Positions 1 to 64,000 of a DNA stretch of 64,000 bases are shown here, piece after piece. A model generated the notes under the pieces. The model searched no databases, was not told the origin of the DNA, and saw only the letters and a list, made by a program, of their open reading frames with translations. A program made the position numbers and the translations under genes. This DNA comes from Runella defluvii (GTDB lineage Bacteria > Bacteroidota > Bacteroidia > Cytophagales > Spirosomataceae): positions 124,001-188,000 of the forward strand of contig NZ_JACIBY010000012.1 in the NCBI RefSeq assembly GCF_014195535.1, in the 5' to 3' direction. The number at the start of each line of letters is the position of its first letter. Position 1 is the first letter of the stretch.

Positions 1-2
1 GA

Positions 3-965
3 TACCTAAATGGCTTGATAAGTCGTACAATTATTGGAGAACATATTGAGCAACCTAGCGGAATAGCCGAGAACCTTCTTTTACAAAGTAATTTTGGGGT
101 AAATTCGGGGTCTGCGCTTGCGCCTTGGGGACATACAGGTGCAAGCACATTCTACGAAGTCCGTAAAATTGGATATGGAGGAGTTAATTTTGTCTCTCCC
201 CACTCAATCCAAGCCATTTTCAGAGCGAACAGCGGCGTTTATCAAGAAATTGACGCTGCTACATTTTCACAACCAAAAAATACGTATTACTATCAAGCAG
301 TAGTATCAACTGAGTATCAATACGGGGGAACAATCACTTTCTTGCTGAAAAACGCTACTACTGGTACTGTGTACGATACATACACCTTAACGGGGGGGAA
401 TAATCCTGTACCATCCGTGAAAACAATAGTAACCCTAGTTGCAACTGATGTCAATGTTGGCGGTAAGTTACGCTTAGAAATATTGAACAACCGAAGTGAC
501 TTAGGTATCCTTAACATATACAGTCAACACGTGGCTAAAAACCCAAATGCCTCGTTTGTAGCTACTTCAACATCAGCAATAACAGGCTATACAGATTGGT
601 CACAGTCTAGCGATATGTTGCGAGTATATGGGCGCTTAATGATTCCGCACAAATCAGATGAAACAGGTAGTTTGGCAACAACGATTGCCGATTATGAGAA
701 TGTAGGAGGTTCAGAGTGGTATGTTTCCAGTACGACAGGACGAGCCAAATATAGGGCTTCAAGCGCATGGAATGAGCTTCCTAACACAGATTTTGGCACG
801 GCAGCCCCCACGACCGGGTCGTGGCCGCGTGGATGGATTCGTTATAATGCAACCCCCGTAGAAGCTGGTACAGCAGGTGCAAAGTATGTCATTGAAGGAT
901 GGCAGTGCATCACTGCGGGAAGCCCAGGTACGTGGTTACAAAAACGTTATTTAACAGGGAACTAA
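3..965 (+). CDS. Tail-fibre/tail-spike-like prophage protein, 5' end outside the window
   Basis: The reading frame is open to the left edge, so the true start is probably outside the window; a TTG at 15 is the first possible start inside it. About 320 residues are visible. The C-terminal 60 residues carry a pattern seen in many tail-spike and receptor-binding proteins: GTAAPTTGSWPRGW, a YNATP turn and then CITAGSPGTW. The middle is beta-rich and low in charge. No membrane segment or enzyme motif is visible. It lies 13 bp upstream of a second fibre-like gene and in the same direction as the holin, so it fits the late tail/lysis end of a prophage. The role as a host-binding fibre is inferred from the C-terminal motif and the neighbours, not from a full-length match. 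Confidence 0.6.
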   Translation, partial: YLNGLISRTIIGEHIEQPSGIAENLLLQSNFGVNSGSALAPWGHTGASTFYEVRKIGYGGVNFVSPHSIQAIFRANSGVYQEIDAATFSQPKNTYYYQAVVSTEYQYGGTITFLLKNATTGTVYDTYTLTGGNNPVPSVKTIVTLVATDVNVGGKLRLEILNNRSDLGILNIYSQHVAKNPNASFVATSTSAITGYTDWSQSSDMLRVYGRLMIPHKSDETGSLATTIADYENVGGSEWYVSSTTGRAKYRASSAWNELPNTDFGTAAPTTGSWPRGWIRYNATPVEAGTAGAKYVIEGWQCITAGSPGTWLQKRYLTGN

Positions 966-978
966 TTCTAAAACAGCA

Positions 979-2928
979 ATGAAAAATCCATTAATCCTTA
1001 TGCTAGGAATGGCGCTCGCTTGTGCCGTTACTGGCTATACACAAAGTACGCAGTCCGAAGCGCAAGCGGCGGTTGACTCGCTGTTGCCCTACAATACTAC
1101 AAAAAGTATTACATCTAGTCGTTTGCGTCAAGCATTTTCAAAGGTGATTAATTACGTTAGAATTGTTCAAAATACGTTAGGAGGAAAGGCAAACTCAATT
1201 CACTCTCATGGATTGACAGATTTGTCACAGTCTGGCGCAACAAATGGTCAAGTTATTGGATGGGGTGGTAATGCCTGGATTCCACGTGATAAAGGCTTTG
1301 TTAGTCCCGAAGATTACGGCGCAATAGGAAATGGCACAGCAAACGATTTATCTGCATTACAAGCATTTTTCAACGCAAACAAAACAGGCAAGGTTGTTCT
1401 TACAAAAGGGAAGAACTACTTTATAGGCACTGGAACGCTTGTGATAGAGGGTTCAGGAAATGAATTAAATAGCCTTACAATTGAAGGATATGGCGCGAAA
1501 ATAACATCTAGCAACCCTGCTACCACAGCAACCGTACTTTTTGACGATTGTATGAGAGTGTCAGTTCGTGGCCTTGAAATAGACGGTACCACCGATTTTG
1601 ATGGTTGGTATTTTGGTGCCATGGAGGATTGCTATCTAAAAAGACTACGATTTGGTAACCAAAATTTAGACACGATAGATGAAACCTATTGGAGCGTATG
1701 GCGCCGCTGCAAAATTGCGAACGGGATTTATATACATACGGGAACGGCAGGGGATAGGACAGAGTTCAACGCAAATAGCTTTTATGACTGTAACATCTGG
1801 TTTGACACCTATGCTTTTCATATCTATGGCAATCAAACAGCTCAGAATTGTAATTTTTACAGTTGTGATATTTCGTACCAAACGGTTGGTCGTATGGAGA
1901 TTGAGCAAGAACTACTCGACTCTCAATTCAATTTTTATTCGTGTTATTGGGATGATGATTTTTCTATCCCAGTGAACACTAAGAATATTGTGATAAATAC
2001 CTACGGGTTTGGTAATAATCCCAATAGCGGAAATATTGGTAGCCATGCTACACTTAAAACAGGAAGTCAGAATGACGTAAGTAGTTCTTATGGAGGTCGA
2101 ACGGGATCACGGATACCAAACTCATCCTACAATCTTATTGTGAACGGTGATATGAAGGCAGGAACTTCACAAATAGCATCGGATTGGGCCAGTATAAATG
2201 TACAAAATGGACATGGTGTGTATCGGAAGTACATTCGATTAACTGACAATACAAGTAGCATAAAAACGACAGAGTGGAAAGCGGTAAAAGCCCCGTTCTC
2301 TGGTTATTATGCTGTTACGATTATAGGGCGTAACGTAGGAGCCACAAACGTAGTATTCTCTAATGTGGTAAACAACGTAGATGTGTATTATAACCCCGTG
2401 TCGGTCAACGATGCAGCCGATTTTGTGGTGTCAACAGGCAAAGTTTTTTTGCAAGCTGGAGACGAATACAAGTTTAGGGTTTTTACTCAAGCAAGTGTAA
2501 ATAATACGCTTGACATTGCCTATGTTGGCCTGACCTATGGCCGAACAGGTGGACTTACGACCGTTTCGCATCCAGAAGCAGGAGCCATTAAAACAATTGA
2601 AAGCTATTACGAAGGCGCTACGGCGGGGACGCTTTTCACGCTACCAATCGCAGTCAATGAGCGTATTTCGGCAAAATGCACCTGTTATGGCGCTGACCCT
2701 ACTTACCCTGACGGGGCCACCTTCAATGAATCGGTGATTGTAGCAAGTAGAAGTGATACCCAGTACACGTATTCAATCACTCCTCAAACTACGGTGAAGA
2801 CAGGAGCAATCTCAGCCGCTCCCTCTTTTAGCTTGACCGAAAGCGGTGGCGTACTATCAGTGATAGCTACTCCAAGCGATGGACTGATTAGGCTAAATTG
2901 TGAGTTGAAAGGAGTTTTTAAGCAATAA
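979..2928 (+). CDS. Tail-spike-like protein with pectate-lyase-type beta-helix and an N-terminal signal peptide
   Basis: 649 residues. Residues 1-22 form a convincing export signal (KNP, then a hydrophobic run LILMLGMALACAVTGY). Residues 35-62 (LLPYNTTKSITSSRLRQAF) resemble the short adaptor segment found in Bacteroidota phage fibre proteins. From about 108 (SPEDYGAIGNGTANDLSALQAFF) a pectate-lyase-3-like start leads into a right-handed beta-helix up to about residue 350, the usual body of tail spikes that bind or cut surface polysaccharide. The C-terminal 250 residues look like beta-sandwich modules. A signal peptide is unexpected for a tailed-phage structural protein, which normally assembles in the cytoplasm. 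It could instead be a secreted depolymerase carried by the prophage. The fold is well supported; the substrate is unknown. Confidence 0.65.
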   Translation: MKNPLILMLGMALACAVTGYTQSTQSEAQAAVDSLLPYNTTKSITSSRLRQAFSKVINYVRIVQNTLGGKANSIHSHGLTDLSQSGATNGQVIGWGGNAWIPRDKGFVSPEDYGAIGNGTANDLSALQAFFNANKTGKVVLTKGKNYFIGTGTLVIEGSGNELNSLTIEGYGAKITSSNPATTATVLFDDCMRVSVRGLEIDGTTDFDGWYFGAMEDCYLKRLRFGNQNLDTIDETYWSVWRRCKIANGIYIHTGTAGDRTEFNANSFYDCNIWFDTYAFHIYGNQTAQNCNFYSCDISYQTVGRMEIEQELLDSQFNFYSCYWDDDFSIPVNTKNIVINTYGFGNNPNSGNIGSHATLKTGSQNDVSSSYGGRTGSRIPNSSYNLIVNGDMKAGTSQIASDWASINVQNGHGVYRKYIRLTDNTSSIKTTEWKAVKAPFSGYYAVTIIGRNVGATNVVFSNVVNNVDVYYNPVSVNDAADFVVSTGKVFLQAGDEYKFRVFTQASVNNTLDIAYVGLTYGRTGGLTTVSHPEAGAIKTIESYYEGATAGTLFTLPIAVNERISAKCTCYGADPTYPDGATFNESVIVASRSDTQYTYSITPQTTVKTGAISAAPSFSLTESGGVLSVIATPSDGLIRLNCELKGVFKQ

Positions 2929-2932
2929 TAAC

Positions 2933-3415
2933 ATGAAAGAACACATGATTGAATTCGTACAGTTCAACACGAAGTTGACGACGATATTGGCCGCGTCTAT
3001 TTTGACGATACTGAAGCAATTTATTATTGAGCACGTTTTCTCAGATGTGCAGTTCCTGATAGGAATCACCCTGCTTTTCACACTCGATAACTTATCAGGA
3101 ACCGTAAAGGCATTTGTAAAAGGAGAGTTTGACTTACCCACATATTTCAAAAAAACAATTGTAAAAATTGCTGCTTATGCGTTTTTCATTGGAGGTGTCG
3201 GAATCTTGCTGAAAATGAAAGTTGACAACCAAAAAGCAGAATGGATTCAGTGGGTTGATGATTATCTCTACATGGGGGTAGCGTTGGCAGAATTTTGGAG
3301 TATTGTGCAGAATATAAATGCTATCAGCCCTGGCTTATTACCATCTTGGATTACCAAATTATTCAAGGACGCTGCGGAAAAAGGCCAACTCTCTAAACCT
3401 ACTTTTACGCCATGA
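2933..3415 (+). CDS. Phage holin family protein (phage_holin_4_1/TcdE-like)
   Basis: 160 residues with three or four hydrophobic segments (roughly 13-33, 38-60 and 75-95, plus a weaker one near 105-125). The middle part, TLLFTLDNLSGTVKAFVKGEF followed by a FKKTIVKI helix, matches the layout of the TcdE/Bacteroidota holin family, in which a short charged loop with an invariant D precedes the last helices. Holins form holes in the inner membrane at the end of the lytic cycle. The start lies 4 bp after the upstream stop and the end overlaps the next gene by 4 bp (ATGA), so the lysis genes are translationally coupled. No peptidoglycan hydrolase gene is visible next to it; the endolysin may lie left of the window. 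Confidence 0.75.
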   Translation: MKEHMIEFVQFNTKLTTILAASILTILKQFIIEHVFSDVQFLIGITLLFTLDNLSGTVKAFVKGEFDLPTYFKKTIVKIAAYAFFIGGVGILLKMKVDNQKAEWIQWVDDYLYMGVALAEFWSIVQNINAISPGLLPSWITKLFKDAAEKGQLSKPTFTP

Positions 3416-3639
3416 AACGGTTATTCATTCTTGCATTTTTGTTCACTGGATGTGTAACAAAAAAACAAATACTTTCTGAAATAAGAAGTTACAAAGCGTC
3501 TCAAGATTCCATTCTCAATCACCAAAAAATAATGTACAGCTATGAAAAATCAAGGATTGACTCTGTGTATAATCACATTACTGACGATGAACTTTTGCGT
3601 CGGATTGATTCCATCACACGCCCAAAACCAAAAAATTAG
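3412..3639 (+). CDS. Small lipoprotein, candidate outer-membrane spanin (Rz1-like)
   Basis: 75 residues. It opens with MKRLFILAFLFTGC, a short lipoprotein signal with the acylated Cys at position 14. The rest is a polar, mostly helical tail (residues 18-70) ending in PKPKN. It starts inside the last codons of the holin gene (ATGA overlap). Its final 98 bp overlap the start of the next gene in another frame. Size, lipobox and out-of-frame overlap behind a holin are the hallmarks of o-spanins, which link to an inner-membrane partner and fuse the outer membrane during lysis. The assignment is by architecture and position only; spanins diverge too fast for motif recognition. Confidence 0.55.
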   Translation: MKRLFILAFLFTGCVTKKQILSEIRSYKASQDSILNHQKIMYSYEKSRIDSVYNHITDDELLRRIDSITRPKPKN

Positions 3640-3898
3640 CCTTGAAAGAGCGCAATTGATTGAACTGACAAAAAAAGCTGAAAAAGCGGCTTTGTACGAG
3701 TCTGAGAATACCAGTTTGATTGTTCAGAATTACAACCTTAAAGCTTCCGAGACAAACCTACAAAAGGAGCTTGAAGCAGCTCGAAACGATGCTGAAACAT
3801 TCAGAAAACAGCGAAATCAAAATCGGTGGGCGTTAGCGGGGTTGCTTATCGCAATTGCAACCAGTATTGGATTCAAAATCAAAAAACACATTCGATAA
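3542..3898 (+). CDS. Signal peptide, coiled coil and C-terminal membrane anchor protein, candidate spanin partner
   Basis: 118 residues. Residues 1-27 form a signal-like hydrophobic stretch ending SHAQ, a plausible signal peptidase site. Residues 33-93 are a charged heptad-like coiled coil (many E, K, L, N). Residues 96-111 (WALAGLLIAIATSIGF) are a membrane helix followed by the positive tail KIKKHIR. The first 98 bp lie inside the preceding lipoprotein gene in a different frame. A classical i-spanin is anchored at its N-terminus; here the membrane helix is at the C-terminus, so the coil would project to the periplasm from the opposite end, if the N-terminal signal is cleaved. The stop overlaps the next start (TAATG). 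Confidence 0.55.
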   Translation: MKNQGLTLCIITLLTMNFCVGLIPSHAQNQKISLERAQLIELTKKAEKAALYESENTSLIVQNYNLKASETNLQKELEAARNDAETFRKQRNQNRWALAGLLIAIATSIGFKIKKHIR

Positions 3899-4359
3899 TG
3901 TTACCCGAAGAAACCCTTACATACGAAGATTGGATTGGCGTAGGTACCAATCCGACCAATACCAACACGACCACCGATACGTCAAGCCCATTTTTTAACA
4001 TCAACGGCGGTGGTTCGTCGGGGAGTAGTAGCGGGGGAAGTTCGGCAGGAAGCGGCACCACTACCACAACAACTAGCCCGTTTTTCAACATCAATGGCGG
4101 CACGTCGTCGGGAAGTAGTGGCGGGATTTTTGGCTCACTGAGTTCATTGCTAGATAAAGCGTCGAGCCTGGCACTTACTGCACCGAAGCCCGAAGAGAAA
4201 AAACAGGAAGAAAAAAAGCCTGAAACCCCAACCGCCGCACCCGTGGCCGTGACAGTCCCCGAACCAGCGCCGACCATTAAGCCGTGGATGTGGTACACGG
4301 GAGCCGCCGTTTTAGGATTGGCCATTATTGGCACGTTTATTTATTTCCGAAACCGATAA
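3898..4359 (+). CDS. Ser/Gly/Thr-rich protein with duplicated SPFFNINGG motif and C-terminal membrane helix
   Basis: 153 residues from the ATG at 3898, which shares its first base with the previous stop (TAATG); a longer frame from 3826 would run through the upstream gene and is less likely. An acidic N-terminus (LPEETLTYEDWIG) is followed by low-complexity Ser/Gly/Thr stretches, within which SPFFNINGG occurs twice, about 40 residues apart. Then come a GSLSSLLDKASSLAL helix, a Pro/Glu/Lys-rich linker and a final membrane helix (WMWYTGAAVLGLAIIGTFIYF) with a basic end. I do not recognise a family. The order of flexible region, linker and tail anchor, within a lysis/virion gene row, suggests a membrane-tethered phage protein, but this is inference. 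Confidence 0.6.
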   Translation: MLPEETLTYEDWIGVGTNPTNTNTTTDTSSPFFNINGGGSSGSSSGGSSAGSGTTTTTTSPFFNINGGTSSGSSGGIFGSLSSLLDKASSLALTAPKPEEKKQEEKKPETPTAAPVAVTVPEPAPTIKPWMWYTGAAVLGLAIIGTFIYFRNR

Positions 4360-4374
4360 ATTTGAAATACAACC

Positions 4375-4557
4375 ATGAAAAAGAAAACCACGACCACCAA
4401 ACGCAAAGCGACCGCCCAAAACAAAAAATTTGGAGCCAAAGCAAAACGCACCAACGAACTTGCATTTACGCAAGCTTACTTGGACGGGAAGAAAGGCAAC
4501 CGCATCAAGTCGCCTAAAGCCTACTTGAAAGCCGCGGCAAGCCGCGTTTGGAAGTAA
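4375..4557 (+). CDS. Very basic 60-residue protein, unknown function
   Basis: 60 residues, about a third Lys or Arg, starting MKKKTTTTKRKATAQ and ending AAASRVWK. No cysteine, membrane segment or signal peptide is present. It follows the tail-anchored protein by 15 bp and is closed by a strong hairpin terminator at 4561-4599, so it is the last gene of the late prophage transcript. Such small basic proteins in phages often bind nucleic acid or sit in the capsid, but nothing in the sequence proves this. The gene call rests on position, ATG start, spacing and the terminator directly after the stop. Confidence 0.55.
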   Translation: MKKKTTTTKRKATAQNKKFGAKAKRTNELAFTQAYLDGKKGNRIKSPKAYLKAAASRVWK

Positions 4558-4560
4558 CTC

Positions 4561-4599
4561 AAACAAAAAAGCCGCTCGGTATGAGCGGCTTTTTTGTTT
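4561..4599 (+). terminator. Terminator closing the prophage late transcript
   Basis: A 17-bp perfect stem (4561-4577 with 4583-4599) encloses a 5-base loop, with AAAAAA on the left arm and TTTTTT on the right. It lies 4 bp after the stop of the small basic gene and separates the lysis/structural genes from the cargo unit that follows. Confidence 0.85.
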
Positions 4600-4665
4600 G
4601 CCGTTTACTCAGTTTTGTTGTTGTTCCGATTTGTTATAACTAACTTTTGGCCTAAATACTTTAAC

Positions 4666-5823
4666 ATGAGAACGGTTTTATTATTCTGCCTTTTATTGTC
4701 ATTTCAAGCGATAGCCCAGGACAAAGGCGACTTGATTTTTATCTTTCAGAAAAGTAAATATGAGTTTGTTAGCAAGCAAATGGAGCAAACGCAGTTGCTA
4801 GAAAGTTTTCGTCGTCACGCCAATTACACTCTTTCTTTCCCTCGTGATATACCCGTATATTTTTGTGATTGTGGTATTGAAAATGCGTTTTATCAGCCTA
4901 TTGGTAATGGTGGTTATATTAAAATGTGTTATGAGTATATCAATGCCATGTTTAATAAACTAATTCAAAAGAACGGTAAGGATGAAGCAGGCATAAAATT
5001 GGCGGCATCGGCGGTATTGGTTCTCTACCATGAATTAGGTCATGCCATAGACCATCAATTTGATCTAGCAACGACTGGGAAACACGAAGATTTAGCGGAT
5101 GAATTTGCATTATGGCTTTTGTTAAAACATCCAGCGGCTGAAACCCAAAAAATTGCTTACTACTCCATCCTAAACTGGTACTACTCAGCCAAATCATTAG
5201 AAAATGCCATTTTTATGGGAAGGGCTAAATACGCCGATACGCATTCACCGTCTTTAGAGCGTTATTTTACCCTTTTGTCATTATTTTGTGGGTCAAACAT
5301 GAACCGTGCTTACCAATGGCAATTAATCGGTGATGATATTTTTAAGCCTTACCAATTGCCTTTATCGAGAGCAAAAAGGTCAAAGGACGAATATGAAAAC
5401 TTTATTAATGACTGGAAAAGGGTGTTGGGGCCATTCTTAAAGTCAAATAGTTCAAGTACTGATACACAATATGCCGCTGTCGATACAGTTGTTGCCCCAT
5501 CAAGGCATTATCAAATACATCCAAGTCAACTCCAAAACACAAGTACAGGTAAGGTCGGTGTAGCTCTAAATGTAACAGGTTTTGGATTTGGGCAAAGGCC
5601 ACCTGTCAACGATACATTTAACGAGTCAGGACGAATTACGTTCCAAATTACTGTCGATGAAATTGGTAACATCACTGGTATAAGAACGAAAGAATCAACC
5701 GTAAGTGAAAAGGTTGTCGAATTATACAAACAAGCCGTTTTGAAAATGAAGTTGGTACCAAAGTCTGACAATGTACTTTCTACTTCCCAAGGAACAATTA
5801 CTTTTAACATCAAAGGTCAATGA
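4666..5823 (+). CDS. Secreted DUF4344-type zinc metallopeptidase with a TonB-C-like C-terminal domain
   Basis: 385 residues from the ATG at 4666, chosen because it gives a clean signal peptide (RTVLLFCLLLSFQAIA, cut before QDKGD); an upstream in-frame start at 4594 lies in the terminator. The zinc motif HELGH is at 122-126 and a second conserved block HEDLADEFALWLL at 140-152 supplies the likely third ligand. The preceding CGIENAFYQP and MCYEYIN segments match the DUF4344 pattern. The last 85 residues (GRITFQITVDEIGNITGI, then KLVPKS and GTITFNIKG) resemble the TonB/AgmX C-terminal fold, unusual after a peptidase. The gene overlaps the next by 4 bp. It is a monocistronic-start unit between phage lysis genes and the integrase, a typical cargo slot. 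The substrate is unknown. Confidence 0.7.
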   Translation: MRTVLLFCLLLSFQAIAQDKGDLIFIFQKSKYEFVSKQMEQTQLLESFRRHANYTLSFPRDIPVYFCDCGIENAFYQPIGNGGYIKMCYEYINAMFNKLIQKNGKDEAGIKLAASAVLVLYHELGHAIDHQFDLATTGKHEDLADEFALWLLLKHPAAETQKIAYYSILNWYYSAKSLENAIFMGRAKYADTHSPSLERYFTLLSLFCGSNMNRAYQWQLIGDDIFKPYQLPLSRAKRSKDEYENFINDWKRVLGPFLKSNSSSTDTQYAAVDTVVAPSRHYQIHPSQLQNTSTGKVGVALNVTGFGFGQRPPVNDTFNESGRITFQITVDEIGNITGIRTKESTVSEKVVELYKQAVLKMKLVPKSDNVLSTSQGTITFNIKGQ

Positions 5824-6404
5824 AAAAAGTTGTTTTTTTTGCTGTTGTATTATTTATTTCAAGTTGTGCCGAATTACATCAAAAACAGTCCCCAAAAGGT
5901 GATACAACAAAAGTTTTAAATGTGGTCAAATCCATTCATTTTAAAAGTTTGAAAGAAAGTAGCTTTGGAAAAGTTGATTTGTCTGAAAATGATTCTACTA
6001 TCGAAGCAAATTACTTACCTTCTAATTTTGATGTTACCATTGATTCTTTGGAAAGGCAGTTTGGCACATATACCGTATATAAGAAACAAGTCTATTTCGC
6101 CGACTTAAACGGTGATGATATGATAGATGCCTTAGTAGAATTCAGTTTTAACCCTTACGGTGGGAACGGGTTTCAGTCTTATTTCGGAGTTCTTATCAAT
6201 AAAAAAAACGATTATTTTTTAGTTGACTCTTTAAATTCGGGAAGCCATTGTGGTGAGCCGATTTTAAAGATAGATTCAATATCAAATTTGAAGATTTATG
6301 CAAGCGGCCTCGCATATCGTCATAATGACAGTTGTTGTTGTCCAACTGAGCCCATAAAACGACAATATGTGTTAAAAAACAATAAAGTTTTGATGATTAA
6401 ATAA
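5820..6404 (+). CDS. Lipoprotein of unknown function coupled to the metallopeptidase
   Basis: 194 residues. The start is MKKVVFFAVVLFISSC, a lipoprotein signal with the acylated Cys at 16. Near 95-104 lies DLNGDDMIDA, a short calcium-loop-like pattern seen in FG-GAP/VCBS-type repeats, followed by an aromatic beta stretch (GGNGFQSYFGVLI). A CCC run sits near the C-terminus. The ATG overlaps the stop of the metallopeptidase gene by 4 bp, so the two are translated together and probably act at the same site outside the cytoplasm. It could be a partner, an immunity protein or a substrate-binding subunit. No family is recognised. Confidence 0.7.
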   Translation: MKKVVFFAVVLFISSCAELHQKQSPKGDTTKVLNVVKSIHFKSLKESSFGKVDLSENDSTIEANYLPSNFDVTIDSLERQFGTYTVYKKQVYFADLNGDDMIDALVEFSFNPYGGNGFQSYFGVLINKKNDYFLVDSLNSGSHCGEPILKIDSISNLKIYASGLAYRHNDSCCCPTEPIKRQYVLKNNKVLMIK

Positions 6405-6438
6405 AAAACAGCCCCGCCAATCTGACGGGGCTGTTTTT
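6404..6438. terminator. Bidirectional terminator between cargo lipoprotein and integrase
   Basis: A 13-bp stem (6404-6416 with 6426-6438) has AAAAA on one side, TTTTT on the other and a 9-base loop. It sits between two convergent genes, so it can end transcripts from both sides. Confidence 0.85.
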
Positions 6439-6458
6439 GTTATACGGAGTTGGTACCT

Positions 6459-7646
6459 CTAAATAAGCCCATTTCTACGTAAATCACTCACGATTGAAGA
6501 AGTGAGCAATTTGGCATAATGCTTTTCAGTAATTTTGATTGACTTATGCCCAAGTATTCGTGACACGGTTTCAATCTTTAGCCCAACATTCAGTAAGTAC
6601 ATGCCTGCCGTACGTCTTGCTAGGTGTGTTGTAAATTCATCAATCTTTTCGGCCTCAAAGCCTGCAATTCTAGCCGCTTCTTTTAGATACTCATTCATCT
6701 TTTGATTTGTGATAACGGGTAAATTGTAATCGTACTTTTCCAGTAATTGACGAGCCGAGACAAGCAATGGTATTGAACTTAATTCAGTTGTTTTGCCACG
6801 ATAAATCATAATCCACGTAATACCTTCATTGTCAACATGAAGGTGCTTTTTGGGCGAAAAAAGCAAAAGTTCATTGTAAGCCATCCCTGTGTATGCCTGA
6901 AAACAAAAGCAATCTACGGTTCTTTGTAATCGGTCATCATAAAAAGGGCATTTTGCAAATTTTTCGAGTTCATGTTTATTTAAGTAGCTCAATGGCTTTT
7001 GTTTTGATCGAGCGACCTTTAGTGACTTCGTCGCATTATATGGCAAAGCACCCTCAACCACCGAATAATCCATAATTCTTTTTACCGCTTGTACCGCACG
7101 TGCGGCATGGCTAAGGCTATTTTTAAGGTTTTTGATATGGTATTCGTAATAATCTTTTAACCATCTTGGAGTTACTTCAACCAATTCAATGTCTTTTCTT
7201 TTGAGGACACTTTCAATGTAAGTTTGAAGCATAGCTCTACGCGAATACCATGATTTCATGGTGCTTGGATTCAGCGATATACTCAAGTCTTGAATGCACT
7301 TGTCGTAAAAAGCCAAAAGGCAAGATTGGACAATTGGCGTCTTTTTGGTGTATAGTTGTTTGATGATTTGAGCCGTAATGGCTTTTTCCTGTTTGCGTAG
7401 GTCGTTGAAAATTTCTGTTAATTCAGCCCTGATTTGGGTGAGGCGTTCATTTTTTTGCCTCACATCTTCCGAATACCCTTTGATAGATTGTTGTTTATGT
7501 TGCCAGTCATCGGGGAAACACGCAATCCCTGTAGCAAAGTCGGGTGCGCATATTCCGTCAACCCTAATTCTGCAATACAAATAGTGAATTTCTGCCTTGG
7601 AGGCATTTTTTTTTGAGCGGATTTTGAATCTAACGCGGAAAGACAT
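6459..7646 (-). CDS. Tyrosine recombinase/phage integrase
   Basis: 395 residues. The N-terminal part (to about 100) is the arm-binding, integrase-SAM-like region usual for Bacteroidota elements (RVRFKIRSKKNASKAEIHYLYCRI). The catalytic domain runs from about 220 to 385. Visible catalytic residues are H341 and R344 (THLARRT), H367 (ILGHKS) and the nucleophile Y377 (EKHYAKL). The place of the first catalytic Arg reads TGMAYNEL, without Arg at the usual spot, as in many Bacteroidota integrases. The start ATG at 7646 is 242 bp from the 3' end of a tRNA-Arg gene. The enzyme therefore most likely integrated the element at left into that tRNA and can excise it. Confidence 0.9.
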   Translation of the reverse strand: MSFRVRFKIRSKKNASKAEIHYLYCRIRVDGICAPDFATGIACFPDDWQHKQQSIKGYSEDVRQKNERLTQIRAELTEIFNDLRKQEKAITAQIIKQLYTKKTPIVQSCLLAFYDKCIQDLSISLNPSTMKSWYSRRAMLQTYIESVLKRKDIELVEVTPRWLKDYYEYHIKNLKNSLSHAARAVQAVKRIMDYSVVEGALPYNATKSLKVARSKQKPLSYLNKHELEKFAKCPFYDDRLQRTVDCFCFQAYTGMAYNELLLFSPKKHLHVDNEGITWIMIYRGKTTELSSIPLLVSARQLLEKYDYNLPVITNQKMNEYLKEAARIAGFEAEKIDEFTTHLARRTAGMYLLNVGLKIETVSRILGHKSIKITEKHYAKLLTSSIVSDLRRNGLI

Positions 7647-7830
7647 TCTTTTTTACGATTGACATGATTTTGAACAATAAAGGTTAAATCAGCCAGAGCT
7701 ATCAAAAACCCTACAAAAAGGCATAAAAAAATTTAGAATTTAGTAAACGGTCATGTATCCGTTTTAGAAGAACAACGCACCTGATTTTGGGGTACTTTTC
7801 GTTGATTTATGTAGAAGGAGATTATAACAA

Positions 7831-7855
7831 AAAAGCCCTCAAATTGAGGGCTTTT
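7831..7855 (-). terminator. Terminator of the tRNA-Arg transcript
   Basis: A near-perfect inverted repeat, AAAAGCCCTCAA with its complement, gives a GC-rich stem followed by TTTT on either strand. It lies 33 bp beyond the 3' end of the tRNA on the minus strand. Confidence 0.75.
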
Positions 7856-7887
7856 AGGCTAAAACAGTGAGCTATTTTGCTCTTTCG

Positions 7888-7930
7888 TGGTCACGTAGGG
7901 ATTCGAACCCCAAACCTTCTGATCCGTAGT
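7888..7930 (-). other. Probable prophage attachment site (3' half of tRNA-Arg)
   Basis: Inference from arrangement: a tyrosine recombinase gene sits next to the 3' end of an intact tRNA, with phage genes on the same side. The crossover core should be a stretch of the anticodon-to-T-arm sequence. The second copy, which would define the element's other end, is expected left of the window and cannot be seen, so the exact core is unknown. Confidence 0.45.
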
Positions 7931-7961
7931 CAGATGCTCTATCCAATTGAGCTACGCAACC
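7888..7961 (-). tRNA. tRNA-Arg (anticodon ACG)
   Basis: A 74-nt cloverleaf reads on the minus strand. The acceptor stem GGTTGCG pairs with CGTGACC (two wobble pairs) and the discriminator base is A. The D arm is GCTC...GAGC, the anticodon stem is TCTGA/TCAGA with loop CTACGGA (anticodon ACG, which inosine modification lets read CGN codons), and the T arm is centred on TTCGAAT. The CCA end is not encoded. The gene's 3' end points towards the integrase, the usual arrangement when a tRNA is an integration target. Confidence 0.95.
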
Positions 7962-8001
7962 GTGTTATTTTTTTTAATTATTTCCCGTTGTTTTGGGAAT
8001 G

Positions 8002-8032
8002 CAAAGGTAGGGGTATTTCACCCCTTTGTCAA
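8002..8032 (-). promoter_or_regulatory. Bacteroidota-type promoter for tRNA-Arg
   Basis: On the minus strand TTG (8032-8030) is followed after 20 bp by TACCTTTG (8009-8002), matching the TAnnTTTG -7 element of the Bacteroidota primary sigma factor. The start site would fall about 30 bp before the tRNA 5' end. Confidence 0.65.
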
Positions 8033-8137
8033 GCCTTTTTTTGATTTTTTTTGAAAATATTTTTTGTCGAACCTGCGTTTTTGAGCTAAACACGCTGCTT
8101 TTCAGAAAGATAAGTGTTGAAAAAAAATAAAAAATTT

Positions 8138-10300
8138 TTACTTTTTTTCAACAAAACCTTCGCCCGCTGCCGCCATCGCTCGTAATTTGGGGGTGGGGCG
8201 GAAGCGCTCCCCGTAAGTTTCGGCAAGACGGTCGCATTCGGATACGAAGGTGGAAATGCCCACGTAGTCAACAAAAGACAGCGTGCCGCCCGCGTAAGGA
8301 GGGAAACCCCAGCCGAGAATCGAGCCCAAATCGGCGTCAAGGCGCGTTCGTATCACACCTTCTTCAAAGCACCGCACCGTTTCTATCGCCTGACGGTACA
8401 ACAAACGCGTTTTTACTTCTTCCAACGTAGGCTGTTGGGTACTGACGGGAAATAATTCCGCCAAACCTTCCCATAAGTGTTTTTGGCCACCTTCGGGGTA
8501 TTCGTAAAACCCTGCTTTGGCTTTTTTACCCAAGCGCCCCATTTCAGTAAATTGTTTCCCAATTTGGTAGCTAGTGTCGGTTTCGGCCAGTACGCCGTCT
8601 TTTACGGCTTGTCCCGCGATTTTATATACCAAATCAAGTGCCACTTCGTCCGAGACTGCCAACGGCCCTACGGGCATTCCTGCCAGTTTTCCTGCGTTTT
8701 CAATGAGCACAGGGTTTACGCCGTCTTTAAGGAGCTCCATTCCTTCGGATGTGTAAGTGCCAAAACAGCGCGACGTATAAAAGCCCCGCGAGTCGTTGAC
8801 AACAATCGGCGTTTTTTTGATTTTACGGGTGTAATCTATTGCTACTGCTAAGGCGTAGTCAGAAGTTTCTTTGCCGACAATCAATTCCACCAACATCATT
8901 TTATCGACGGGAGAAAAGAAGTGAATGCCAATGAAATTGGCAGGATTCGCTGAGGCTTTGGCAAGGCCCGTGATGGGCAAGGTGGATGTATTGGAGGCAA
9001 ATACGCCGTTGTTGACTAATTGAGGTTCGGCTTCTTGGGTAACGGTGGCTTTTAGCTCGCGGTTTTCAAAGACGGCTTCGATGATTAGCTCACTACCCGC
9101 CAAATCATCGGCGTTGGCTGTCGGTTTGATTAAGTCCAATACGCCTTCGGCTTTCAATGCGTCGAATTTGCCGCGTTCTACGGTTTTTTTTAACAAACTA
9201 CGCGCGTAGTCCTTGCCTTTTTCAGCTGCTTCTTGGCTGACGTCTTTTAAAATGACTTCGATGCCCGCCAGCGCACTGACGTAGGCAATGCCCGCACCCA
9301 TCATGCCCGCCCCCAAAACACCCAATTTTTTTACCTCCGTCTTGGCGATGTCTTTGGGGCGGCTTGCGCCTTTGTTGGCTTCGTTTAAGCCCAAGAACAT
9401 GGTACGAATCAGGTTGCCTGCTTCTTTGGAGGTAGCAACTTTGACAAAATGACGGGCTTCAATGGCAATACCTCGGTCGATGTTGACCAACAATCCTTCG
9501 TAAACGCACGACATGATGTGTTGGGTCGAAGGGTAATTTCCTTTCGATTTGTCCATCATCATTGCTGTGCCTACCGTAAAGGTTTGCATTCCGACAGGGC
9601 TTAGCACTGCGCCATTGGGAACCTTGTAGTTGTCTTTGGCCTGAATTTTACCCGTTTTTTTATTGATTTCGTCCCAAGGTTTTAGCGGTTTTGGATTGGC
9701 TGCAATCCACGAAAAAGCCTTTTCGAGCATTTCTTCGCGGGTTTCGGCGACGGCATCGACAATACCCATACCTAAGGCATCTTTAGGGGAGAGTTCTTTG
9801 CCTTCCAAAATCAATGGTAGAGCGGCCTGCATTCCAATCATCCGCGGCAATCGTTGCGTACCACCCGCACCTGGTAGTAGCCCAACTTTTACTTCGGGAA
9901 GTCCCAGTTTGGTTTTGGGGTTGTTGAGGGCGACTCGGTAATGGCAAGCCAGACATATTTCTAAGCCACCACCCAGCGCCGTGCCATTGATGGCCGCGAC
10001 TACGGGTTTGCCGTTGGTTTCGATGCGTCGAAAAAGCTCGTTGAGTCCTGCGGAGATTTTGAGCATTTCGGCGGGGTCGCCTCCTTGATTGCGCAAAATC
10101 ATTTTTAGGTCAGCTCCTGCCACAAACTCAGGCTTGGAGGATGTAATGACGATTCCTTTCACGTCAGCGTCAGAGAAGGCTTTTTTGAGCGCTTCTCCAA
10201 AAGCAGGAACGGAGTCGTCGTTGAGGACGTTCATGGGCGAGCTTGTCATGTTCCACACAATCATCGCTACCCCGTCTTTTACTGAATAATCAATGGCCAT
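8138..10300 (-). CDS. FadJ/FadB-type fusion: enoyl-CoA hydratase and 3-hydroxyacyl-CoA dehydrogenase
   Basis: 720 residues, the usual length of the fatty-acid oxidation alpha subunit. Residues 1-200 are a crotonase domain. The oxyanion region (GTALGGGLEICLACHYR) is at 107-122 and includes E114; LPEVKVGLLPGAGG at 134-147 holds the second catalytic Glu (E136). The NAD-binding Rossmann motif GAGMMGAGIA is at 330-339, followed by the C-terminal dehydrogenase domains (SNTSTLP, GIHFFSPVDKMMLVE). It converts 2-enoyl-CoA to 3-ketoacyl-CoA in two steps in the cytoplasm. No thiolase gene lies beside it here. It ends close to the tRNA promoter and is not clearly in an operon with the TonB receptor upstream, which ends 33 bp away. 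Confidence 0.92.
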   Translation of the reverse strand: MAIDYSVKDGVAMIVWNMTSSPMNVLNDDSVPAFGEALKKAFSDADVKGIVITSSKPEFVAGADLKMILRNQGGDPAEMLKISAGLNELFRRIETNGKPVVAAINGTALGGGLEICLACHYRVALNNPKTKLGLPEVKVGLLPGAGGTQRLPRMIGMQAALPLILEGKELSPKDALGMGIVDAVAETREEMLEKAFSWIAANPKPLKPWDEINKKTGKIQAKDNYKVPNGAVLSPVGMQTFTVGTAMMMDKSKGNYPSTQHIMSCVYEGLLVNIDRGIAIEARHFVKVATSKEAGNLIRTMFLGLNEANKGASRPKDIAKTEVKKLGVLGAGMMGAGIAYVSALAGIEVILKDVSQEAAEKGKDYARSLLKKTVERGKFDALKAEGVLDLIKPTANADDLAGSELIIEAVFENRELKATVTQEAEPQLVNNGVFASNTSTLPITGLAKASANPANFIGIHFFSPVDKMMLVELIVGKETSDYALAVAIDYTRKIKKTPIVVNDSRGFYTSRCFGTYTSEGMELLKDGVNPVLIENAGKLAGMPVGPLAVSDEVALDLVYKIAGQAVKDGVLAETDTSYQIGKQFTEMGRLGKKAKAGFYEYPEGGQKHLWEGLAELFPVSTQQPTLEEVKTRLLYRQAIETVRCFEEGVIRTRLDADLGSILGWGFPPYAGGTLSFVDYVGISTFVSECDRLAETYGERFRPTPKLRAMAAAGEGFVEKK

Positions 10301-10332
10301 TGGTTGTTGATTGATAAGTGAGTATCTGATTT

Positions 10333-12750
10333 TTACATAAACTTGAAATTGTATGCCAAAGATACAATTGGGGAGGCAAAAATTTGAAGCTGGTAGGCGG
10401 TATAGGCGGTTCCTTGGGTTTTCAAAAATACCGAGTACTGGTTTTTGCGACCGTAGAGGTTATAAACGGTGAAAATCCAGCTGCCAATCCAACGTTTGTC
10501 TTTGAGCGATGGGTTGTTGATTTGCCACGAAAAATCAAGACGGTGGTAGTCTTTGATACGGCCTTGGTTGCGTTCGGCATAGTAGGGGTAGGCTTTCCCT
10601 TGGAAACTCACAAAGCCGTTGGGGATGGTGTAGGGGCGGCCTGTCCCGTAGGTGAATGTCAACGAAAGGCTGTGGTATTTGTTCTCACTGAAATTGAGCG
10701 ACATGTTCACGTTGTGAGGACGGTCGAAGTTGGCAGGATACCATTTGCCATCGTTGATACGTTCGGTGAAGCGAGGGCCTTCGTCCACCAAATTAAATAC
10801 CCTTGAATACGTGTAATTGACCCAACCCGTCATTTCGCCTTTTTTCTTGGTGAGCATTAATTCTAAGCCGTACGATTTACTCCGTCCCTGCAATACTTGG
10901 GTTTCGATGTAGTTTTGCAACAAAAAATCGGCACCTGGTTTGAAGTCTAGCACGTTTTGGGTGGCGCGGTAGTAGGCTTCTAGCGAAAACTCATAGATGT
11001 TATTTTTAAGGTTTTTGAAATAACCAACTGTCCACAACTGACTCACTTGCGGCCGAATATGGGCATCACTCATTTTCCAACGCGAGGTGGGAAGGGGAGT
11101 GGTGGTATTGGAAACCACTTGTAAATACTGACGCATGAGGTTGTAGCCGAACTTAACCGACGACAGTTCGTCGATGGTATAACGCAGCCCCACGCGTGGC
11201 TCAAAACCTCCGTAGGTTTGGAGGGGTTTGCCGCTTCCGTAAAAAGTGGAGTCGATAATGCTGGCTTCGGATTTGGGGCTACCGTCGGCGTACGAACGCA
11301 CAGCGGCGGGGCCTAAGGCCATAAAATACGAATAACGCAGTCCTACCGAAACGGTTGTTTTGCGGTTTATTGAGATTTCATCTTCCGCGTGTAGCGCCAA
11401 TTCCAGCCCATATTCGTTGGGAACGCGCAAAGGGTTAACTCGGTCGTTGGCGCCAGGGTTTAGCGTGCCTGGCTGCAACTGATAATGGGTCATGTTTGCC
11501 CCAAATTCTATTTTATGGGCTTTGTTGGGGGTATAATTAAAGTTGGTCTTGGCCTGTCGCTGAAGGATTTCGGAGCCAATCGTTACTTTATTATCGCTGT
11601 TGAGTTCGGGCAAAAGGATGGTGGGGCGATATTGGCTAAAAACGGCTGTGGTTTGCACGTTGAGACGGTCGTGGAAGGCATGAAACCAGCGAGCGGTAAA
11701 GTTGAGGGTGTTGTAATCGTATTGGGTAGAAACGGAATTGATGTTATTGATACCGCCAAGAAGGTCGGTTTGGAAGAAATCGGTGCTGTAATAATTGGAT
11801 AATGAAAAGGTGTTTTTATCATTGATTCTCCAAAAGAGTTTGGCGGCGGCATCTCCAAAACTCGCCCGAATGTTTTTTAATTTTTGAGGCCCCCACTGAA
11901 ACGCAAAATCGTTGAATGCCCCGCGCCCCGTTATCAATATCCCCACTTTTTCTTTGACCAACGGGATTTCGGCGGTCAAACGGTTGGCGACGAAACTAAT
12001 GCCGCCTTGGAGTTTAAATTTGTCCAAGGATGGGTTGGCCATCGAAATATCGAGTACCGAAGCAGCTCGCCCGCCAAACCGAGCAGGGGCAGTCCCTTTG
12101 TACAGTTCCATGCTAGAAACGGCGTCGGGAGGAAAAACAGAAAACAAACCAAACAAGTGAGTTGGGTTAAAAATAGGGGCGTCGTCGAGTAAAATTAGGT
12201 TTTGGTCAACGGCACCACCGCGGATATTGACCCCGTTGGAGGCTTCCCCTACGGAAGTGACCCCAGGGAGCATTTGCAAACTTCGTAGCACATCGACTTC
12301 TCCCAAAATGGCAGGGAGGCGTCTGATGGTTTTAATGTTCAACTGCGTTACTCCCAGCAAAGGCCGAGCCACATTTTCGTCCACGGCTTGGGTAGAAATA
12401 ACAACTTCTTCGAGCTCTTTTGCCACGTTGAGAAGTTTGACGTCTAAGTGGATGTTTTGGTCAAGTGTGAGTTTTAGGCGGTGCGGACGGTATCCTAATC
12501 GGCTGATGACGACGGTGTAGTCGGCTTTACTAAGCATGATGGTGAAAGTGCCCGTAGAATCGGTATAAAGCCCAGATTTGTCAAAATTTAGGCGGATGGC
12601 GGCATTGCTGATAAGTTCGCCCGTTAGCGAATCACGAACGATGCCACTCAGTTCAAACGGTCGGGTGGGGGGGTGCTTGACGCGTTGTTGGGCCCATATA
12701 TACCCCGTACCCGCCATTAGCCAGAGAAAAAGAAGTAGCCTTATTTTCAT
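10333..12750 (-). CDS. TonB-dependent receptor with N-terminal carboxypeptidase-regulatory-like domain
   Basis: 805 residues. The signal peptide MKIRLLLFLWLMAGTGYIWA is followed by a CarboxypepD-reg-like beta-sandwich (about 30-115: LSGIVRDSLTGELISNAAI, then VVISRLGYRPHRL). A plug domain (RSLQMLPGVTSVGEASNGVNIRGG, then LLDDAPIFNPTHLFG) leads into a 22-strand-type barrel ending in an aromatic (VSLAYNFKFM). It is an outer-membrane transporter energised by TonB. It lies immediately downstream (58 bp) of a DUF4249 lipoprotein on the same strand, a pairing common in Cytophagales and thought to form a receptor/lipoprotein unit distinct from SusC/SusD. The ligand is unknown. Confidence 0.9.
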   Translation of the reverse strand: MKIRLLLFLWLMAGTGYIWAQQRVKHPPTRPFELSGIVRDSLTGELISNAAIRLNFDKSGLYTDSTGTFTIMLSKADYTVVISRLGYRPHRLKLTLDQNIHLDVKLLNVAKELEEVVISTQAVDENVARPLLGVTQLNIKTIRRLPAILGEVDVLRSLQMLPGVTSVGEASNGVNIRGGAVDQNLILLDDAPIFNPTHLFGLFSVFPPDAVSSMELYKGTAPARFGGRAASVLDISMANPSLDKFKLQGGISFVANRLTAEIPLVKEKVGILITGRGAFNDFAFQWGPQKLKNIRASFGDAAAKLFWRINDKNTFSLSNYYSTDFFQTDLLGGINNINSVSTQYDYNTLNFTARWFHAFHDRLNVQTTAVFSQYRPTILLPELNSDNKVTIGSEILQRQAKTNFNYTPNKAHKIEFGANMTHYQLQPGTLNPGANDRVNPLRVPNEYGLELALHAEDEISINRKTTVSVGLRYSYFMALGPAAVRSYADGSPKSEASIIDSTFYGSGKPLQTYGGFEPRVGLRYTIDELSSVKFGYNLMRQYLQVVSNTTTPLPTSRWKMSDAHIRPQVSQLWTVGYFKNLKNNIYEFSLEAYYRATQNVLDFKPGADFLLQNYIETQVLQGRSKSYGLELMLTKKKGEMTGWVNYTYSRVFNLVDEGPRFTERINDGKWYPANFDRPHNVNMSLNFSENKYHSLSLTFTYGTGRPYTIPNGFVSFQGKAYPYYAERNQGRIKDYHRLDFSWQINNPSLKDKRWIGSWIFTVYNLYGRKNQYSVFLKTQGTAYTAYQLQIFASPIVSLAYNFKFM

Positions 12751-12808
12751 TCCAATTGTAGTGTTTTCTCAGGTGTTAAAATAAAATGGGGTATTTGCTT
12801 TCTCACTT

Positions 12809-13963
12809 TTACAAAAGCCATCCTGCGGGGCGAATGGGCGTTCGGGTAGCACTTTGCACACAGGGTGCTAAAGGAGGGCGAGACTCAAACAAAGGAGGCA
12901 TGGGAGGGGTGTCGGGCTCAAGTGAAGGTTCTCGCCCAAGCATGAGGTACTTGTAGGCGTTAGAATAAGGGCGTTTATCAATAAAATGACGGGATTTTGC
13001 CACCCCTGCCGTCCCGAAATAGCCAACTACTTCTTCGGTGCTGTCATCTATGTTTCTAACGTTACCGATAATGGCAGAGGGTGGTGTATCGGTCAGATTA
13101 CCCGTGTTTTGAGCTTGGTCGCGCAGGAGTTTGTAATATTCGTAGGCATTAGGAGAAATGGATAGTTGCTGGATTTCGACCAGCGCTGCCCGATTGGCAA
13201 ATCCACCTCCCATTACATAGAACGGAATTTTGGCAACTTGCTGGGCCTGAACTTGGCGACCATTGGAATAAATATCCGAAAAGACGGTAATTTCATTGCT
13301 GTAAAAAATCTCCCAACAAGGGGCATCACATCGGTAATCGTATATCGTCCGACTGTTACGCTCAGGAATACACACAAACGTTTTTGAGTCCAGTTTTCCG
13401 CCTTCGCAAGTGGCACATAAGCCTTGCTCCTCGTAGTCTGTCCAGCGCCACAAATAGAAGTTGCGCTCATTGGCGGGGTCTTTAAAATCAACGTAAACAT
13501 CTAACGAAGAAAAAGCAACTCGTTTTCCTGTGCGGTCTAGGATGCCATCACGGTTGTATTTATGGTAGATTTTATCAATTTCAGGGGAAGCCCTCAGCTG
13601 TTCTTTTTCTGACTCATATACTTTTCCTGTGGGGGTTCGGAAATGTAATTGGTAGGTTTGACCGACTTGGCCATTAAAAGTAGCGGGAGCTATATACACG
13701 CCACTTTCGTATTCGGCTAGTTTTACAACCGAACCGTCGCCTACCCTGACTTCGACCTCACAATTTCGCAGCGGCACAGAGTAATAGGTGGCATTTTCAG
13801 AACGAGCTGTTTTCAAGGTGACAGTCAGACCGTATCCGTTGGTTACGAATCCATCTACGGTGATGACCTCCGAATTGAAACGATAGTTTACATCATAGAC
13901 TTCAACGCACGAAACCCACAGCAAACAGAGAATAATAAAGGTGATGGCTCTTTGTAAAAACAT
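12809..13963 (-). CDS. DUF4249 family lipoprotein
   Basis: 384 residues from the ATG at 13963; a TTG five codons upstream is also possible but gives a worse signal. MFLQRAITFIILCLLWVSC is a lipoprotein signal. The following EVYDVNYRFNSEVITVDGFVTN, then the TVTLKTARSE and EVEVRVGDGS segments, follow the DUF4249 pattern of an Ig-like N-terminal domain. A Cys-containing segment (LCATCEGG, then the FVCIPERN and YDYRCDAPC stretches) lies mid-protein. It precedes the TonB receptor in the same direction, so the two are probably one transcript. By analogy with SusD it may cap the receptor on the cell surface, but its ligand is not known. Confidence 0.85.
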   Translation of the reverse strand: MFLQRAITFIILCLLWVSCVEVYDVNYRFNSEVITVDGFVTNGYGLTVTLKTARSENATYYSVPLRNCEVEVRVGDGSVVKLAEYESGVYIAPATFNGQVGQTYQLHFRTPTGKVYESEKEQLRASPEIDKIYHKYNRDGILDRTGKRVAFSSLDVYVDFKDPANERNFYLWRWTDYEEQGLCATCEGGKLDSKTFVCIPERNSRTIYDYRCDAPCWEIFYSNEITVFSDIYSNGRQVQAQQVAKIPFYVMGGGFANRAALVEIQQLSISPNAYEYYKLLRDQAQNTGNLTDTPPSAIIGNVRNIDDSTEEVVGYFGTAGVAKSRHFIDKRPYSNAYKYLMLGREPSLEPDTPPMPPLFESRPPLAPCVQSATRTPIRPAGWLL

Positions 13964-14148
13964 CCCGAAATGTAACAATTTAGGACGAGTTTTCTGAGGA
14001 ATATCTTATTCAGTCTTTTTATTTTACTACAATGTGCAGACTAATCACGCTATTTTATAGATGAATGGATGAGGTAAGTCCCACTTTTTTCGTTGGGAAA
14101 TAGCGGTTTCATTGCGTAAATTACCCCCAAATTCTAAAACCATTTTCG

Positions 14149-16293
14149 ATGAAAAACCTCATTCCCAGCACCCTTGTGGTGTGTTTGGCTTTGGGAGGTT
14201 GTAAAACCACTCCCGAACAAACAAAAGTGCTCACCCAAGCTGAATATCCTGCCGCTCCCGTTGCCGCCAAAAAGCCCAAAACTTTCACCAACCACGGCTA
14301 TCAGCGTGTGGACGATTATTATTGGTTAAAGGATAAAACCAACCCTGAAACCATTGCTTACCTGAAAGCTGAAAATGCCTATGCTGATACGGTGATGGCT
14401 TCGACCAAAGCGCTTCAAAAAACGCTTTTTGACGAAATGAAAGGCAGAATCAAAGAGGAAGACCAGTCGGTGCCGTCGTTCGATAATGGATACTATTACT
14501 ATTCTCGCGTTGGGAAAGGTCAACAATACAGCGTTCATTGCCGCAAAAAAGGCAGCCTTGACGCTGCTGAGGAAGTCATTTTTGACGAAAACAAAATGGC
14601 CGCAGGAAAAGGAGCTTTCATCATGGGAGGCTATGAAGTAAGCGATAACAACAACATTGCGGCTTATGTTAGCAACACCACAGGTTCTTATGCTGAGTTT
14701 GAGCTGCGTTTTCGGGATTTGCAAACGGGCAAAGAGCTCCCTGACGTTATCAGTCGCATGGGCGGTAGCCTTGCGTGGGCGGCCGATAACCAAACAGTGT
14801 TTTATTCGGTGCCTAATGCTGCCCTTCGTTCGCACAAAATTTATAAACATATAGTCGGAAGCAACGCCAAAGACGAACTTGTATATGAAGAAAAAGACGA
14901 GCTATTTAACTGCTACGTGGGTCGTTCAAAAACCAAACGCATCATTGCGATTCAGTCGGGAAGTTTCACTAGCAGCGATACTCGAATCCTGCCCGCTGAC
15001 CAGCCCAATGGAAAGTTTACGCTGTTTTTGCCGCGTCAAAAAGACGTTGAATACAACATCACCGACCACCCAGCACATTACTATGTGTCGTGGAAAGACC
15101 CACAAAACAAAAACCAAAAAATATACGAATTGCCCAAAGAAGGCTATGAAAACCGCAGTACGTGGAAGGAGATTGTTGCACATGACCCCAAAGCAAAAAT
15201 CGAAGGGATAGATATTTTTGAAAAGTATATGATTATCACCAAACGAATCAATGGGTTGCTAGAGATGCAGGTGAGGGAACTGACGACGGGGAATAGCAAA
15301 ACGATTTCGTTTCCAGAACCTGTCTATACCGCCTATCCGATGGGTACGCCTGATTTTACTTCAACGAAATTCCGTTACGCTTATACTTCGCTCAACCGCC
15401 CCACTACGACCTACGACTACGACATGCTGACCAACAGCAGCACAAAGCTCAAAGAACGTGAAGTGCCGAGTGGGTTTAACCCCGACGACTATGAGGTAAA
15501 GCGCCTTTGGGCAACGGCCAAAGACGGTGTTAAAGTCCCGATGGCTGTTGTACATAAAAAAGGAATCACGCTCGACGGTACCAATCCGAGTCTTTTGTAT
15601 TCGTATGGGTCGTACGGGTATTCGTCGGATGCGGGTTTTAATGCCAATATCTTTAGCTTGGTCAACCGTGGTTTTGTCTATGTCATTGCGCAGATTCGTG
15701 GCGGGTCAGATTTGGGCGAACAGTGGTACGAAGACGGGAAATTGCAGAAGAAAATGAACACCTTTACCGATTTTATTGCCTGTGCCGAGCACCTTGTGAA
15801 CGAAAAATATACGTCTCCAGAAAAATTGGCCATCAACGGTGGAAGCGCAGGGGGCTTGTTGGTAGGAGCCGTGACCAACTTACGCCCTGATTTGTTTAAA
15901 GTAGTGGTGGCGGAAGTGCCTTTTGTCGATGTGATAAATACCATGCTCGACCCTAATCTTCCGCTGACGACTCAAGAATACGAACAATGGGGTAATCCGA
16001 ACATCAAAGCTGACTACGATTATATCATGACGTACTCACCCTACGACAACCTCAAAAAAGGAAATTATCCCAACATTTTGGCCACGGGTGGTTTAAATGA
16101 TTCGCAGGTTGGTTTTCACGAACCTGCCAAATGGGTCGCCAAAATACGGACGCTTAAAACTGACCAGAATGTAGTCCTTCTCAAAACCAACATGGACTCA
16201 GGTCACGGCGGTTCGACGGGGCGTTTTGATTACCTCAAAGACGAAGCCTTCAACTACGCCTTTATCCTTAGCCGATTGGGAATAGGGAAGTAA
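14149..16293 (+). CDS. Prolyl oligopeptidase family serine peptidase (S9A), lipoprotein
   Basis: 714 residues. The start MKNLIPSTLVVCLALGGC is a lipoprotein signal. Residues about 45-450 form the N-terminal and beta-propeller region (HGYQRVDDYYWLKDKTNPE). The alpha/beta-hydrolase domain carries S566 in NGGSAGG, D651 in GGLNDSQV and H686 in DSGHGG, the expected catalytic triad. Such enzymes cut short peptides after proline, here probably in the periplasm or at the outer membrane. The gene stands alone, divergent from the DUF4249/TonB unit. Confidence 0.92.
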   Translation: MKNLIPSTLVVCLALGGCKTTPEQTKVLTQAEYPAAPVAAKKPKTFTNHGYQRVDDYYWLKDKTNPETIAYLKAENAYADTVMASTKALQKTLFDEMKGRIKEEDQSVPSFDNGYYYYSRVGKGQQYSVHCRKKGSLDAAEEVIFDENKMAAGKGAFIMGGYEVSDNNNIAAYVSNTTGSYAEFELRFRDLQTGKELPDVISRMGGSLAWAADNQTVFYSVPNAALRSHKIYKHIVGSNAKDELVYEEKDELFNCYVGRSKTKRIIAIQSGSFTSSDTRILPADQPNGKFTLFLPRQKDVEYNITDHPAHYYVSWKDPQNKNQKIYELPKEGYENRSTWKEIVAHDPKAKIEGIDIFEKYMIITKRINGLLEMQVRELTTGNSKTISFPEPVYTAYPMGTPDFTSTKFRYAYTSLNRPTTTYDYDMLTNSSTKLKEREVPSGFNPDDYEVKRLWATAKDGVKVPMAVVHKKGITLDGTNPSLLYSYGSYGYSSDAGFNANIFSLVNRGFVYVIAQIRGGSDLGEQWYEDGKLQKKMNTFTDFIACAEHLVNEKYTSPEKLAINGGSAGGLLVGAVTNLRPDLFKVVVAEVPFVDVINTMLDPNLPLTTQEYEQWGNPNIKADYDYIMTYSPYDNLKKGNYPNILATGGLNDSQVGFHEPAKWVAKIRTLKTDQNVVLLKTNMDSGHGGSTGRFDYLKDEAFNYAFILSRLGIGK

Positions 16294-16353
16294 ACCAGTT
16301 TATATTACCCAAAGACTACATTTATTTCTTGATGGCATTTGCCTTATTGCTGG

Positions 16354-16399
16354 TAAACACATAGTCCACAAAAGACTGTCTATGTTGACTATGTGTTTA
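16354..16399. repeat. Inverted repeat, TAAACACATAGTC family
   Basis: A 13-bp perfect inverted repeat (16354-16366 and 16387-16399) with a 20-base loop lies between two convergent genes. A further related piece, CTATGTGTTTTAAAA, follows at 16412-16426 and recurs in the opposite orientation at 30005-30019. Confidence 0.7.
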
Positions 16400-16490
16400 T
16401 TCTACTATTTTCTATGTGTTTTAAAAAGAATGCGACCCTATCCTGCATTTGTTCGGATACTCCACGGTGGAATAATCAAACTTGGAAAGT

Positions 16491-16961
16491 TTAAAAGTTT
16501 TTAGTCAATACAATATTCAATTGACGATTTTCTTTGGCCGCTTTTTCGTCCATTTTACGACCGACAACTACCCCCAAACCCAGCCCAATGGGTAAGCCAA
16601 CTCCCAATAAACCCATGTTTTTGGTAGCTGCCCCTATCGCTACTCCAATAGGTAGGCCAATAGCCGCCATACCCATACTCATCCAAATCGTTTGGTAGTA
16701 GTTTTTAGGGACAATTTTTACCTCTTTTGCCAAAAGGTTAACAATAGTTGATTGCTTCATTTTAATGAATTTCCCAAAGTCGGTTCCTGAGCCAGCAAAC
16801 GAGTTGATTTCCACAACGTGAGCATTGATGCAGTCGATGAGTTGGGAAGGAATTTCTTTTTTTCTTAACTCAATTAGTAAAGTATCAAATTGGTTGTAAG
16901 TAGCTTCTAATTTAGGCGTATTTCCAATCTCAATTTGTGTTGATAAATGCTTGATTTCCAT
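16491..16961 (-). CDS. Unknown membrane protein with glycine-zipper-like hydrophobic region
   Basis: 156 residues without a signal peptide. The first 95 residues are soluble and helical. Residues 94-133 (MSMGMAAIGLPIGVAIGAA, then LLGVGLPIGLGLGVVVG) form two Gly-rich hydrophobic helices in which LPIG is repeated, followed by a charged tail. Such glycine zippers pack tightly in membranes. It lies 25 bp downstream of another unknown gene on the same strand, so the two probably form an operon. I recognise no family. Confidence 0.65.
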   Translation of the reverse strand: MEIKHLSTQIEIGNTPKLEATYNQFDTLLIELRKKEIPSQLIDCINAHVVEINSFAGSGTDFGKFIKMKQSTIVNLLAKEVKIVPKNYYQTIWMSMGMAAIGLPIGVAIGAATKNMGLLGVGLPIGLGLGVVVGRKMDEKAAKENRQLNIVLTKNF

Positions 16962-16986
16962 GAGAATGTTATTCTGGGGTTGTTAA

Positions 16987-17673
16987 CTATTGACGTTCGT
17001 GAAATGCTGTTTTCTGTTGTTTCATGAACGTTTGCCATCCAGCTGGGAAAATAGCCTGATTGTTTTCGGTCATAGCTTCCATCTTTTGTTGAATGGAGGC
17101 TTGAATTGCTTTAGGAAGTGAATAAAACGCTTTGTCCACTTGGGTTTCTCGTTCAAAATCAAGGACTCCATTTTGATGTCGAATGGCGTATTTTTGGTCT
17201 TTGTAATAAATGATAAATTTGATTCTTCCGTCGTCGTATCCATTAGCCCCTTTCGTTCCATAGACAATGATTGGGTCAGGTATTCCATCTTTATCTACAT
17301 CATTAAAACTGCAATATTTCGTCCAAAACCAGATGTTACTTTCTTGTTTTTCTTTGGCAAGAACAAAATCATTGATTTCCCAAAGTTTGATAAAAGAGGC
17401 TTTTTCTACTTTTAAATTAATTGCTTTAATTTTGGTATGAAGAGTGTCTTTTCCGTTTGCAATTTTATCAATGTTTTCAGTCAATAAGCAATAATATTGT
17501 CCAGCTTTGTCGGAGTATTTGTACGCGCGATAAATAGGAAAGTTGATCCCAAAGTTTTTTTGAACACTACTCGGAAATAGCGTATTAATTTGCTGGTTAG
17601 TAAGTATTTCTATTTGAAAAAAAAGGGGAGTATAGGAGGTTGTAGCAAGCAATAAAAGTAGTAAAAATCGCAT
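16987..17673 (-). CDS. Secreted protein of unknown function
   Basis: 228 residues from the ATG at 17673, which gives the compact signal MRFLLLLLLATTSYT; a start 11 codons earlier adds a polar extension. The mature part has alternating beta-like stretches. Residues 124-155 include DVDKDGIPDPIIVYGTKG and YDDGRIKFIIYY, a calcium-loop-like DxDxDG motif beside a beta hairpin, like VCBS repeats. The C-terminus is helical and ends IFPAGWQTFMKQQ. It precedes the glycine-zipper gene by 25 bp. The function is not known. Confidence 0.65.
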   Translation of the reverse strand: MRFLLLLLLATTSYTPLFFQIEILTNQQINTLFPSSVQKNFGINFPIYRAYKYSDKAGQYYCLLTENIDKIANGKDTLHTKIKAINLKVEKASFIKLWEINDFVLAKEKQESNIWFWTKYCSFNDVDKDGIPDPIIVYGTKGANGYDDGRIKFIIYYKDQKYAIRHQNGVLDFERETQVDKAFYSLPKAIQASIQQKMEAMTENNQAIFPAGWQTFMKQQKTAFHERQ

Positions 17674-17745
17674 AAATAGGTTATTAATGGAGTAAATGTT
17701 GGCCAATACCTGAGATAGTTGAGGTATTGGCCAAATTTTTAAAAG

Positions 17746-19653
17746 TTACTGTCCAATCACAATTTCTTTTTCCTGATAGCCCCCCCGCGTTGAAAGTAGC
17801 TTAACTTTTGCTTTAACGCTTCCCGTTTGGTTGAGTTTTACACGAAAAACGCCTTCTTTCGTCTCGTTAGGAGCCGTATAACCCGCAAAAATGGTTTTAT
17901 CAAACAAGGTTGGTTGGGTAATCACCACTTTTGCTTCTTCAAAACCTTTCAACAAGTTCTTGTCAATGTCGAGGGTGAGGCGGTCTTCTTGAACGATTTT
18001 AACGCGTTTGGCTTGCTCAAGGGCAACGGGAAGTTTTCCCGTATTGCTCCATTTAACTCGAATTTCGTATTCTTTGTTTGGAAGTGCTTTGACCGAAACG
18101 TCCTTAAACTCCACTTGCGGAAGCTCCAGCGCCATGCCTAAGTTGAAAAGAGATTGTTTCGAAATCCACGTTTCCAAGTTCCAAGCTGGGCCATTTTGGG
18201 CAAAAAACTTGGGATGGAAGCCACCAAGTTCGACTTCTCCCAAAACGGGGTGCGTAAATTTTGTCCAAGGTTTAAAGCCGTTCTTTTTATTGGCTTCGTC
18301 GTCCCACATGAGGCCGTCATATTCGTCGTATTGGCCATCTTTGTCGTAATCTTTCATGGCGCCACCGTTCCAAAGCTCATCACCGTACCAGATGGAACCG
18401 TAATAAAAATACCCAAAATCAGGGCCGTGGCCAAAGAGAGGTTGGGGTTTTGAAGGGTCACCCGTCACGCGGTCGGTTTTGCTGCGCGTCGCATAGGTGT
18501 AATAGACATCGCCCGCCCACGGATAGTTGGTGTGCGAAAGCCCAAGGCTGTCCATGTGTTTGTAAATAGCCAAGTCAGCAGGAAACATACTTTCTTCGCT
18601 TTTCGACGTTGATGGTGGGCGCAAGTGCATGGGCACCCGCGTATCCATCGAGTTGACCACCGAAATATTAGGATGTTGAAGCAACCACAATACCGTCGAA
18701 CGCGTTTCAATCTCGCTCAACGGATAATCACCCGCTCCACCTTGGGTATAGCCCCTGCCCGTGAGGTCGCCACCTTGGTCGGGGCGCCAGTTTTCGGGGT
18801 AGTTGCGGTGGTTGTCGAGTCCACCTATTCCGTCTTCGTTGTATTTGCCATCGCCGTCGTTATCAATGCCCTCGGTATAAACGAGCCATTCTCCTTTTCC
18901 TTCTTGAACGCGTTTCATCAAGCGCGGGTCGCGGGGGTCTAGGATAAAGTCTGCCTTCTCTTTTTCAGCTTTGGTGACTGCTTTTTTACGAATTTGGTAA
19001 ATCACGCCGTCGCCGTCGAGGTCTTCTTCGGGATCTTCGTCGAGCAAACCATCACGGTCATCGTCTTTGGGATGCACGGTACTGCGATTTCGCTGGGCCG
19101 AAAACAAATACATGGTTGAGCCATCAGGATTATTTTCGGGACGTAAATAAATGGTTTTTGTATCAATCAGTTTGGTGATGGCGGCGTCTTTGCCGTAGTT
19201 ATCGAGCAGGTGTTTGGTGAGCCATAAAATTGCTTCGCTACTGGTCACTTCACCACTGTGGCGGCCTGCTTCAAAGTAAGCGGCAGGTTTGTCGGTATGC
19301 TTGCCCGTTTTTTTGTTGGTGAGGGTCATTTGAAGAATAGGACGACCTTCGTAGCTTTTCGCAACTTCGTATAAGTCAACGAGATTGGGGTATTGCTCGG
19401 CCCATTTACGGTACCAGTGATACATCACATCGGGTGAGTGATAGACATCAAATGCAAGTTTGTCAGTAGGGGTGTACTGGACGTCTTTGAAATAATGTTT
19501 TTTGAAAAAACTTACCCCATGACGTTCTCCTTTGACGGTGTAGAATTTGTTAGCGGTGTCTTGTTCGGGCCATTTTGGTTCGGGATAATAGGATTTTTGA
19601 GCCCAAATACTGACAGAAATCAGTACGAGCGAAAGAGTAGAAAGGGTTTTCAT
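17746..19653 (-). CDS. M14 family zinc carboxypeptidase, secreted
   Basis: 635 residues with signal peptide MKTLSTLSLVLISVSIWA. The metal-binding pair is H132 and E135 in GRHSGEV, and the NPDG motif (175-178, RPENNPDGS) follows at the expected distance. Three Asp-rich loops (DDDRDGLLDEDPEEDLDGDG, EGIDNDGDGKYNEDG and DYDKDGQYDEYDG) look like calcium-binding insertions. A C-terminal beta domain (about 520-635) resembles those used for secretion or stability. It removes C-terminal residues from peptides outside the cytoplasm. It stands near the S9 peptidase but on the other strand. Confidence 0.9.
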   Translation of the reverse strand: MKTLSTLSLVLISVSIWAQKSYYPEPKWPEQDTANKFYTVKGERHGVSFFKKHYFKDVQYTPTDKLAFDVYHSPDVMYHWYRKWAEQYPNLVDLYEVAKSYEGRPILQMTLTNKKTGKHTDKPAAYFEAGRHSGEVTSSEAILWLTKHLLDNYGKDAAITKLIDTKTIYLRPENNPDGSTMYLFSAQRNRSTVHPKDDDRDGLLDEDPEEDLDGDGVIYQIRKKAVTKAEKEKADFILDPRDPRLMKRVQEGKGEWLVYTEGIDNDGDGKYNEDGIGGLDNHRNYPENWRPDQGGDLTGRGYTQGGAGDYPLSEIETRSTVLWLLQHPNISVVNSMDTRVPMHLRPPSTSKSEESMFPADLAIYKHMDSLGLSHTNYPWAGDVYYTYATRSKTDRVTGDPSKPQPLFGHGPDFGYFYYGSIWYGDELWNGGAMKDYDKDGQYDEYDGLMWDDEANKKNGFKPWTKFTHPVLGEVELGGFHPKFFAQNGPAWNLETWISKQSLFNLGMALELPQVEFKDVSVKALPNKEYEIRVKWSNTGKLPVALEQAKRVKIVQEDRLTLDIDKNLLKGFEEAKVVITQPTLFDKTIFAGYTAPNETKEGVFRVKLNQTGSVKAKVKLLSTRGGYQEKEIVIGQ

Positions 19654-19740
19654 TGGAATTTAGAGAGTGTTGTTGAATGGGCAAATTAGCTATTTTTGGC
19701 CAAAAATTAGTAGATATTACGTTTAACCTAACCAATAAAA

Positions 19741-20085
19741 ATGAACCTAAAGAAAGTGGTGTCGCTGTTGTTAGCGATTTTGTTTACCTATTTTGTGGTC
19801 GTACAGTACAACGACCCCGACCCTGAGCTGTGGATGCCGATTTATGGGATTGCCGTCGCGGCTAGTTTGAGTATATTTTTTGGGAAAGCCCCCAACCGCT
19901 ACGTATTTTTCATTTTGGCGGGAGCTTATTTTTTAGCGGCTTTTCAGCAGTGGCCACCTAAGTACGAAGGGGTATTTTGGGGAGAAATGGCCATGCGTTC
20001 CATCAACATCGAACTCGCCCGTGAGTCGTTGGGCTTGGCCATCAGTGCTTTAGGAATGGTTATTTTGGGCTTTTTACGTAATTAA
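19741..20085 (+). CDS. TMEM220-like membrane protein
   Basis: 114 residues and four hydrophobic helices. The conserved VQYNDPDPELWMPIYG stretch (about 22-37) and the WPPKYEGVFWGE segment near 77 match the TMEM220 family, small membrane proteins found in bacteria and animals with no proven function. ATG start; the gene is divergent from the carboxypeptidase and convergent with the Smr gene. Confidence 0.8.
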   Translation: MNLKKVVSLLLAILFTYFVVVQYNDPDPELWMPIYGIAVAASLSIFFGKAPNRYVFFILAGAYFLAAFQQWPPKYEGVFWGEMAMRSINIELARESLGLAISALGMVILGFLRN

Positions 20086-20090
20086 GTTTC

Positions 20091-20163
20091 ACCTTCCCGA
20101 AAGTCCGTTATACCTTCCCGAAAGTTCAAAACCTTCCCGAAAGTTTTGAACTTTCGGGAAGGT
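20091..20163. repeat. Fold-back element with three direct and one inverted ACCTTCCCGAAAG copies
   Basis: ACCTTCCCGAAAGT occurs directly at 20091, 20112 and 20131, followed by its exact reverse complement at 20149-20163. The copy at 20112-20131 pairs over 20 bp with 20144-20163, so alternative hairpins are possible. It lies between convergent genes and shares the core CTTCCCGAAAG with the element at 25285. Confidence 0.85.
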
Positions 20164-20172
20164 GCTACTATC

Positions 20173-21144
20173 TTACTTGATTTTTACCTTAGTGGCTCCG
20201 TAGCCAAACTTCTCTTTTTGAGCGTCTTCGTAAAACTTTACGTTTTTGTGCTTGCTCATTCGGCGGTGGAGTTCAGTACGTAAGACTCCGTTTCCAACGC
20301 CGTGAATAAACGTAATTTCGTCCATTCCGCTGGCGATGGCTTTTTCGAGCTGTTGCTCAAATGTCTTCAATTGAATCGCAATCATTTCGTTGTTATTCAA
20401 CGCCAAAAAATCACGCGTCAGTTTTTCGATGTGCAAATCAACGACCGAAGAAGGACGCTCAATGGGCAGAGAAACAGCAGGTTCTGGCTCGTTTTTCTCC
20501 ATCATTTTTTCTTTCAACACCTGCGCATTGAGCGGCTGGTCTAGCTTTTCGTCGGCGTCGAGCTGAAAGAGGTACGCGTCCTTTTCAAGGATGGATGCTT
20601 TGCGTTTGTTTTTAAAGAAAGTGTTGGCCCTAAACTTAATACGCTTCGTAAGCGGAGCCCTTTCGGGCGAAAACCCAACGGTGAAATAGAGGCAATGAAA
20701 CACAAACGTGCCCCAGTCTTCAAAATCTTTGATCAGTAATTCGTGGACTTTAAGGGCGCTTTTGGCCTTGAGATACCCTCCCGAAATACCTCTTTGGTGG
20801 CGTTCGGTGGGAGTAGCGAGCGAATAAGGTAAATCCCAATCGGTATTGTTGACGAGATGAAGAACGATTTCGCGGTCGTTCAGCGGAACAAACGCCATAA
20901 AAATCCCCTTTTCAGCACGGATACCCGTGGGGCGGCTATCAGTAGCTTTATCGGGCGTGGGTTGGGGTTTTACCGTACGAAAAGCCTGTGCTTCAACGGC
21001 TGAAACGACAGCCAATTCACGCTTTAAAACGGGCAAACGAAACCCGTCTTCGATTTCGATTTCGATGACGTTGTTGGGTAAAATTCGGGTAACGATACCC
21101 TCTTCTTTGGAATGGATTAATCGGACTTTATCGCCTATGTTCAT
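20173..21144 (-). CDS. Smr/MutS2-C domain protein with DUF2027-type N-terminus
   Basis: 323 residues from the ATG at 21144 (MNIGDKVRLIHSKEEG); an upstream start in the same frame would overlap the recQ stop. The N-terminal 60 residues form an SH3-like DUF2027 start. The C-terminal 85 residues are an Smr domain, with VVDLHIEKL and the FIHGVGNGVLR catalytic-type loop, ending FGYGATKVKI. Smr domains nick or bind structured DNA or RNA. It follows recQ by 37 bp on the same strand, suggesting a shared transcript and possibly a role in nucleic-acid repair or ribosome rescue. Confidence 0.88.
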   Translation of the reverse strand: MNIGDKVRLIHSKEEGIVTRILPNNVIEIEIEDGFRLPVLKRELAVVSAVEAQAFRTVKPQPTPDKATDSRPTGIRAEKGIFMAFVPLNDREIVLHLVNNTDWDLPYSLATPTERHQRGISGGYLKAKSALKVHELLIKDFEDWGTFVFHCLYFTVGFSPERAPLTKRIKFRANTFFKNKRKASILEKDAYLFQLDADEKLDQPLNAQVLKEKMMEKNEPEPAVSLPIERPSSVVDLHIEKLTRDFLALNNNEMIAIQLKTFEQQLEKAIASGMDEITFIHGVGNGVLRTELHRRMSKHKNVKFYEDAQKEKFGYGATKVKIK

Positions 21145-21181
21145 TGTGGTAATGTTCGTTGTTTTATTGTTTTTTAAAGCT

Positions 21182-23089
21182 TCATGACTCCTGTAGTCGT
21201 ATTCTTCCTTCATTTTCATACAAAACGACTTCGTCCTCCAATAGTTCCCGCAGCGTTGCGATGGCGGCTTGTTCGTTTTTTAATCCAAAGGCTGCTACTA
21301 ATTGCTGGGGAGTAAGCGGACTTAGCTTCAAAAGTCGGAGCATTTCGGCCCGAATGGGGGCATGTTCGGCGGGAGATGCGGCTTTTTTCTTTTTGGCTAA
21401 ACAATTATCGCAAATGCCACAATCGGCGTCGCTTGGTTCGCCAAAATAGTTTTGGAGTAATTGCGTTCGACAACGATTTTGTTGTTTTACATAATTGATT
21501 ACGGCTGCAATTCGTTGCAAATCAGTTTGATGTTTTTCTTCAATCGCCAGGGCATTGATGGGCATTTGGAAGGCATCGAAGCGGGGAGTGGCAAAGCCAA
21601 ATTGGGGCTTAACTCGCTGTTTGTCATAGACAATCATGCCAAGGTCATGAAGCCCTTGCAGAAGTTTGACCACATCGGCTTCCATTGTGTAATGTTTTTG
21701 CCCAATGGCAGTTTCCGAAATGGGGACAAACTGGTTAAATAGCTCACCCCCGTACATACGCAGCAACAGTTTGATAAAACTATCGTATTGAGGGTACTTG
21801 AGTTGGAGTTCGTACAGTGAGCGGTTATCGACCGTAATATGAACTTTAGAAACGCTATTGTAGGCTTCGCTCAATTGTACAAAGCCCTCTTCTTCAAGGA
21901 GTTTAATGGCAAAGTGGGTTTCAGAGAGGGGCAACCCAAACGTGCCTGTAAAGTCTTGTAAGTCGAAGTCAAAGGTTTCAAATTCGCCCCCTCCCACGGG
22001 GACTTTATAATAATTGGAAAGCGCCTGATACACACGACGGAGCAGGTCGATAGGTGGATATTTTTGGTCAACATTTCGGGCTAATTCGTCCAAATCATGC
22101 TGCGAATACAAGGCCACAGCGTAGGCGCGCTGCCCATCTCTCCCTGCCCGTCCCGCTTCTTGGTAGTAAGCTTCGAGGGTGTCGGGCAAATCAATGTGAA
22201 TTACCGAACGAACATCGGGCTTGTCGATACCCATACCAAAAGCATTGGTAGCGACCATCACCCGCGAACGGTTGCGAATCCAAGCTTCTTGCTTTTCGCT
22301 GCGTTGTTTATTGGGAATACCCGCATGGTAAAAATCAGCCCGAATGCCGTTTCGATTAAGCCAATCGGCAACCTCTTTGGTACGACGACGATTACGAACA
22401 TAAATGATGGAACTTCCCTGTACGTTTTGTAAAATGCGGAGCAGTCGAGCGTCTTTGTTTTCTTCAAAAAATGCGGAATACGACAAATTGGCTCGCGCAA
22501 AGGTTGATTGGAAAACGGCGGGTTCGCGCATTTCCAATTTCTCACAAATATCTATCTTAACGGGGTCGGTGGCAGAAGCGGTCAGGGCAATCAGGGGAAC
22601 CGTAGGAATCAACTGACGAAAAGCCGCAATTTGTAAATAGGCTGGACGAAAGTCATACCCCCATTGTGAAATACAGTGTGCTTCGTCGATGGCCAAAAGC
22701 GAAATTTTCATTTGCTTGACCCGCGTCAAAAAAATATCGGTTCGTAAGCGTTCGGGCGAAACGTACAGGAATTTAGTCGTTCCGTGAATGCAGTTATCAA
22801 GCACAATGTCGATTTCGTGCCAATTCATTCCCGAATAAATGGCTGCTGCCATGATACGCCGCCGCTTGAGTTGCTCCACTTGGTCTTTCATGAGGGCAAT
22901 CAATGGCGTAACGACAATACAAACACCCTCTTTTGCCAACGCAGGGACTTGAAAACACACCGACTTTCCCCCGCCTGTTGGGAGTAACGCGAGCGTGTCT
23001 CGCCCCGACAAAATACATTGAATAATATCTTCTTGTAGCGGACGAAACGAATCGTAATTCCAGTACTGTTTTAAAATGTCATGAATCAT
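21182..23089 (-). CDS. recQ: RecQ-family ATP-dependent DNA helicase
   Basis: 635 residues. The Walker A LPTGGGKS (K42), the DEAH box (135-138, followed by CISQWGYDFRP) and motif VI (QEAGRAGRDG) are intact. The RecQ zinc/winged-helix region includes CRTQLL, then CGICDNC near residue 550. The length ends soon after the winged helix with only a short tail, so there is no obvious HRDC domain, unlike the longer RecQ paralogue. It unwinds forked and recombination DNA with 3'-5' polarity. It is followed by the Smr gene on the same strand. Confidence 0.9.
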   Translation of the reverse strand: MIHDILKQYWNYDSFRPLQEDIIQCILSGRDTLALLPTGGGKSVCFQVPALAKEGVCIVVTPLIALMKDQVEQLKRRRIMAAAIYSGMNWHEIDIVLDNCIHGTTKFLYVSPERLRTDIFLTRVKQMKISLLAIDEAHCISQWGYDFRPAYLQIAAFRQLIPTVPLIALTASATDPVKIDICEKLEMREPAVFQSTFARANLSYSAFFEENKDARLLRILQNVQGSSIIYVRNRRRTKEVADWLNRNGIRADFYHAGIPNKQRSEKQEAWIRNRSRVMVATNAFGMGIDKPDVRSVIHIDLPDTLEAYYQEAGRAGRDGQRAYAVALYSQHDLDELARNVDQKYPPIDLLRRVYQALSNYYKVPVGGGEFETFDFDLQDFTGTFGLPLSETHFAIKLLEEEGFVQLSEAYNSVSKVHITVDNRSLYELQLKYPQYDSFIKLLLRMYGGELFNQFVPISETAIGQKHYTMEADVVKLLQGLHDLGMIVYDKQRVKPQFGFATPRFDAFQMPINALAIEEKHQTDLQRIAAVINYVKQQNRCRTQLLQNYFGEPSDADCGICDNCLAKKKKAASPAEHAPIRAEMLRLLKLSPLTPQQLVAAFGLKNEQAAIATLRELLEDEVVLYENEGRIRLQES

Positions 23090-23159
23090 ACTTCCCTAAC
23101 TCCAATCGAAACGCAAAGGTAACAGTTGGGGTGGAAAAACGTCTTTCTCCCAAAAAAAC

Positions 23160-23183
23160 AAGGCGCGACATTTGTCGCGCCTT
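23160..23183 (-). terminator. Terminator of sucC
   Basis: A perfect 10-bp stem AAGGCGCGAC/GTCGCGCCTT with a 4-base loop is followed, on the minus strand, by a run of T. It lies 28 bp after the sucC stop. Confidence 0.88.
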
Positions 23184-23210
23184 GCCATGAGAATACAATA
23201 TGGGTTTTTC

Positions 23211-24434
23211 TTACAGACCCAATGACTTCAAAACTTCAGTCACTTTCGCAGCTGCTTCTTTGAACTCGATGGCTGAGAAAACTTGCAAACCTGATTCGTT
23301 GATGATGCGAGCACCTTCTTCAGCATTGGTTCCTTGCAAACGAACGATGATAGGTACTGGAATGTTTCCGATGGCTTTGTAGGCTTCAACTACCCCTGTT
23401 GCTACACGGTCGCAACGAACGATTCCACCAAAGATGTTAATCAAGATAGCTTTTACGTTCGGGTCTTTTAAGATAATACGGAAGCCAGCTTCCACCGTTT
23501 TTGCGTTAGCGCCACCACCTACGTCCAAGAAGTTCGCAGGTTCACCACCCGACAACTTGATAAGGTCCATGGTAGCCATTGCCAAACCAGCACCGTTTAC
23601 CATACAACCTACGTTTCCGTCAAGTTTTACGTAGTTAAGGTTGCTTTCACCTGCTTCTACTTCCAAAGGATCTTCTTCGTTAGTATCGCGCATGTCGGCT
23701 AGGTCGGCGTGGCGGATGAGTGCGTTGTCATCAAGGTTTACTTTGGCGTCAACGGCTAAGATTTTATCATCCGAAGTTTTCAACACAGGGTTGATTTCAA
23801 ACATGGCCGCATCCGATTCGATGTACGCACTGTAAAGCGCCGAAACGAATTTTACCATTTCTTTGAAAGCATTGCCAGTAAGACCAAACGCAAACGCAAT
23901 TTTGCGGGCTTGGAAACCTTGCAAACCTACGCGAGGATCCACCCACTCCTTGATGATTTTCTCAGGCGAATGTTCGGCCACTTCTTCGATGTCCATACCA
24001 CCTTCAGTACTTGCCATGATAACAGGGCACCCTTTAGCACGGTCAAGAAGAATTGACATGTAAAACTCTTTAGGCTCCGAAGCCCCAGGATAGTACGCAT
24101 CTTCTGCCAAGAAAATCTTGTTTACTTTTTTTCCTTCTGGGCCTGTTTGGTGCGTCACCAACACGTGTCCGAGGAGGTTAGTAGCTGTTTCACGAGCTTG
24201 GTCAGGTGATTTTACCACTTGAACGCCGCGTTGTTCGCTACCAACAATTTGACCCTTTCCGCGTCCACCTGCGTGGATTTGAGATTTAATAACGACAAAC
24301 TTAGAATTTGTACGTTCTGCGATAGTGCGGTAGGCTTCTACTGCGCGTTCTGGGGTATCAACCACGATGCCGTCTTGGACTCTGACACCGTATTTTTTGA
24401 GTATTTCTTTTCCTTGGTACTCGTGGATGTTCAT
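23211..24434 (-). CDS. sucC: Succinyl-CoA synthetase beta subunit (ADP-forming)
   Basis: 407 residues, the normal length. It starts MNIHEYQGKEILKKYGV, the family signature, followed by an ATP-grasp fold (SQIHAGGRGKGQIV, then MEINPVL-type FEINPVL). The C-terminal ligase domain has LDVGGGANAKTVEAGF and NIFGGIVRCDRVA. With the alpha subunit SucD it makes succinate and ATP from succinyl-CoA in the TCA cycle. No sucD lies beside it, so the subunits are encoded apart, as is common in Bacteroidota. Confidence 0.97.
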   Translation of the reverse strand: MNIHEYQGKEILKKYGVRVQDGIVVDTPERAVEAYRTIAERTNSKFVVIKSQIHAGGRGKGQIVGSEQRGVQVVKSPDQARETATNLLGHVLVTHQTGPEGKKVNKIFLAEDAYYPGASEPKEFYMSILLDRAKGCPVIMASTEGGMDIEEVAEHSPEKIIKEWVDPRVGLQGFQARKIAFAFGLTGNAFKEMVKFVSALYSAYIESDAAMFEINPVLKTSDDKILAVDAKVNLDDNALIRHADLADMRDTNEEDPLEVEAGESNLNYVKLDGNVGCMVNGAGLAMATMDLIKLSGGEPANFLDVGGGANAKTVEAGFRIILKDPNVKAILINIFGGIVRCDRVATGVVEAYKAIGNIPVPIIVRLQGTNAEEGARIINESGLQVFSAIEFKEAAAKVTEVLKSLGL

Positions 24435-24537
24435 ACTATTATTAGGTGAGTGTTTGTTTTTTTTAGTTTGGCCGTGCCAAATTACACAAAAGTTTTAACT
24501 TGGTTATTGAATTTCGGCATATAATTCAGCGTTATTT

Positions 24538-25278
24538 GTGAAACTAACCCTCAATGTCTTGCTAAAACGTCTCCTTTATAAATTCTGGAAATACCGTTTT
24601 ATGGTATCTGAGCCCCCAATTATTACCATGCAGGGGCTCTATCCGCTACTTTTGCTCTTGTTGTTGAGTATGGTGGCTTTGACATACCACATGGTTAGAA
24701 TTCAGTTCAAAGAAGCGGTCGATTTTTCAATGGATTGGAATTTGTTTTTGAGCTGGATTCCTCTAATCGTCGCTTTTATCGTGGATGTCACTGTTAAGCG
24801 TTTTCATAAGTGGTATGTATGGGTGGGGCTTTGGAGCGTTGTTTGGGTTTTGTTTTTTCCCAATGCGCCTTATATGATTACGGACCTTGTTCATTTGTCG
24901 GTGGACATGGGGAGCGACCTTACTTGGCACGATATGATTATGCTTTTTTTTTATGCGGAAGTGAGCTTATTCAACGGGCTTGTCTCCGTATATTGGATGC
25001 ATCGAAGCTGGCAAAAAACGTACTCCAAAGCCATTGGAAATCTCTTACTACTCGTCAGCTTCCCTTTAGCTGGTTTTGGAATTTATTTAGGAAGAGTTCG
25101 TCGATGGAACAGTTGGGACATCCTGCATAATCCACAAGAACTGTTCAATGCCATTTGGCAAAGCCTCACCGACCGAACAGCGCTCATCCTGAGCCTTGAG
25201 ATTGGGGTATTGCTCGGAATGCTTTACTTGGTTCTATGGGCATTGCTTCGTTTCAGAATCCGACATATCAATGATTAG
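24538..25278 (+). CDS. DUF1361 membrane protein
   Basis: 246 residues from a GTG at 24538; an ATG at 24601 would remove 21 residues ahead of the first helix and cannot be excluded. Six or so hydrophobic helices are visible. The family motifs FPNAPYMITDLVHL and GFGIYLGRVRRWNSWD are both present. DUF1361 proteins are integral membrane proteins of unknown role. The gene is divergent from sucC and convergent with the DeoR regulator. Confidence 0.85.
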   Translation: MKLTLNVLLKRLLYKFWKYRFMVSEPPIITMQGLYPLLLLLLLSMVALTYHMVRIQFKEAVDFSMDWNLFLSWIPLIVAFIVDVTVKRFHKWYVWVGLWSVVWVLFFPNAPYMITDLVHLSVDMGSDLTWHDMIMLFFYAEVSLFNGLVSVYWMHRSWQKTYSKAIGNLLLLVSFPLAGFGIYLGRVRRWNSWDILHNPQELFNAIWQSLTDRTALILSLEIGVLLGMLYLVLWALLRFRIRHIND

Positions 25279-25284
25279 TAGCAC

Positions 25285-25336
25285 AACTTCCCGAAAGCTC
25301 TATAACTTCCCGAAAGCTTAGAGCTTTCGGGAAGTT
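25285..25336. repeat. Fold-back element with two direct and one inverted AACTTCCCGAAAGCT copies
   Basis: AACTTCCCGAAAGCTCT (25285-25301) is followed by a second direct copy (25304-25318) and the exact 17-bp reverse complement (25320-25336). The design and the core CTTCCCGAAAG match the element at 20091-20163. It separates two convergent genes. Confidence 0.85.
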
Positions 25337-25338
25337 AG

Positions 25339-26088
25339 TTACCGCAAAACCTTTACGCCTACGTTTGTGAATGCTTGAATAATCTCCGAAGATTGTTCAT
25401 CGGTGATAAGTACGTTTACCAAAGTCAAAGGGGCAAAAGTGAGGTATTTGTCTTTGCCTAATTTTGAAGAATCACACAGTAAATAAGTGACTTGGGCGTT
25501 TGCTGCCATCGACAGCGTCATTTCGGCTTCTTTTTCACTGACCGCACTGAGTCCTTTTTCAACCGAAATCCCCCCAACGCCCAAAAAAGCTTTGTCGGCT
25601 TGGTAGCGTCGAATGTGTTCGATGGACATGCTACCGTGAACCGCTTGTCTTTCCGCATCCACTTCGCCGCCTATGAGATTAATGGAAACGGCGCTGTTGA
25701 GGAGCTCGTGTACCACTGGTAACGAATTGGTAATGACTTTGATGCGTTTGTCCCGAATAAAGCCACACATCCTAAAAACGGTGCTTCCGCAATCCATAAA
25801 AATAACGTCTCCGTCTTGAATTTGTGCCGCTGCAATGCGACAAATGTGGTCTTTCTTATCGGCATTGACTGCTGATTTTTGAACAAAACTAATGGGCTGA
25901 TTGACCAAACTTAACTTCATAGCTCCTCCGTGGGTTCGATAAAGCAGGCCGTCGGCAGCCATTGTCCCTAAATCGCGACGTACCGTAATCTCCGACGTTT
26001 CAAGCACTTGTGCCAATTCCTTGACGTCAACGTCGCCTTTTTCATCCAATATTTTAAGGATGATTTGCTTTCTGCTTTGATAACTCAT
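25339..26088 (-). CDS. DeoR/GlpR family transcriptional regulator
   Basis: 249 residues from the ATG at 26088. The N-terminal helix-turn-helix ([20 protein letters not shown], then [26 protein letters not shown]) is textbook DeoR. The effector domain has [11 protein letters not shown] and LCDSSKLGK, the sugar-phosphate binding pattern of the family. It is divergent from nudK, and the 58-bp gap holds an exact 13-bp direct repeat at 26108 and 26128, which is a good candidate operator for both genes. The effector is unknown, probably a phosphorylated sugar. Confidence 0.92.
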
Positions 26089-26107
26089 GGATTTTGCTTT
26101 GATTTGT

Positions 26108-26140
26108 TCAAAAATAATCAAAATTTATCAAAAATAATCA
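26108..26140. promoter_or_regulatory. Candidate DeoR operator: 13-bp direct repeat with 20-bp period
   Basis: TCAAAAATAATCA occurs exactly at 26108-26120 and 26128-26140, so the copies sit on the same face of the helix. The repeat fills the gap between divergent regulator and nudK starts. DeoR-type proteins often bind such direct repeats; the link is inferred from position. Confidence 0.6.
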
Positions 26141-26145
26141 TTTTT

Positions 26146-26724
26146 ATGAATCCTAACGTTCAAATCATTGAGGAAAAATTGCTTTCGGACAATTGGTACG
26201 TTCTCAAAAAAATCACGTTCGATTACCAAAATAAGTCGGGCGAATGGCAACGGCAGTCGCGAGAGGCGTACGACCGTGGCAATGGTGCGGTGATTTTGTT
26301 GTACCATCCCCAAAATAAAACGGTGATTTTAACGCGTCAATTCCGAATGCCTACGTACGTTAATGGAAACGAAACGGGAATGCTCATTGAAGCCTGCGCG
26401 GGGCTTTTGGACAAAGATAACGCGGAAGATTGTATTCGTCGAGAAACGGAAGAAGAAACGGGCTACCGAGTTTCGTCGGTGCGAAAAGTGTTTGAAGCCT
26501 ACATGTCGCCTGGTTCAGTCACCGAAATTCTTTACTTTTTTGTGGCGGAATACGAAGCTGCTATGAAAGTAAATGAAGGAGGTGGGGCCGAACATGAGCA
26601 TGAAAACATAGAAGTGCTGGAGTTGCCGTTTGATCAAGCCCTAAACATGATAAAAACGGGGGAAATCAGGGATGGGAAGACAATAATGCTGTTGCAATAC
26701 GCGAAATTAGAAGGGTTGATTTGA
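26146..26724 (+). CDS. nudK: GDP-mannose pyrophosphatase NudK (Nudix hydrolase)
   Basis: 192 residues from the ATG at 26146. The sequence follows E. coli NudK closely as recalled: [27 protein letters not shown] and [15 protein letters not shown]. The Nudix box is [22 protein letters not shown] (86-107) with the REXXEE metal ligands. The C-terminus [20 protein letters not shown] is also family-typical. It hydrolyses GDP-mannose to GMP and mannose-1-phosphate, removing or recycling a nucleotide sugar. It is divergent from a DeoR regulator across a repeat-bearing promoter region, which suggests sugar-dependent control. Confidence 0.93.
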
Positions 26725-26747
26725 AAAATGTTCAATTGAGCCATCAG

Positions 26748-26828
26748 TTTGAAAATGCGATAATTTGAAAATTAAGGTTTACGAAATTCCATTTTCAAAT
26801 TATCACATTCATGAATTTTCAAATTATC
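26748..26828. repeat. Fold-back element with GATAATTTGAAAAT copies
   Basis: Direct copies of the TTTGAAAAT motif (26749 and 26764) face inverted copies ATTTTCAAATTATC at 26791-26804 and TTTTCAAATTATC at 26816-26828. The last copy covers the stop codon of the BadF-type gene. The genes on either side are convergent. Confidence 0.75.
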
Positions 26829-27669
26829 CTTTCTCCTTGTGGTAAAGGGTCAGTCCAGCAATGGGGGTTTCCATAATGTGCCCGATGGTCATGCCTTTGT
26901 CGGCAGCGGCGCGGCGTAGGATGTCATTGTAGTAAAAAGCGACCGAACCAACGAAGTGAATTTTGTGCTGGTTGTAATTGGGTAGCTTGGCGACATACTT
27001 GTCCAAAAACTCGCCGAAGGCATCATAAACCAATTGATAAGCAAAGGGGTGGTTTCGATTGTCAAAAAGGAATTTGGAAAAACTGGCGAAATAGCGGTTG
27101 GGAAATGGTTTTTTGTAGGCATTTTCCAACACGATTTCGCGGGTAAGTCCGTAACGTTTGGCAAACTTTTCGGCCAAGTCGGTAGGCATTTCTTTGTGCA
27201 AAAAGGCTAAAACGGCTTTTTTTCCTAAATGGCCACCGCTACCTTCATCGCCGAGCCAAAACCCGAACGAAGGGATTTTGTCAGCGATGTTTTTGCCGTC
27301 GTATAAGCAATTGTTGGAACCCGTTCCCAATATACAAGCAATGCCCGCTTGGTGTCCACAAAGGCCACGGGCAGCCCCCAACATATCACTATCGACTTCA
27401 ACGAGGTGCGCGGTTGGAAAAACGGCCTGCAAGCCTCGACGAACGATGGCACAAGGTTCTTCGCCAGCGCAACCTGTGCCATAAAAGTAGATTTCGGTTA
27501 CTTCGCCAACGATGGAAGGCAAAAGGTTTTGTCGAAGTTCGTTAGCTATCGAATCGGAATCTTGGAAATAAGGATTGAGACCAATGGTTTTAGCCTGTTG
27601 GACATTATTTTCGTGGTCGATAATTCGCCAGTCCGTTTTGGTCGAACCGCTGTCGGCAATTAATATCAT
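26824..27669 (-). CDS. BadF/BadG/BcrA-type ATPase, N-acetylglucosamine kinase-like
   Basis: 281 residues. The phosphate-1 motif ADSGSTKTDW (5-14), the GTGSNN motif and GDEGSGG (near 138-144) are those of the ASKHA sugar kinase branch that includes eukaryotic N-acetylglucosamine kinase and bacterial BadF-like kinases. The short length fits the kinase rather than the benzoyl-CoA reductase activators, which need a 4Fe-4S cluster. It probably phosphorylates an amino sugar in the cytoplasm. The start faces the lipB start across a 229-bp gap containing a tandem fold-back element. Confidence 0.85.
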   Translation of the reverse strand: MILIADSGSTKTDWRIIDHENNVQQAKTIGLNPYFQDSDSIANELRQNLLPSIVGEVTEIYFYGTGCAGEEPCAIVRRGLQAVFPTAHLVEVDSDMLGAARGLCGHQAGIACILGTGSNNCLYDGKNIADKIPSFGFWLGDEGSGGHLGKKAVLAFLHKEMPTDLAEKFAKRYGLTREIVLENAYKKPFPNRYFASFSKFLFDNRNHPFAYQLVYDAFGEFLDKYVAKLPNYNQHKIHFVGSVAFYYNDILRRAAADKGMTIGHIMETPIAGLTLYHKEKG

Positions 27670-27768
27670 TCGGAGCTACGTTAGTAATGAAATGGAGGCT
27701 ACAATAACGGGCGCAAAATTGGCTAATTCGCCGTCACGAACCAACTCTTTGAAAAAAATGTAATAAGG

Positions 27769-27883
27769 AAAACCTATAAGGTTTGTAAAATCGACGAGAG
27801 CGAAACCTTATAGGTTTGGGAAAGTAGAATAAATAAAACCTATAAGGTTTGAAAAATCGACGAGAACAAAACCTTATAGGTTT
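27769..27883. repeat. Tandem fold-back element with AAACCTATAAGGTTT arms
   Basis: Two units start at 27770 and 27836 (66-bp period). Each has an AAACCTATAAGGTTT arm, a spacer with ATCGACGAGA and the exact inverted arm AAACCTTATAGGTTT (27803-27817 and 27869-27883). The last arm ends 15 bp before the lipB ATG, in a gap between divergent genes. Confidence 0.85.
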
Positions 27884-27898
27884 AAAAGACGTAGCCGC

Positions 27899-28612
27899 AT
27901 GAATACGATTCAAAATAAAGAAGTACGTTTTGAAGATTTAGGTACAATTGATTACCAAGAGGCTTGGGATTATCAAGAACGCTTGTTGGCCGAAACCGTC
28001 GCCATCAAAACGCAAAACCGAAAACTTTCCGTTGAAGAACAACAACTGACGCCCAATCACTTGTTGTTTTGCCAGCACCCCCACGTATATACCCTCGGTA
28101 AAAGTGGTCATCAAGAAAATTTATTGATGAACGACGAACAACTGAACGCAGCGGGAGCGCAATTTTATAAAATAAACAGGGGAGGAGACATTACGTACCA
28201 CGGGCCTGGGCAACTGGTCGGGTATCCTATTTTAGACCTGGAAAATTTCTTTACCGACATTCACAAATACATGCGCCTATTGGAAGAAGCCGTCATTTTG
28301 ACTTGTGCCGATTATGGACTTTCGGCAGGGAGAATCGACGGCCTAACGGGAGTTTGGTTGGGGCATGAAGATGGACAAAATCCCCGTAAAATTTGCGCGA
28401 TGGGTGTCAAGTGTAGTCGCTGGGTGACCATGCATGGATTTGCCTTTAACGTCAATACGGATTTGAACTTTTTTGGGAATATTATTCCCTGTGGTATTAG
28501 CGACAAAGCCGTCACCTCTTTACAGCAAGAGCTTGGTAGAGAGCTCACTATGGTCGAAGTAGCAGAGAAATTAAAAGGGCACTTGGTGAGATTGTTTGAA
28601 ATGGAATTGTAA
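27899..28612 (+). CDS. lipB: Octanoyl-[acyl-carrier-protein]:protein octanoyltransferase
   Basis: 237 residues. RGGDITYHGPGQLVGYPI (94-111) is the LipB signature. The catalytic pair is K171 (AMGVKCSRW) and C198 (IIPCGI). The enzyme moves octanoate from acyl carrier protein to the lipoyl domains of 2-oxoacid dehydrogenases, the first step of lipoate assembly in the cytoplasm. No lipA is adjacent. The start is only 15 bp from a strong hairpin-forming repeat, so the promoter must lie before or within that repeat. Confidence 0.95.
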   Translation: MNTIQNKEVRFEDLGTIDYQEAWDYQERLLAETVAIKTQNRKLSVEEQQLTPNHLLFCQHPHVYTLGKSGHQENLLMNDEQLNAAGAQFYKINRGGDITYHGPGQLVGYPILDLENFFTDIHKYMRLLEEAVILTCADYGLSAGRIDGLTGVWLGHEDGQNPRKICAMGVKCSRWVTMHGFAFNVNTDLNFFGNIIPCGISDKAVTSLQQELGRELTMVEVAEKLKGHLVRLFEMEL

Positions 28613-28613
28613 C

Positions 28614-29939
28614 TTATTTTACCCAAACTTTGATGCCATTCATGGGTTTGAGCGTAATCAGTGGAAACATTTTGGGGTTGTGGGTGTCATCGGGTACGAA
28701 CGTGAATCGTTTGAGTAAGGATGCCAAAATCAGTTGCATTTCGATAAGGGCAAATTGCTGACCAATACAAATGCGTGGCCCCGCGCCAAAGGGTAAGTAG
28801 GCAAATTTGGGGCGATTTTTGACGTTTTCGGGGGTGAAATGAGTGGGGTCAAAAGAAAGCGGATTGTGCCAAAATTCGGGGTTACGGTGAAGCTCGTACA
28901 TGGGTAAAAATACGATGGTACCTTTCCGAATTTCAAAACCCTCAATTACATCATCAGCGATGGCTTCGCGAGCAACAGCCCAAGCGGGTGGGAATAACCG
29001 CAAACCTTCTTCCACCACTTGACGAGTGTAAGTGAGTTGCAAAAGTTGTTCCCAAGTCGGAACAGTGTCAAAAATTGAACATTCTTCACGGATTTTTTGA
29101 ACCATCTCTGGATGTTTCGATAGTTCCAACAACAACCAATTGAGGCCGTTGGCGGAAGTTTCATGCCCTGCGGCAAACATCGTAATCGCCTCATCCCGAA
29201 CTTGTTGGTCGTTCATTTGCTGACCCGTTTCTTCGTCGGTACAGTCGAGGAGCATTTGTAAAAGGTCATCTTGCGGCTGATTCGAAGCGCGGCGTTGTTC
29301 AATTATATCAAAAATGAGGCGATTAAAATAGCTCAAATCAGCCCGAAAACGACGATTAGCGCCGTTAATAGCCATCCAAGGCTTGAGAAAAGGCTTCCGA
29401 ATATTGGCAATGATAAATTCTTGGGTACGATTGATTTGCTGATAAATCGTTGCCTTATCTTCGTTGGTAATGGTGGTAAACAAGGTTCTGAGCGCAATGT
29501 CGGCGGTGATGGCCATCATTTTTTCGTCGAGGTCGATGGCTGATTGGTTTCGGTTTGCTTCAAAATCGTTGACAAACTGAGTGGTTAATTCTGCCATGAT
29601 TTGATACAACCCCAGCATTCGTTCACGGTGAAAAACGGGTTGAATCAGACGCCGTTGCCGCAGCCAAAAGTCTCCTTCGCTGGTTAGCAGTCCTTTCCCG
29701 AGCACTTTACTTAACTCTGTAAATGCCTTTCCTTTGGCATAACCACGGTGATTTTGTTGAAGGACGTGCCGAAAGAAAGCGGGGTCTCTCGAAAAAACGA
29801 TGTCTCTAAACAGGCGTAATCGAAAGGTATCCCCACAGGTTGAAAAACCACTTCTGATGAATGAAAGCGGGTCTTTGGCAAACCGAAGTGGTATCGTTAG
29901 CGGGATTTTGCTGGGGCTATATAGAGGGAGGACAGGCAT
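28614..29939 (-). CDS. Cytochrome P450
   Basis: 441 residues, a normal bacterial P450. The heme-binding loop FGAGPRICIGQQFA places the axial Cys at 391. The I-helix motif AGHETSANG and the K-helix EGLRLFP are present. There is no membrane anchor, so it is a soluble monooxygenase that needs a separate ferredoxin partner; none is encoded nearby. It is convergent with lipB, with only one base between stops. The substrate cannot be predicted; the sequence style (RRLIQPVFHRERMLG) resembles fatty-acid-type P450s such as those of CYP102-related or CYP4-like branches. Confidence 0.93.
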   Translation of the reverse strand: MPVLPLYSPSKIPLTIPLRFAKDPLSFIRSGFSTCGDTFRLRLFRDIVFSRDPAFFRHVLQQNHRGYAKGKAFTELSKVLGKGLLTSEGDFWLRQRRLIQPVFHRERMLGLYQIMAELTTQFVNDFEANRNQSAIDLDEKMMAITADIALRTLFTTITNEDKATIYQQINRTQEFIIANIRKPFLKPWMAINGANRRFRADLSYFNRLIFDIIEQRRASNQPQDDLLQMLLDCTDEETGQQMNDQQVRDEAITMFAAGHETSANGLNWLLLELSKHPEMVQKIREECSIFDTVPTWEQLLQLTYTRQVVEEGLRLFPPAWAVAREAIADDVIEGFEIRKGTIVFLPMYELHRNPEFWHNPLSFDPTHFTPENVKNRPKFAYLPFGAGPRICIGQQFALIEMQLILASLLKRFTFVPDDTHNPKMFPLITLKPMNGIKVWVK

Positions 29940-30157
29940 TTGTGAATTGATTGAAATTCAAGAATTTAAGTTGTACTAATGAATACAGGTCTTAATAGCA
30001 TTCCTTTTAAAACACATAGAGGACAGTTATAATTTTACGACAAAATAGTTGTATAAAAATCTAGATTTTATTTTTATATAAATCAAATAATAGATTGAAA
30101 TATAATTTGTTTTTCTTATTTAATACCTTGTTTGAAAAGTAGTATGATATTTTTTAT

Positions 30158-30276
30158 CCCGCAGATAAACGCAGATTAAAATTCAACGCGGATTGGCGCA
30201 GATAAGCTCATTAGCCGAATTAATCACCCAAAATCTGCGGTTATCTGTGGTTTTAGAATCAGCGTAAATCTGCGGG
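30158..30276. repeat. Imperfect fold-back element of CGCAGAT units
   Basis: CCCGCAGATAAACGCAGATT at the left faces AATCAGCGTAAATCTGCGGG at the right (about 17 of 20 pairs), with further inner copies of GCGCAGAT and ATCTGCGG. The CGCAGAT unit recurs about every 11 bp at the left end. Confidence 0.7.
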
Positions 30277-30339
30277 TAAATTATAAAGAAACTTAATAAA
30301 CAACGTATTTAATAACTGTGTATTCAGAAATGACTTGTT

Positions 30340-30370
30340 TTTGGGTAATTTCAAAATAGTAATACTTTTG
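30340..30370 (+). promoter_or_regulatory. Consensus Bacteroidota promoter
   Basis: TTTG (30340-30343), a 19-bp spacer and TACTTTTG (30363-30370) match the -33/-7 consensus TTTG-N19-TAnnTTTG exactly. Transcription should start near 30377, about 33 bp before the ATG of the secreted jelly-roll protein. Confidence 0.8.
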
Positions 30371-30409
30371 TAGAACTTTAAGTAAGTTAAACTATAAAAA
30401 AACACTAAA

Positions 30410-31033
30410 ATGAGAGTCATAACAACTCTTCTCTTCTTTTTTGCTTTTACGGCTGCTTTCTGCCAGAGTGCACAAATTACACCAAATGAAATTGTTGTGC
30501 CAACTGTTACTACATTCCCAACCAGTTCAACTGGTAGTATTGTATTTAAACTTCCTGAAAATGCCCTGTTTACCTACGATGGGACAAGCTGGAAGCAGTT
30601 ACAGGCCGTTTCTCAAGAAGGTTTTTCAAGTTCGATTGGTTCCTACAACAATTGTTGTACATATCCTAATTCGCCTTCTGTTGCCTATTTAAACACCCCA
30701 AGTTTTAAATATGGAAATGGTACATTGACAAATAATTCATATCAGGTTGATAAAAGTGGTGTTTATCAATTTTCTTCCACATTTACAGCAGGCACGTTCG
30801 ACTCAAACCCTGTGAATTATTTCTTGACAATATATATTTTTAAAAATAACACAATGTTTAGACTAAATTCTTTTACAAATTTGTCTTCAGCTACAAATTC
30901 TACTTCACAAACATCGGATTATATCTACTTGAACTCTGGGGATATAATTCAACTGAAAATAGCCCATAATTACACAGGGGGGATGTCTCCAAATGCTACT
31001 GGTTCTCATTTTAGCTTAATAAAAATATACTAA
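30410..31033 (+). CDS. Secreted protein with C1q/TNF-like jelly-roll domain
   Basis: 207 residues. The signal peptide MRVITTLLFFFAFTAAFC is followed by a short beta region (NALFTYDGTSWKQLQ, common in Bacteroidota fibre-tip proteins). From about 75 to 207 the pattern YQVDKSGVYQFSSTFTAG, YLNSGDIIQLKI and a final SHFSLIKIY is that of C1q-type jelly rolls, which trimerise and bind surfaces. It stands alone behind an exact consensus promoter, so it may be well expressed. The role is unknown; adhesion is a guess from fold. Confidence 0.65.
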   Translation: MRVITTLLFFFAFTAAFCQSAQITPNEIVVPTVTTFPTSSTGSIVFKLPENALFTYDGTSWKQLQAVSQEGFSSSIGSYNNCCTYPNSPSVAYLNTPSFKYGNGTLTNNSYQVDKSGVYQFSSTFTAGTFDSNPVNYFLTIYIFKNNTMFRLNSFTNLSSATNSTSQTSDYIYLNSGDIIQLKIAHNYTGGMSPNATGSHFSLIKIY

Positions 31034-31059
31034 AAGTCGGGGTTTATAACAATCGAACA

Positions 31060-32040
31060 TCAGCTGATTGGAACCAACTCCACCTTCAAATACCCACCTG
31101 CTGCATTGGGCGGAGTGATGACTTGAGGAATGCCATTCACAATGTCGAGGGTTGGCTTGTGCGTATGTCCTGCCAAAATACCAAGCAAATTGGGACAAGA
31201 AAACACTTCTTTGTGGAATTGCAAGGTAGTCTGAGAATGACCCGTTTCAGGCCAGCGCTCGCGGCGTTCGAGTTGGTAATTCTTGTCGTTTTGGGCGTTC
31301 CATTTTGGGTGCCCACAGCCAAATCCTAAAGAGCGTTCGGGGGCATAAAGTGGGATGTGAACCATGAGCACAACTGGTTGCCGGGTGGCAACCTCTTTTC
31401 GGAAAAAAGCCAACTGTTCAGGGGTAATTTGGTACGTAGAATTATCAAGTGCCAGAAATCGGATGCCATTGATTTCGCGAGTGCTCATCAGAGGATGGTC
31501 GTTTTGGTACATTGGTCGAAGTCTTTTTTGTATCCAAGTGTCTCTCAACGAGTGGCTTGAGCCTTCCATGCCTTCGTAATGCCAATCGTGGTTTCCTGTC
31601 ACGTAGAGGTGGGGAAGTTGCGCTTCCTTTAGCTGAGACGCCACCCATTCTACGGCAGCCTCCGAAGGAAAACTGAAAATGTCACCAATCAAAGCGACCA
31701 ATTTGGATTGCTCTTGTTTCGCTATTTCAAGCGTTTTTCGAAAACTCTCCTCTGGATTGGTAGCTGCTCCCGTTTGAAAATGAATGGTTTGGTTGTAAGC
31801 TTTGGCCATTCTTCCGCTGAATTGCTGAAAAGGAACGCCGCGCTCATCGTCTTTAAACAAGTGCGTATCTGCCACCATCGTTATGCTAAAACGTTCTTTG
31901 ATGGCTGAGTGGTAAAATCGCACTACGTTTCCATCGAGGGCAAAACTGCCCCGATTTTGCTCGGAAGCTACGTTCGGAACTTTCAATCCAGCCACTCCTA
32001 GGAGCGCCATTCCGCTTTTTAGGACATTTCTTCTCTTCAT
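31060..32040 (-). CDS. Exported calcineurin-like metallophosphoesterase
   Basis: 326 residues. The N-terminus MKRRNVLKSGMALLGVAG looks like a twin-arginine or Sec signal. The five metal motifs are visible: ADTH (57-60), GD (119-120), GNHD (149-152), the VHIPLY histidine and the C-terminal GHTHKP. It probably hydrolyses phosphate esters in the periplasm; the substrate is unknown. It lies 7 bp downstream of the acyltransferase gene in the same direction and so may be co-transcribed. Confidence 0.88.
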   Translation of the reverse strand: MKRRNVLKSGMALLGVAGLKVPNVASEQNRGSFALDGNVVRFYHSAIKERFSITMVADTHLFKDDERGVPFQQFSGRMAKAYNQTIHFQTGAATNPEESFRKTLEIAKQEQSKLVALIGDIFSFPSEAAVEWVASQLKEAQLPHLYVTGNHDWHYEGMEGSSHSLRDTWIQKRLRPMYQNDHPLMSTREINGIRFLALDNSTYQITPEQLAFFRKEVATRQPVVLMVHIPLYAPERSLGFGCGHPKWNAQNDKNYQLERRERWPETGHSQTTLQFHKEVFSCPNLLGILAGHTHKPTLDIVNGIPQVITPPNAAGGYLKVELVPIS

Positions 32041-32047
32041 TGTGGGT

Positions 32048-33406
32048 TTAGCGTTTAGTAGTTAAATAGAGTGTTTTTGCTTCTTCCAATGCCTTAAAGA
32101 TTTTAGCACGTTCACTCGTAAGCGACTCCATTAAACTGGGCTTTTGTCGAAACAATCGAAGGGCTTGCCAAAGGTGAGTAAGTCGGGTAAGACGATCCCA
32201 ATACCAAAGCACAAAATAACCAAGTAGAGGTAGCGATGCGACAAAAAGGAGAGTAATCCAGCGCTGCTGAAATAGGGAGTGAACAATAAATGCTTCAAAA
32301 CCATAAAAAATCGGGAAAAGTAAAATCCCAACGGTCATCATGATTGGGGCACGATAGCTAATGTCTGACGAAATCAGGCGTGCAATTTTTGAAGGTAAAA
32401 TATACGGTATGTAATTGGTAATGAGGCCAAACAAATAGAAAGGAAGGCCAAGTAAAAGCGTAAAAAGTGTGCTGCTCAGATGATTATACAACCGTTTGGT
32501 TTGGGTGAAAATTCGGTCAGAAAGGTGAAGTTTTTGAAGTGAATCCAAGTAATTTGTCATCCTCACTTGCAGTGATTTTAGCCTGTCAGGATGCTGCGTT
32601 TCAAAGTATCGAACAGCGGTAATGAGCTGTTTAATGAGCCCAAATTCGTCTTTTTTTACTTTTTGGTTGAGTTGAAGTTCATCAAAAAGCTGGTTTTTGT
32701 ACAGTTTTTCCACCTGCAACACCAAGCTGTCCTCTTCCGCATCCTCGGTGATAATGACGGTTTCTGTAAGTCGTTGCTGAATCAAATCGGTCAGGGTTTC
32801 AACGGCTTCAAACGAATCGGGACGGTAACTTTCCTTAAAGTCACGAACGTGAATGGGCTCGCCTACGTTGACAAAAACCTCCGATCGAAAGTGCGTAGGG
32901 TCAGAATAATTGAGGCCGATGGGTAAAATTTGAACCCCTAAATCAAACCCGTGCTCGGCTTCAGTACCAAGGGCAATGCGGGCCGTTCCTGTTTTTATTT
33001 CTCGCAAACGTCGCTCAATTTCGCTTGTCCCCTCGGGAAAAATCAGAATTGTTCCTTTGGTTTCTAAATAATCATAACAGCGCTGAAAAGTTCGCTTGTT
33101 GAGCTCGGCGGGCGAAAGTGTGCTGGTCGCTGTGTCCTTTTTTCGATACACAGGAATGACGTGGAAGTACCTAAAAATGGGGCGCGTAAACCGATTGAAA
33201 ATGCTGCCATTGGCAATAAAGGCGACCCGTTGCCGCACCAAGGTAGCGATAATGAGCGGATCCATAAACGTATTTGGGTGGTTTACGGCCAAAATGAGTG
33301 GCCCTTTCGCCTGATGCAATTTATCAAGTCCATCCACCTGAAACCGTCGAAAAAATACCCTAAGGGCAATTTTGAGGATAAATTTCAATAACGTGTAAAA
33401 AAGCAT
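32048..33406 (-). CDS. 1-acyl-sn-glycerol-3-phosphate acyltransferase family membrane protein
   Basis: 452 residues, longer than PlsC (about 250). Residues 35-210 hold the acyltransferase core: NHPNTFMD (42-49, the HX4D motif) and FPEGTS (123-128). The C-terminal half adds a soluble helical region and three or four membrane helices (LLLGLPFYLFGLITNYI, MMTVGILLFPIFYGFEAFI, ITLLFVASLPLLGYFVLWY). It acylates a glycerophosphate-type lipid at the inner membrane. The row TetR, acyltransferase, phosphoesterase on one strand suggests a lipid- or envelope-related unit. Confidence 0.88.
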   Translation of the reverse strand: MLFYTLLKFILKIALRVFFRRFQVDGLDKLHQAKGPLILAVNHPNTFMDPLIIATLVRQRVAFIANGSIFNRFTRPIFRYFHVIPVYRKKDTATSTLSPAELNKRTFQRCYDYLETKGTILIFPEGTSEIERRLREIKTGTARIALGTEAEHGFDLGVQILPIGLNYSDPTHFRSEVFVNVGEPIHVRDFKESYRPDSFEAVETLTDLIQQRLTETVIITEDAEEDSLVLQVEKLYKNQLFDELQLNQKVKKDEFGLIKQLITAVRYFETQHPDRLKSLQVRMTNYLDSLQKLHLSDRIFTQTKRLYNHLSSTLFTLLLGLPFYLFGLITNYIPYILPSKIARLISSDISYRAPIMMTVGILLFPIFYGFEAFIVHSLFQQRWITLLFVASLPLLGYFVLWYWDRLTRLTHLWQALRLFRQKPSLMESLTSERAKIFKALEEAKTLYLTTKR

Positions 33407-33452
33407 AAGGGCTAGGGGATTAGTTTTTTGCTCAGAATAATACTATTCGTTT

Positions 33453-34031
33453 CTAGGCACGAATGCCGTCCCAAATCACGCTGAAAGTCATTTCCCAATC
33501 GGCAGCCGAAACAGGTTTTTGGGTATAAATCGTTTGTTTAGCCAGTTCATGCAACATGCCCGATACCAGCGTTACCAAAAGCTCGGGATTCGCCTCTTTG
33601 ATTAAACTTTGGCGTTGTCCTTCGAGTACGAGCTGGTAAATAGGCTGCAAGGCGTGGTCTTCTTCTTTGCGGGTTGTATCGTCTTCTTGAAAATAAGGAG
33701 AACGAAAATATTGTTCTAAAAAAGCACCGTATTCTGGGTTTTGAATATTGTTTTCCAGAAAATTACGGGCCATTTTTTTAATTTTTATTTTCAAAGGTTC
33801 ATCTCCCGTGAGTTCTTGGGTAAGGTCGTTGGTATTTTCGTGCATTAGGTACAAATACAACTCCCGAATCAACTGATTTTTGTCTTCAAAATAGATGTAA
33901 ACCGTTCCCGTCGCTACGCCTGCTTCCTTCGCTAAGTCCGACATTTTGAGGCCAGCCAAGCCCACACGGGTTATCATCTTTAGGGCCGTTTTCAGAATCA
34001 ATTGTACCTTACTTTCGTCTTTGGTTCTCAT
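33453..34031 (-). CDS. TetR/AcrR family transcriptional regulator
   Basis: 192 residues. The N-terminal helix-turn-helix (LKMSDLAKEAGVATGTVYIYFEDKNQLIRELY, about 27-60) is typical. The C-terminal ligand domain is variable and gives no effector. It lies 6 bp after the S41 peptidase gene and 46 bp before the acyltransferase on the same strand, so it may be part of one transcript and control it. Confidence 0.92.
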   Translation of the reverse strand: MRTKDESKVQLILKTALKMITRVGLAGLKMSDLAKEAGVATGTVYIYFEDKNQLIRELYLYLMHENTNDLTQELTGDEPLKIKIKKMARNFLENNIQNPEYGAFLEQYFRSPYFQEDDTTRKEEDHALQPIYQLVLEGQRQSLIKEANPELLVTLVSGMLHELAKQTIYTQKPVSAADWEMTFSVIWDGIRA

Positions 34032-34037
34032 GGCAGC

Positions 34038-35549
34038 TTATTTTTCACTTTTGGAGGCGTTGATTAATTCATAGGCACGCTCAACGTCCAAATCGCGGGC
34101 TTTTCTGACATCTTCAAAACGGTATTCAATGGGCACATTGGGCTGTACACCGTGGCCAATGTCGGCTCCAGGAATGTTAAGTACCAATTTAAACACGGGA
34201 ATGCGCACTTTTGCCTGCGTATGCGGCAGGGTCAGGTAGGGGGAAATAAACGCATTGCAGCCGTGGCGCCCGCCGCCCGTTTCGCGGCCTATGACTACCG
34301 CCCGAGGGTTGTACTGTTGAATCATGGAGGGGAAAATGGCCGCAGCGGAAAACGACCCGCCATTGGTGAGCAAATACACCTTCCCCTTGAAACCATAGCG
34401 ACGGGTGGGTTTTTGAACGCGCTGGGCGGAACGGCTGCTTCGGCGACCGTCGGGGAGTTTTTTTGACCAAAAATAACGCGTAAACCAGCGTGGAAATTTG
34501 TGCCCGTAATAGTGTTGGTACGAAGGACGAAGGGTGATGGCCGCCGCCGTGTCATAGACTGTATAATTGGCATCGAGGAGGTACGACATCAAATTAATAC
34601 TCGCGTCTGATTTTCCTCCACCGTTGGCCCGCAGGTCAATGATTAAGTGTTTGATATTCTGGGTTTTTAATGCTTTGAAAGAACGGCGATAAAATCGTCG
34701 ATAACGGTCGTCACTAAAGGTGTTGATGTCCAAAATAGCCACTGTGCTGTCTTTTTCTGATAGCTTCAAAGTACGCAATTTTGGATTGGTTTTGACCATC
34801 AATTTGGGCGTTGCTACGGGCGTTTTTGGTGGTTGATTGCTGGCCGTTTTGACAGGAATGCTGGCTTTTTTGGTAGGTTTGGGTGGTTTGTTAAAACTAA
34901 GTTTAAGACCCCTTTTTTTACCTAACGAATCTTGTACGGTGACTTCAAATGTTTCTTTATTTCCGTACAAATAGCGATAAAAACCGCCAAAGTTACCGTT
35001 GATTACCGTCGTTTTAAACGTTTGATTGTAGCCGTCGGAAGGAACGAGTTGGCGCATTTTTGCAATAATATCAGCCGCAGGTTGCCCATCAATGGATACT
35101 ACTTCGGTGCCAACGACCAGGCTAGTGTCGTCTGTTCGATTTTGGAGAATACGAAGCTTGTTTTCAACGTAATACAGCCCCAAAGGAAATTCTTTTGGTT
35201 TGTTTTTCTTGATGTATTTTGAATACCCTTTCGACGGATAAATATCGGTATGACCACAACGGATGTACGAAAAGATGGGGTTGACCGTGCGCCGAAACTC
35301 CAGCTCTGTCATGGGATGGTCGAGCAGCTTTTCGGTTTGGTCAAAAACCCAACGAATAGAATCAGGGGAGGTGTAACGATAAATACCTGGGTGAGATTCT
35401 TCCAACGCATGACGCATGAGCTTAAAATCTTGCTTGATTTGTTCAACACTGTAGGTAGTGTCTGGAACGTATTTGCGGCTACATGAACTGAGCAGAAGAA
35501 AAATCCCAAACAGGAAGGTGGAGGGGACGAATTGTTTTTTTAGGGTCAT
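34038..35549 (-). CDS. S41 family (tail-specific protease-like) peptidase, lipoprotein
   Basis: 503 residues. KKQFVPSTFLFGIFLLLSSC is a lipoprotein signal. A PDZ-like segment (VGTEVVSIDGQPAADIIAKM) sits at about 140-165. The peptidase core has LIIDLRANGGGKSDASI and the nucleophile serine in TNGGSFSAAA, followed by IGRETGGGRHG. A Pro/Lys/Thr-rich linker (PPKPTKKASIPVKTASNQPP) splits the protein near 210-240. Such enzymes process or degrade envelope proteins. It is the first gene of a four-gene row with TetR, the acyltransferase and the phosphoesterase. Confidence 0.9.
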   Translation of the reverse strand: MTLKKQFVPSTFLFGIFLLLSSCSRKYVPDTTYSVEQIKQDFKLMRHALEESHPGIYRYTSPDSIRWVFDQTEKLLDHPMTELEFRRTVNPIFSYIRCGHTDIYPSKGYSKYIKKNKPKEFPLGLYYVENKLRILQNRTDDTSLVVGTEVVSIDGQPAADIIAKMRQLVPSDGYNQTFKTTVINGNFGGFYRYLYGNKETFEVTVQDSLGKKRGLKLSFNKPPKPTKKASIPVKTASNQPPKTPVATPKLMVKTNPKLRTLKLSEKDSTVAILDINTFSDDRYRRFYRRSFKALKTQNIKHLIIDLRANGGGKSDASINLMSYLLDANYTVYDTAAAITLRPSYQHYYGHKFPRWFTRYFWSKKLPDGRRSSRSAQRVQKPTRRYGFKGKVYLLTNGGSFSAAAIFPSMIQQYNPRAVVIGRETGGGRHGCNAFISPYLTLPHTQAKVRIPVFKLVLNIPGADIGHGVQPNVPIEYRFEDVRKARDLDVERAYELINASKSEK

Positions 35550-35666
35550 GATTGATTGTAATATTCATTGACTGCTTTACAAAAAAATACATAAATTGCT
35601 TGAAAACAAAAAACCTAGACACTCGGTTTGATTTCTCATAAACCATAAATAAAAACGTATAAGGCT

Positions 35667-36140
35667 ATGGCACGTCCTAATCTCGACCTCATTGCCGCTC
35701 TTCGTCGAACGGCTCGTAAGATTGAACAAGGCTCTCCGTACCAATGGGGACACATGGGGAGCTGCAATTGTGGAAATTTAGCGCAAGAAATTACGAAGCT
35801 TACCAAAGCCGAAATCCATGCCCATGCCCTGGCCAACGGCAGGGGAGATTGGAATGAGCAATTGAATGACTATTGCCCTACGAGCGGGCTACCGATGGAT
35901 TTGCTCATCAATGAGATGATAGACGCAGGGTTGGATTCGGACGATTTGAAGCATTTAGAACGACTGTCGGACCGACGAATTTTGAATCGTTTGCCCGAAA
36001 ATAAGCGTCATTTACGTCACAATTATCGCGATGACGTGGTGCTGTATATTTCGGAGTGGGCAACTATGCTGGAGGAACAGCTTTTGAGTACCATAAAACT
36101 TCCTCAATTTACTTGGGAAACGGAAGCCGTTTATGTTTAG
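35667..36140 (+). CDS. Conserved hypothetical protein with a Cys-containing N-terminal segment
   Basis: 157 residues, no signal peptide or membrane helix. The N-terminal half holds GSCNCGNLAQEIT and later DYCPTSGLPMD, giving three cysteines (CxC plus one) that could hold a metal or be redox active. The C-terminal half is helical and charged. I have the impression that proteins of this kind occur across Cytophagales but know no function. ATG start with clear coding style; the gene is divergent from the S41 peptidase and convergent with SusD. Confidence 0.75.
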   Translation: MARPNLDLIAALRRTARKIEQGSPYQWGHMGSCNCGNLAQEITKLTKAEIHAHALANGRGDWNEQLNDYCPTSGLPMDLLINEMIDAGLDSDDLKHLERLSDRRILNRLPENKRHLRHNYRDDVVLYISEWATMLEEQLLSTIKLPQFTWETEAVYV

Positions 36141-36151
36141 TTAAGAAAAAA

Positions 36152-36182
36152 AAGGCAAACCAAAACTAGTTTGGTTTGCCTT
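36152..36182 (-). terminator. Terminator of the SusC/SusD transcript
   Basis: A 13-bp stem AAGGCAAACCAAA with its complement and a 5-base loop is followed on the minus strand by a long T run. It lies 21 bp past the SusD stop and can also serve the convergent gene. Confidence 0.85.
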
Positions 36183-36203
36183 AACGTAAAATAGAAACAG
36201 TGG

Positions 36204-37706
36204 TTATTTCTTATCCCACCACACCTTAGAGGTATATGAGTTGCCGTTGGCAAGGCGCTTAACGGCTTCGTCATAGTTGGTTTTGTTTAGTAAAGTCTCA
36301 CGAGACGAATAAATAGCTCGGCGTGGAATTTGGCCGTTAGTCGAGCCTAAATTTGGTCCTGCTTTCAAAGCAGGATACCCCATTCTGCGCCATTCGATAA
36401 AAGCTTCGTACGAACGGCCAAACAGCTGAATCCATTTTTGGGTACCGATTTTTTCCAACTTTTCGTCTTTACTTAAACCCGTAAATGAGAGCTCCTTTTG
36501 AAAATCAGCGGGTACTGTGGTGATGTTGTATGGGTTTTGTGCCAAAGCAGCTCTTACCCCATCCTGATAAAATTTCTCCGCTTGGTCAGGCGTCGCGCCC
36601 CAGTTTTCGAGGGCTGCTTCGGCTTTGTAAAAACAAACATCTGAGTACGACATGGCCAAGCACGCAATGGCAGGGCTGTAAGCTTTGTTAAAAAACGTTG
36701 TTTGTGAGGCAGTTGAATAGTCGTCTTTGATGATTGTTTTCAAAAGCTCATCGGTAAGAGCCACACCGATTCCTTTGTAAGCGGGGGTACCAGCCTTCAC
36801 AGAATTGACCGTGGGTTGCACAAGGCGAGCAAGGCGCGGGTCTTTAGAGTTCACCAACTGAGCTACCAAGGGTGCTGCTAAGTATTTAAGGTCGGGGCTA
36901 CCCGCCAGCCAATGGTTCAACACTGGGTGTACGTTGGCGTTGGTTGCGTCGTTAAATGTTGGTACGGCCGCATTGTCGGTATTGCTTTCAAGCAGGGGTT
37001 GACCCATGGCTTCGGTAACGGTTTTTTGGGCCAAAGCCGCGTCAGCGTAACGAATACGCATTCCAAGGCGCAACTTGAGTGAGTTGCCGTATTTTTTCCA
37101 CTGCGTAAGATTGCCTTTGAAATAATAGTCAGCTGCCCCGTAGCTATCGTCGGTTGGCGTAATTTGAGAGAGCGCCGCGTCCAAGTCTTGTATCAACTTT
37201 TTATAAATAGCATCTTGCGTATCAAACTTCGGTTGATTATTGACCGCATCTACCCCCAAGGCAGTTTCGGAGAAAGGAACGTCGCCGAACAAATCCGTCA
37301 AACGTTGCCAAATCGAAATCTCAACAATCCTTGCAATGGCTAGTTTGGTACGTGCTTTGGGGTCATTTTCACGTCCTTTGAGCAATTGAGTTCTGATTTG
37401 CGAAATATTCCGAATCAGGGCATAATGGTCGTTCCAAAGGTTATCGTCGGTTTGTTGGATGTACCTAGAGCTCGAAATAAGCACGCCACCCGCCCAGTGT
37501 TGTATCCACGAGCCAAATTGGTTGTTGGGGTATTCGTAACCTTCCGAAAAAGCGGCGTCCTTTTGAGCTTTGGACAAAATAAGCCCTGGGTCGATGGTGG
37601 AAAGGGTCGTAGGAGGCGTATTGATTTTTTCAAAATCTTCGGTACAGCCTTGCGCTACAAAAAGCGCCCCAATCATCACAAGTGATTTGATTTTTATAGA
37701 TTTCAT
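36204..37706 (-). CDS. SusD/RagB-like outer-membrane lipoprotein (SusD-like_2 type)
   Basis: 500 residues. MKSIKIKSLVMIGALFVAQGC is a lipoprotein signal. The following TEDFEKINTPPTT, then NQFGSWIQHWAGG and IRYADAALAQ, match the SusD-like_2 branch, which often serves peptides or unusual glycans as well as polysaccharides. It would cap the SusC barrel encoded 30 bp upstream. A strong terminator follows it. No glycoside hydrolase lies nearby, so the ligand of the pair is unknown. Confidence 0.9.
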   Translation of the reverse strand: MKSIKIKSLVMIGALFVAQGCTEDFEKINTPPTTLSTIDPGLILSKAQKDAAFSEGYEYPNNQFGSWIQHWAGGVLISSSRYIQQTDDNLWNDHYALIRNISQIRTQLLKGRENDPKARTKLAIARIVEISIWQRLTDLFGDVPFSETALGVDAVNNQPKFDTQDAIYKKLIQDLDAALSQITPTDDSYGAADYYFKGNLTQWKKYGNSLKLRLGMRIRYADAALAQKTVTEAMGQPLLESNTDNAAVPTFNDATNANVHPVLNHWLAGSPDLKYLAAPLVAQLVNSKDPRLARLVQPTVNSVKAGTPAYKGIGVALTDELLKTIIKDDYSTASQTTFFNKAYSPAIACLAMSYSDVCFYKAEAALENWGATPDQAEKFYQDGVRAALAQNPYNITTVPADFQKELSFTGLSKDEKLEKIGTQKWIQLFGRSYEAFIEWRRMGYPALKAGPNLGSTNGQIPRRAIYSSRETLLNKTNYDEAVKRLANGNSYTSKVWWDKK

Positions 37707-37736
37707 GAGTTGAAAGTCGTTAGAGGAAAGAGGTGG

Positions 37737-40700
37737 TTAGAGTTCTAAATTCAAGCTAAAGCCAAAATAACGTAACAATGGCAACGAGGTGGACTCAAGA
37801 CCCAGCGAGGAATTGTTGACGTTGAACGACGAGGCTTCGGGGGCGTAGCCGTCGGTTTTGCGTTGCAAGTAGAACAAATTGCGTCCATAAACTCCCGCAC
37901 GAATGTTGCGGAAAGGCGTTTTGCTGATGATTTTAGACGGCAATTGATAGTTGAAAGTAAGTTCTCTGAACATGATATAGCTTGCGTCGTTGAGCATCTC
38001 TTCCGAAACAACGTTGTCTTTGTCAGGGGCAATTACGTTCCAGTAGTCTTGAGCTCTTACTTGTTTGGTATTGGTTTGGCCTGTGCTTGTCCAAGTACCG
38101 TCAGCGTTTTTCTGGGCTACAACACCATCGGCGACATACGAGCCATCGCGCCCAGGAAGGGTCTTTTTGATGGTTCCGAACACCAATTCTTCGCGCAAAC
38201 TTTGTGAAAATATTTTTCCACCTTGGCTTACGTCCATCAAGCCAGACAAGCTGAAGCCTTTGTAGCGGAAGGTATTGTTAAACCCTCCAATCCAGTTGGG
38301 TAACGCACTGCCAATTTCGTACAACAACTTCGCATTGGTTTTGAGTGGCAAACCTGTCGTTGGGTCAATCAAACGATTGCCTTTGTCGTCGCGCAACCAT
38401 TGAAAACCGTTACCGATGATGGTTCCGAATGGCTTGCCTGGGGTGGCGATAACTTGCACGTTGCGGTCATCGCCCAATAAGAAGGTAGAGACTCCTTCGG
38501 CCAATTCAACGACTTGGTTGCGGTTTCGCGAGAAGTTGAAAGTAGCATCCCACGAGAAGCCTGTTTCGGTCCGCACGGGCGTTCCTGTGAGGGACAATTC
38601 AATGCCGTGGTTACGAATTTCGCCCGCGTTGATGCGGCGTGACGTGAAAGTACTCGACGGAGGCAAGGGAATATTGAGAATTTGGTTTTTTGTACTTGCA
38701 TCGTAGTACGCAAACGTCAATCCCAAACGATTTTTGAAAAAACGTGCCTCAAGACCTAATTCAAGCGACGTTGTTAATTCGTTTTTGAGGTTAGGATCGG
38801 GAATAATTGAGGTAAACGAACCCAAAGGCTGCCCCCCGTGTGGTGTTTGGTCGAGCGCATAGTTACCCGTCAATTGATACGGGCTTCCTGAACTTCCCGC
38901 TTGTGCCCACGAGGCACGAACTTTTAAGAAACTCAACGTAGAATTTTGGAGGTTCAAGGCATCGGTTACGACCAAGCTACCGCTCACAGCAGGGTAGAAA
39001 AAGGAGTTGTTGGCGGGAGAAAGGGTAGAAGACCAGTCGTTGCGGGCAGAGAAATCAACAAATAAATAGTCCCGAAAACCTACTGAACCTGCGGCATAAA
39101 CGGAATTGATGGATGATTCAGAAAGGTTGAAAACGTAGGAATTGATGAGGGTATTGTTGATGGAATACAAATTAGGCGCAATAAATTCCGTCCCCGTATT
39201 TCCTGTGGTACGGGCATAAAATTTCTGGTGGTTGGCACCGAGGTTGAGCGACAATGAAAAATCTTTTGACAACTCAGGGGTCAACGACAGCAATACGTCG
39301 CTGTTGTCTTCGCGGACGCGCGTTACTTCTTCAATAATATCACCATTGCGGTTTTGGCTTTGGTAAGTGCCTTTTTCGCGGTAGCGAAGACGCTGGTCAG
39401 TATAAAAGTCAGTACCTGTTTTGGCCGTCAAACGAATCCAATCATTAAACTGATAACTCAATTTTATCAAACCAATCAAACGCTGACGGTCGTCGGAGTT
39501 GCGGGTATGGTCGCGCGTCCAATAAGGATTGGCTGTTGAAGAGTTGGTAGCGTACGTTTTTTCCAACCCAATAAAAGGAGTGGTGCCGTAGCCCAGTTGT
39601 TTGCTTACATCTTCTGCCGTCCAAGTTGAGTTTTCCAAAATGCTCATGGGAATGGAGCGCGGTTGGCTGATCCAAAGATAGGCGGGGTTGTCGGCCGCAT
39701 CCGAAACCGTAGGGCGATTGTTTCCCCGTTGACCGATGTAATTGGCTTTTACGTCAAGGTCAAGCTTGGGAGTAAGTTTCGCTATTGTACGAAGGCTAAT
39801 GTTATTACGGTTGAGGGTATTCCCTGGGGTATAACCGTCGATTTTAGTATTTCCAAACGATAAACGATAATTGACATTGTCGTTTCCGCCTTCAAGGCTA
39901 ATGTTATTGGCCATCTGTCTTTCTTTGTTGAAAAACGTTTGGAAAGTGTTAGGTTGAGGGGTAAGGCTCAATACATTTCCCCATTGGTCTTCGTACTGTT
40001 GTCCTTCCATTTTGGCTCCCCAGCTGGCACGTGTAAAGCGGTCGCGTCCGCCACTCATTTTGGGAATACCTTGAATATTAGCGGCTTTTGCGGCTGCCCA
40101 CGTATAAATTTTGCCATCGTTACCACGGAAATGCGTAAACGTTCCGTCAAGTCCTTGACCGTATTCGTCTTGAAAATCAGGTAAAACTAGCGCGTCACCG
40201 ACCGAATAATCAATGCCGTATTTGATGCCTACGCCCTTGCGTGATTTGCCCGATTTGGTCGTAATCAAGATGACCCCGTTGCTTCCGCGCTGACCGTATA
40301 GGGCGGCGGCGTTTGGCCCTTTCAAAACCGACATGCTTTCAATGTCTTCTGGGTTGATGTTGGAGATTCCGTCGCCGTAGTCGATTCCTCCCCAGCGGCT
40401 GGGTGAATTTACGTTGCTGTTATCCATCGGAATCCCGTCGATGACGTAAAGTGGCTGGCTATTTCCCACCAAGGAATTGGCACCCCGAATCACAACCCGC
40501 GACGACCCGCCTGCCCCGTTGCCTGCGCGTGTTACTTGTACACCCGCAATCTTCCCTGCCAATGAGGTAGCTACGTTGGCTTCTTTGGCTTGAGCAAGGC
40601 TTTCACCGTTGATTTCCTGAATCGAATACCCCAAGGCGCGTTTGTCGCGTTTGATACCCAAAGCCGTGACAACCACCTCACCGAGGGTTTGGGTGTCTTC

Positions 40701-41336
40701 GTTTAAGACAAGGTTGATTTCCGTCTGATTGCCAACCACAATTTCTTTCTTGATGTAGCCAACAAACGAGAAAACCAGGGTTTCGGAAGGTTGGGCGACA
40801 AGGCTATATTTCCCTTCGCCGTTGGTAGAAGTTCCGCGGTTGGTTCCTTTGACCAATACGCTTACCCCCGCCAAAATCTCTCCTTTGGCATCGGTGATGA
40901 TTCCCGTAATAGGTTGCTCAATCGCGAAGGGTTCATGGCTAACGGACGCTTTTTTCTCGACGGGTTGAGGAAGGGGTTCTTGCTTTAAAATGACTTGTTT
41001 TCCCGCTACTTCGTACGAAACTTGCAGCGGACTAAGCAGCGATTCAAGTACTTTGCTGAGGGGCTCGTTGACGGCATTGAGATTGACCTTGCGCTCCGAC
41101 TTAATGAGGCTAGGGCTATACAAAAACTTTACCGATGTAAGCTTTTCGATTTTTGTTAAAACTGCCTTTACCGATTGTTCGTCGGCTTTAATGGTAATGC
41201 GTTGCTGAAGCAACTCTTGGGCGAAAGTTTCGCGGGCGTAAGACACACCAATCAGTAATACTGACAGTAGTAGCAGGGTGCAGGTTACACAAACCGTCCG
41301 CATCGCCAAACTGCGTAGTCGTAAAGGATTTCTCAT
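37737..41336 (-). CDS. SusC/RagA TonB-linked outer-membrane protein with STN domain
   Basis: 1199 residues from the ATG at 41336; an in-frame start 29 codons upstream adds a non-signal extension into the gap to FecR. The order is: a signal segment (CTLLLLSVLLIGVSYA), an STN/secretin-TonB domain (about 40-110, IKADEQSVKAVLTKIEKLTS), a CarboxypepD-reg-like domain (GIITDAKGEILAGVSVLVKG), the SusC plug motif (VIDGIPMDNSN and LKGPNAAALYG) and a barrel ending in FSLNLEL. The STN domain is the signal-transducing part that contacts FecR in the periplasm. So ligand uptake should release the sigma factor encoded upstream. Confidence 0.93.
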   Translation of the reverse strand: MRNPLRLRSLAMRTVCVTCTLLLLSVLLIGVSYARETFAQELLQQRITIKADEQSVKAVLTKIEKLTSVKFLYSPSLIKSERKVNLNAVNEPLSKVLESLLSPLQVSYEVAGKQVILKQEPLPQPVEKKASVSHEPFAIEQPITGIITDAKGEILAGVSVLVKGTNRGTSTNGEGKYSLVAQPSETLVFSFVGYIKKEIVVGNQTEINLVLNEDTQTLGEVVVTALGIKRDKRALGYSIQEINGESLAQAKEANVATSLAGKIAGVQVTRAGNGAGGSSRVVIRGANSLVGNSQPLYVIDGIPMDNSNVNSPSRWGGIDYGDGISNINPEDIESMSVLKGPNAAALYGQRGSNGVILITTKSGKSRKGVGIKYGIDYSVGDALVLPDFQDEYGQGLDGTFTHFRGNDGKIYTWAAAKAANIQGIPKMSGGRDRFTRASWGAKMEGQQYEDQWGNVLSLTPQPNTFQTFFNKERQMANNISLEGGNDNVNYRLSFGNTKIDGYTPGNTLNRNNISLRTIAKLTPKLDLDVKANYIGQRGNNRPTVSDAADNPAYLWISQPRSIPMSILENSTWTAEDVSKQLGYGTTPFIGLEKTYATNSSTANPYWTRDHTRNSDDRQRLIGLIKLSYQFNDWIRLTAKTGTDFYTDQRLRYREKGTYQSQNRNGDIIEEVTRVREDNSDVLLSLTPELSKDFSLSLNLGANHQKFYARTTGNTGTEFIAPNLYSINNTLINSYVFNLSESSINSVYAAGSVGFRDYLFVDFSARNDWSSTLSPANNSFFYPAVSGSLVVTDALNLQNSTLSFLKVRASWAQAGSSGSPYQLTGNYALDQTPHGGQPLGSFTSIIPDPNLKNELTTSLELGLEARFFKNRLGLTFAYYDASTKNQILNIPLPPSSTFTSRRINAGEIRNHGIELSLTGTPVRTETGFSWDATFNFSRNRNQVVELAEGVSTFLLGDDRNVQVIATPGKPFGTIIGNGFQWLRDDKGNRLIDPTTGLPLKTNAKLLYEIGSALPNWIGGFNNTFRYKGFSLSGLMDVSQGGKIFSQSLREELVFGTIKKTLPGRDGSYVADGVVAQKNADGTWTSTGQTNTKQVRAQDYWNVIAPDKDNVVSEEMLNDASYIMFRELTFNYQLPSKIISKTPFRNIRAGVYGRNLFYLQRKTDGYAPEASSFNVNNSSLGLESTSLPLLRYFGFSLNLEL

Positions 41337-41382
41337 AGAAGAGGGATGATTAGGTATTAAAAAATGAATATAAAGAGTGGAA

Positions 41383-42504
41383 CTAATGGCAACCTTTGGA
41401 GTAAATAACAATCTGGGCATCAATGGTTTCTGAGGTGGCGTCTATTGCTTGGCAAATCAGTTTGATTTTTTGGGCGAGCGATTCCTCCGAAAGGGAAGCC
41501 GTGAGGGTGCAAGAGGAGAGAAGCTCGGCATCATAGACAATATGGATGCCATAAGCTTTTTCAATGAGGTCTAACACCTGCGGAACGGGTGCTTCTTCAA
41601 ACTCAAATGCGGGCAGGGGAGTAGGCTGAGCCAAAAGCTGGGGCTCGGGTACCAAGGCCCTCGCCAGTCGGAGTTCTTGCCGATTGAGCGTAATTTGCTG
41701 GTTAGGAGTCAATACAATTCCTTCCAATTCGCGGTTGCTCAACTTTTGGGCTTTCGAGGGGTCGTTTTGGGTAAATACCGAGACTTTGCCCGTCTTTACT
41801 TGGACTTCCACTTGCTTGTCGTTGGGGTATGCTTGTACCACAAAACTGGTGCCTAATACTTTGGTGACCAGTTCGTTGGCATACACAAAAAATGGCGAAT
41901 TGGGCTGTTTTTTGACCTCAAAAAAGGCTTTTCCCGACAAATAAACACTGCGATTTTTTTTTCCAAAAAAATGATCAAAACTCAAACGACTTTTGGCAAA
42001 AAGGGTGACTTGTGAGCCGTCAGGGAGCTGAAAATGAAGAGGCTTATCGCCTTGGTTTACCTTCTCAATTTTTGACTCATCGAGGGTTGCCACGTACGCT
42101 TGGTAGGGTTGAGCGCGGCGCTGAAATGATTGCTGTCCCCACCAGCCGATACCTATCAAACCTACCACACTGGCCGCTGCCACGTACCGAATCCACGGTT
42201 GACTCCACAGCGAGCGAGTAGGCGCTTCCTCTTCGTCGTGCAGTCGGTTGGTGGCCTGAATGCGCGACAACAACATCGCTTCTGTTTCGGGGGTGAGGTA
42301 AGTACGGGTATAATCGTTCAATCCCAAACGCACGGCTTCGAGCAACTGCACTGCTTTGTTCCATTCTTCTTGTTGGGATGGGTTTTCAGCAAGCCAGCGA
42401 TTCCACCAGTCCGTTGAAGCAGGGGTAGGGGTAAGTTGGCACTTTAAAAAAGCATCGTCGATGACAAAATCTGCTGCCGAGTAAAAAGCGTATTGGTTTG
42501 GCAC
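41383..42504 (-). CDS. FecR family anti-sigma factor
   Basis: 373 residues from a GTG at 42504, the only start available before an upstream stop. The N-terminal cytoplasmic part (DFVIDDAFLKCQLTP, then WNRWLAENPSQQEEW) is followed by a membrane helix (YVAAASVVGLIGIGWW, near 110-125) and the FecR periplasmic domain (QLPDGSQVTLFAKSRLSF, then GKAFFEVKK). The end (VLDLIEKAYGIHIVYDAEL) is the STN-contacting DUF4974-type tail. It sits between the sigma factor and SusC and should hold the sigma factor inactive until SusC signals. Confidence 0.92.
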   Translation of the reverse strand: MPNQYAFYSAADFVIDDAFLKCQLTPTPASTDWWNRWLAENPSQQEEWNKAVQLLEAVRLGLNDYTRTYLTPETEAMLLSRIQATNRLHDEEEAPTRSLWSQPWIRYVAAASVVGLIGIGWWGQQSFQRRAQPYQAYVATLDESKIEKVNQGDKPLHFQLPDGSQVTLFAKSRLSFDHFFGKKNRSVYLSGKAFFEVKKQPNSPFFVYANELVTKVLGTSFVVQAYPNDKQVEVQVKTGKVSVFTQNDPSKAQKLSNRELEGIVLTPNQQITLNRQELRLARALVPEPQLLAQPTPLPAFEFEEAPVPQVLDLIEKAYGIHIVYDAELLSSCTLTASLSEESLAQKIKLICQAIDATSETIDAQIVIYSKGCH

Positions 42505-42552
42505 AGTGTTTAGGATTTTTGTCCGTAGATGACCAATCCCGCGCTTCTATAC

Positions 42553-43149
42553 TCACTTACTGTTGAAAAAATCGTGAAAAAGATAAAAAAGAGAAGGGAG
42601 TAGCCAGCTTCTTAATTTTTCGACTGCCCTAAAGACCAGATTTTGAGCAGATTGCCGATTCATGGAAAGAAGCTCGGCGATTTGGGTGTATTCCATATTT
42701 TCGACAAAACGCAGTCGGATGGCTTCCTGCTGACGCGGAGGGAGTTGGCTAACAAGGCGTTTGATTAACTGTTCGCGATCAAAAGACTCCTCTTCTTGCA
42801 TCAGGAGTTCATCGCTCGAAGGCTCGGCCCAGAGGTCATCAAAATCGGGTTGAGAAACAAACAAATGCGGACGCTCGTGGCGTTTGAGAAGGTGTAATAT
42901 GCGGGTTTTGAGGGATTTGAGCAGGTAATACCGTACGTTTTCTGGAACCGTAAGGCGTGTTTTTTTTGCCCAAATTTCGGCAAATACATCGTGAATGCAA
43001 TCCAAGACAAAAGCTTCAGAAACAGGCACTAAACTAAGTCCATAACGGTACATGGCTCTGACGTGAAGGCGATAAAGCTGGGTATATGCGTCGTCGTCAC
43101 CCTGCTGAAAATCCTGCCAAAGTTGTTGCTCGTCGATGGGGGTATCCAT
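42553..43149 (-). CDS. ECF RNA polymerase sigma factor
   Basis: 198 residues with sigma region 2 (YTQLYRLHVRAMYRYGLSLV, then CIHDVFAEIWAKKTRL) and region 4 (LPPRQQEAIRLRFVENMEYTQIAELLSMNRQSAQNLVFRA). It belongs to the FecI-like group that partners with FecR in SusC/SusD loci. ATG start at 43149. It is the first gene of the sigma, FecR, SusC, SusD transcript. A hairpin (43174-43221) lies just upstream and may end the preceding gene's transcript. Confidence 0.93.
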   Translation of the reverse strand: MDTPIDEQQLWQDFQQGDDDAYTQLYRLHVRAMYRYGLSLVPVSEAFVLDCIHDVFAEIWAKKTRLTVPENVRYYLLKSLKTRILHLLKRHERPHLFVSQPDFDDLWAEPSSDELLMQEEESFDREQLIKRLVSQLPPRQQEAIRLRFVENMEYTQIAELLSMNRQSAQNLVFRAVEKLRSWLLPSLFYLFHDFFNSK

Positions 43150-43173
43150 GTTAATTCTTTGGGTAAGGAAACA

Positions 43174-43221
43174 GACTAGCCGCTGAGGTACGGGTTTTAA
43201 TCGTCGTCTCAGGGGCTAGTC
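43174..43221 (-). terminator. Hairpin between PIG-L gene and sigma factor
   Basis: GACTAGCC-CTGAG faces CTCAG-GGCTAGTC with one mismatched base and a 20-base loop. It lies 16 bp past the PIG-L stop. It lacks a clear T run, so a terminator role is only likely. Confidence 0.5.
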
Positions 43222-43236
43222 AATCCTGTCATTGGG

Positions 43237-45732
43237 TTACTTTTTTCCCAACGAAATCATATTGGCAAACAAACGATAAGCACCAGGTACGCCCGCAGGT
43301 AACTCGCGGAAAAATACAATACCTGTGTAAATGAAGTGGCCTTTTCCGTACTGGGTATAAATCAAACTTCCTTCTTTGGCTGCTTCGCCTGTGTCGTTGG
43401 CCGAGAAAAGTGGTACGTAGTTTTTGTCCCATTCTACGGCAAAATAGATTCCACGCTCTTGTATCCAGCCTTCAAAATCTTTGGTTGTTATTTTATTCGG
43501 CGTATTCAAAATCGGGTGAGCAGGTTGTAAAATCCGCATTTCGGCATCTTCTTCGGTCACGCGGTCGCGGCCAACTTTGAAGGGATACGGCCCCATTTCT
43601 TGTACTTTGAGCGTATTTCCAAAACCACCCGCCGTCACGTATTGAACCACCATTGTACCGCCATTTTTGACGTATTCCATCAGTTTTGGTTGAAAATATT
43701 TGATGCGCTCTTCGGTGTTGTAAGCGCGCACACCTACCACGATGGCATCGTAAACTGACAAGTTTTTGTTGAGTGCTCCTTCGTCGAGCAACGTCACTTG
43801 GCAGCCCATTTGGCGAAGTGCTGCTGGAACTTCGTCGCCCGCACCCGCAATGTACCCAATGTTTTTTGCCTTGTTTTTGATGTCCAATTTTACCAAAGCG
43901 GTGGTTGCACTTGGATAGATGGTTTGGGTAGGAATGTGCTTGTATTCTACCGAACGAAGGCTGTACGAATTTTCGCCGTTGTCAGTCTTGGTAATCACTT
44001 TGAGCTTGACGTCACTTTGCTGGGCCGATGGGAATACTTTGACCGAAACCGTTTGCTCTTGGTACTTTTCGCGCATTTCAAACGGCAATTGCATAGGTTC
44101 TACGCCCCAGCCCGCAGGTACGTCAAACGTCAACGTACCTTTGACATTGGCGCGGTGGGCTTTTACGACGATGTCCACCGTTTTGGGTTGATTGTCAGCA
44201 AAAACATATACTTTTTCCGAAACGTTTGCGGTGGCTTCTGGCCGAATTTCAAATGGACGATAAACTTCGCCGTCCACGGGGTCGGTTGATTTAAAGACCC
44301 ACGGTTTGGTAAAGGTGAATTTTTGACCACTGATTTCAAAGGTAAACGCCGTTTGAAGCGTAGGAATGTTTTCGGGGGTTGATAATTTCGATTGGTCGTC
44401 GATTTGGAACGCTCCGTCTTTGATGGGTTTGACCAACCAATAAGGCTGGCTTATGGGCGTATTGACAGGAACGGTAGGCGCAAATGAAAACACCGAAAGC
44501 TCGTTGTTTTTCATTTCCAACGTCATGGTAGTGTCTTTTGATGCCCCAATAAACTGCAAACGAGTGAGTTTAATGGGGAAATCGCTGCGCTTAACAACGC
44601 TAATTTTCAGCGGTGCGCGGTCGCCCACGGCCACCGCATAATCCGTCGGATTTGTTTCAAACCAAAGGCCAAGGCAATTTTGAAGTAATACTTCTACTTC
44701 GGCCTTTTTTTGTTGCACATACAGGTTTTTTGCGTCGAGTTTGCCCAATTCTTCATAAATTTTTACCAACACAGGCACCGACGACGCGGGGTAACTTACG
44801 TTGTAATTTCGGATGGCTTGGTCGATGAGCTGGGCAACTTGTTCGCTGCCTTTGACGCGGCTCCAAGTAAGATCAACGCCATCAAACACATCTTTTTCGG
44901 CAGGCACACCGTCTTTGTGAAGCATAAAATCGACGCGGGCATTGCGGTTGGCTCCCGAGCCAAACCCTTGACTTTTGTGCGAACTGCGGCTTTCGGCGGC
45001 AATTTCGGCGTGCGATTTTCCGATAAGCGGGTTATAGCCGCCAATGTCCACCGTTATGAATGTACCTTTGTCAGTAGGCTTTTGGTTGTTAAAACCTGGA
45101 GAAAATGAGTTCCAAACGATGCGCTTGGGTTGCCAAGTTTGTACTTCTTTGAGCTGCTCAGGGAATTTGGTGGGGTCGTTAGCCATTTTAAAGGCCAATT
45201 CTGCCAAAAAAGCGGAAGAGTTGTGGTGACCATGTCCCGCGCGGGCATCAGGCGGAAAGCGCGTGATAAGAACGTCGGGCTGGTTTTTGCGAATGTGATA
45301 TACGACATCCGATAGTACGTTATTTTCCCCCCAGAACTTCAAGGTTTCTTCGCGGGTTTTTGAAAAACCAAAATCGTATGCCCGCGAGAAAAGCTGCTCT
45401 GCGCCGTCAATCCGACGGGCGGCCAACAGCTCTTGTGTACGAATAATGCCAATGTACTCGCCTTGTTCGGGGCCGATGAGGTTTTGGCCACCATCGCCAC
45501 GGGTAAGGGCAAGGTACTGCGTCTTTACGAGCCTTTCTTTGGATAAATAGGTGAGTAAGAGGGTGTTTTCGTCGTCGGGGTGAGCAGCAATGTGCATGGC
45601 ACTACCTACGACATTCAGTTTTTTTAGGTTTAGTAAAATTTCACTCGATGTGAGGGGCTTTACTTGGGCGTGGATGAAGTGACAAATTGTGGTAAGCAAC
45701 AAGCAATGAAAAAGAAATAGGGGTTTTCTCAT
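43237..45732 (-). CDS. Large secreted PIG-L family deacetylase-like protein
   Basis: 831 residues. The signal peptide is MRKPLFLFHCLLLTTICHFIHA. The zinc motif AAHPDDENTLLL (about 48-59) and the distal RAGHGHHNSSAF histidines mark the LmbE/PIG-L fold in the first 250 residues. The rest is a chain of beta-sandwich-like domains (NPV-type wings: PVDGEVYRPFEIRPEATANVS) and a C-terminal Rossmann-like module (YDAIVVGVRAYNTEERIKYF, then NGGTMVVQYVTAGGFG). The family removes acetyl groups from N-acetylglucosaminyl compounds; the extra domains suggest a surface or periplasmic substrate. It is not clearly tied to the sigma unit downstream. Confidence 0.85.
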   Translation of the reverse strand: MRKPLFLFHCLLLTTICHFIHAQVKPLTSSEILLNLKKLNVVGSAMHIAAHPDDENTLLLTYLSKERLVKTQYLALTRGDGGQNLIGPEQGEYIGIIRTQELLAARRIDGAEQLFSRAYDFGFSKTREETLKFWGENNVLSDVVYHIRKNQPDVLITRFPPDARAGHGHHNSSAFLAELAFKMANDPTKFPEQLKEVQTWQPKRIVWNSFSPGFNNQKPTDKGTFITVDIGGYNPLIGKSHAEIAAESRSSHKSQGFGSGANRNARVDFMLHKDGVPAEKDVFDGVDLTWSRVKGSEQVAQLIDQAIRNYNVSYPASSVPVLVKIYEELGKLDAKNLYVQQKKAEVEVLLQNCLGLWFETNPTDYAVAVGDRAPLKISVVKRSDFPIKLTRLQFIGASKDTTMTLEMKNNELSVFSFAPTVPVNTPISQPYWLVKPIKDGAFQIDDQSKLSTPENIPTLQTAFTFEISGQKFTFTKPWVFKSTDPVDGEVYRPFEIRPEATANVSEKVYVFADNQPKTVDIVVKAHRANVKGTLTFDVPAGWGVEPMQLPFEMREKYQEQTVSVKVFPSAQQSDVKLKVITKTDNGENSYSLRSVEYKHIPTQTIYPSATTALVKLDIKNKAKNIGYIAGAGDEVPAALRQMGCQVTLLDEGALNKNLSVYDAIVVGVRAYNTEERIKYFQPKLMEYVKNGGTMVVQYVTAGGFGNTLKVQEMGPYPFKVGRDRVTEEDAEMRILQPAHPILNTPNKITTKDFEGWIQERGIYFAVEWDKNYVPLFSANDTGEAAKEGSLIYTQYGKGHFIYTGIVFFRELPAGVPGAYRLFANMISLGKK

Positions 45733-45879
45733 GGTTTAGACGGTTTGCGAGTATTTTGACAAAACTACAAAATCTAAAGAAAATGTAACAATGTGGCGGA
45801 TGAGTTTTGCGGTAGTGGATGCTCAGATTTTCTAATGCTGTTCTAATTTCGTTGTAAGATTATTCTAAGGCGCAAACCT

Positions 45880-45887
45880 TACATTTG
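45880..45887 (+). promoter_or_regulatory. TAnnTTTG -7 element upstream of the TerB-like gene
   Basis: TACATTTG matches the Bacteroidota -7 consensus and lies 25 bp before the ATG at 45913. No TTG stands at the ideal 19-bp spacing, so the promoter is only probable. Confidence 0.45.
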
Positions 45888-45912
45888 TCTTCTAACAAAA
45901 AGATACAACGGT

Positions 45913-46275
45913 ATGGAAGCACTATCACCACTCTTATATTCGGGACTTGGCAGTATTATTTACGCACTTATTAAATTTGATGGACGAATGCAGTCGGAAG
46001 AATCATTAAATGCCCGTTTGATTTTATTGGATCAGGGGCCTTTGGGCGTTCAAGCCATTCATTCCTTTCAGCTTTGTGAGCATTACCGAAAATCAGTTGA
46101 AGAGGCGTATCATTCGGCCATGAATTGTTTTGTATCTCACAAAAAAGAACTGAACCACGAGGTTAAACAGTACTTTATCGGTGTGATGAAAAAAATTGTG
46201 AAATCGGATAATCGAGTCACCAGGAAAGAAGTTGAATTTTTGAAGAAATTTAGGGAAGATTTGCACAATATTTGA
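45913..46275 (+). CDS. Small all-helical protein, TerB-like by pattern
   Basis: 120 residues. GLGSIIYALIKFDGRMQSEE (about 12-31) and IVKSDNRVTRKEVEFLKKF (near 95-113) show the paired 'D-G/R-x-x-x-x-E' pattern of TerB-fold proteins, in which each half has an acidic helix that can bind a metal. No signal or membrane helix is present. The gene lies 36 bp upstream of a response regulator in the same direction and may be co-transcribed. A role in stress sensing is a guess. Confidence 0.6.
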   Translation: MEALSPLLYSGLGSIIYALIKFDGRMQSEESLNARLILLDQGPLGVQAIHSFQLCEHYRKSVEEAYHSAMNCFVSHKKELNHEVKQYFIGVMKKIVKSDNRVTRKEVEFLKKFREDLHNI

Positions 46276-46311
46276 GCAAATAAGTAAGGGGTCAAATTTG
46301 TATGTAAGGTT

Positions 46312-47004
46312 ATGGATAATAAACCACACCTTCTTTTGGTAGAAGATGAAGCAAAAGTCGCAGCTTTTATCAAGAAAGGACTAGAAAAACACAGTTTTGC
46401 CGTCGAAATAGCAGAAGACGGCCGCGCGGGTCAGCATTTTTTTGATCAAAGTAGCTACGATTTGCTCATTCTGGACGTGAATTTGCCCCACATGGACGGG
46501 GTTGAATTGGCGACGTATGTACGTACTAAGAATCCAGATGTGCCTATTCTCATGCTGACGGCGCTTGATACCACCGCCGATAAACTGGCAGGGTTTGACG
46601 CGGGGGTAGATGACTATCTCGTAAAACCGTTCGATTTTATGGAGCTCGTCGCGCGGTTGCGGGCTTTACTCAAACGTTCCCAAAAATCAAACGAACAGCC
46701 CACCAATCGATTAAAAGTGGCTGATTTAGAGTTGGACTTGGATCAAAAACTGGCACTCCGTGGCGGAAATACGATTGAACTTACCGCCAAAGAATTTGCT
46801 TTGTTGGAGTATTTGATGCGAAACCGTGGGCGGGTTGTTTCAAAAATGGATATCGCTGAGCAGGTTTGGGACATAGATTTTGATACAGGAACCAACTTTA
46901 TCGAAGTGTATATCAATTATTTACGCAAAAAAATTGACAAAGAGTCTCCCACCAAACTCATTCATACCGTCGTAGGAATGGGCTATACTTTGAAAGAAAA
47001 ATGA
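46312..47004 (+). CDS. OmpR/PhoB-type response regulator
   Basis: 230 residues. The receiver domain has the acidic pair in VEDEAK, the phosphoacceptor D55 (LILDVNLPHMDG) and the VKPFDF lysine. The C-terminal winged helix (TAKEFALLEYLMRNRGRVVSK, then VYINYLRKKIDKE and GMGYTLKE) binds DNA. Its stop overlaps the kinase ATG (ATGA), so the two form one unit. The end style is that of the copper/heavy-metal type regulators (CusR/CopR-like) but the stimulus is not shown. Confidence 0.94.
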   Translation: MDNKPHLLLVEDEAKVAAFIKKGLEKHSFAVEIAEDGRAGQHFFDQSSYDLLILDVNLPHMDGVELATYVRTKNPDVPILMLTALDTTADKLAGFDAGVDDYLVKPFDFMELVARLRALLKRSQKSNEQPTNRLKVADLELDLDQKLALRGGNTIELTAKEFALLEYLMRNRGRVVSKMDIAEQVWDIDFDTGTNFIEVYINYLRKKIDKESPTKLIHTVVGMGYTLKEK

Positions 47005-48359
47005 CCATCCGTGGGCGTCTGACGCTTCTCTTTACTGCGGTAGTTTCCGCGCTGTTGTTGGTGTTTTGTGTGGTTATTTATTTGTTGTCGGAGCGGCATC
47101 GCAGCAATGAGTTTTACGAACGACTCAAGGCCGAAGCTACCACGTCGGCTCAGTTGCTCTTTGGGACGGAAACGGTTAGTTTAGAGCTTTTTAAGCTATT
47201 GGATAAAAATCATTTAACCGTTTTGACGGAGGAGGAAATTATCATTTACAACGACCGAGATTCGTTGGTTTATGAAAGCGGTACCGATTATTTGCAGGTG
47301 ACAAAAGCGCTTTTGCAACAGGTTCGGGAAGAAAAGGAAGTCCGTTGGGTGCAAAAGGGGCGTGAAGTAGTTGGGGTTTTGTTTGTAGATCAACATAACC
47401 ACCTTGTCGTGCTTGCTTCGGGCGTTGATATTTATGGGTTTAGCAAAAACCGTAATTTACTTTTGGTACTTGCAGTAGGCTGGTTGTTGGCAAGTTTTGT
47501 GGTGTTTTTTGTGGGCTGGGTTTATGCCTATCGCGCCTTGTTACCGCTGAAAAAACTCATCGGAAGGGTAGATCAAATTTCGGCCAATCGGTTGGATTTA
47601 CGGGTGGACGTAGCCAATAAACAAGATGAGATTGGGCAATTGGCCGTGCGATTTAATCGGATGTTGGATCGGTTGGAAGAGGGTTTTAAACTGCAACGCG
47701 CTTTTGTGTCGAATGCCTCCCACGAACTTAGAACGCCCCTGACGGCAATTACGGGGCAGATAGAAGTGGCATTGATGGACGAAGACCCCAAAGAATGGCA
47801 AGAGACGTTGATGTCGGTATTGGAAGATGTGCGTCAGCTCAACCAGCTTTCCAATGGGTTGTTGGCGTTGGCCAAAGTGAGCATGGACGAATCGGTGGTG
47901 AAATTTGAAAAAGTACCTATTGATGAAATATTTTGGCAGGTTCGCAGTGAGTTGTTGAAGGTCTATCCGCATTATACGGTGAAAGTGGACTTGAGCGAAT
48001 TTTCAGAAACAAATTCCCATTTTGTGGTTGAAGGTAACGAAGCATTGCTGAAAATTGCGTTGGTCAATTTGGTAGAAAATGGGTGTAAATTTTCGCCAAA
48101 TCATACCGTTTCTGTTCGCTTTCAGGCACTACGAAATACCATTGAATTACATTTTCATAACATTGGCCCACCCATTACCCAAACCGAATTGCCTACTATT
48201 TTTAAGCCTTTTCGGCGAGGAATCAATGCCCGAAATATCAATGGACACGGTATTGGTTTGCCGCTGACGGAGCGCATTGTTTTGCTTCACCACGGTCATT
48301 TGCAGGTATATTCTACCCTTGAGGAGGGAACAACGTTTATTATGACGTTGCCTTTATGA
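47001..48359 (+). CDS. Sensor histidine kinase with HAMP domain
   Basis: 452 residues. Two membrane helices (LLFTAVVSALLLVFCVVIYLL near 8-28; LLLVLAVGWLLASFVVFFVGWVYAY near 153-177) bound a periplasmic sensor of about 125 residues. A HAMP segment follows, then the dimerisation motif ASHELRTPL with H241. The ATPase domain has LVENGCKF (N box) and a GHGIGLPLTERI G box. It phosphorylates the regulator encoded just upstream. The stop codon lies inside the fold-back repeat that follows. Confidence 0.94.
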   Translation: MTIRGRLTLLFTAVVSALLLVFCVVIYLLSERHRSNEFYERLKAEATTSAQLLFGTETVSLELFKLLDKNHLTVLTEEEIIIYNDRDSLVYESGTDYLQVTKALLQQVREEKEVRWVQKGREVVGVLFVDQHNHLVVLASGVDIYGFSKNRNLLLVLAVGWLLASFVVFFVGWVYAYRALLPLKKLIGRVDQISANRLDLRVDVANKQDEIGQLAVRFNRMLDRLEEGFKLQRAFVSNASHELRTPLTAITGQIEVALMDEDPKEWQETLMSVLEDVRQLNQLSNGLLALAKVSMDESVVKFEKVPIDEIFWQVRSELLKVYPHYTVKVDLSEFSETNSHFVVEGNEALLKIALVNLVENGCKFSPNHTVSVRFQALRNTIELHFHNIGPPITQTELPTIFKPFRRGINARNINGHGIGLPLTERIVLLHHGHLQVYSTLEEGTTFIMTLPL

Positions 48360-48424
48360 ACCATATAAGACATATAAGGGCATATAAGTTTTTCTTATAA
48401 TCTCTTATATGTCTTATATGGTTC
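48358..48424. repeat. Fold-back element with CATATAAG units, copy A
   Basis: GAACCATATAAGACATATAAG (48358-48378) faces its exact 21-bp reverse complement at 48404-48424, with a smaller inner pair (TATAAG/CTTATA). Copy B at 51536-51603 is nearly the same sequence in the opposite orientation. Confidence 0.88.
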
Positions 48425-48450
48425 AAAGTGTTTTCAAAGTAGTTGCACTA

Positions 48451-49422
48451 TTACCCCACCTTCACCAACTCCGTCTCAAAAATGAGCGTAGCTTTGGCAG
48501 GAATTGGCCCGTAGCCATTTTTACCGTAGCCAAGTTGGTAAGGAATCAAAAGCGTATATTTTGCGCCCTCCTTCATCAAAGCAATACCTTCGTCCCAACC
48601 TTTGATGACGCGGCCTTCGCCCAAACGAAAATCAATGGGCTGACGGCGTGAATGCGATGAATCAAACACTTGGCCGTTTTGGAAAGAGCCTGTGTAATGT
48701 ACCGAAACGTTTTTACCAGCTACTGCTTCTTTTCCCGTTCCTTCATTGTTCACGACGTATCCAAGTCCCGAGGCGGTAAATTGTGCCGTTGGGTAGTTGG
48801 CCAATGCCCATTGTTTGAACGTTTCTACTTCTGCTTTTTCTGCATCTTTTTGTTTTTCGGCAAGCTGGCCAATGTGGGCATCAAGTGCAGCTTTGTCGGC
48901 TTTAAAAGCTTGGGCTTTTTCGCCTTGACGAACAATTTTTACGCTATTAATGGCATCGTTGGTTTTCATTTGATTGACCACATCTTGTCCATCAATGACG
49001 AAACCAAAAACGGTATGTTTGCCGTCGAGCCAAGGAGTTGGCACGTGCGTGATAAAAAACTGACTACCGTTGGTGCCTGGACCCGCGTTGGCCATCGACA
49101 ATACGCCTGGACGGTCGTGGCGTAATGTGGCATCAATTTCGTCGGGGAAACGGTACCCTGGGCCGCCAGAACCAGTACCTTGTGGGTCGCCCCCTTGAAC
49201 CATAAAATCAGAGCTATCGCCGTTGACTTTACTGATAACACGGTGAAATTTCAGTCCGTCGTAAAACGGTTGTCCCAATGGTTTGGCGCTGTTTTCCATT
49301 GTTCCCTCGGCCAACCCTACAAAATTGGCTACCGTCATGGGACATTTTTCGTACAATAACTCTACGGTAATTTCGCCCTTTGCGGTGTCGAATATGGCGT
49401 AGATTCCTTCTTTTTCAGTCAT
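48451..49422 (-). CDS. Dual peptidylprolyl isomerase: cyclophilin fused to FKBP
   Basis: 323 residues. The N-terminal domain (1-150) is cyclophilin-like: [63 protein letters not shown] helical, Lys-rich linker (about 160-205) leads to an FKBP domain: [36 protein letters not shown] and [13 protein letters not shown]. No signal peptide is visible, so it acts in the cytoplasm. Fusions in this order (cyclophilin then FKBP) have been described in a few bacteria. It should speed proline isomerisation in folding proteins, with two independent active sites. Confidence 0.93.
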
Positions 49423-49496
49423 TTATTTATGCAAAAAGTTAATACTATCAAAAGCAAGAATTGAGGTGCAAAGTTCCGAAAAATGCGCATTAATCC

Positions 49497-50639
49497 CTAG
49501 TTTGACTTCTCAAGTAAGCTTTGGCCGATCAATTTTGCCGAAGTACGAACGGCAATGGTAAAGCCAAAGAACGGCCCAAAATCCTGTCCAGCCATTAAAC
49601 TGGTGAAATAAAGGCCAGGGATATTGCTTTGAAAATGAGCATCTAAACACGGAAAACCGTTGGTGCAATGAAGCGATGCCAGCAGGTCGGGGTGTAGAAA
49701 AGGCAATTGACTTGTTTCTACTTTGTAGCCCGTTGCCGTAATTACGTGGTCAACCTCGATTTCTTCGCCTGAACTTAATCGGATTTTTAACGAATTTTGT
49801 GGTGTAACCTCTGCACTAACCAGTTGTGTTTGAGGGTATAAGGCTACATTTTCTTGGTGAATCCGCGCATCGAGCCAAGGTTCTAACTTCAAACGACCTT
49901 CGGCCCACAAACGATACCGATATTCTTCTTTGCCTTCGGGAGAAAGCTCTCGAAACCACGTTGGATGATTGCCAATGGTGTTGACAACGTCCATTACCCA
50001 GCCCCAGTGTGCTTCAGAGAATTGTGGGGTTTCGTGGCGGTAACTGACGTGAACTTGGGTAGTTCCTTTCTCACGAAGAAGGGCTGTCCACTCAAACGCA
50101 CTTTGGCGTCCGCCAATAATCAACACCCGTTTTTCTGAAAATGCTGCTAGGTCAACCGCGTGGCAAGTGTGTGAAAAATAGCCTTGGGGCAACAGTTGTG
50201 TGACTTCGGTAGGCGTGAATGGAAAATAATAAAAACCAACAGCGACAACTACATGCTGGGCTTCCAGGACGCTTCCGTCGTCTAATTTTACCAAAAAATA
50301 ATCTTCTTTTTTCTGTAAATCAGTGACATATGCTTGGTGAATGGGGAGCGCAGTTTGCTGCATAAACCACCGCACATATTCCAAATAAAAATCAAGCGCG
50401 ATGGGTTCTACCTCCGCTACAGTCAGTCCACGTTCTTGTAGAAAAGCCTCCATTGTATGTTCCCCTGCGACATCGAGGTGCCAATCGCATCCTGAGCGTA
50501 AGAACATTCCTTCGGGCATGTTTTTCTCCCAAAACTCCATCGGCTTGCCGACTACTACGTGAGAAACCTCTTGTTTTTTGAGGTGTGCAGAAAGGGTTAG
50601 GCCAAAAGGCCCCGCACCGATGATGAGCGTATGTAACAT
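49497..50639 (-). CDS. FAD/NAD(P)-binding oxidoreductase, flavin-monooxygenase-like
   Basis: 380 residues. The FAD motif GAGPFGLTLSAHL (8-20) opens the protein, followed by EFWEKNMPEGMFLRSG, as in the FMO/lysine-hydroxylase-like group. A second nucleotide motif (VLIIGGRQSAFEWTALL, about 169-186) binds NAD(P)H. The ATGYKVE motif comes near the end. It is soluble. The substrate is unknown, but the neighbours on the same strand (HAD phosphatase 33 bp upstream) offer no pathway. Confidence 0.8.
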   Translation of the reverse strand: MLHTLIIGAGPFGLTLSAHLKKQEVSHVVVGKPMEFWEKNMPEGMFLRSGCDWHLDVAGEHTMEAFLQERGLTVAEVEPIALDFYLEYVRWFMQQTALPIHQAYVTDLQKKEDYFLVKLDDGSVLEAQHVVVAVGFYYFPFTPTEVTQLLPQGYFSHTCHAVDLAAFSEKRVLIIGGRQSAFEWTALLREKGTTQVHVSYRHETPQFSEAHWGWVMDVVNTIGNHPTWFRELSPEGKEEYRYRLWAEGRLKLEPWLDARIHQENVALYPQTQLVSAEVTPQNSLKIRLSSGEEIEVDHVITATGYKVETSQLPFLHPDLLASLHCTNGFPCLDAHFQSNIPGLYFTSLMAGQDFGPFFGFTIAVRTSAKLIGQSLLEKSN

Positions 50640-50672
50640 TTGAGTACGAAGGTTTACCCCAAAAAGGACAAA

Positions 50673-51467
50673 CTAACGCGCAGCTACTTTCTCCAGAACC
50701 TCAAAAACGCCTTTTTCGTCGTTTGATTTTGCCTGAAAACGAGCCGCTTTCTTAATGGCGGGGTGGGCGTTTTCCATGGCGTACGAATGGTGCGCTTGTT
50801 GCATCATTTCGAGGTCGTTGAGGTAATCTCCAAAGGCCATGGTTTGCTCGGGTGTGATGCCGTAGCGTTCTTGTAAGACTTTGAGTGCCTGACCTTTGTT
50901 GGCTAGTTTGTGCGAAATGTCAAGCCATTTTCCTCCCGAAACCTTGACCTGTAAGTCGTTTTCAAAGGGTTTGAAGTAGGAATAACTGTTATTGGCAGAA
51001 CCGTCAAAATCGCACAAGCTAATCTTGAGGCATTGGTCATCCTCAATGGTGGTTAAATCTTCAACAAGTTCGTATTGCTCAAAATGCCTAGTTACTTGGT
51101 CCCAAAATTTGGGAACATTACTTTCAACGTACGCTTTTTTCTTGCCACATAAAATAGTGTAGGTATTGGGAATGTTACGGGCAATTTCAACCATTTGACG
51201 CGCAATCGAAAGTTCCAACGATTGAACGTAGAGTTCTTGTTCGCGATGCATAACGTAACTGCCGTTTTCGGCCACAAAAAACATATCATCCTTGATGGCA
51301 TCGAAGTACTTGGCAAGGTTGTAGTATTGTCGCCCGCTGGCAGCGGCAAACAGAACTCCTTGCGCTCGGAGCTGAGAAAAGAGGGTGAAAAAGGAAGCGT
51401 CAAGTTCGCTTTTGGAGTTGAGCAACGTACCGTCCATGTCCGTTGCGATGAGCCTAATATCGGTCAT
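50673..51467 (-). CDS. HAD-superfamily Cof-type phosphatase
   Basis: 264 residues. The nucleophile motif DMDGTLLNSKSELD has D10 and D12. The cap of C2B type lies at about 80-185. The final motif GDYLNDLEMMQQA (near 217-229) carries the metal-binding aspartates, followed by the family-typical YAMENAHPAIKKAA. Such enzymes dephosphorylate sugar phosphates or flavin precursors in the cytoplasm. It heads a row with the flavoprotein and the isomerase on the minus strand. Confidence 0.92.
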   Translation of the reverse strand: MTDIRLIATDMDGTLLNSKSELDASFFTLFSQLRAQGVLFAAASGRQYYNLAKYFDAIKDDMFFVAENGSYVMHREQELYVQSLELSIARQMVEIARNIPNTYTILCGKKKAYVESNVPKFWDQVTRHFEQYELVEDLTTIEDDQCLKISLCDFDGSANNSYSYFKPFENDLQVKVSGGKWLDISHKLANKGQALKVLQERYGITPEQTMAFGDYLNDLEMMQQAHHSYAMENAHPAIKKAARFQAKSNDEKGVFEVLEKVAAR

Positions 51468-51535
51468 TGAGTGCGAATAATGGTGAAAAGAGGCTCAAAA
51501 TTGCACAAATTCTTCTAATACAATGATAAAAAACT

Positions 51536-51603
51536 GAACCATATGAAGACATATAAGGGATTATAAGAAAAACTTATATGCTCTTATATGTCTTATATGA
51601 TTC
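51536..51603. repeat. Fold-back element with CATATAAG units, copy B
   Basis: GAACCATATGAAGACATATAAG faces CTTATATGTCTTATATGATTC, an imperfect inverted repeat. Its reverse complement matches copy A (48358-48424) almost base for base, including the inner ATTATAAGAAAAACTTATAT stretch. It lies 12 bp beyond the GH43 stop. Confidence 0.88.
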
Positions 51604-51614
51604 AAATTTACATG

Positions 51615-53237
51615 CTAAGGCGTTACCCGAAACCAGTCAAAATCAGCATATCCTGAATCGTTGATTTGGGTGGCACGGGTGCAGAAAATGCCCATTTTGG
51701 TTCCAATCCACATACCCACCTCGGCCGTAAAAACTCCGCTACAATCGGTGAAACGCTCGCCATCCGTGCTGTAACTAAATTGGCATTTTCCGCCTTGACT
51801 CACGTTAACGCGCAAGTAAACAGGCTTCCCTTTCTCCACCTTACCAATGACCGTTTCTTCTTCAGGAGCTTTGTCAGAGGCTTTTTTGCAAACGGTATAG
51901 ACCAGCGAAACCTCCCCATTTTTCGAGGATTTTAGCCCGACACTCGCGTAGCTTTTACCCATAATGATAAGCCCCGTTTTTTCATTTTCTAGCTTTGGAT
52001 TGGGGCTAAAAGTGAGTTTGGTGGTTGCGGTAAAGCTTTCGGCAGGGAATTTCTGCATAAGAAGGTTCGGGACGTCCCAGTAGTTTTTGGCCTCGTCGGG
52101 AATTTTGTCGGAATAAAGCCGCAGAAAACCAAGATTACTTGTTGTATGCCAAGTGCCCTTTGGATTGGCTTGCCACTGCCACTGAAGCCCAAGCTGTATC
52201 GTGTTAAATTCGTCGGATTCGGGGGGAGTAATGACGGGGTAAGTTTTACCAACATTGGGTTTTTTATACGAAACTACGGGTTCGCCGTCACCGTCTTTAT
52301 CAGTCCCAATTACGGGCCAATCGTTGGCCCATGTCATGGGTTGGAGGTGAACTACGCGCCCATACACGCCTTTATCCTGAAAATGCAAAAACCAATGTTC
52401 GCCCGATGGCGTATCCACCCACGCGCCTTGGTGGGGGCCGTTGATGGGGGTATTTCCTTGCGACATTACCACTTTTCGTTCGTAAGGCCCATAGACGTTT
52501 TTAGAGCGAAGCACCAGTTGCCAGCCCGTTGCTACGCCGCCTGCGGGAGCAAAAAGATAGTAGTAACCGTTGCGTTTGTACATTTTAGGGCCTTCAACGG
52601 TGGGGTCTTTTTCGTGACCATCATAAACAATTACCCCTTCATCGAGTACGGCAGTTCCTTCGGGGTTCATTTTTTTGATGGTCAGAATGCTTTTGATGCC
52701 CGCGCGGCTACCTGCCCAACCGTGTGCTAAATAAGCTTGTCCGTCTTCGTCCCAAAAGGGGCAAGGGTCAATCAAGCCTTTGCCTCCTTCGACCAATACG
52801 GGTGTTGACCAAGGCCCCGTCGGATTTTTGGCTTTGGTCAAATAAATTCCAAAGTCGGGGTCGGGATAGTAAATGTAAAATTCGCCTTTGTGGTAGCGAA
52901 TGGCAGGTGCCCAAACGCCATTTCCGTGTTGCGTCTTTGAAAAATGGTCGAATGGAGGCTGTCGCTTGAGGGCATGACCAATGAGTTTCCAATTGACTAA
53001 ATCGTTGGAATGAAGAATGGGTAAGCCTGGTACGGCATCAAAGCTGGAAGCAATCATGTAAAAATCATTGCCCACTCGACAGGCATCAGGGTCAGAATAG
53101 TCTGCGTGGAGAACGGGGTTTTTGTATGTTCCGTTGCCAAGGTCAGATACCCATACGTTGGAGATTTTCGGTTGCTGGGCTTGGGCAACAAAGATGACGG
53201 AACTGAGCAAAGCGCTCAAGGTATTTTTTAGATTCAT
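51615..53237 (-). CDS. Glycoside hydrolase family 43 with C-terminal beta-sandwich
   Basis: 540 residues. The signal peptide MNLKNTLSALLSSVIFVAQA is followed by the five-blade propeller: YKNPVLHADYSDPDACRVG (base D49), ILHSNDLVNWKLIG, GLIDPCPFWDEDG and VEGPKMYKRNGYYYLF (general acid E in VEGP). Residues about 345-540 form a lectin-like module (DEFNTIQLGLQWQWQANP), as in the beta-xylosidase-type subfamily. It removes xylose or arabinose units from side chains outside the cytoplasm. It is the last gene of the pectin locus, separated from CE8 by a 70-bp tandem repeat, so its expression may be partly independent. Confidence 0.92.
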   Translation of the reverse strand: MNLKNTLSALLSSVIFVAQAQQPKISNVWVSDLGNGTYKNPVLHADYSDPDACRVGNDFYMIASSFDAVPGLPILHSNDLVNWKLIGHALKRQPPFDHFSKTQHGNGVWAPAIRYHKGEFYIYYPDPDFGIYLTKAKNPTGPWSTPVLVEGGKGLIDPCPFWDEDGQAYLAHGWAGSRAGIKSILTIKKMNPEGTAVLDEGVIVYDGHEKDPTVEGPKMYKRNGYYYLFAPAGGVATGWQLVLRSKNVYGPYERKVVMSQGNTPINGPHQGAWVDTPSGEHWFLHFQDKGVYGRVVHLQPMTWANDWPVIGTDKDGDGEPVVSYKKPNVGKTYPVITPPESDEFNTIQLGLQWQWQANPKGTWHTTSNLGFLRLYSDKIPDEAKNYWDVPNLLMQKFPAESFTATTKLTFSPNPKLENEKTGLIIMGKSYASVGLKSSKNGEVSLVYTVCKKASDKAPEEETVIGKVEKGKPVYLRVNVSQGGKCQFSYSTDGERFTDCSGVFTAEVGMWIGTKMGIFCTRATQINDSGYADFDWFRVTP

Positions 53238-53280
53238 AGTGTCGGATTTAATTTGAGTGAAGACTAGGTTGCTCGGTGGC

Positions 53281-53411
53281 AGGGGTTTCTCAAAACCCCG
53301 CTCCAGAGCAAGCTTAAGTGGAGGTTTTGAGAAACCTCCAGCACTGTGTCAGGGGTTTCTCAAAACCCTGCCTCCAGAGCAAGCTTGAGTGGAGGTTTTG
53401 AGAAACCTCCC
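53281..53411. repeat. Tandem 70-bp fold-back element with GGTTTCTCAAAACC arms
   Basis: Two units begin at 53281 and 53351 (exact 70-bp period). Each has an AGGGGTTTCTCAAAACCC arm, an AGAGCAAGCTT(A/G)AGT spacer and the inverted arm GGAGGTTTTGAGAAACCTCC. The element lies between the CE8 and GH43 genes, inside the pectin locus. Confidence 0.88.
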
Positions 53412-53417
53412 GCATGG

Positions 53418-54425
53418 TTACTTCCACCATTTTCCAATTGAGTCGTTGCCCGATAGGATTTTATCGAGGGTATATTTTTTGAGGTCTTTGGTAGAAAGTT
53501 GCTTGCTCCATTTGACTCGGTTTTCGGTTTTTCCGCCCTCGCCATTTGACGCGTATTCGGCGTATAAAGTCGTTTTTTCATTTTCTGGATTTCGCCAATT
53601 GTCCCAACCTTCAGGGGTGATATGGTTCCCCATTTCGGTACGGATAAATAGGGTTTGCGAATAAGGCCGCCAAGGTCTGCCCAAATACACTTTTTTGGCT
53701 TCGGGCGCTGCGGTGAGTTTACAGTCGAAAAAGACAAAACCGAAAGGCTGGTAAGGGGGTGTTGCCGCAGCCGTAATAAACGAATTGGTAAGGCTATGAA
53801 TGGTACATTTATCGAAAACGGCAATAGATTTTCCGAAAATAAAATCGGTTGTTCCTTCAATGTAGCAGTTCTGGTAGTACTGACGGCTACCTTCGCGGGC
53901 GGCAAAAAGGGTGTCTTGGTTTCCTTTTAAAACGCAATTTTTACATACAAAGCGGTCGCCTTCAACGTGCAATGCCACCGCTTGCCCTACGCGTCCTGCG
54001 GTGTTTTGAATCGTTAGGTTTTCGATGACGATGTCGGGAGCATCCACCAGAACAACAAAAGATGTGTAGGTGCTAAACTTGTCTTTTCCTGTGGCGTCTT
54101 TGCTTCCATTGGGATATGACTTCCCCGAATAATCATTGCCCGTAATCACAACGCCTTCTTTGCTTTCGCCAATGAGGTGAATATTGGGTTTCCAAGCTGG
54201 AATGACGAGTTTTTCGTTGTACACCCCATTTTTGATGTACAACGTAACGCGCACTTGGGAGTGGTCGCGAAAGTTATTGACGGCTTCTTGGATGGTTTTG
54301 TAATCGCCGCTACCGTCTTGGGCTACCACAAATTTGGTGGGATAAGTGGGCGGCGGTGGGGTAGTCGATTGGGCAAAAATAAAATGCGTGCAAAGGCAGA
54401 GGCAAAAAAGCAAGTATCGAAACAT
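53418..54425 (-). CDS. Pectin methylesterase (carbohydrate esterase family 8)
   Basis: 335 residues with signal peptide FRYLLFCLCLCTHFIFA and a short Pro-rich linker (TTPPPPTYPT). The right-handed beta-helix carries all catalytic residues: Q148 (GQAVALHV), D171 (GNQDTLFA), D194 (DFIFGKS), R250 and W252 (LGRPWRPY). It removes methyl groups from homogalacturonan, giving the GH28 enzyme its substrate. It starts 5 bp after the GH28 stop, so the two are translated from one message. Confidence 0.94.
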   Translation of the reverse strand: MFRYLLFCLCLCTHFIFAQSTTPPPPTYPTKFVVAQDGSGDYKTIQEAVNNFRDHSQVRVTLYIKNGVYNEKLVIPAWKPNIHLIGESKEGVVITGNDYSGKSYPNGSKDATGKDKFSTYTSFVVLVDAPDIVIENLTIQNTAGRVGQAVALHVEGDRFVCKNCVLKGNQDTLFAAREGSRQYYQNCYIEGTTDFIFGKSIAVFDKCTIHSLTNSFITAAATPPYQPFGFVFFDCKLTAAPEAKKVYLGRPWRPYSQTLFIRTEMGNHITPEGWDNWRNPENEKTTLYAEYASNGEGGKTENRVKWSKQLSTKDLKKYTLDKILSGNDSIGKWWK

Positions 54426-54430
54426 GGGCG

Positions 54431-56083
54431 TTATTTATTGGTAAAAATCAGTTCTTTTTCAGAGGCACCTTCTAAAAACTCCGCTTTGGTTTTGGCGTTT
54501 TTAAACTCGGTATTCTTAACGCTGATGTTTTGGGTGCGGTTGCCATTGATTGAAAACAATACGTCCGAATTTTGAGCGTATTGGATACCGTCGAACGATA
54601 GTAGGCTACTGTTTAAGACGGAGATGACAGGTTTGGTTTTAACCGATTGGAGTTGTGCATTTTTGATAGAAATTCCTTTGGCATCTACCAATTCAGCCCC
54701 GACTTGGGTTTGGAGCGTTAGGTTTTCCATTTGGATATCTTCAATGGGCATTTCGGGAAGACCTCGGACAAAAATGCCCTTTTCGGCACCGTTACACACA
54801 ATATTCTCAAATTTCATGTGGCGGAAAATCGGCGTACCTTCGTTGACCTCAGGGCGTTCGTCGCGGGGGCTATCAGTTGCAAATTTGACAAAATAGTACA
54901 TATCAAAAAAAATGGCCTCTTGGGCGATATTTTTCATGTAAATGTTTTTGGCATAAATATGCTCAACGACCCCGCCACGGCCCCGTACCGATTTAAAGCG
55001 GAGCCCTTTGTCGGTGCCCATAAACGTACAATCATGCACAAACAAGTAGCGTGCACCGCCACTCATTTCGCTACCAACGACAAACCCACCGTGTCCGTTA
55101 TAGACCGTATTGTAGCGAATAATGCCATTTTCGGTCGGCATTCCGCGCTTGCGGCCTTCTTCGTCCTTGCCTGATTTGATGCAAATGGCATCGTCGCCTA
55201 CGTCGAGGGTACAGCCTTCGATGAGGAAGTTTTTGCAGGATTCGATGTCCATGCCGTCGCCATTGTGCGCATACTCGGGGTTTTTAACGAACAGATTCCG
55301 CAAGGTCAAATCTTGGCACATCAACGGATGCAAGCACCACGCAGGCGAGTTTTGGAACGTAACTCCTTCGAGCAAGACCTTTTTACAGTTGGTCAAAACC
55401 ACTAAATTCGGACGCAAAAAGTCTTTCATGTCCATAAAATCGTTGAGCGATTTGCCAGGTACCAACAACATGCTCTTGTTGCCCACGCTGGCTTGCTTAA
55501 ATTGCTCGCTTGGGTACCACGTTTTGCCGTCGTCTTTCAACACGCCTCCCGAAGCCACTTTCTCTTTCCATTGGCTTTCGGTGAGTTGGCTTTTGTTAAC
55601 AGCCCGCCAAACATCTCCGTTGCCATCCACAATTCCTTGCCCCGTAATGGCTACATTTTCGAGGTTTTTGCCCGAAATCGGGGATTGATTGCGCGCGGCA
55701 TTTTTGCCTTCATACACGCCTTCAACAATGGCATACTGGGTTTTGTCGGTGGTGAAAAGTAACGTAGCAGTTTTTTTAAGGTGCAGATTTACGTTGCTTT
55801 TGAGAACAACGGGACCCGTTAGCCAGAGCCCTGGAGGCACCAATACGACGCCGCCCCCTTTCTTGCTGCATTCCTCAATTGCGGTATTGATGGCCTGCGT
55901 ATTGAGCGTAATGCCGTCGGGCTTTGCGCCAAAACGGGTGATATTGATGGTGTCTTTACGGAAGGCAGGTTGGGCAATTTTTGGTAGATTCTTCCAACTA
56001 TAGAGCGTGGCGGATTGCGCCAAAAGCGCGGAAGAAGTAAATGCTAACAGGGTAGCGACAGAAAGAAAATGTAGTGGTTTCAT
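54431..56083 (-). CDS. Polygalacturonase (glycoside hydrolase family 28)
   Basis: 550 residues. Signal peptide LHFLSVATLLAFTSSALLA. The N-terminal FN3-like start is absent; the beta-helix begins near ITRFGAKPDGITLNTQAI (48-65). Catalytic motifs are GDGMD, D297/D298 (VGDDAICIKSG), H331 (GHGGFVVGSEMSGG) and RFKS. The length and the insertion near 205-240 resemble the exo-acting bacterial subgroup. It cuts the alpha-1,4-galacturonate backbone of pectin in the periplasm or at the surface. It sits between SusD and CE8 on one transcript. Confidence 0.94.
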   Translation of the reverse strand: MKPLHFLSVATLLAFTSSALLAQSATLYSWKNLPKIAQPAFRKDTINITRFGAKPDGITLNTQAINTAIEECSKKGGGVVLVPPGLWLTGPVVLKSNVNLHLKKTATLLFTTDKTQYAIVEGVYEGKNAARNQSPISGKNLENVAITGQGIVDGNGDVWRAVNKSQLTESQWKEKVASGGVLKDDGKTWYPSEQFKQASVGNKSMLLVPGKSLNDFMDMKDFLRPNLVVLTNCKKVLLEGVTFQNSPAWCLHPLMCQDLTLRNLFVKNPEYAHNGDGMDIESCKNFLIEGCTLDVGDDAICIKSGKDEEGRKRGMPTENGIIRYNTVYNGHGGFVVGSEMSGGARYLFVHDCTFMGTDKGLRFKSVRGRGGVVEHIYAKNIYMKNIAQEAIFFDMYYFVKFATDSPRDERPEVNEGTPIFRHMKFENIVCNGAEKGIFVRGLPEMPIEDIQMENLTLQTQVGAELVDAKGISIKNAQLQSVKTKPVISVLNSSLLSFDGIQYAQNSDVLFSINGNRTQNISVKNTEFKNAKTKAEFLEGASEKELIFTNK

Positions 56084-56134
56084 TCGATGTAAAAAAATAC
56101 AGGTACCGAGGGCGTCGATACCTGTATTGGCTTG

Positions 56135-57778
56135 TTATTGATAACCTTTGTTTTGGGCAAACTCCGTTTTGTTGGTAACGGCGTCCAATTGCGTTTGGGG
56201 AATTGGGCGTACAGTATGGTGCTCTTGCAAGTTGATGGCGTTGTCTGGTGCGTAGGCTTTGATACGTTCCATCAATTTACCTGTTCTTTTCAAATCGAAC
56301 CATCTGATTTGTTCTCCCGCCAGTTCACGGGCTCTTTCGTCAAGGATGAAATCAAGCGTTACTTGCGCGGGTGTGATTTGCATCGCTGCTGTTTTGCCCG
56401 TTTTGGCTGCTCGCATCCGAACGACATTGATTAAATCGGCGGCGGCTTTGGTATCGCCCAGTTTCATTTGGGCTTCAGCAGCAATCAAATACACTTCGGC
56501 CAATCGAATCACAAACACATCACGGGCGCTTTGGGCTTCGTTGAGGCTTGGGCGCGTTGCATCCATAAATTTGGAAAGTGTAGGATAGCGTAAATTGTCT
56601 TTTACCAAGCCGTTGGTATTATAAATTTTGCTGCGGTCGTAGGTTTGGTATTTACGCGTTTTTTCAAAGGCATCCGAAATTTCTTTGCGGCTACAAACCA
56701 CGGCAGTGTCTCCAATGGCCATGCCCGTGGGGCGAGAAGTGGCGTTGGCGTACCAAACTTCCATAAACGAACCCTCGTAGCGGGCATCGTTGTCGTTGTA
56801 CAAATCCAATAAAAACTGCGTAGGCATGTAGCGGTTAAATGGACGCCCATTGGTAATGTCACGGGTCATACCTGGGCGGTCATCGTATTTCATCAAGAAA
56901 AGTAAGTGCCCGTTGTTACTTCCACGACCATGCCCGTAGGGGTTAGACGTAGAGTTGGCTAAGTCGTTGATGGCCAAATTGGTGGAGTAGTCGATGGCGT
57001 AGATTACCTCTTTGTTTTTGAGGTTAGTCATTTTCCATAAATCAGCGTAATTAGCCTCCAATTTATAGGTGTTAGAGTTAATGACTGCTTGCGCCATTTC
57101 GAGGGCTTCTTTGTTCATGCCGCGGGTCAAGTACATCCGAGCCAAAAATGCTTGAGCGGCGCCTTTGGTGGCGCGGCCGTATTGGGCTTGGGTGACGGGT
57201 AAGTTGGCTACGGCAAATTTTAAGTCTTCAAAAATGAGTGCATAAAACTTATCTACGGGCGTACGATTGGCTGTGGCGACAATGCCGTTGGTTTCTTCGG
57301 TGGTAAAATGAACGTCCCCCCAAGTTTCGACAATATGCCAATAATAAAAGGCACGTAAGAACCGCAACTCGCCTTCGCGTACGGGGCGCACTGCTGGTGA
57401 CAAGCCTGCTTTTTCAATGCGAGTAATGCCTCCATTACAAAGATTAACGGCGGCGTATAACTCCCGCCAAAGATTAGTAAGGGCGGTGTTGTTGCTCTGG
57501 AGATTGAGGTATTGGGTCAAATCACGATACACTTCTCCCGCGCCTGAGGTCCAAATATCGGTACCAGTTTCCGCAATATTGTACCCTTCTTCTTTGCCAT
57601 ACCACCAGCGTTGGTAGGAATAAGCGGCATTGACCAACGTTTCAAAGCCTTCGGGTGTGGTAAAAACGGTTTCGGCAGTTTGCCCACTGGGGTTATATTC
57701 TTCCAGCACATTTTCGCAGGAAGCGAGCGACAACATCAAGGCCGCTACGATGCCAGTTCTTTTTAAGTATGATTTCAT
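56135..57778 (-). CDS. RagB/SusD outer-membrane lipoprotein of the pectin locus
   Basis: 547 residues. MKSYLKRTGIVAALMLSLASC is a lipoprotein signal. The SusD core (YSYQRWWYGKEEGYNIAETG, LRFLRAFYYWHIVETWGDVHF, RMYLTRGMNKEALEMAQ, and the C-terminal LDFILDERARELAGEQIRWFDLKRTG) is complete. It binds the polysaccharide at the cell surface and closes the SusC barrel. It is 25 bp downstream of SusC and 51 bp upstream of GH28. Confidence 0.95.
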   Translation of the reverse strand: MKSYLKRTGIVAALMLSLASCENVLEEYNPSGQTAETVFTTPEGFETLVNAAYSYQRWWYGKEEGYNIAETGTDIWTSGAGEVYRDLTQYLNLQSNNTALTNLWRELYAAVNLCNGGITRIEKAGLSPAVRPVREGELRFLRAFYYWHIVETWGDVHFTTEETNGIVATANRTPVDKFYALIFEDLKFAVANLPVTQAQYGRATKGAAQAFLARMYLTRGMNKEALEMAQAVINSNTYKLEANYADLWKMTNLKNKEVIYAIDYSTNLAINDLANSTSNPYGHGRGSNNGHLLFLMKYDDRPGMTRDITNGRPFNRYMPTQFLLDLYNDNDARYEGSFMEVWYANATSRPTGMAIGDTAVVCSRKEISDAFEKTRKYQTYDRSKIYNTNGLVKDNLRYPTLSKFMDATRPSLNEAQSARDVFVIRLAEVYLIAAEAQMKLGDTKAAADLINVVRMRAAKTGKTAAMQITPAQVTLDFILDERARELAGEQIRWFDLKRTGKLMERIKAYAPDNAINLQEHHTVRPIPQTQLDAVTNKTEFAQNKGYQ

Positions 57779-57803
57779 AAGTTCAATGATTCGAATGTGG
57801 TGG

Positions 57804-60800
57804 TTAAAAATTGGCGTTGAGCCCGATGATGTAGAGCTTGGTCATAGGGAAGTTTTCAGAACCTCCGCGTTCGGGGTCATAGTCGAGTTTGGTAAATGTA
57901 TGCAAGTTTTTACCCGTAGCATACACGCGTATTCCCTTGATAACCCCACCTTTAAACACCTTAGCAGGAAGGTTGTAACCTAATGAGACATTGCGAATTC
58001 GGGCAAACGAACCATCTTGGTAACCCAACGTAGAGAGGTATTTTAAACCACCATTTTTGTTAGGTCTTGGGTAAGCATTCGTGGGATTTTCGGGCGTCCA
58101 GTAGTCCAATCCCGCCGTACTGTTGCCTACGCCTTGGGCGTCAAAACGAGCGTAACGGTCGGCGTTAATCATCTGACCAATCCGCGCAAAAATGAAGAAG
58201 TTTAGGTCAAACCCTTTGTATTTTAGGGTATTGTCGAGACCGCCGCTCCATTTAGGGCGTGGCGTTCCTAGGATAGTACGGTCATTGACTGCATCAATTT
58301 TGCCATCGCCGTTTTGGTCTTGTACCTTGATTTCACCTGGCAATTGCATAGGAGATAGTTTCGCCGCTTGGTCTGCTTCAGAAGTTTGCCAGATGCCCGT
58401 TTTTTGATAGTCGTAATACACATTGATGGGGTAGCCAATAAACCATCCGTTCCCAATGTCGTTACCGCCTGTTACTAACTCGATGATTTCTTCTTTGTTT
58501 TTGGAGAATGTAAAGTTGCTATTCCAAGTAAAATGCTCAGTACGGATGTTGGTCGTTCCGATTGCGATTTCTACGCCTCGGTTGCGGGTTTTACCAATGT
58601 TTTGTTTTACGGTCGTTACACCCGTCGTTGGAGGTAACCCACGGTTAAGAAGCAGGTCAGTGGTACGAGTATCGTAAAAATCGACCGATGTTTGGATTCG
58701 GCCATTCAACAATCCAAAATCAAGACCAATATTTTTGGTATCGGAAAGCTCCCACGCGAGCTCGGCATTTCCAACAACGCGCGAAAATGTGTAGGCAGGA
58801 ACCGCAATGTCGTTGAAACCAAAAGCCACCCGTGCCAGGGTTGTTTGGGTAGCGTAAGGCCCAGAAGGGTCGTTTCCTGCTACTCCGTAGCTCAAACGAA
58901 GTTTCAAATCGCTCAAGCCTTTCACGCCTTGCATAAATTTCTCTTCAATAATACGCCACGCAAAGGCTGCCGAAGGGAAAAAGGTCCATTTGTTGCCTGG
59001 GGCCAATTTGGAAGAACCATCCTTACGAGCAGTAAGAGTCAATAAATATTTGTCGCGGAAAGCGTAATTGAGCCGCCCTGCGTACGACAAAAGGTTGTTT
59101 TTAGAGTATTCTGAATTGATTTTGATTTCTTCAGAGGCGCTTCCGAGCGAGTAAAAAAGCTGGGTAGAAAGCAACTGATTAACGCCTGACGCCATCACTT
59201 CATCCGAAGAGTTGCCGAGGTAGCTAGCTACTCCCGTAATGGTGAGAGTGTGTTGTCCAAATGTACGTTGGTACGTGGCTACGTTTTCCCAGTTGATGCT
59301 TTTTCCGTTGCTTGAAGAATAGCTCGCGATGGATTTGCCCGTCAAAGAACGGTCAATAGATTTAGGCGACGAGTAGGCTCCATTGCGGTTGAACGATAAG
59401 TTTACCCCTAGTGTGCTGCGGATGTTCAAGCCTTTAATGGGGGTAAATTCTAAATAACCATTGGTAAGCGAACGAGTCGTGAGAACGGAATTTTTGAAAA
59501 CATTGGGTTGTTCATCAGCCAAAGGATTAGCCGTTTGACCATCCAGCATGATAAAATTAAAATTGCCATTTTCATCGTACAACGAACCGAGTGGACTGAT
59601 TTTGTTGGCTTGATTGAGCGGGTCACGACGAACACTTTGGTCGTAGTACGTAAGTTGGCTTTGAAGCCCAATCTTCATCCAATCGTTGATGGTATAATCG
59701 ACGTTGAGACGGCCCGTGTAACGTTTAATCTCGTCGAGTTTTAGGATGCCTTTTTCATTATAAAAGTCAACGGAAATGTACGATTTGAGGCGGTCAGTAC
59801 CTGCACGTACGCCTAATTGATAGTTTTGTTGGAGGCCCTTGTGAATCAAAGCATCTTGATAGTCGGTCCAAATGCCCTTTTGTAAAGCGTCATACTCAGC
59901 GACGTTGGTAAAAATGGTAGGGTCGTCGGTAGGGCTTTTCCAAACGCCAGCTGCCCGCCAAGCTTCCCTTTTTAAATCACGGTATCCATTGATGTCCATG
60001 GCTTTGGGGTACATTGTCACCTGTGAAATTCCAGAATAGGTATTAAATGAAATTTCTGGACGACCTGATTTCCCCTTTTTAGTGGTGATAAGAATAACCC
60101 CGTTTGCCCCCCTCGAACCGTAGATGGCAATCGAGGAGGCATCTTTTAGGATATCCATGGTTTCAATATCGTTGGCATTGATGTCTTCCAAATTACCATA
60201 TTGGATTCCATCAACAATGATGAGGGGAGCATTGTTGCCGCCTATCGAACGGTTGCCTCGAATACGAATACTCACACCCGCACCTGCTTGTCCACTATTA
60301 CGGGTAATATCAGCACCTGCAATTTTACCTTGGGCTGCTTCCAAGACATTCGCCGTGGGTACTTCTTTGAGTTGTTCGCTTTTGAGTTGGACAACAGCAC
60401 CCGTCAAGTCTTTCTTCTTGACCGTTCCGTAACCGATTACGACGACCTCTTCTAGGGCATTCACGTCAGGAACGAGGGCTACATTGAGGGTCGTTTTTGC
60501 ACCTACCTCGACGTCTTGGCTTTGGTAACCCACAAATGAAAAAGTGAGAACGACTTTTTCACCTTCTGGGAGTGACAATTGAAACGCGCCTTTTGCATCG
60601 GTTGACGTGCCTCGTACGCTGCCTTTGATGACAACATTGACCCCAGGGATTGGCGTGTTTTTCTCATCTTTCACGATTCCACTGACCGTTTTGTCAATCG
60701 GGGCTGAGGCCACGACCGAAATTGGCGAGGTCGCTTCAGGCTCAATCACTACATGGCCATTGAGATAGCGGTAGGATAGGTGGAGCGGTGTGAGGAGTTC

Positions 60801-61121
60801 GTTTAGTGACTCAGTTAGGGTTTTTTGGGTAAGCGAAATGCTCACATTACGGTCAGAGCCAATCACTTTTGAGCTATAGACAAACCGAGCGTTTGTTTGC
60901 TTTTCGATTTGGGCTAGTACATTTTTAAGTTTTTGCTCTTCGACTTTTAAAGTCACCGAACGGTGCATTAATTCTTGCGTATAACCGTCATAGGCAAAGC
61001 TCATGCCTACGCAAGAAAGAAGCAGAATGAAGGGAATGAGGGATAGTTTCATAAGCCGCAGAAACGTTTTGGAGCGCCAGCATTGCTTGAAGCTTATTAG
61101 AGTAAAATTGTTTTTTTTCAT
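57804..61121 (-). CDS. SusC/RagA TonB-linked outer-membrane protein with STN domain, pectin locus
   Basis: 1105 residues from the ATG at 61121 (MKKNNFTLISFKQCW); a much longer in-frame extension upstream runs through the gap to FecR and has no signal. The order is a signal segment (LIPFILLLSCVGMSFA), an STN domain (VTLKVEEQKLKNVLAQIEKQ), a CarboxypepD-reg-like domain (GIVKDEKNTPIPGVNVVIKG), the plug (VDGIQYGNLED, LKDASSIAIYGSRGANGVI) and a barrel ending in a final Phe. It imports oligogalacturonides with TonB and, through the STN domain, signals to FecR. Confidence 0.94.
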   Translation of the reverse strand: MKKNNFTLISFKQCWRSKTFLRLMKLSLIPFILLLSCVGMSFAYDGYTQELMHRSVTLKVEEQKLKNVLAQIEKQTNARFVYSSKVIGSDRNVSISLTQKTLTESLNELLTPLHLSYRYLNGHVVIEPEATSPISVVASAPIDKTVSGIVKDEKNTPIPGVNVVIKGSVRGTSTDAKGAFQLSLPEGEKVVLTFSFVGYQSQDVEVGAKTTLNVALVPDVNALEEVVVIGYGTVKKKDLTGAVVQLKSEQLKEVPTANVLEAAQGKIAGADITRNSGQAGAGVSIRIRGNRSIGGNNAPLIIVDGIQYGNLEDINANDIETMDILKDASSIAIYGSRGANGVILITTKKGKSGRPEISFNTYSGISQVTMYPKAMDINGYRDLKREAWRAAGVWKSPTDDPTIFTNVAEYDALQKGIWTDYQDALIHKGLQQNYQLGVRAGTDRLKSYISVDFYNEKGILKLDEIKRYTGRLNVDYTINDWMKIGLQSQLTYYDQSVRRDPLNQANKISPLGSLYDENGNFNFIMLDGQTANPLADEQPNVFKNSVLTTRSLTNGYLEFTPIKGLNIRSTLGVNLSFNRNGAYSSPKSIDRSLTGKSIASYSSSNGKSINWENVATYQRTFGQHTLTITGVASYLGNSSDEVMASGVNQLLSTQLFYSLGSASEEIKINSEYSKNNLLSYAGRLNYAFRDKYLLTLTARKDGSSKLAPGNKWTFFPSAAFAWRIIEEKFMQGVKGLSDLKLRLSYGVAGNDPSGPYATQTTLARVAFGFNDIAVPAYTFSRVVGNAELAWELSDTKNIGLDFGLLNGRIQTSVDFYDTRTTDLLLNRGLPPTTGVTTVKQNIGKTRNRGVEIAIGTTNIRTEHFTWNSNFTFSKNKEEIIELVTGGNDIGNGWFIGYPINVYYDYQKTGIWQTSEADQAAKLSPMQLPGEIKVQDQNGDGKIDAVNDRTILGTPRPKWSGGLDNTLKYKGFDLNFFIFARIGQMINADRYARFDAQGVGNSTAGLDYWTPENPTNAYPRPNKNGGLKYLSTLGYQDGSFARIRNVSLGYNLPAKVFKGGVIKGIRVYATGKNLHTFTKLDYDPERGGSENFPMTKLYIIGLNANF

Positions 61122-61345
61122 ACCTTTAAGGTGTTTTGTTGGTGGAAAAATCAGCAAAAACATTTCCTGTCGGGATAGGATTCGCGGTCTGACTCCGAAG
61201 GAAATGCCTTTAGAAGCACCAGTTTGTGTTGGAAGCACGGCTGGTGTTTTTTCTTGAAGAGGGTTACTCAATTTGTAGAAATAAGTGCATAGTGGTAAAA
61301 AGATTAGGAGGTTTGAAATGTTGTTATGTGTTGAAAGAGAGCGGA

Positions 61346-62368
61346 TTAGTTGCAGCCTTTTCCACTCAAAAGAATAATCGTTCCTTGGATTTCGTATTGG
61401 GCTTTTAACGCAGCACAAATCAGGTCGAGTTGGTTATAGAGGGATTGGTTGGACAAATCTGCCGTAAGCAAACAGTTGTTTTGTTGTTCGTTTTCTACCA
61501 CGATGTCGATGCCATAGGCCAATTCAAATCGTCTAATGACTTCGGACAGGGGCGTATCGTCAAACTGAAAGGTCAATGTTTGTTTTTCTGATTCAGGCGT
61601 TTCAAGTAAGGTCGGTTTATCGACTAGTCCCGTTACAAAGTGCTTTTGTTCATCATAGTAAGTCGCGGCCTGATTGGGACTAAGCACAACGCCATTAGCG
61701 ACGGGGCTGCGTTTTTCGGTTGATTGTCCATACACAGCCACCCGTCCTGTGACTACTTCTACGCGCACGTCTTTGGTTTTGGAATCGGTACGAACAAAAA
61801 AGCTCGTTCCCAATACTTTGGCAATGACACGGTCGGTATGAACATAAAATGGCCGCGATGGCGATTTTTGAATGTCAAAAAAAGCATTGCCGTTTAGATA
61901 GACAGTTCGGTTACTTTTACTAAAATGTTTTGGAAAACGAAGGGTGCTGTTAGGCAATAACTTGACTTTACTGCCATCTTCCAGTTGGACGAGCAACGGG
62001 GTGGTGGCGTTGTTGGTACGGCTCAACCAGTCACTAGCAACGATACCAATGGTTTGAGGTTTTTTTGTTGTCTCGGTGACTGACCACCATACGGTAATAA
62101 GTAATAACGTTGCAGCCACCCCCACCCAGCCGTAATTAAAACGCTTTGGTAGAGGGTGTAAGTCGTTAATGGAGTCGTCATGGTCCATTTTTGACTGGAT
62201 TTGCTCCCAAAGGCGTTCTTCTAGTTCGTCGGTATTTATGTTTTTTTCTAACTCACCCGTTTCGGCCTCCAGTAGCCCGTACCAGTGCTCAACAAACGAT
62301 TTTTCTTCGGTGGTACACTCTCCTCGGAGGTATTTCTGCAAGAGTTGCCTAAAACTCTTTCGGCTCAT
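61346..62368 (-). CDS. FecR family anti-sigma factor of the pectin locus
   Basis: 340 residues, ATG start. A cytoplasmic N-terminus (QLLQKYLRGECTTEEKSFVE), one membrane helix (WVGVAATLLLITVWW, near 76-90) and the FecR periplasmic domain (VQLEDGSKVKLLPNSTLRF, NGNAFFDIQK, VLGTSFFVRTD) are present. The tail (SEVIRRFELAYGIDIVVENE) is the DUF4974 part that meets the STN domain. A 224-bp gap separates it from SusC, a distance that leaves room for a sigma-dependent promoter. Confidence 0.93.
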   Translation of the reverse strand: MSRKSFRQLLQKYLRGECTTEEKSFVEHWYGLLEAETGELEKNINTDELEERLWEQIQSKMDHDDSINDLHPLPKRFNYGWVGVAATLLLITVWWSVTETTKKPQTIGIVASDWLSRTNNATTPLLVQLEDGSKVKLLPNSTLRFPKHFSKSNRTVYLNGNAFFDIQKSPSRPFYVHTDRVIAKVLGTSFFVRTDSKTKDVRVEVVTGRVAVYGQSTEKRSPVANGVVLSPNQAATYYDEQKHFVTGLVDKPTLLETPESEKQTLTFQFDDTPLSEVIRRFELAYGIDIVVENEQQNNCLLTADLSNQSLYNQLDLICAALKAQYEIQGTIILLSGKGCN

Positions 62369-62493
62369 AAATGTAGTGCTGTGTTTTCAATCTATAAGTC
62401 AACGAAAGCACTATAAGGCCGCAAATACTTTTATTAATTCTATGTTAAGTACAATTTAATTGATGTAAAGAAGAAAATATTCTTGATAAAATA

Positions 62494-63072
62494 CTACATG
62501 AAGAAAATCAAGGATAGAAGTGTTGGAAGATAGTCACGCAGATAATGACGCAACGACTTGAGGGCTTGGCTTAGGTGGTATTCTACTGTTCGCTCAGGTA
62601 CTTGCAATTTGCTCGAAATTTCTTTGACGGATTGGTATTCCAAGCGGTTCATTTGAAAAATTCTACGTGTTTTTTCGGGCAAGTCGTTGAGTTGTTGTTC
62701 CACCACTTGTATCAACTCTGCCAATTCAAGTTGTTCTTCCGTGATGGAGCTAATTTCTGAATAGTGGAATTGCGCGTATTCAGCGAATTTTTCTTGTACT
62801 AGATTTGATTTAATGTGATTAATAACTGCGTACCGAACCGCCGTAAAAAGATAAGCATCAAGGCGGTCGATTTGTAGAGTACTACGGCGTTCCCAAAGTT
62901 TAAGGAAGATGTCTTGCACGAGTTCTTCAGTGACGGCAGCATCTTGAAGTTTGCGGGTGGCCAGACCAAATAGTTTTTTCCAATAACGCAGATAAATTTC
63001 ACGAAAGGCTTTCTCATCTCCTGTTCGGAGATAAACTAGGAGCATTTCGTCGGTTAGTGATTTATAATTCAC
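62494..63072 (-). CDS. ECF RNA polymerase sigma factor of the pectin locus
   Basis: 192 residues from a GTG at 63072; the first ATG is eight codons inside (MLLVYLRTGD), too far into region 2 to be preferred. Region 2 (GDEKAFREIYLRYWKKLFGLA, LVQDIFLKLWERR) and region 4 (LPEKTRRIFQMNRLEYQSVKEISSKLQVPERTVEYHLSQA) are both clear. It pairs with the FecR encoded 125 bp downstream to switch on the SusC-to-GH43 genes when pectin fragments are sensed. Confidence 0.93.
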   Translation of the reverse strand: MNYKSLTDEMLLVYLRTGDEKAFREIYLRYWKKLFGLATRKLQDAAVTEELVQDIFLKLWERRSTLQIDRLDAYLFTAVRYAVINHIKSNLVQEKFAEYAQFHYSEISSITEEQLELAELIQVVEQQLNDLPEKTRRIFQMNRLEYQSVKEISSKLQVPERTVEYHLSQALKSLRHYLRDYLPTLLSLIFFM

Positions 63073-63296
63073 CTGACTTTATTTGGTAAAAAAGGATGGA
63101 AGTTTTAAAGGATTTGAAACCATTGATGAGGGTTTCTTTCAATCCGAAGTTTGGGTAATTAATTGAACAGAACAAATAAATAGTTGGCTTTTTTTATGCA
63201 ATCGTTGTCGGGAACGTTGCCAGAACATAGCACAAACGCGAAATTTTGGTTCAAGTTGACACAGGGGGGCATGAGAGAAGGGTAGTTGTAAGGGTA

Positions 63297-63998
63297 TTAC
63301 ATCCACCCCCTTCGACGGAAATAAATCAGCAGCCCAACGGCCAATATAGCCATGCCGCCAAGGGTGTAGAAGTAGCCATTGGGTTGGCGTAGCTCGGGCA
63401 TGTGGTCGAAATTCATGCCGTAAATTCCCGCAATGAACGTAAGTGGCATAAACACCGCCGAATAAATGGTCAAGGTCTTCATCACGCTGTTCATCCGCGA
63501 ACTGAGGGTTGAATAATGAATGTCAATCAGCCCTGTTAGTAATTCACGATTGGATTCAATAGAATCAATGGCGTTTGTAATGTGGTCGTGGACATCCCGA
63601 AAATAAGGAATAGTGCTTTTCTGAATGAGTTTTGAGTTTTCGCGCAAACCCTGACTCAGCATATCGCGCAACGGCCACACGTACTTTCGCATGAGGGTGA
63701 GTTGGCGTTTGAGGTTGTACAATTGGCCGATGGGGTCTTTGTGTTTACTTTCCAAAATCAAACCTTCCAATTCTTCGAGTTGCTCGCTCATTTTTTCCAG
63801 AATTTCGAGGTAATTATCGACAATCAGGTCAACGAGCGAAAAGAGCAAATAATCGGCGCCGTTTCGCCGCGTTTTTCCCACCGAAGCCTTGATGCGTTCC
63901 AAAACGGGAGCGAAAATATCATTGGTCCGTTTTTCCTGAAACGAAATCAGGTAATTGGCCCCCAATAAAAAGCTGACGTGTTCGGCGTCAATGCTCAG
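63297..63998 (-). CDS. corA: CorA-type magnesium/cobalt transporter, 5' end outside the window
   Basis: About 233 residues of the C-terminal part are visible; the frame stays open to the right edge and a full CorA is about 320-360 residues, so the start lies beyond it. LLGANYLISFQEKRTND, the long helical stalk (LEKMSEQLEELEGLI, YNLKRQLTLMRKYVWPLRDML) and the two membrane helices around YGMNFDHMPEL identify it. The GMN motif is intact. It forms a pentameric Mg2+ channel in the inner membrane. It is divergent in function from the pectin locus upstream and separated by a 224-bp gap with no visible gene. Confidence 0.94.
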   Translation of the reverse strand: MSIDAEHVSFLLGANYLISFQEKRTNDIFAPVLERIKASVGKTRRNGADYLLFSLVDLIVDNYLEILEKMSEQLEELEGLILESKHKDPIGQLYNLKRQLTLMRKYVWPLRDMLSQGLRENSKLIQKSTIPYFRDVHDHITNAIDSIESNRELLTGLIDIHYSTLSSRMNSVMKTLTIYSAVFMPLTFIAGIYGMNFDHMPELRQPNGYFYTLGGMAILAVGLLIYFRRRGWM

Positions 63999-64000
63999 TT

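Follow-up and report, generated by a model that had tools for sequence, protein, structure and literature searches.

Do two overlapping genes behind a holin gene of Runella defluvii form a spanin pair whose inner-membrane subunit is anchored from the opposite end? The inner subunits of canonical two-component spanins are anchored at their N-terminus. In the Rz/Rz1 order, the inner-subunit gene comes first, and the lipoprotein gene is nested in it or lies after it. A sequence-only reading of the window, which is the whole stretch of 64,000 nucleotides analyzed here, had described a 75-residue lipoprotein gene that overlaps by 98 bp, in another frame, a gene for a protein with a signal peptide, a coiled coil and a C-terminal helix, and had suggested a spanin pair of opposite topology.

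Layout of the Gene Pair

The features of the pair and of the adjoining genes in the window are as follows.

2933..3415, plus strand: holin, PF05105 Phage_holin_4_1, 160 aa (Pfam and PHROG)
3412..3639, plus strand: ORF1, 75-aa lipoprotein, proposed outer-membrane subunit, start ATG
3451-3453, plus strand: proposed lipid Cys14 of ORF1 (lipobox motif)
3542..3898, plus strand: ORF2, start ATG, 118 aa, proposed inner-membrane subunit anchored at its C-terminus
3542..3639, plus strand: 98-bp dual-coding overlap in +1, where the C-terminal part of ORF1 and the whole ORF2 signal peptide are encoded
3542..3622, plus strand: ORF2 signal peptide, proposed cleavage between A27 and Q28 (read from the sequence as a hydrophobic stretch followed by polar residues, profile A1 alignment)
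3626..3817, plus strand: proposed periplasmic helix of ORF2, resembling a coiled coil, with 34% charged residues and neither Pro nor Cys
3827..3898, plus strand: membrane-type segment at the C-terminus of ORF2 (residues 96-114; hydropathy), followed by the basic tail KHIR and the stop
3898..4359, plus strand: ORF3, Ser/Thr/Gly-rich and low-complexity, with a C-terminal membrane-type segment (read by eye)

The 98-bp overlap of the lipoprotein gene was confirmed by these coordinates and by the lipobox FLFTG-C14, with ORF2 in the +1 frame relative to ORF1. ORF2 started 130 bp inside ORF1, and its first 32 codons fell within the overlap. The position directly behind a holin gene also held: the holin matched PF05105 above the curated cut-off (E 4e-5; 24.1 bits against 22.2) and PHROG 199 (E 1.6e-5), and its stop and the ORF1 start had 4 bp in common (ATGA). 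The gene order, which the earlier reading had not mentioned, was reversed relative to Rz followed by Rz1.

The ATG of ORF3 overlapped the ORF2 stop (TAATG). By eye, its position was taken by other genes in homologous loci, and ORF3 was left out of the proposed device because it was absent beside the pair there. A putative metallopeptidase gene (4666-5823; PF14247 DUF4344, E 1.3e-41) and a gene for a lipoprotein-like protein (5820-6404) lay between the lysis genes and the integrase. These two are perhaps cargo genes.

Predicted Properties of the Two Proteins

ORF1 consisted of a short signal ending in FLFTG-C14 and a 62-residue mature part beginning at Cys14, with helices predicted at 17-53 and 58-69 (AlphaFold2, pLDDT 79, pTM 0.40). 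No Pfam match to the window ORF1 was obtained up to E 1. The motif scan used a PS51257-type lipobox pattern for both ORF1 and ORF2. A lipobox of this type was present in 10/10 ORF1 homologues, a motif result that depends on a non-ATG internal start in four of them; the G075 copy was scored from an ATG 26 codons before the Cys. Seven columns were invariant over the ten sequences: K2, C14, K46, I49, D58, L61 and P71. The motif evidence suggests that ORF1 is lipidated and located in the outer membrane.

For ORF2, the signal peptide, coiled coil and C-terminal helix of the earlier reading were borne out as two hydrophobic ends (hydropathy) and a long charged helix predicted at 26-117 (AlphaFold2, mean pLDDT 82, pTM 0.40). 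The topology of both proteins was assigned from hydropathy and motifs. The lipobox scan was negative in all ten Runella-group ORF2s. The KD19 value of the C-terminal segment ranged from 1.49 to 2.84 over ten loci, with a net charge of +1 to +2 behind it. The window copy had the lowest value and was moderately hydrophobic; it was a weak segment with basic residues on both sides. A crude Hessa sum was unfavourable for the C-terminal segment in five of the ten copies.

The weakness of this segment in some copies bears on the possibility that the N-terminal segment of ORF2 is uncleaved and serves as an inner-membrane anchor, either alone or together with the C-terminal one. In that case the pair would still be a spanin, with a double or a normal anchor. 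The N-terminal stretch had KD19 values of 1.68-2.39 in 10/10 loci and was long enough to span a membrane. However, it ended in small residues followed by Gln or Ser, namely PSHA/QNQ in the window (slash, proposed cleavage), with LPA/QSQ and SQA/QKA in other copies and similar endings in most rows of the A1 alignment. This pattern is common in cleaved signals of Bacteroidota. The uncleaved form is thus considered unlikely, and ORF2 is more probably exported by a cleaved signal and held in the inner membrane by its C-terminal segment.

Evidence for Coding in Both Frames

The window was compared with the homologous locus G095:C5. Before the overlap, changes in ORF1 fell at 1, 2 and 9 of 31 codons at positions 1, 2 and 3; behind it, those in ORF2 fell at 22, 14 and 44 of 86 codons. 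This bias toward third positions outside the overlap is the pattern expected of coding sequence and points to coding in each ORF. Within the overlap, the shared position (second of ORF1, first of ORF2) showed 0/31 differences against both G095:C5 and the viral contig described below. The second position of ORF1 before the overlap showed 2/31 and 1/31, respectively. Third-position differences of ORF1 were 8 and 9 of 31 in the overlap versus 9 and 9 before it. The position counts alone did not prove selection on ORF2 in the overlap, since 0/31 was not clearly lower and third positions were not clearly slowed.

A randomisation was also performed, in which the synonymous codons of ORF1 were shuffled according to the codon usage of the window, in 20,000 rounds for each locus. 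An open +1 frame that equalled or exceeded the native one in hydrophobicity arose with P 0.0001-0.0324, below 0.033 in 10/10 loci; these values are not independent, since the loci are related. The hydrophobic export signal in the overlap thus appears to exceed chance, and unlike the position counts the randomisation points to selection on ORF2 there. In most copies, the acidic DD(E/D)L motif of ORF1 coincided with the L(T/M)M core of the ORF2 signal in the +1 frame.

It is hardly credible that one frame is real and the other open by chance. The probability of an open frame alone was 0.15-0.64 per locus in the same randomisation, and the overlap position counts were indecisive. This explanation is already largely refuted by the third-position-biased changes outside the overlap in each ORF and by the retention of a hydrophobic signal in 10/10 loci. 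Selection on a single frame, which had been named as evidence against the pair, was not seen; the results indicate that both frames are coding. The Runella pair would be a clear-cut example of one stretch of bases serving two exported proteins.

Recurrence in the Runella Group

A profile search had been recommended as a check. The pair was found in all ten Runella-group loci. Nine lay in 7 of 13 genomes of the genus, where they were detected by the ORF2 profile A1, and the tenth was on the viral contig IMGVR_UViG_3300026302_000096. At all ten, ORF1 came first and ORF2 followed in the +1 frame with an overlap of 92-125 bp (98, 98, 92, 113, 113, 122, 125, 125, 110 and 98 bp), an internal ATG being chosen as the ORF2 start where a longer TTG frame exists. 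Both genes were kept in 9/9 genome loci, so homologues keeping one gene without the other, the second finding that had been said to speak against the pair, did not occur among them.

Single-sequence searches of 200 family genomes matched 6 genomes with ORF2 and 8 with ORF1. The latter included G152, a weak ORF1 match with internal stops and no pair. The pair in G103 was missed by the single-sequence ORF2 search and found by profile A1. A second viral contig, from the profile A2 search, carried the same sequence as the Runella limosa locus G095:C6. A scan of genome_contigs with ORF2 gave one relative, a Runella limosa locus (NZ_KI519424.1, Runella limosa DSM 17973), and the protein database held eight ORF2 relatives, the window's own included.

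Searches of 390 order genomes with each of the A1 and A2 profiles gave only weak extra matches (E 2.1e-4 to 9.7e-4); only 11-13 candidates were scored for most listed genomes, and distant relatives may be missed. No holin-linked nest was found in the weak matches that were read (L042, L044 and L054, and L055 and L058 on both strands), and L042 was a longer coiled-coil lipoprotein. The other weak matches (L043, L045-L047, L051-L053, L056 and L057) lay in long open frames of 272-771 aa.

In five of the ten loci (G086, G119, G134, G000:C14 and G075; L022, L023, L024, L025, L026), ORF1 was the in-frame end of a holin-like ORF with two membrane segments. No Pfam family exceeded its cut-off in the three of these fused ORFs that were tested. 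A free lipoprotein at the five loci needs an internal start, which is non-ATG in four. An NTG codon (TTG, ATG and GTG) lay exactly 26 codons before the lipid Cys in G000:C14, G075 and G134. This is suggestive of a possible internal start, by which holin and outer subunit might be made from one frame.

The fusion argues against a two-chain membrane-disrupting device and is in keeping with a pair that regulates the holin or endolysin, as an antiholin-like periplasmic sensor, and does not disrupt the outer membrane. The 4-bp overlap with the holin gene in the window, or with the endolysin gene in G095:C6, fits such regulation as well. However, a lipoprotein is unnecessary for this role, and u-spanin-like genes occur at lysis loci elsewhere in the phylum. 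A purely regulatory pair is therefore quite unlikely in our estimate, somewhat less likely than the uncleaved anchor.

Lysis and Prophage Context

The clearest lysis cassette was that of the Runella limosa tailed prophage G095:C6. Its order was a PF05105 holin (E 9.9e-13), an M15_4 endolysin (E 1.2e-14; PHROG endolysins to 2.4e-28) and ORF1/ORF2, the start of ORF1 sharing 4 bp with the end of the endolysin gene. Close by on the same contig was a tape measure gene (PF10145, E 2.5e-27). In the window and G095:C5, a PF05105 holin preceded the pair, so the recurrence behind holins that the profile check was to reveal was found at these loci, and with holin plus endolysin in G095:C6.

Two features marked the end of the window prophage.

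6459..7646, minus strand: tyrosine integrase at the prophage end (PF00589, E 3.6e-11)
7887..7901, no strand assigned: 15-bp direct repeat of att type within tRNA-Arg (7887-7961); its other copy lies at G000:C12:100277

From the integrase beside tRNA-Arg and the two repeat copies, the prophage was delimited to about 31.6 kb (G000:C12:100277-131887; window 1-7901 together with L029 and L030). It contained a rolling-circle Rep (PF23343, E 5.2e-11), a weak packaging-ATPase-like match and an LPD1 protein. The sole endolysin candidate found in it was an SLT lytic transglycosylase (PF01464, E 1.3e-10; L029 12728-13246). Its end lies 10.2 kb upstream of the pair, which counts against the device reading. 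A row of seven small proteins, each with a membrane segment at the C-terminus, was encoded at L029 8371-12074. By eye, six of them had no export signal, and the one at L029 9047-9367 began with a hydrophobic stretch. A capsid protein was not identified in this prophage, and the PDB sequences gave nothing useful for its capsid and ATPase candidates. The prophage is possibly that of a tailless, membrane-containing phage.

In such a phage, ORF2, with ORF1, might be a virion membrane protein. The row of seven C-terminal-membrane ORFs, the rolling-circle Rep and the membrane-type segment at the C-terminus of the adjoining ORF3 are consistent with this. On the other side, the same pair stood behind an endolysin gene in a prophage with a tape measure, and ORF2 has an export signal that six of the seven row proteins lack. 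A virion role was therefore judged very unlikely. Restriction of the pair to membrane-containing phages was ruled out by the G095:C6 pair beside the tape measure gene.

Nested Pairs and u-Spanin-Like Genes at Other Lysis Loci

The flanks of PF05105 holins were surveyed at E <= 1e-4 in 395 phylum genomes and 200 family genomes. Matches were obtained in 10/395 phylum genomes (13 loci) and 11/200 family genomes (14 loci). The survey is lossy, since the window's own holin (G000) was unmatched in both genome sets. In flanks of about 1.5 kb, ORFs with an ATG start were read together with their hydropathy; the flank ORFs shown were those ending at or past locus position 1300 in one reading and, for minus-strand loci, 1000 in the other.

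Five of the 13 phylum loci (L072, L080, L081, L083 and L084) had a single gene with a lipobox and a C-terminal membrane segment, which was weak in L072 (KD18 1.38). A nest was not seen in any of the 13, and eight had neither a nest nor the u-spanin layout. These u-spanin-layout genes, in the same neighbourhood at lysis loci, support the device reading of the Runella pair. The 14 family loci comprised five in which a nested pair preceded the holin (L085, L086, L087, L095 and L096, enlarged as L099-L103), two known Runella loci (L088 and L098), five in which the holin was followed by an N-anchored helical protein (L090, L092, L093, L094 and L097), and L089 and L091, which had an ORF with an N-terminal hydrophobic stretch. 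In L085, the first gene of the pair came into view on enlargement. The N-anchored proteins were 127-139 aa long with a basic C-terminus (e.g., ARKKRKFL), and no partner was seen. They are possible inner spanin subunits of another type.

From the annotated collection, five of 126 records matched by the M15 endolysin were read, together with both holin-matched records. The u-spanin layout was present in Riemerella phage PT33 and Elizabethkingia phage TCUEAP1, and a nested pair in Cellulophaga phage phiSM. Flavobacterium fF4, Flavobacterium 1/32 and the two holin-matched records showed neither layout clearly. The second ORF of phiSM matched 15 records, all Cellulophaga phages, and had no relative in viral_contigs. 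The nested pairs of two Cellulophaga phages were located as follows.

L069 3489-4041: phiSM nested pair, annotated as hypothetical proteins
L071 2317-2869: phi13:2 nested pair, annotated as hypothetical proteins

In both, the annotated second CDS starts downstream of the ATG used here. Like the Runella pair, the Cellulophaga pair was in +1 with an overlap of exactly 98 bp, its second ORF had an export signal, a helix and a C-terminal hydrophobic end, and in phiSM it was directly behind an M15 endolysin. The phi13:2 pair lay one small ORF behind a GH108-type gene annotated as glycosyl hydrolase (PF05838), not M15. The first Cellulophaga ORF differed in having an N-terminal membrane segment and no lipobox, and the second in carrying a lipobox-like motif.

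The pairs of L099-L103, five loci in four other family genomes, likewise had a +1 overlap (110-128 bp), and their second ORF combined an export signal with a helix and a C-terminal segment. They lay immediately before the PF05105 holin, and ORFs resembling M15 peptidases by eye followed the holin in L102 and L103. Their first ORF differed from that of Runella, with an N-terminal membrane segment and without a lipobox.

All seven outside pairs were in +1 with overlaps of 98-128 bp. The randomisation gave P <= 0.002 in five of them, the exceptions being L100 (0.096) and L101 (0.145), which are similar copies from one genome. The first ORF lacked a lipobox in 7/7, and a lipobox-like motif was found in the second ORF of only the two Cellulophaga phages. 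Homology between the Runella and outside pairs was not accepted with hhalign P 0.0033 (ORF2 versus Cellulophaga). Nor was it accepted for ORF2 versus L099-L103, where P was 1.9e-4 over the C-terminal part only, with 47% probability. The second ORFs of L099-L103 and Cellulophaga gave P 0.0019. The ORF1 comparisons gave P 0.014, 0.15 and 0.014 (0.014 for ORF1 versus Cellulophaga), and the ORF1-versus-ORF2 controls 0.014 and 0.027. The nested layout thus recurs at lysis loci, by descent or by convergence, without demonstrable sequence homology to the Runella pair.

Proposed Function of the Pair

The pair is best read as a spanin-like two-chain device for outer-membrane disruption with a C-terminally anchored inner subunit, a reading that we hold to be moderately probable. 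ORF1 would carry a lipid on Cys14 and thereby be kept in the outer membrane. ORF2 would be exported via a cleaved signal peptide, reach across the periplasm as a long helix and remain in the inner membrane by means of its C-terminal segment. The helices of ORF1 and ORF2 may bind each other across the murein mesh. When holin and endolysin had removed the murein, the complex would collapse, the inner and outer membranes would be joined and the envelope would open. The device would be the mechanical equivalent of a T1 gp11-type u-spanin divided between two chains. Since the same bases encode both the C-terminal end of the outer subunit and the signal that exports the inner one, the two would be inherited together and are probably translated together.

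The spanin pair of opposite topology that had been suggested is therefore retained as the best-supported reading, with a lipobox in 10/10 ORF1 and 0/10 ORF2, a C-terminal membrane-type segment in ORF2 and a position beside holin and endolysin genes. It leaves the lipobox-less outside nests unaccounted for: the first gene in 7/7 outside pairs is not explained by plain pairing of an outer and an inner subunit.

Comparison with Known Spanins

The Runella pair was compared with lambda Rz/Rz1. Common to both were a lipoprotein (by motif, 10/10 ORF1), a membrane partner with a helical or coiled-coil periplasmic domain (predicted for ORF2), a +1 nest and a place beside holin and endolysin. In contrast to Rz/Rz1, the Runella lipoprotein gene was first in 10/10 loci, the lipoprotein was not Pro-rich, and the partner had an export signal and a hydrophobic segment at the C-terminus in 10/10 ORF2 (hydropathy) as its proposed anchor. 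To our knowledge, no two-component spanin with a C-terminally anchored inner subunit has been described.

Sequence searches gave no significant match to the Rz family. PHROG 13 'Rz-like spanin' matched the window ORF2 at E 0.07 and 2/14 ORF2 members at best at 0.03, and PHROG 4306 matched 3/14 members at best at E 0.016. Families of unknown function scored better for ORF2 (phrog_3671, 0.00024), and Rz membership via PHROGs was rejected because E values of 0.016-0.07 were weaker than these. None of the 13 PHROGs matched by ORF1 was named as lysis. Among PDB sequences, A1 matched only unrelated coiled coils (E >= 0.19) and A2 nothing up to E 1; in annotated phages, neither window protein was matched by tblastn up to E 1. 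Owing to the anchor, the gene order and the lack of a significant family match, the Runella pair was not filed under Rz/Rz1. It is a spanin-like variant and not a member of that family.

The T1 gp11-type u-spanin and the u-spanin-like genes found here (L072, L080, L081, L083, L084, L066 and L068) have the same combination of a lipid and a C-terminal membrane anchor in a lysis cassette. In the Runella group, these features were split over two overlapping ORFs in different frames in 10/10 loci, and a single-chain u-spanin was ruled out on this ground.

Arguments about the spanin mechanism draw on systems in which the inner subunit goes into the membrane with its N-terminus leading. If the Runella pair works with its anchor at the opposite end, it would serve as a test of whether helix pairing, parallel or antiparallel, and anchor direction matter for membrane fusion. 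It would also offer a concrete route between one-chain and two-chain spanins and suggest how Bacteroidota phages open the outer membrane. A broader reading is offered tentatively, as a possibility toward which we do not lean. One nested layout, in which a +1 overlap of about 92-128 bp encodes the second protein's export signal, may have been kept in Bacteroidota phages while the anchors were permuted between lineages. In Runella prophages the anchors would be a lipid on the first protein and a C-terminal helix on the second; in other family prophages, an N-terminal helix and a C-terminal helix; and in Cellulophaga phages, an N-terminal helix on the first protein and, on the second, a C-terminal helix together with a possible lipid. 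The Runella form would then be a two-component spanin whose inner subunit is inverted, and would stand naturally between the u-spanins and the two-component type.
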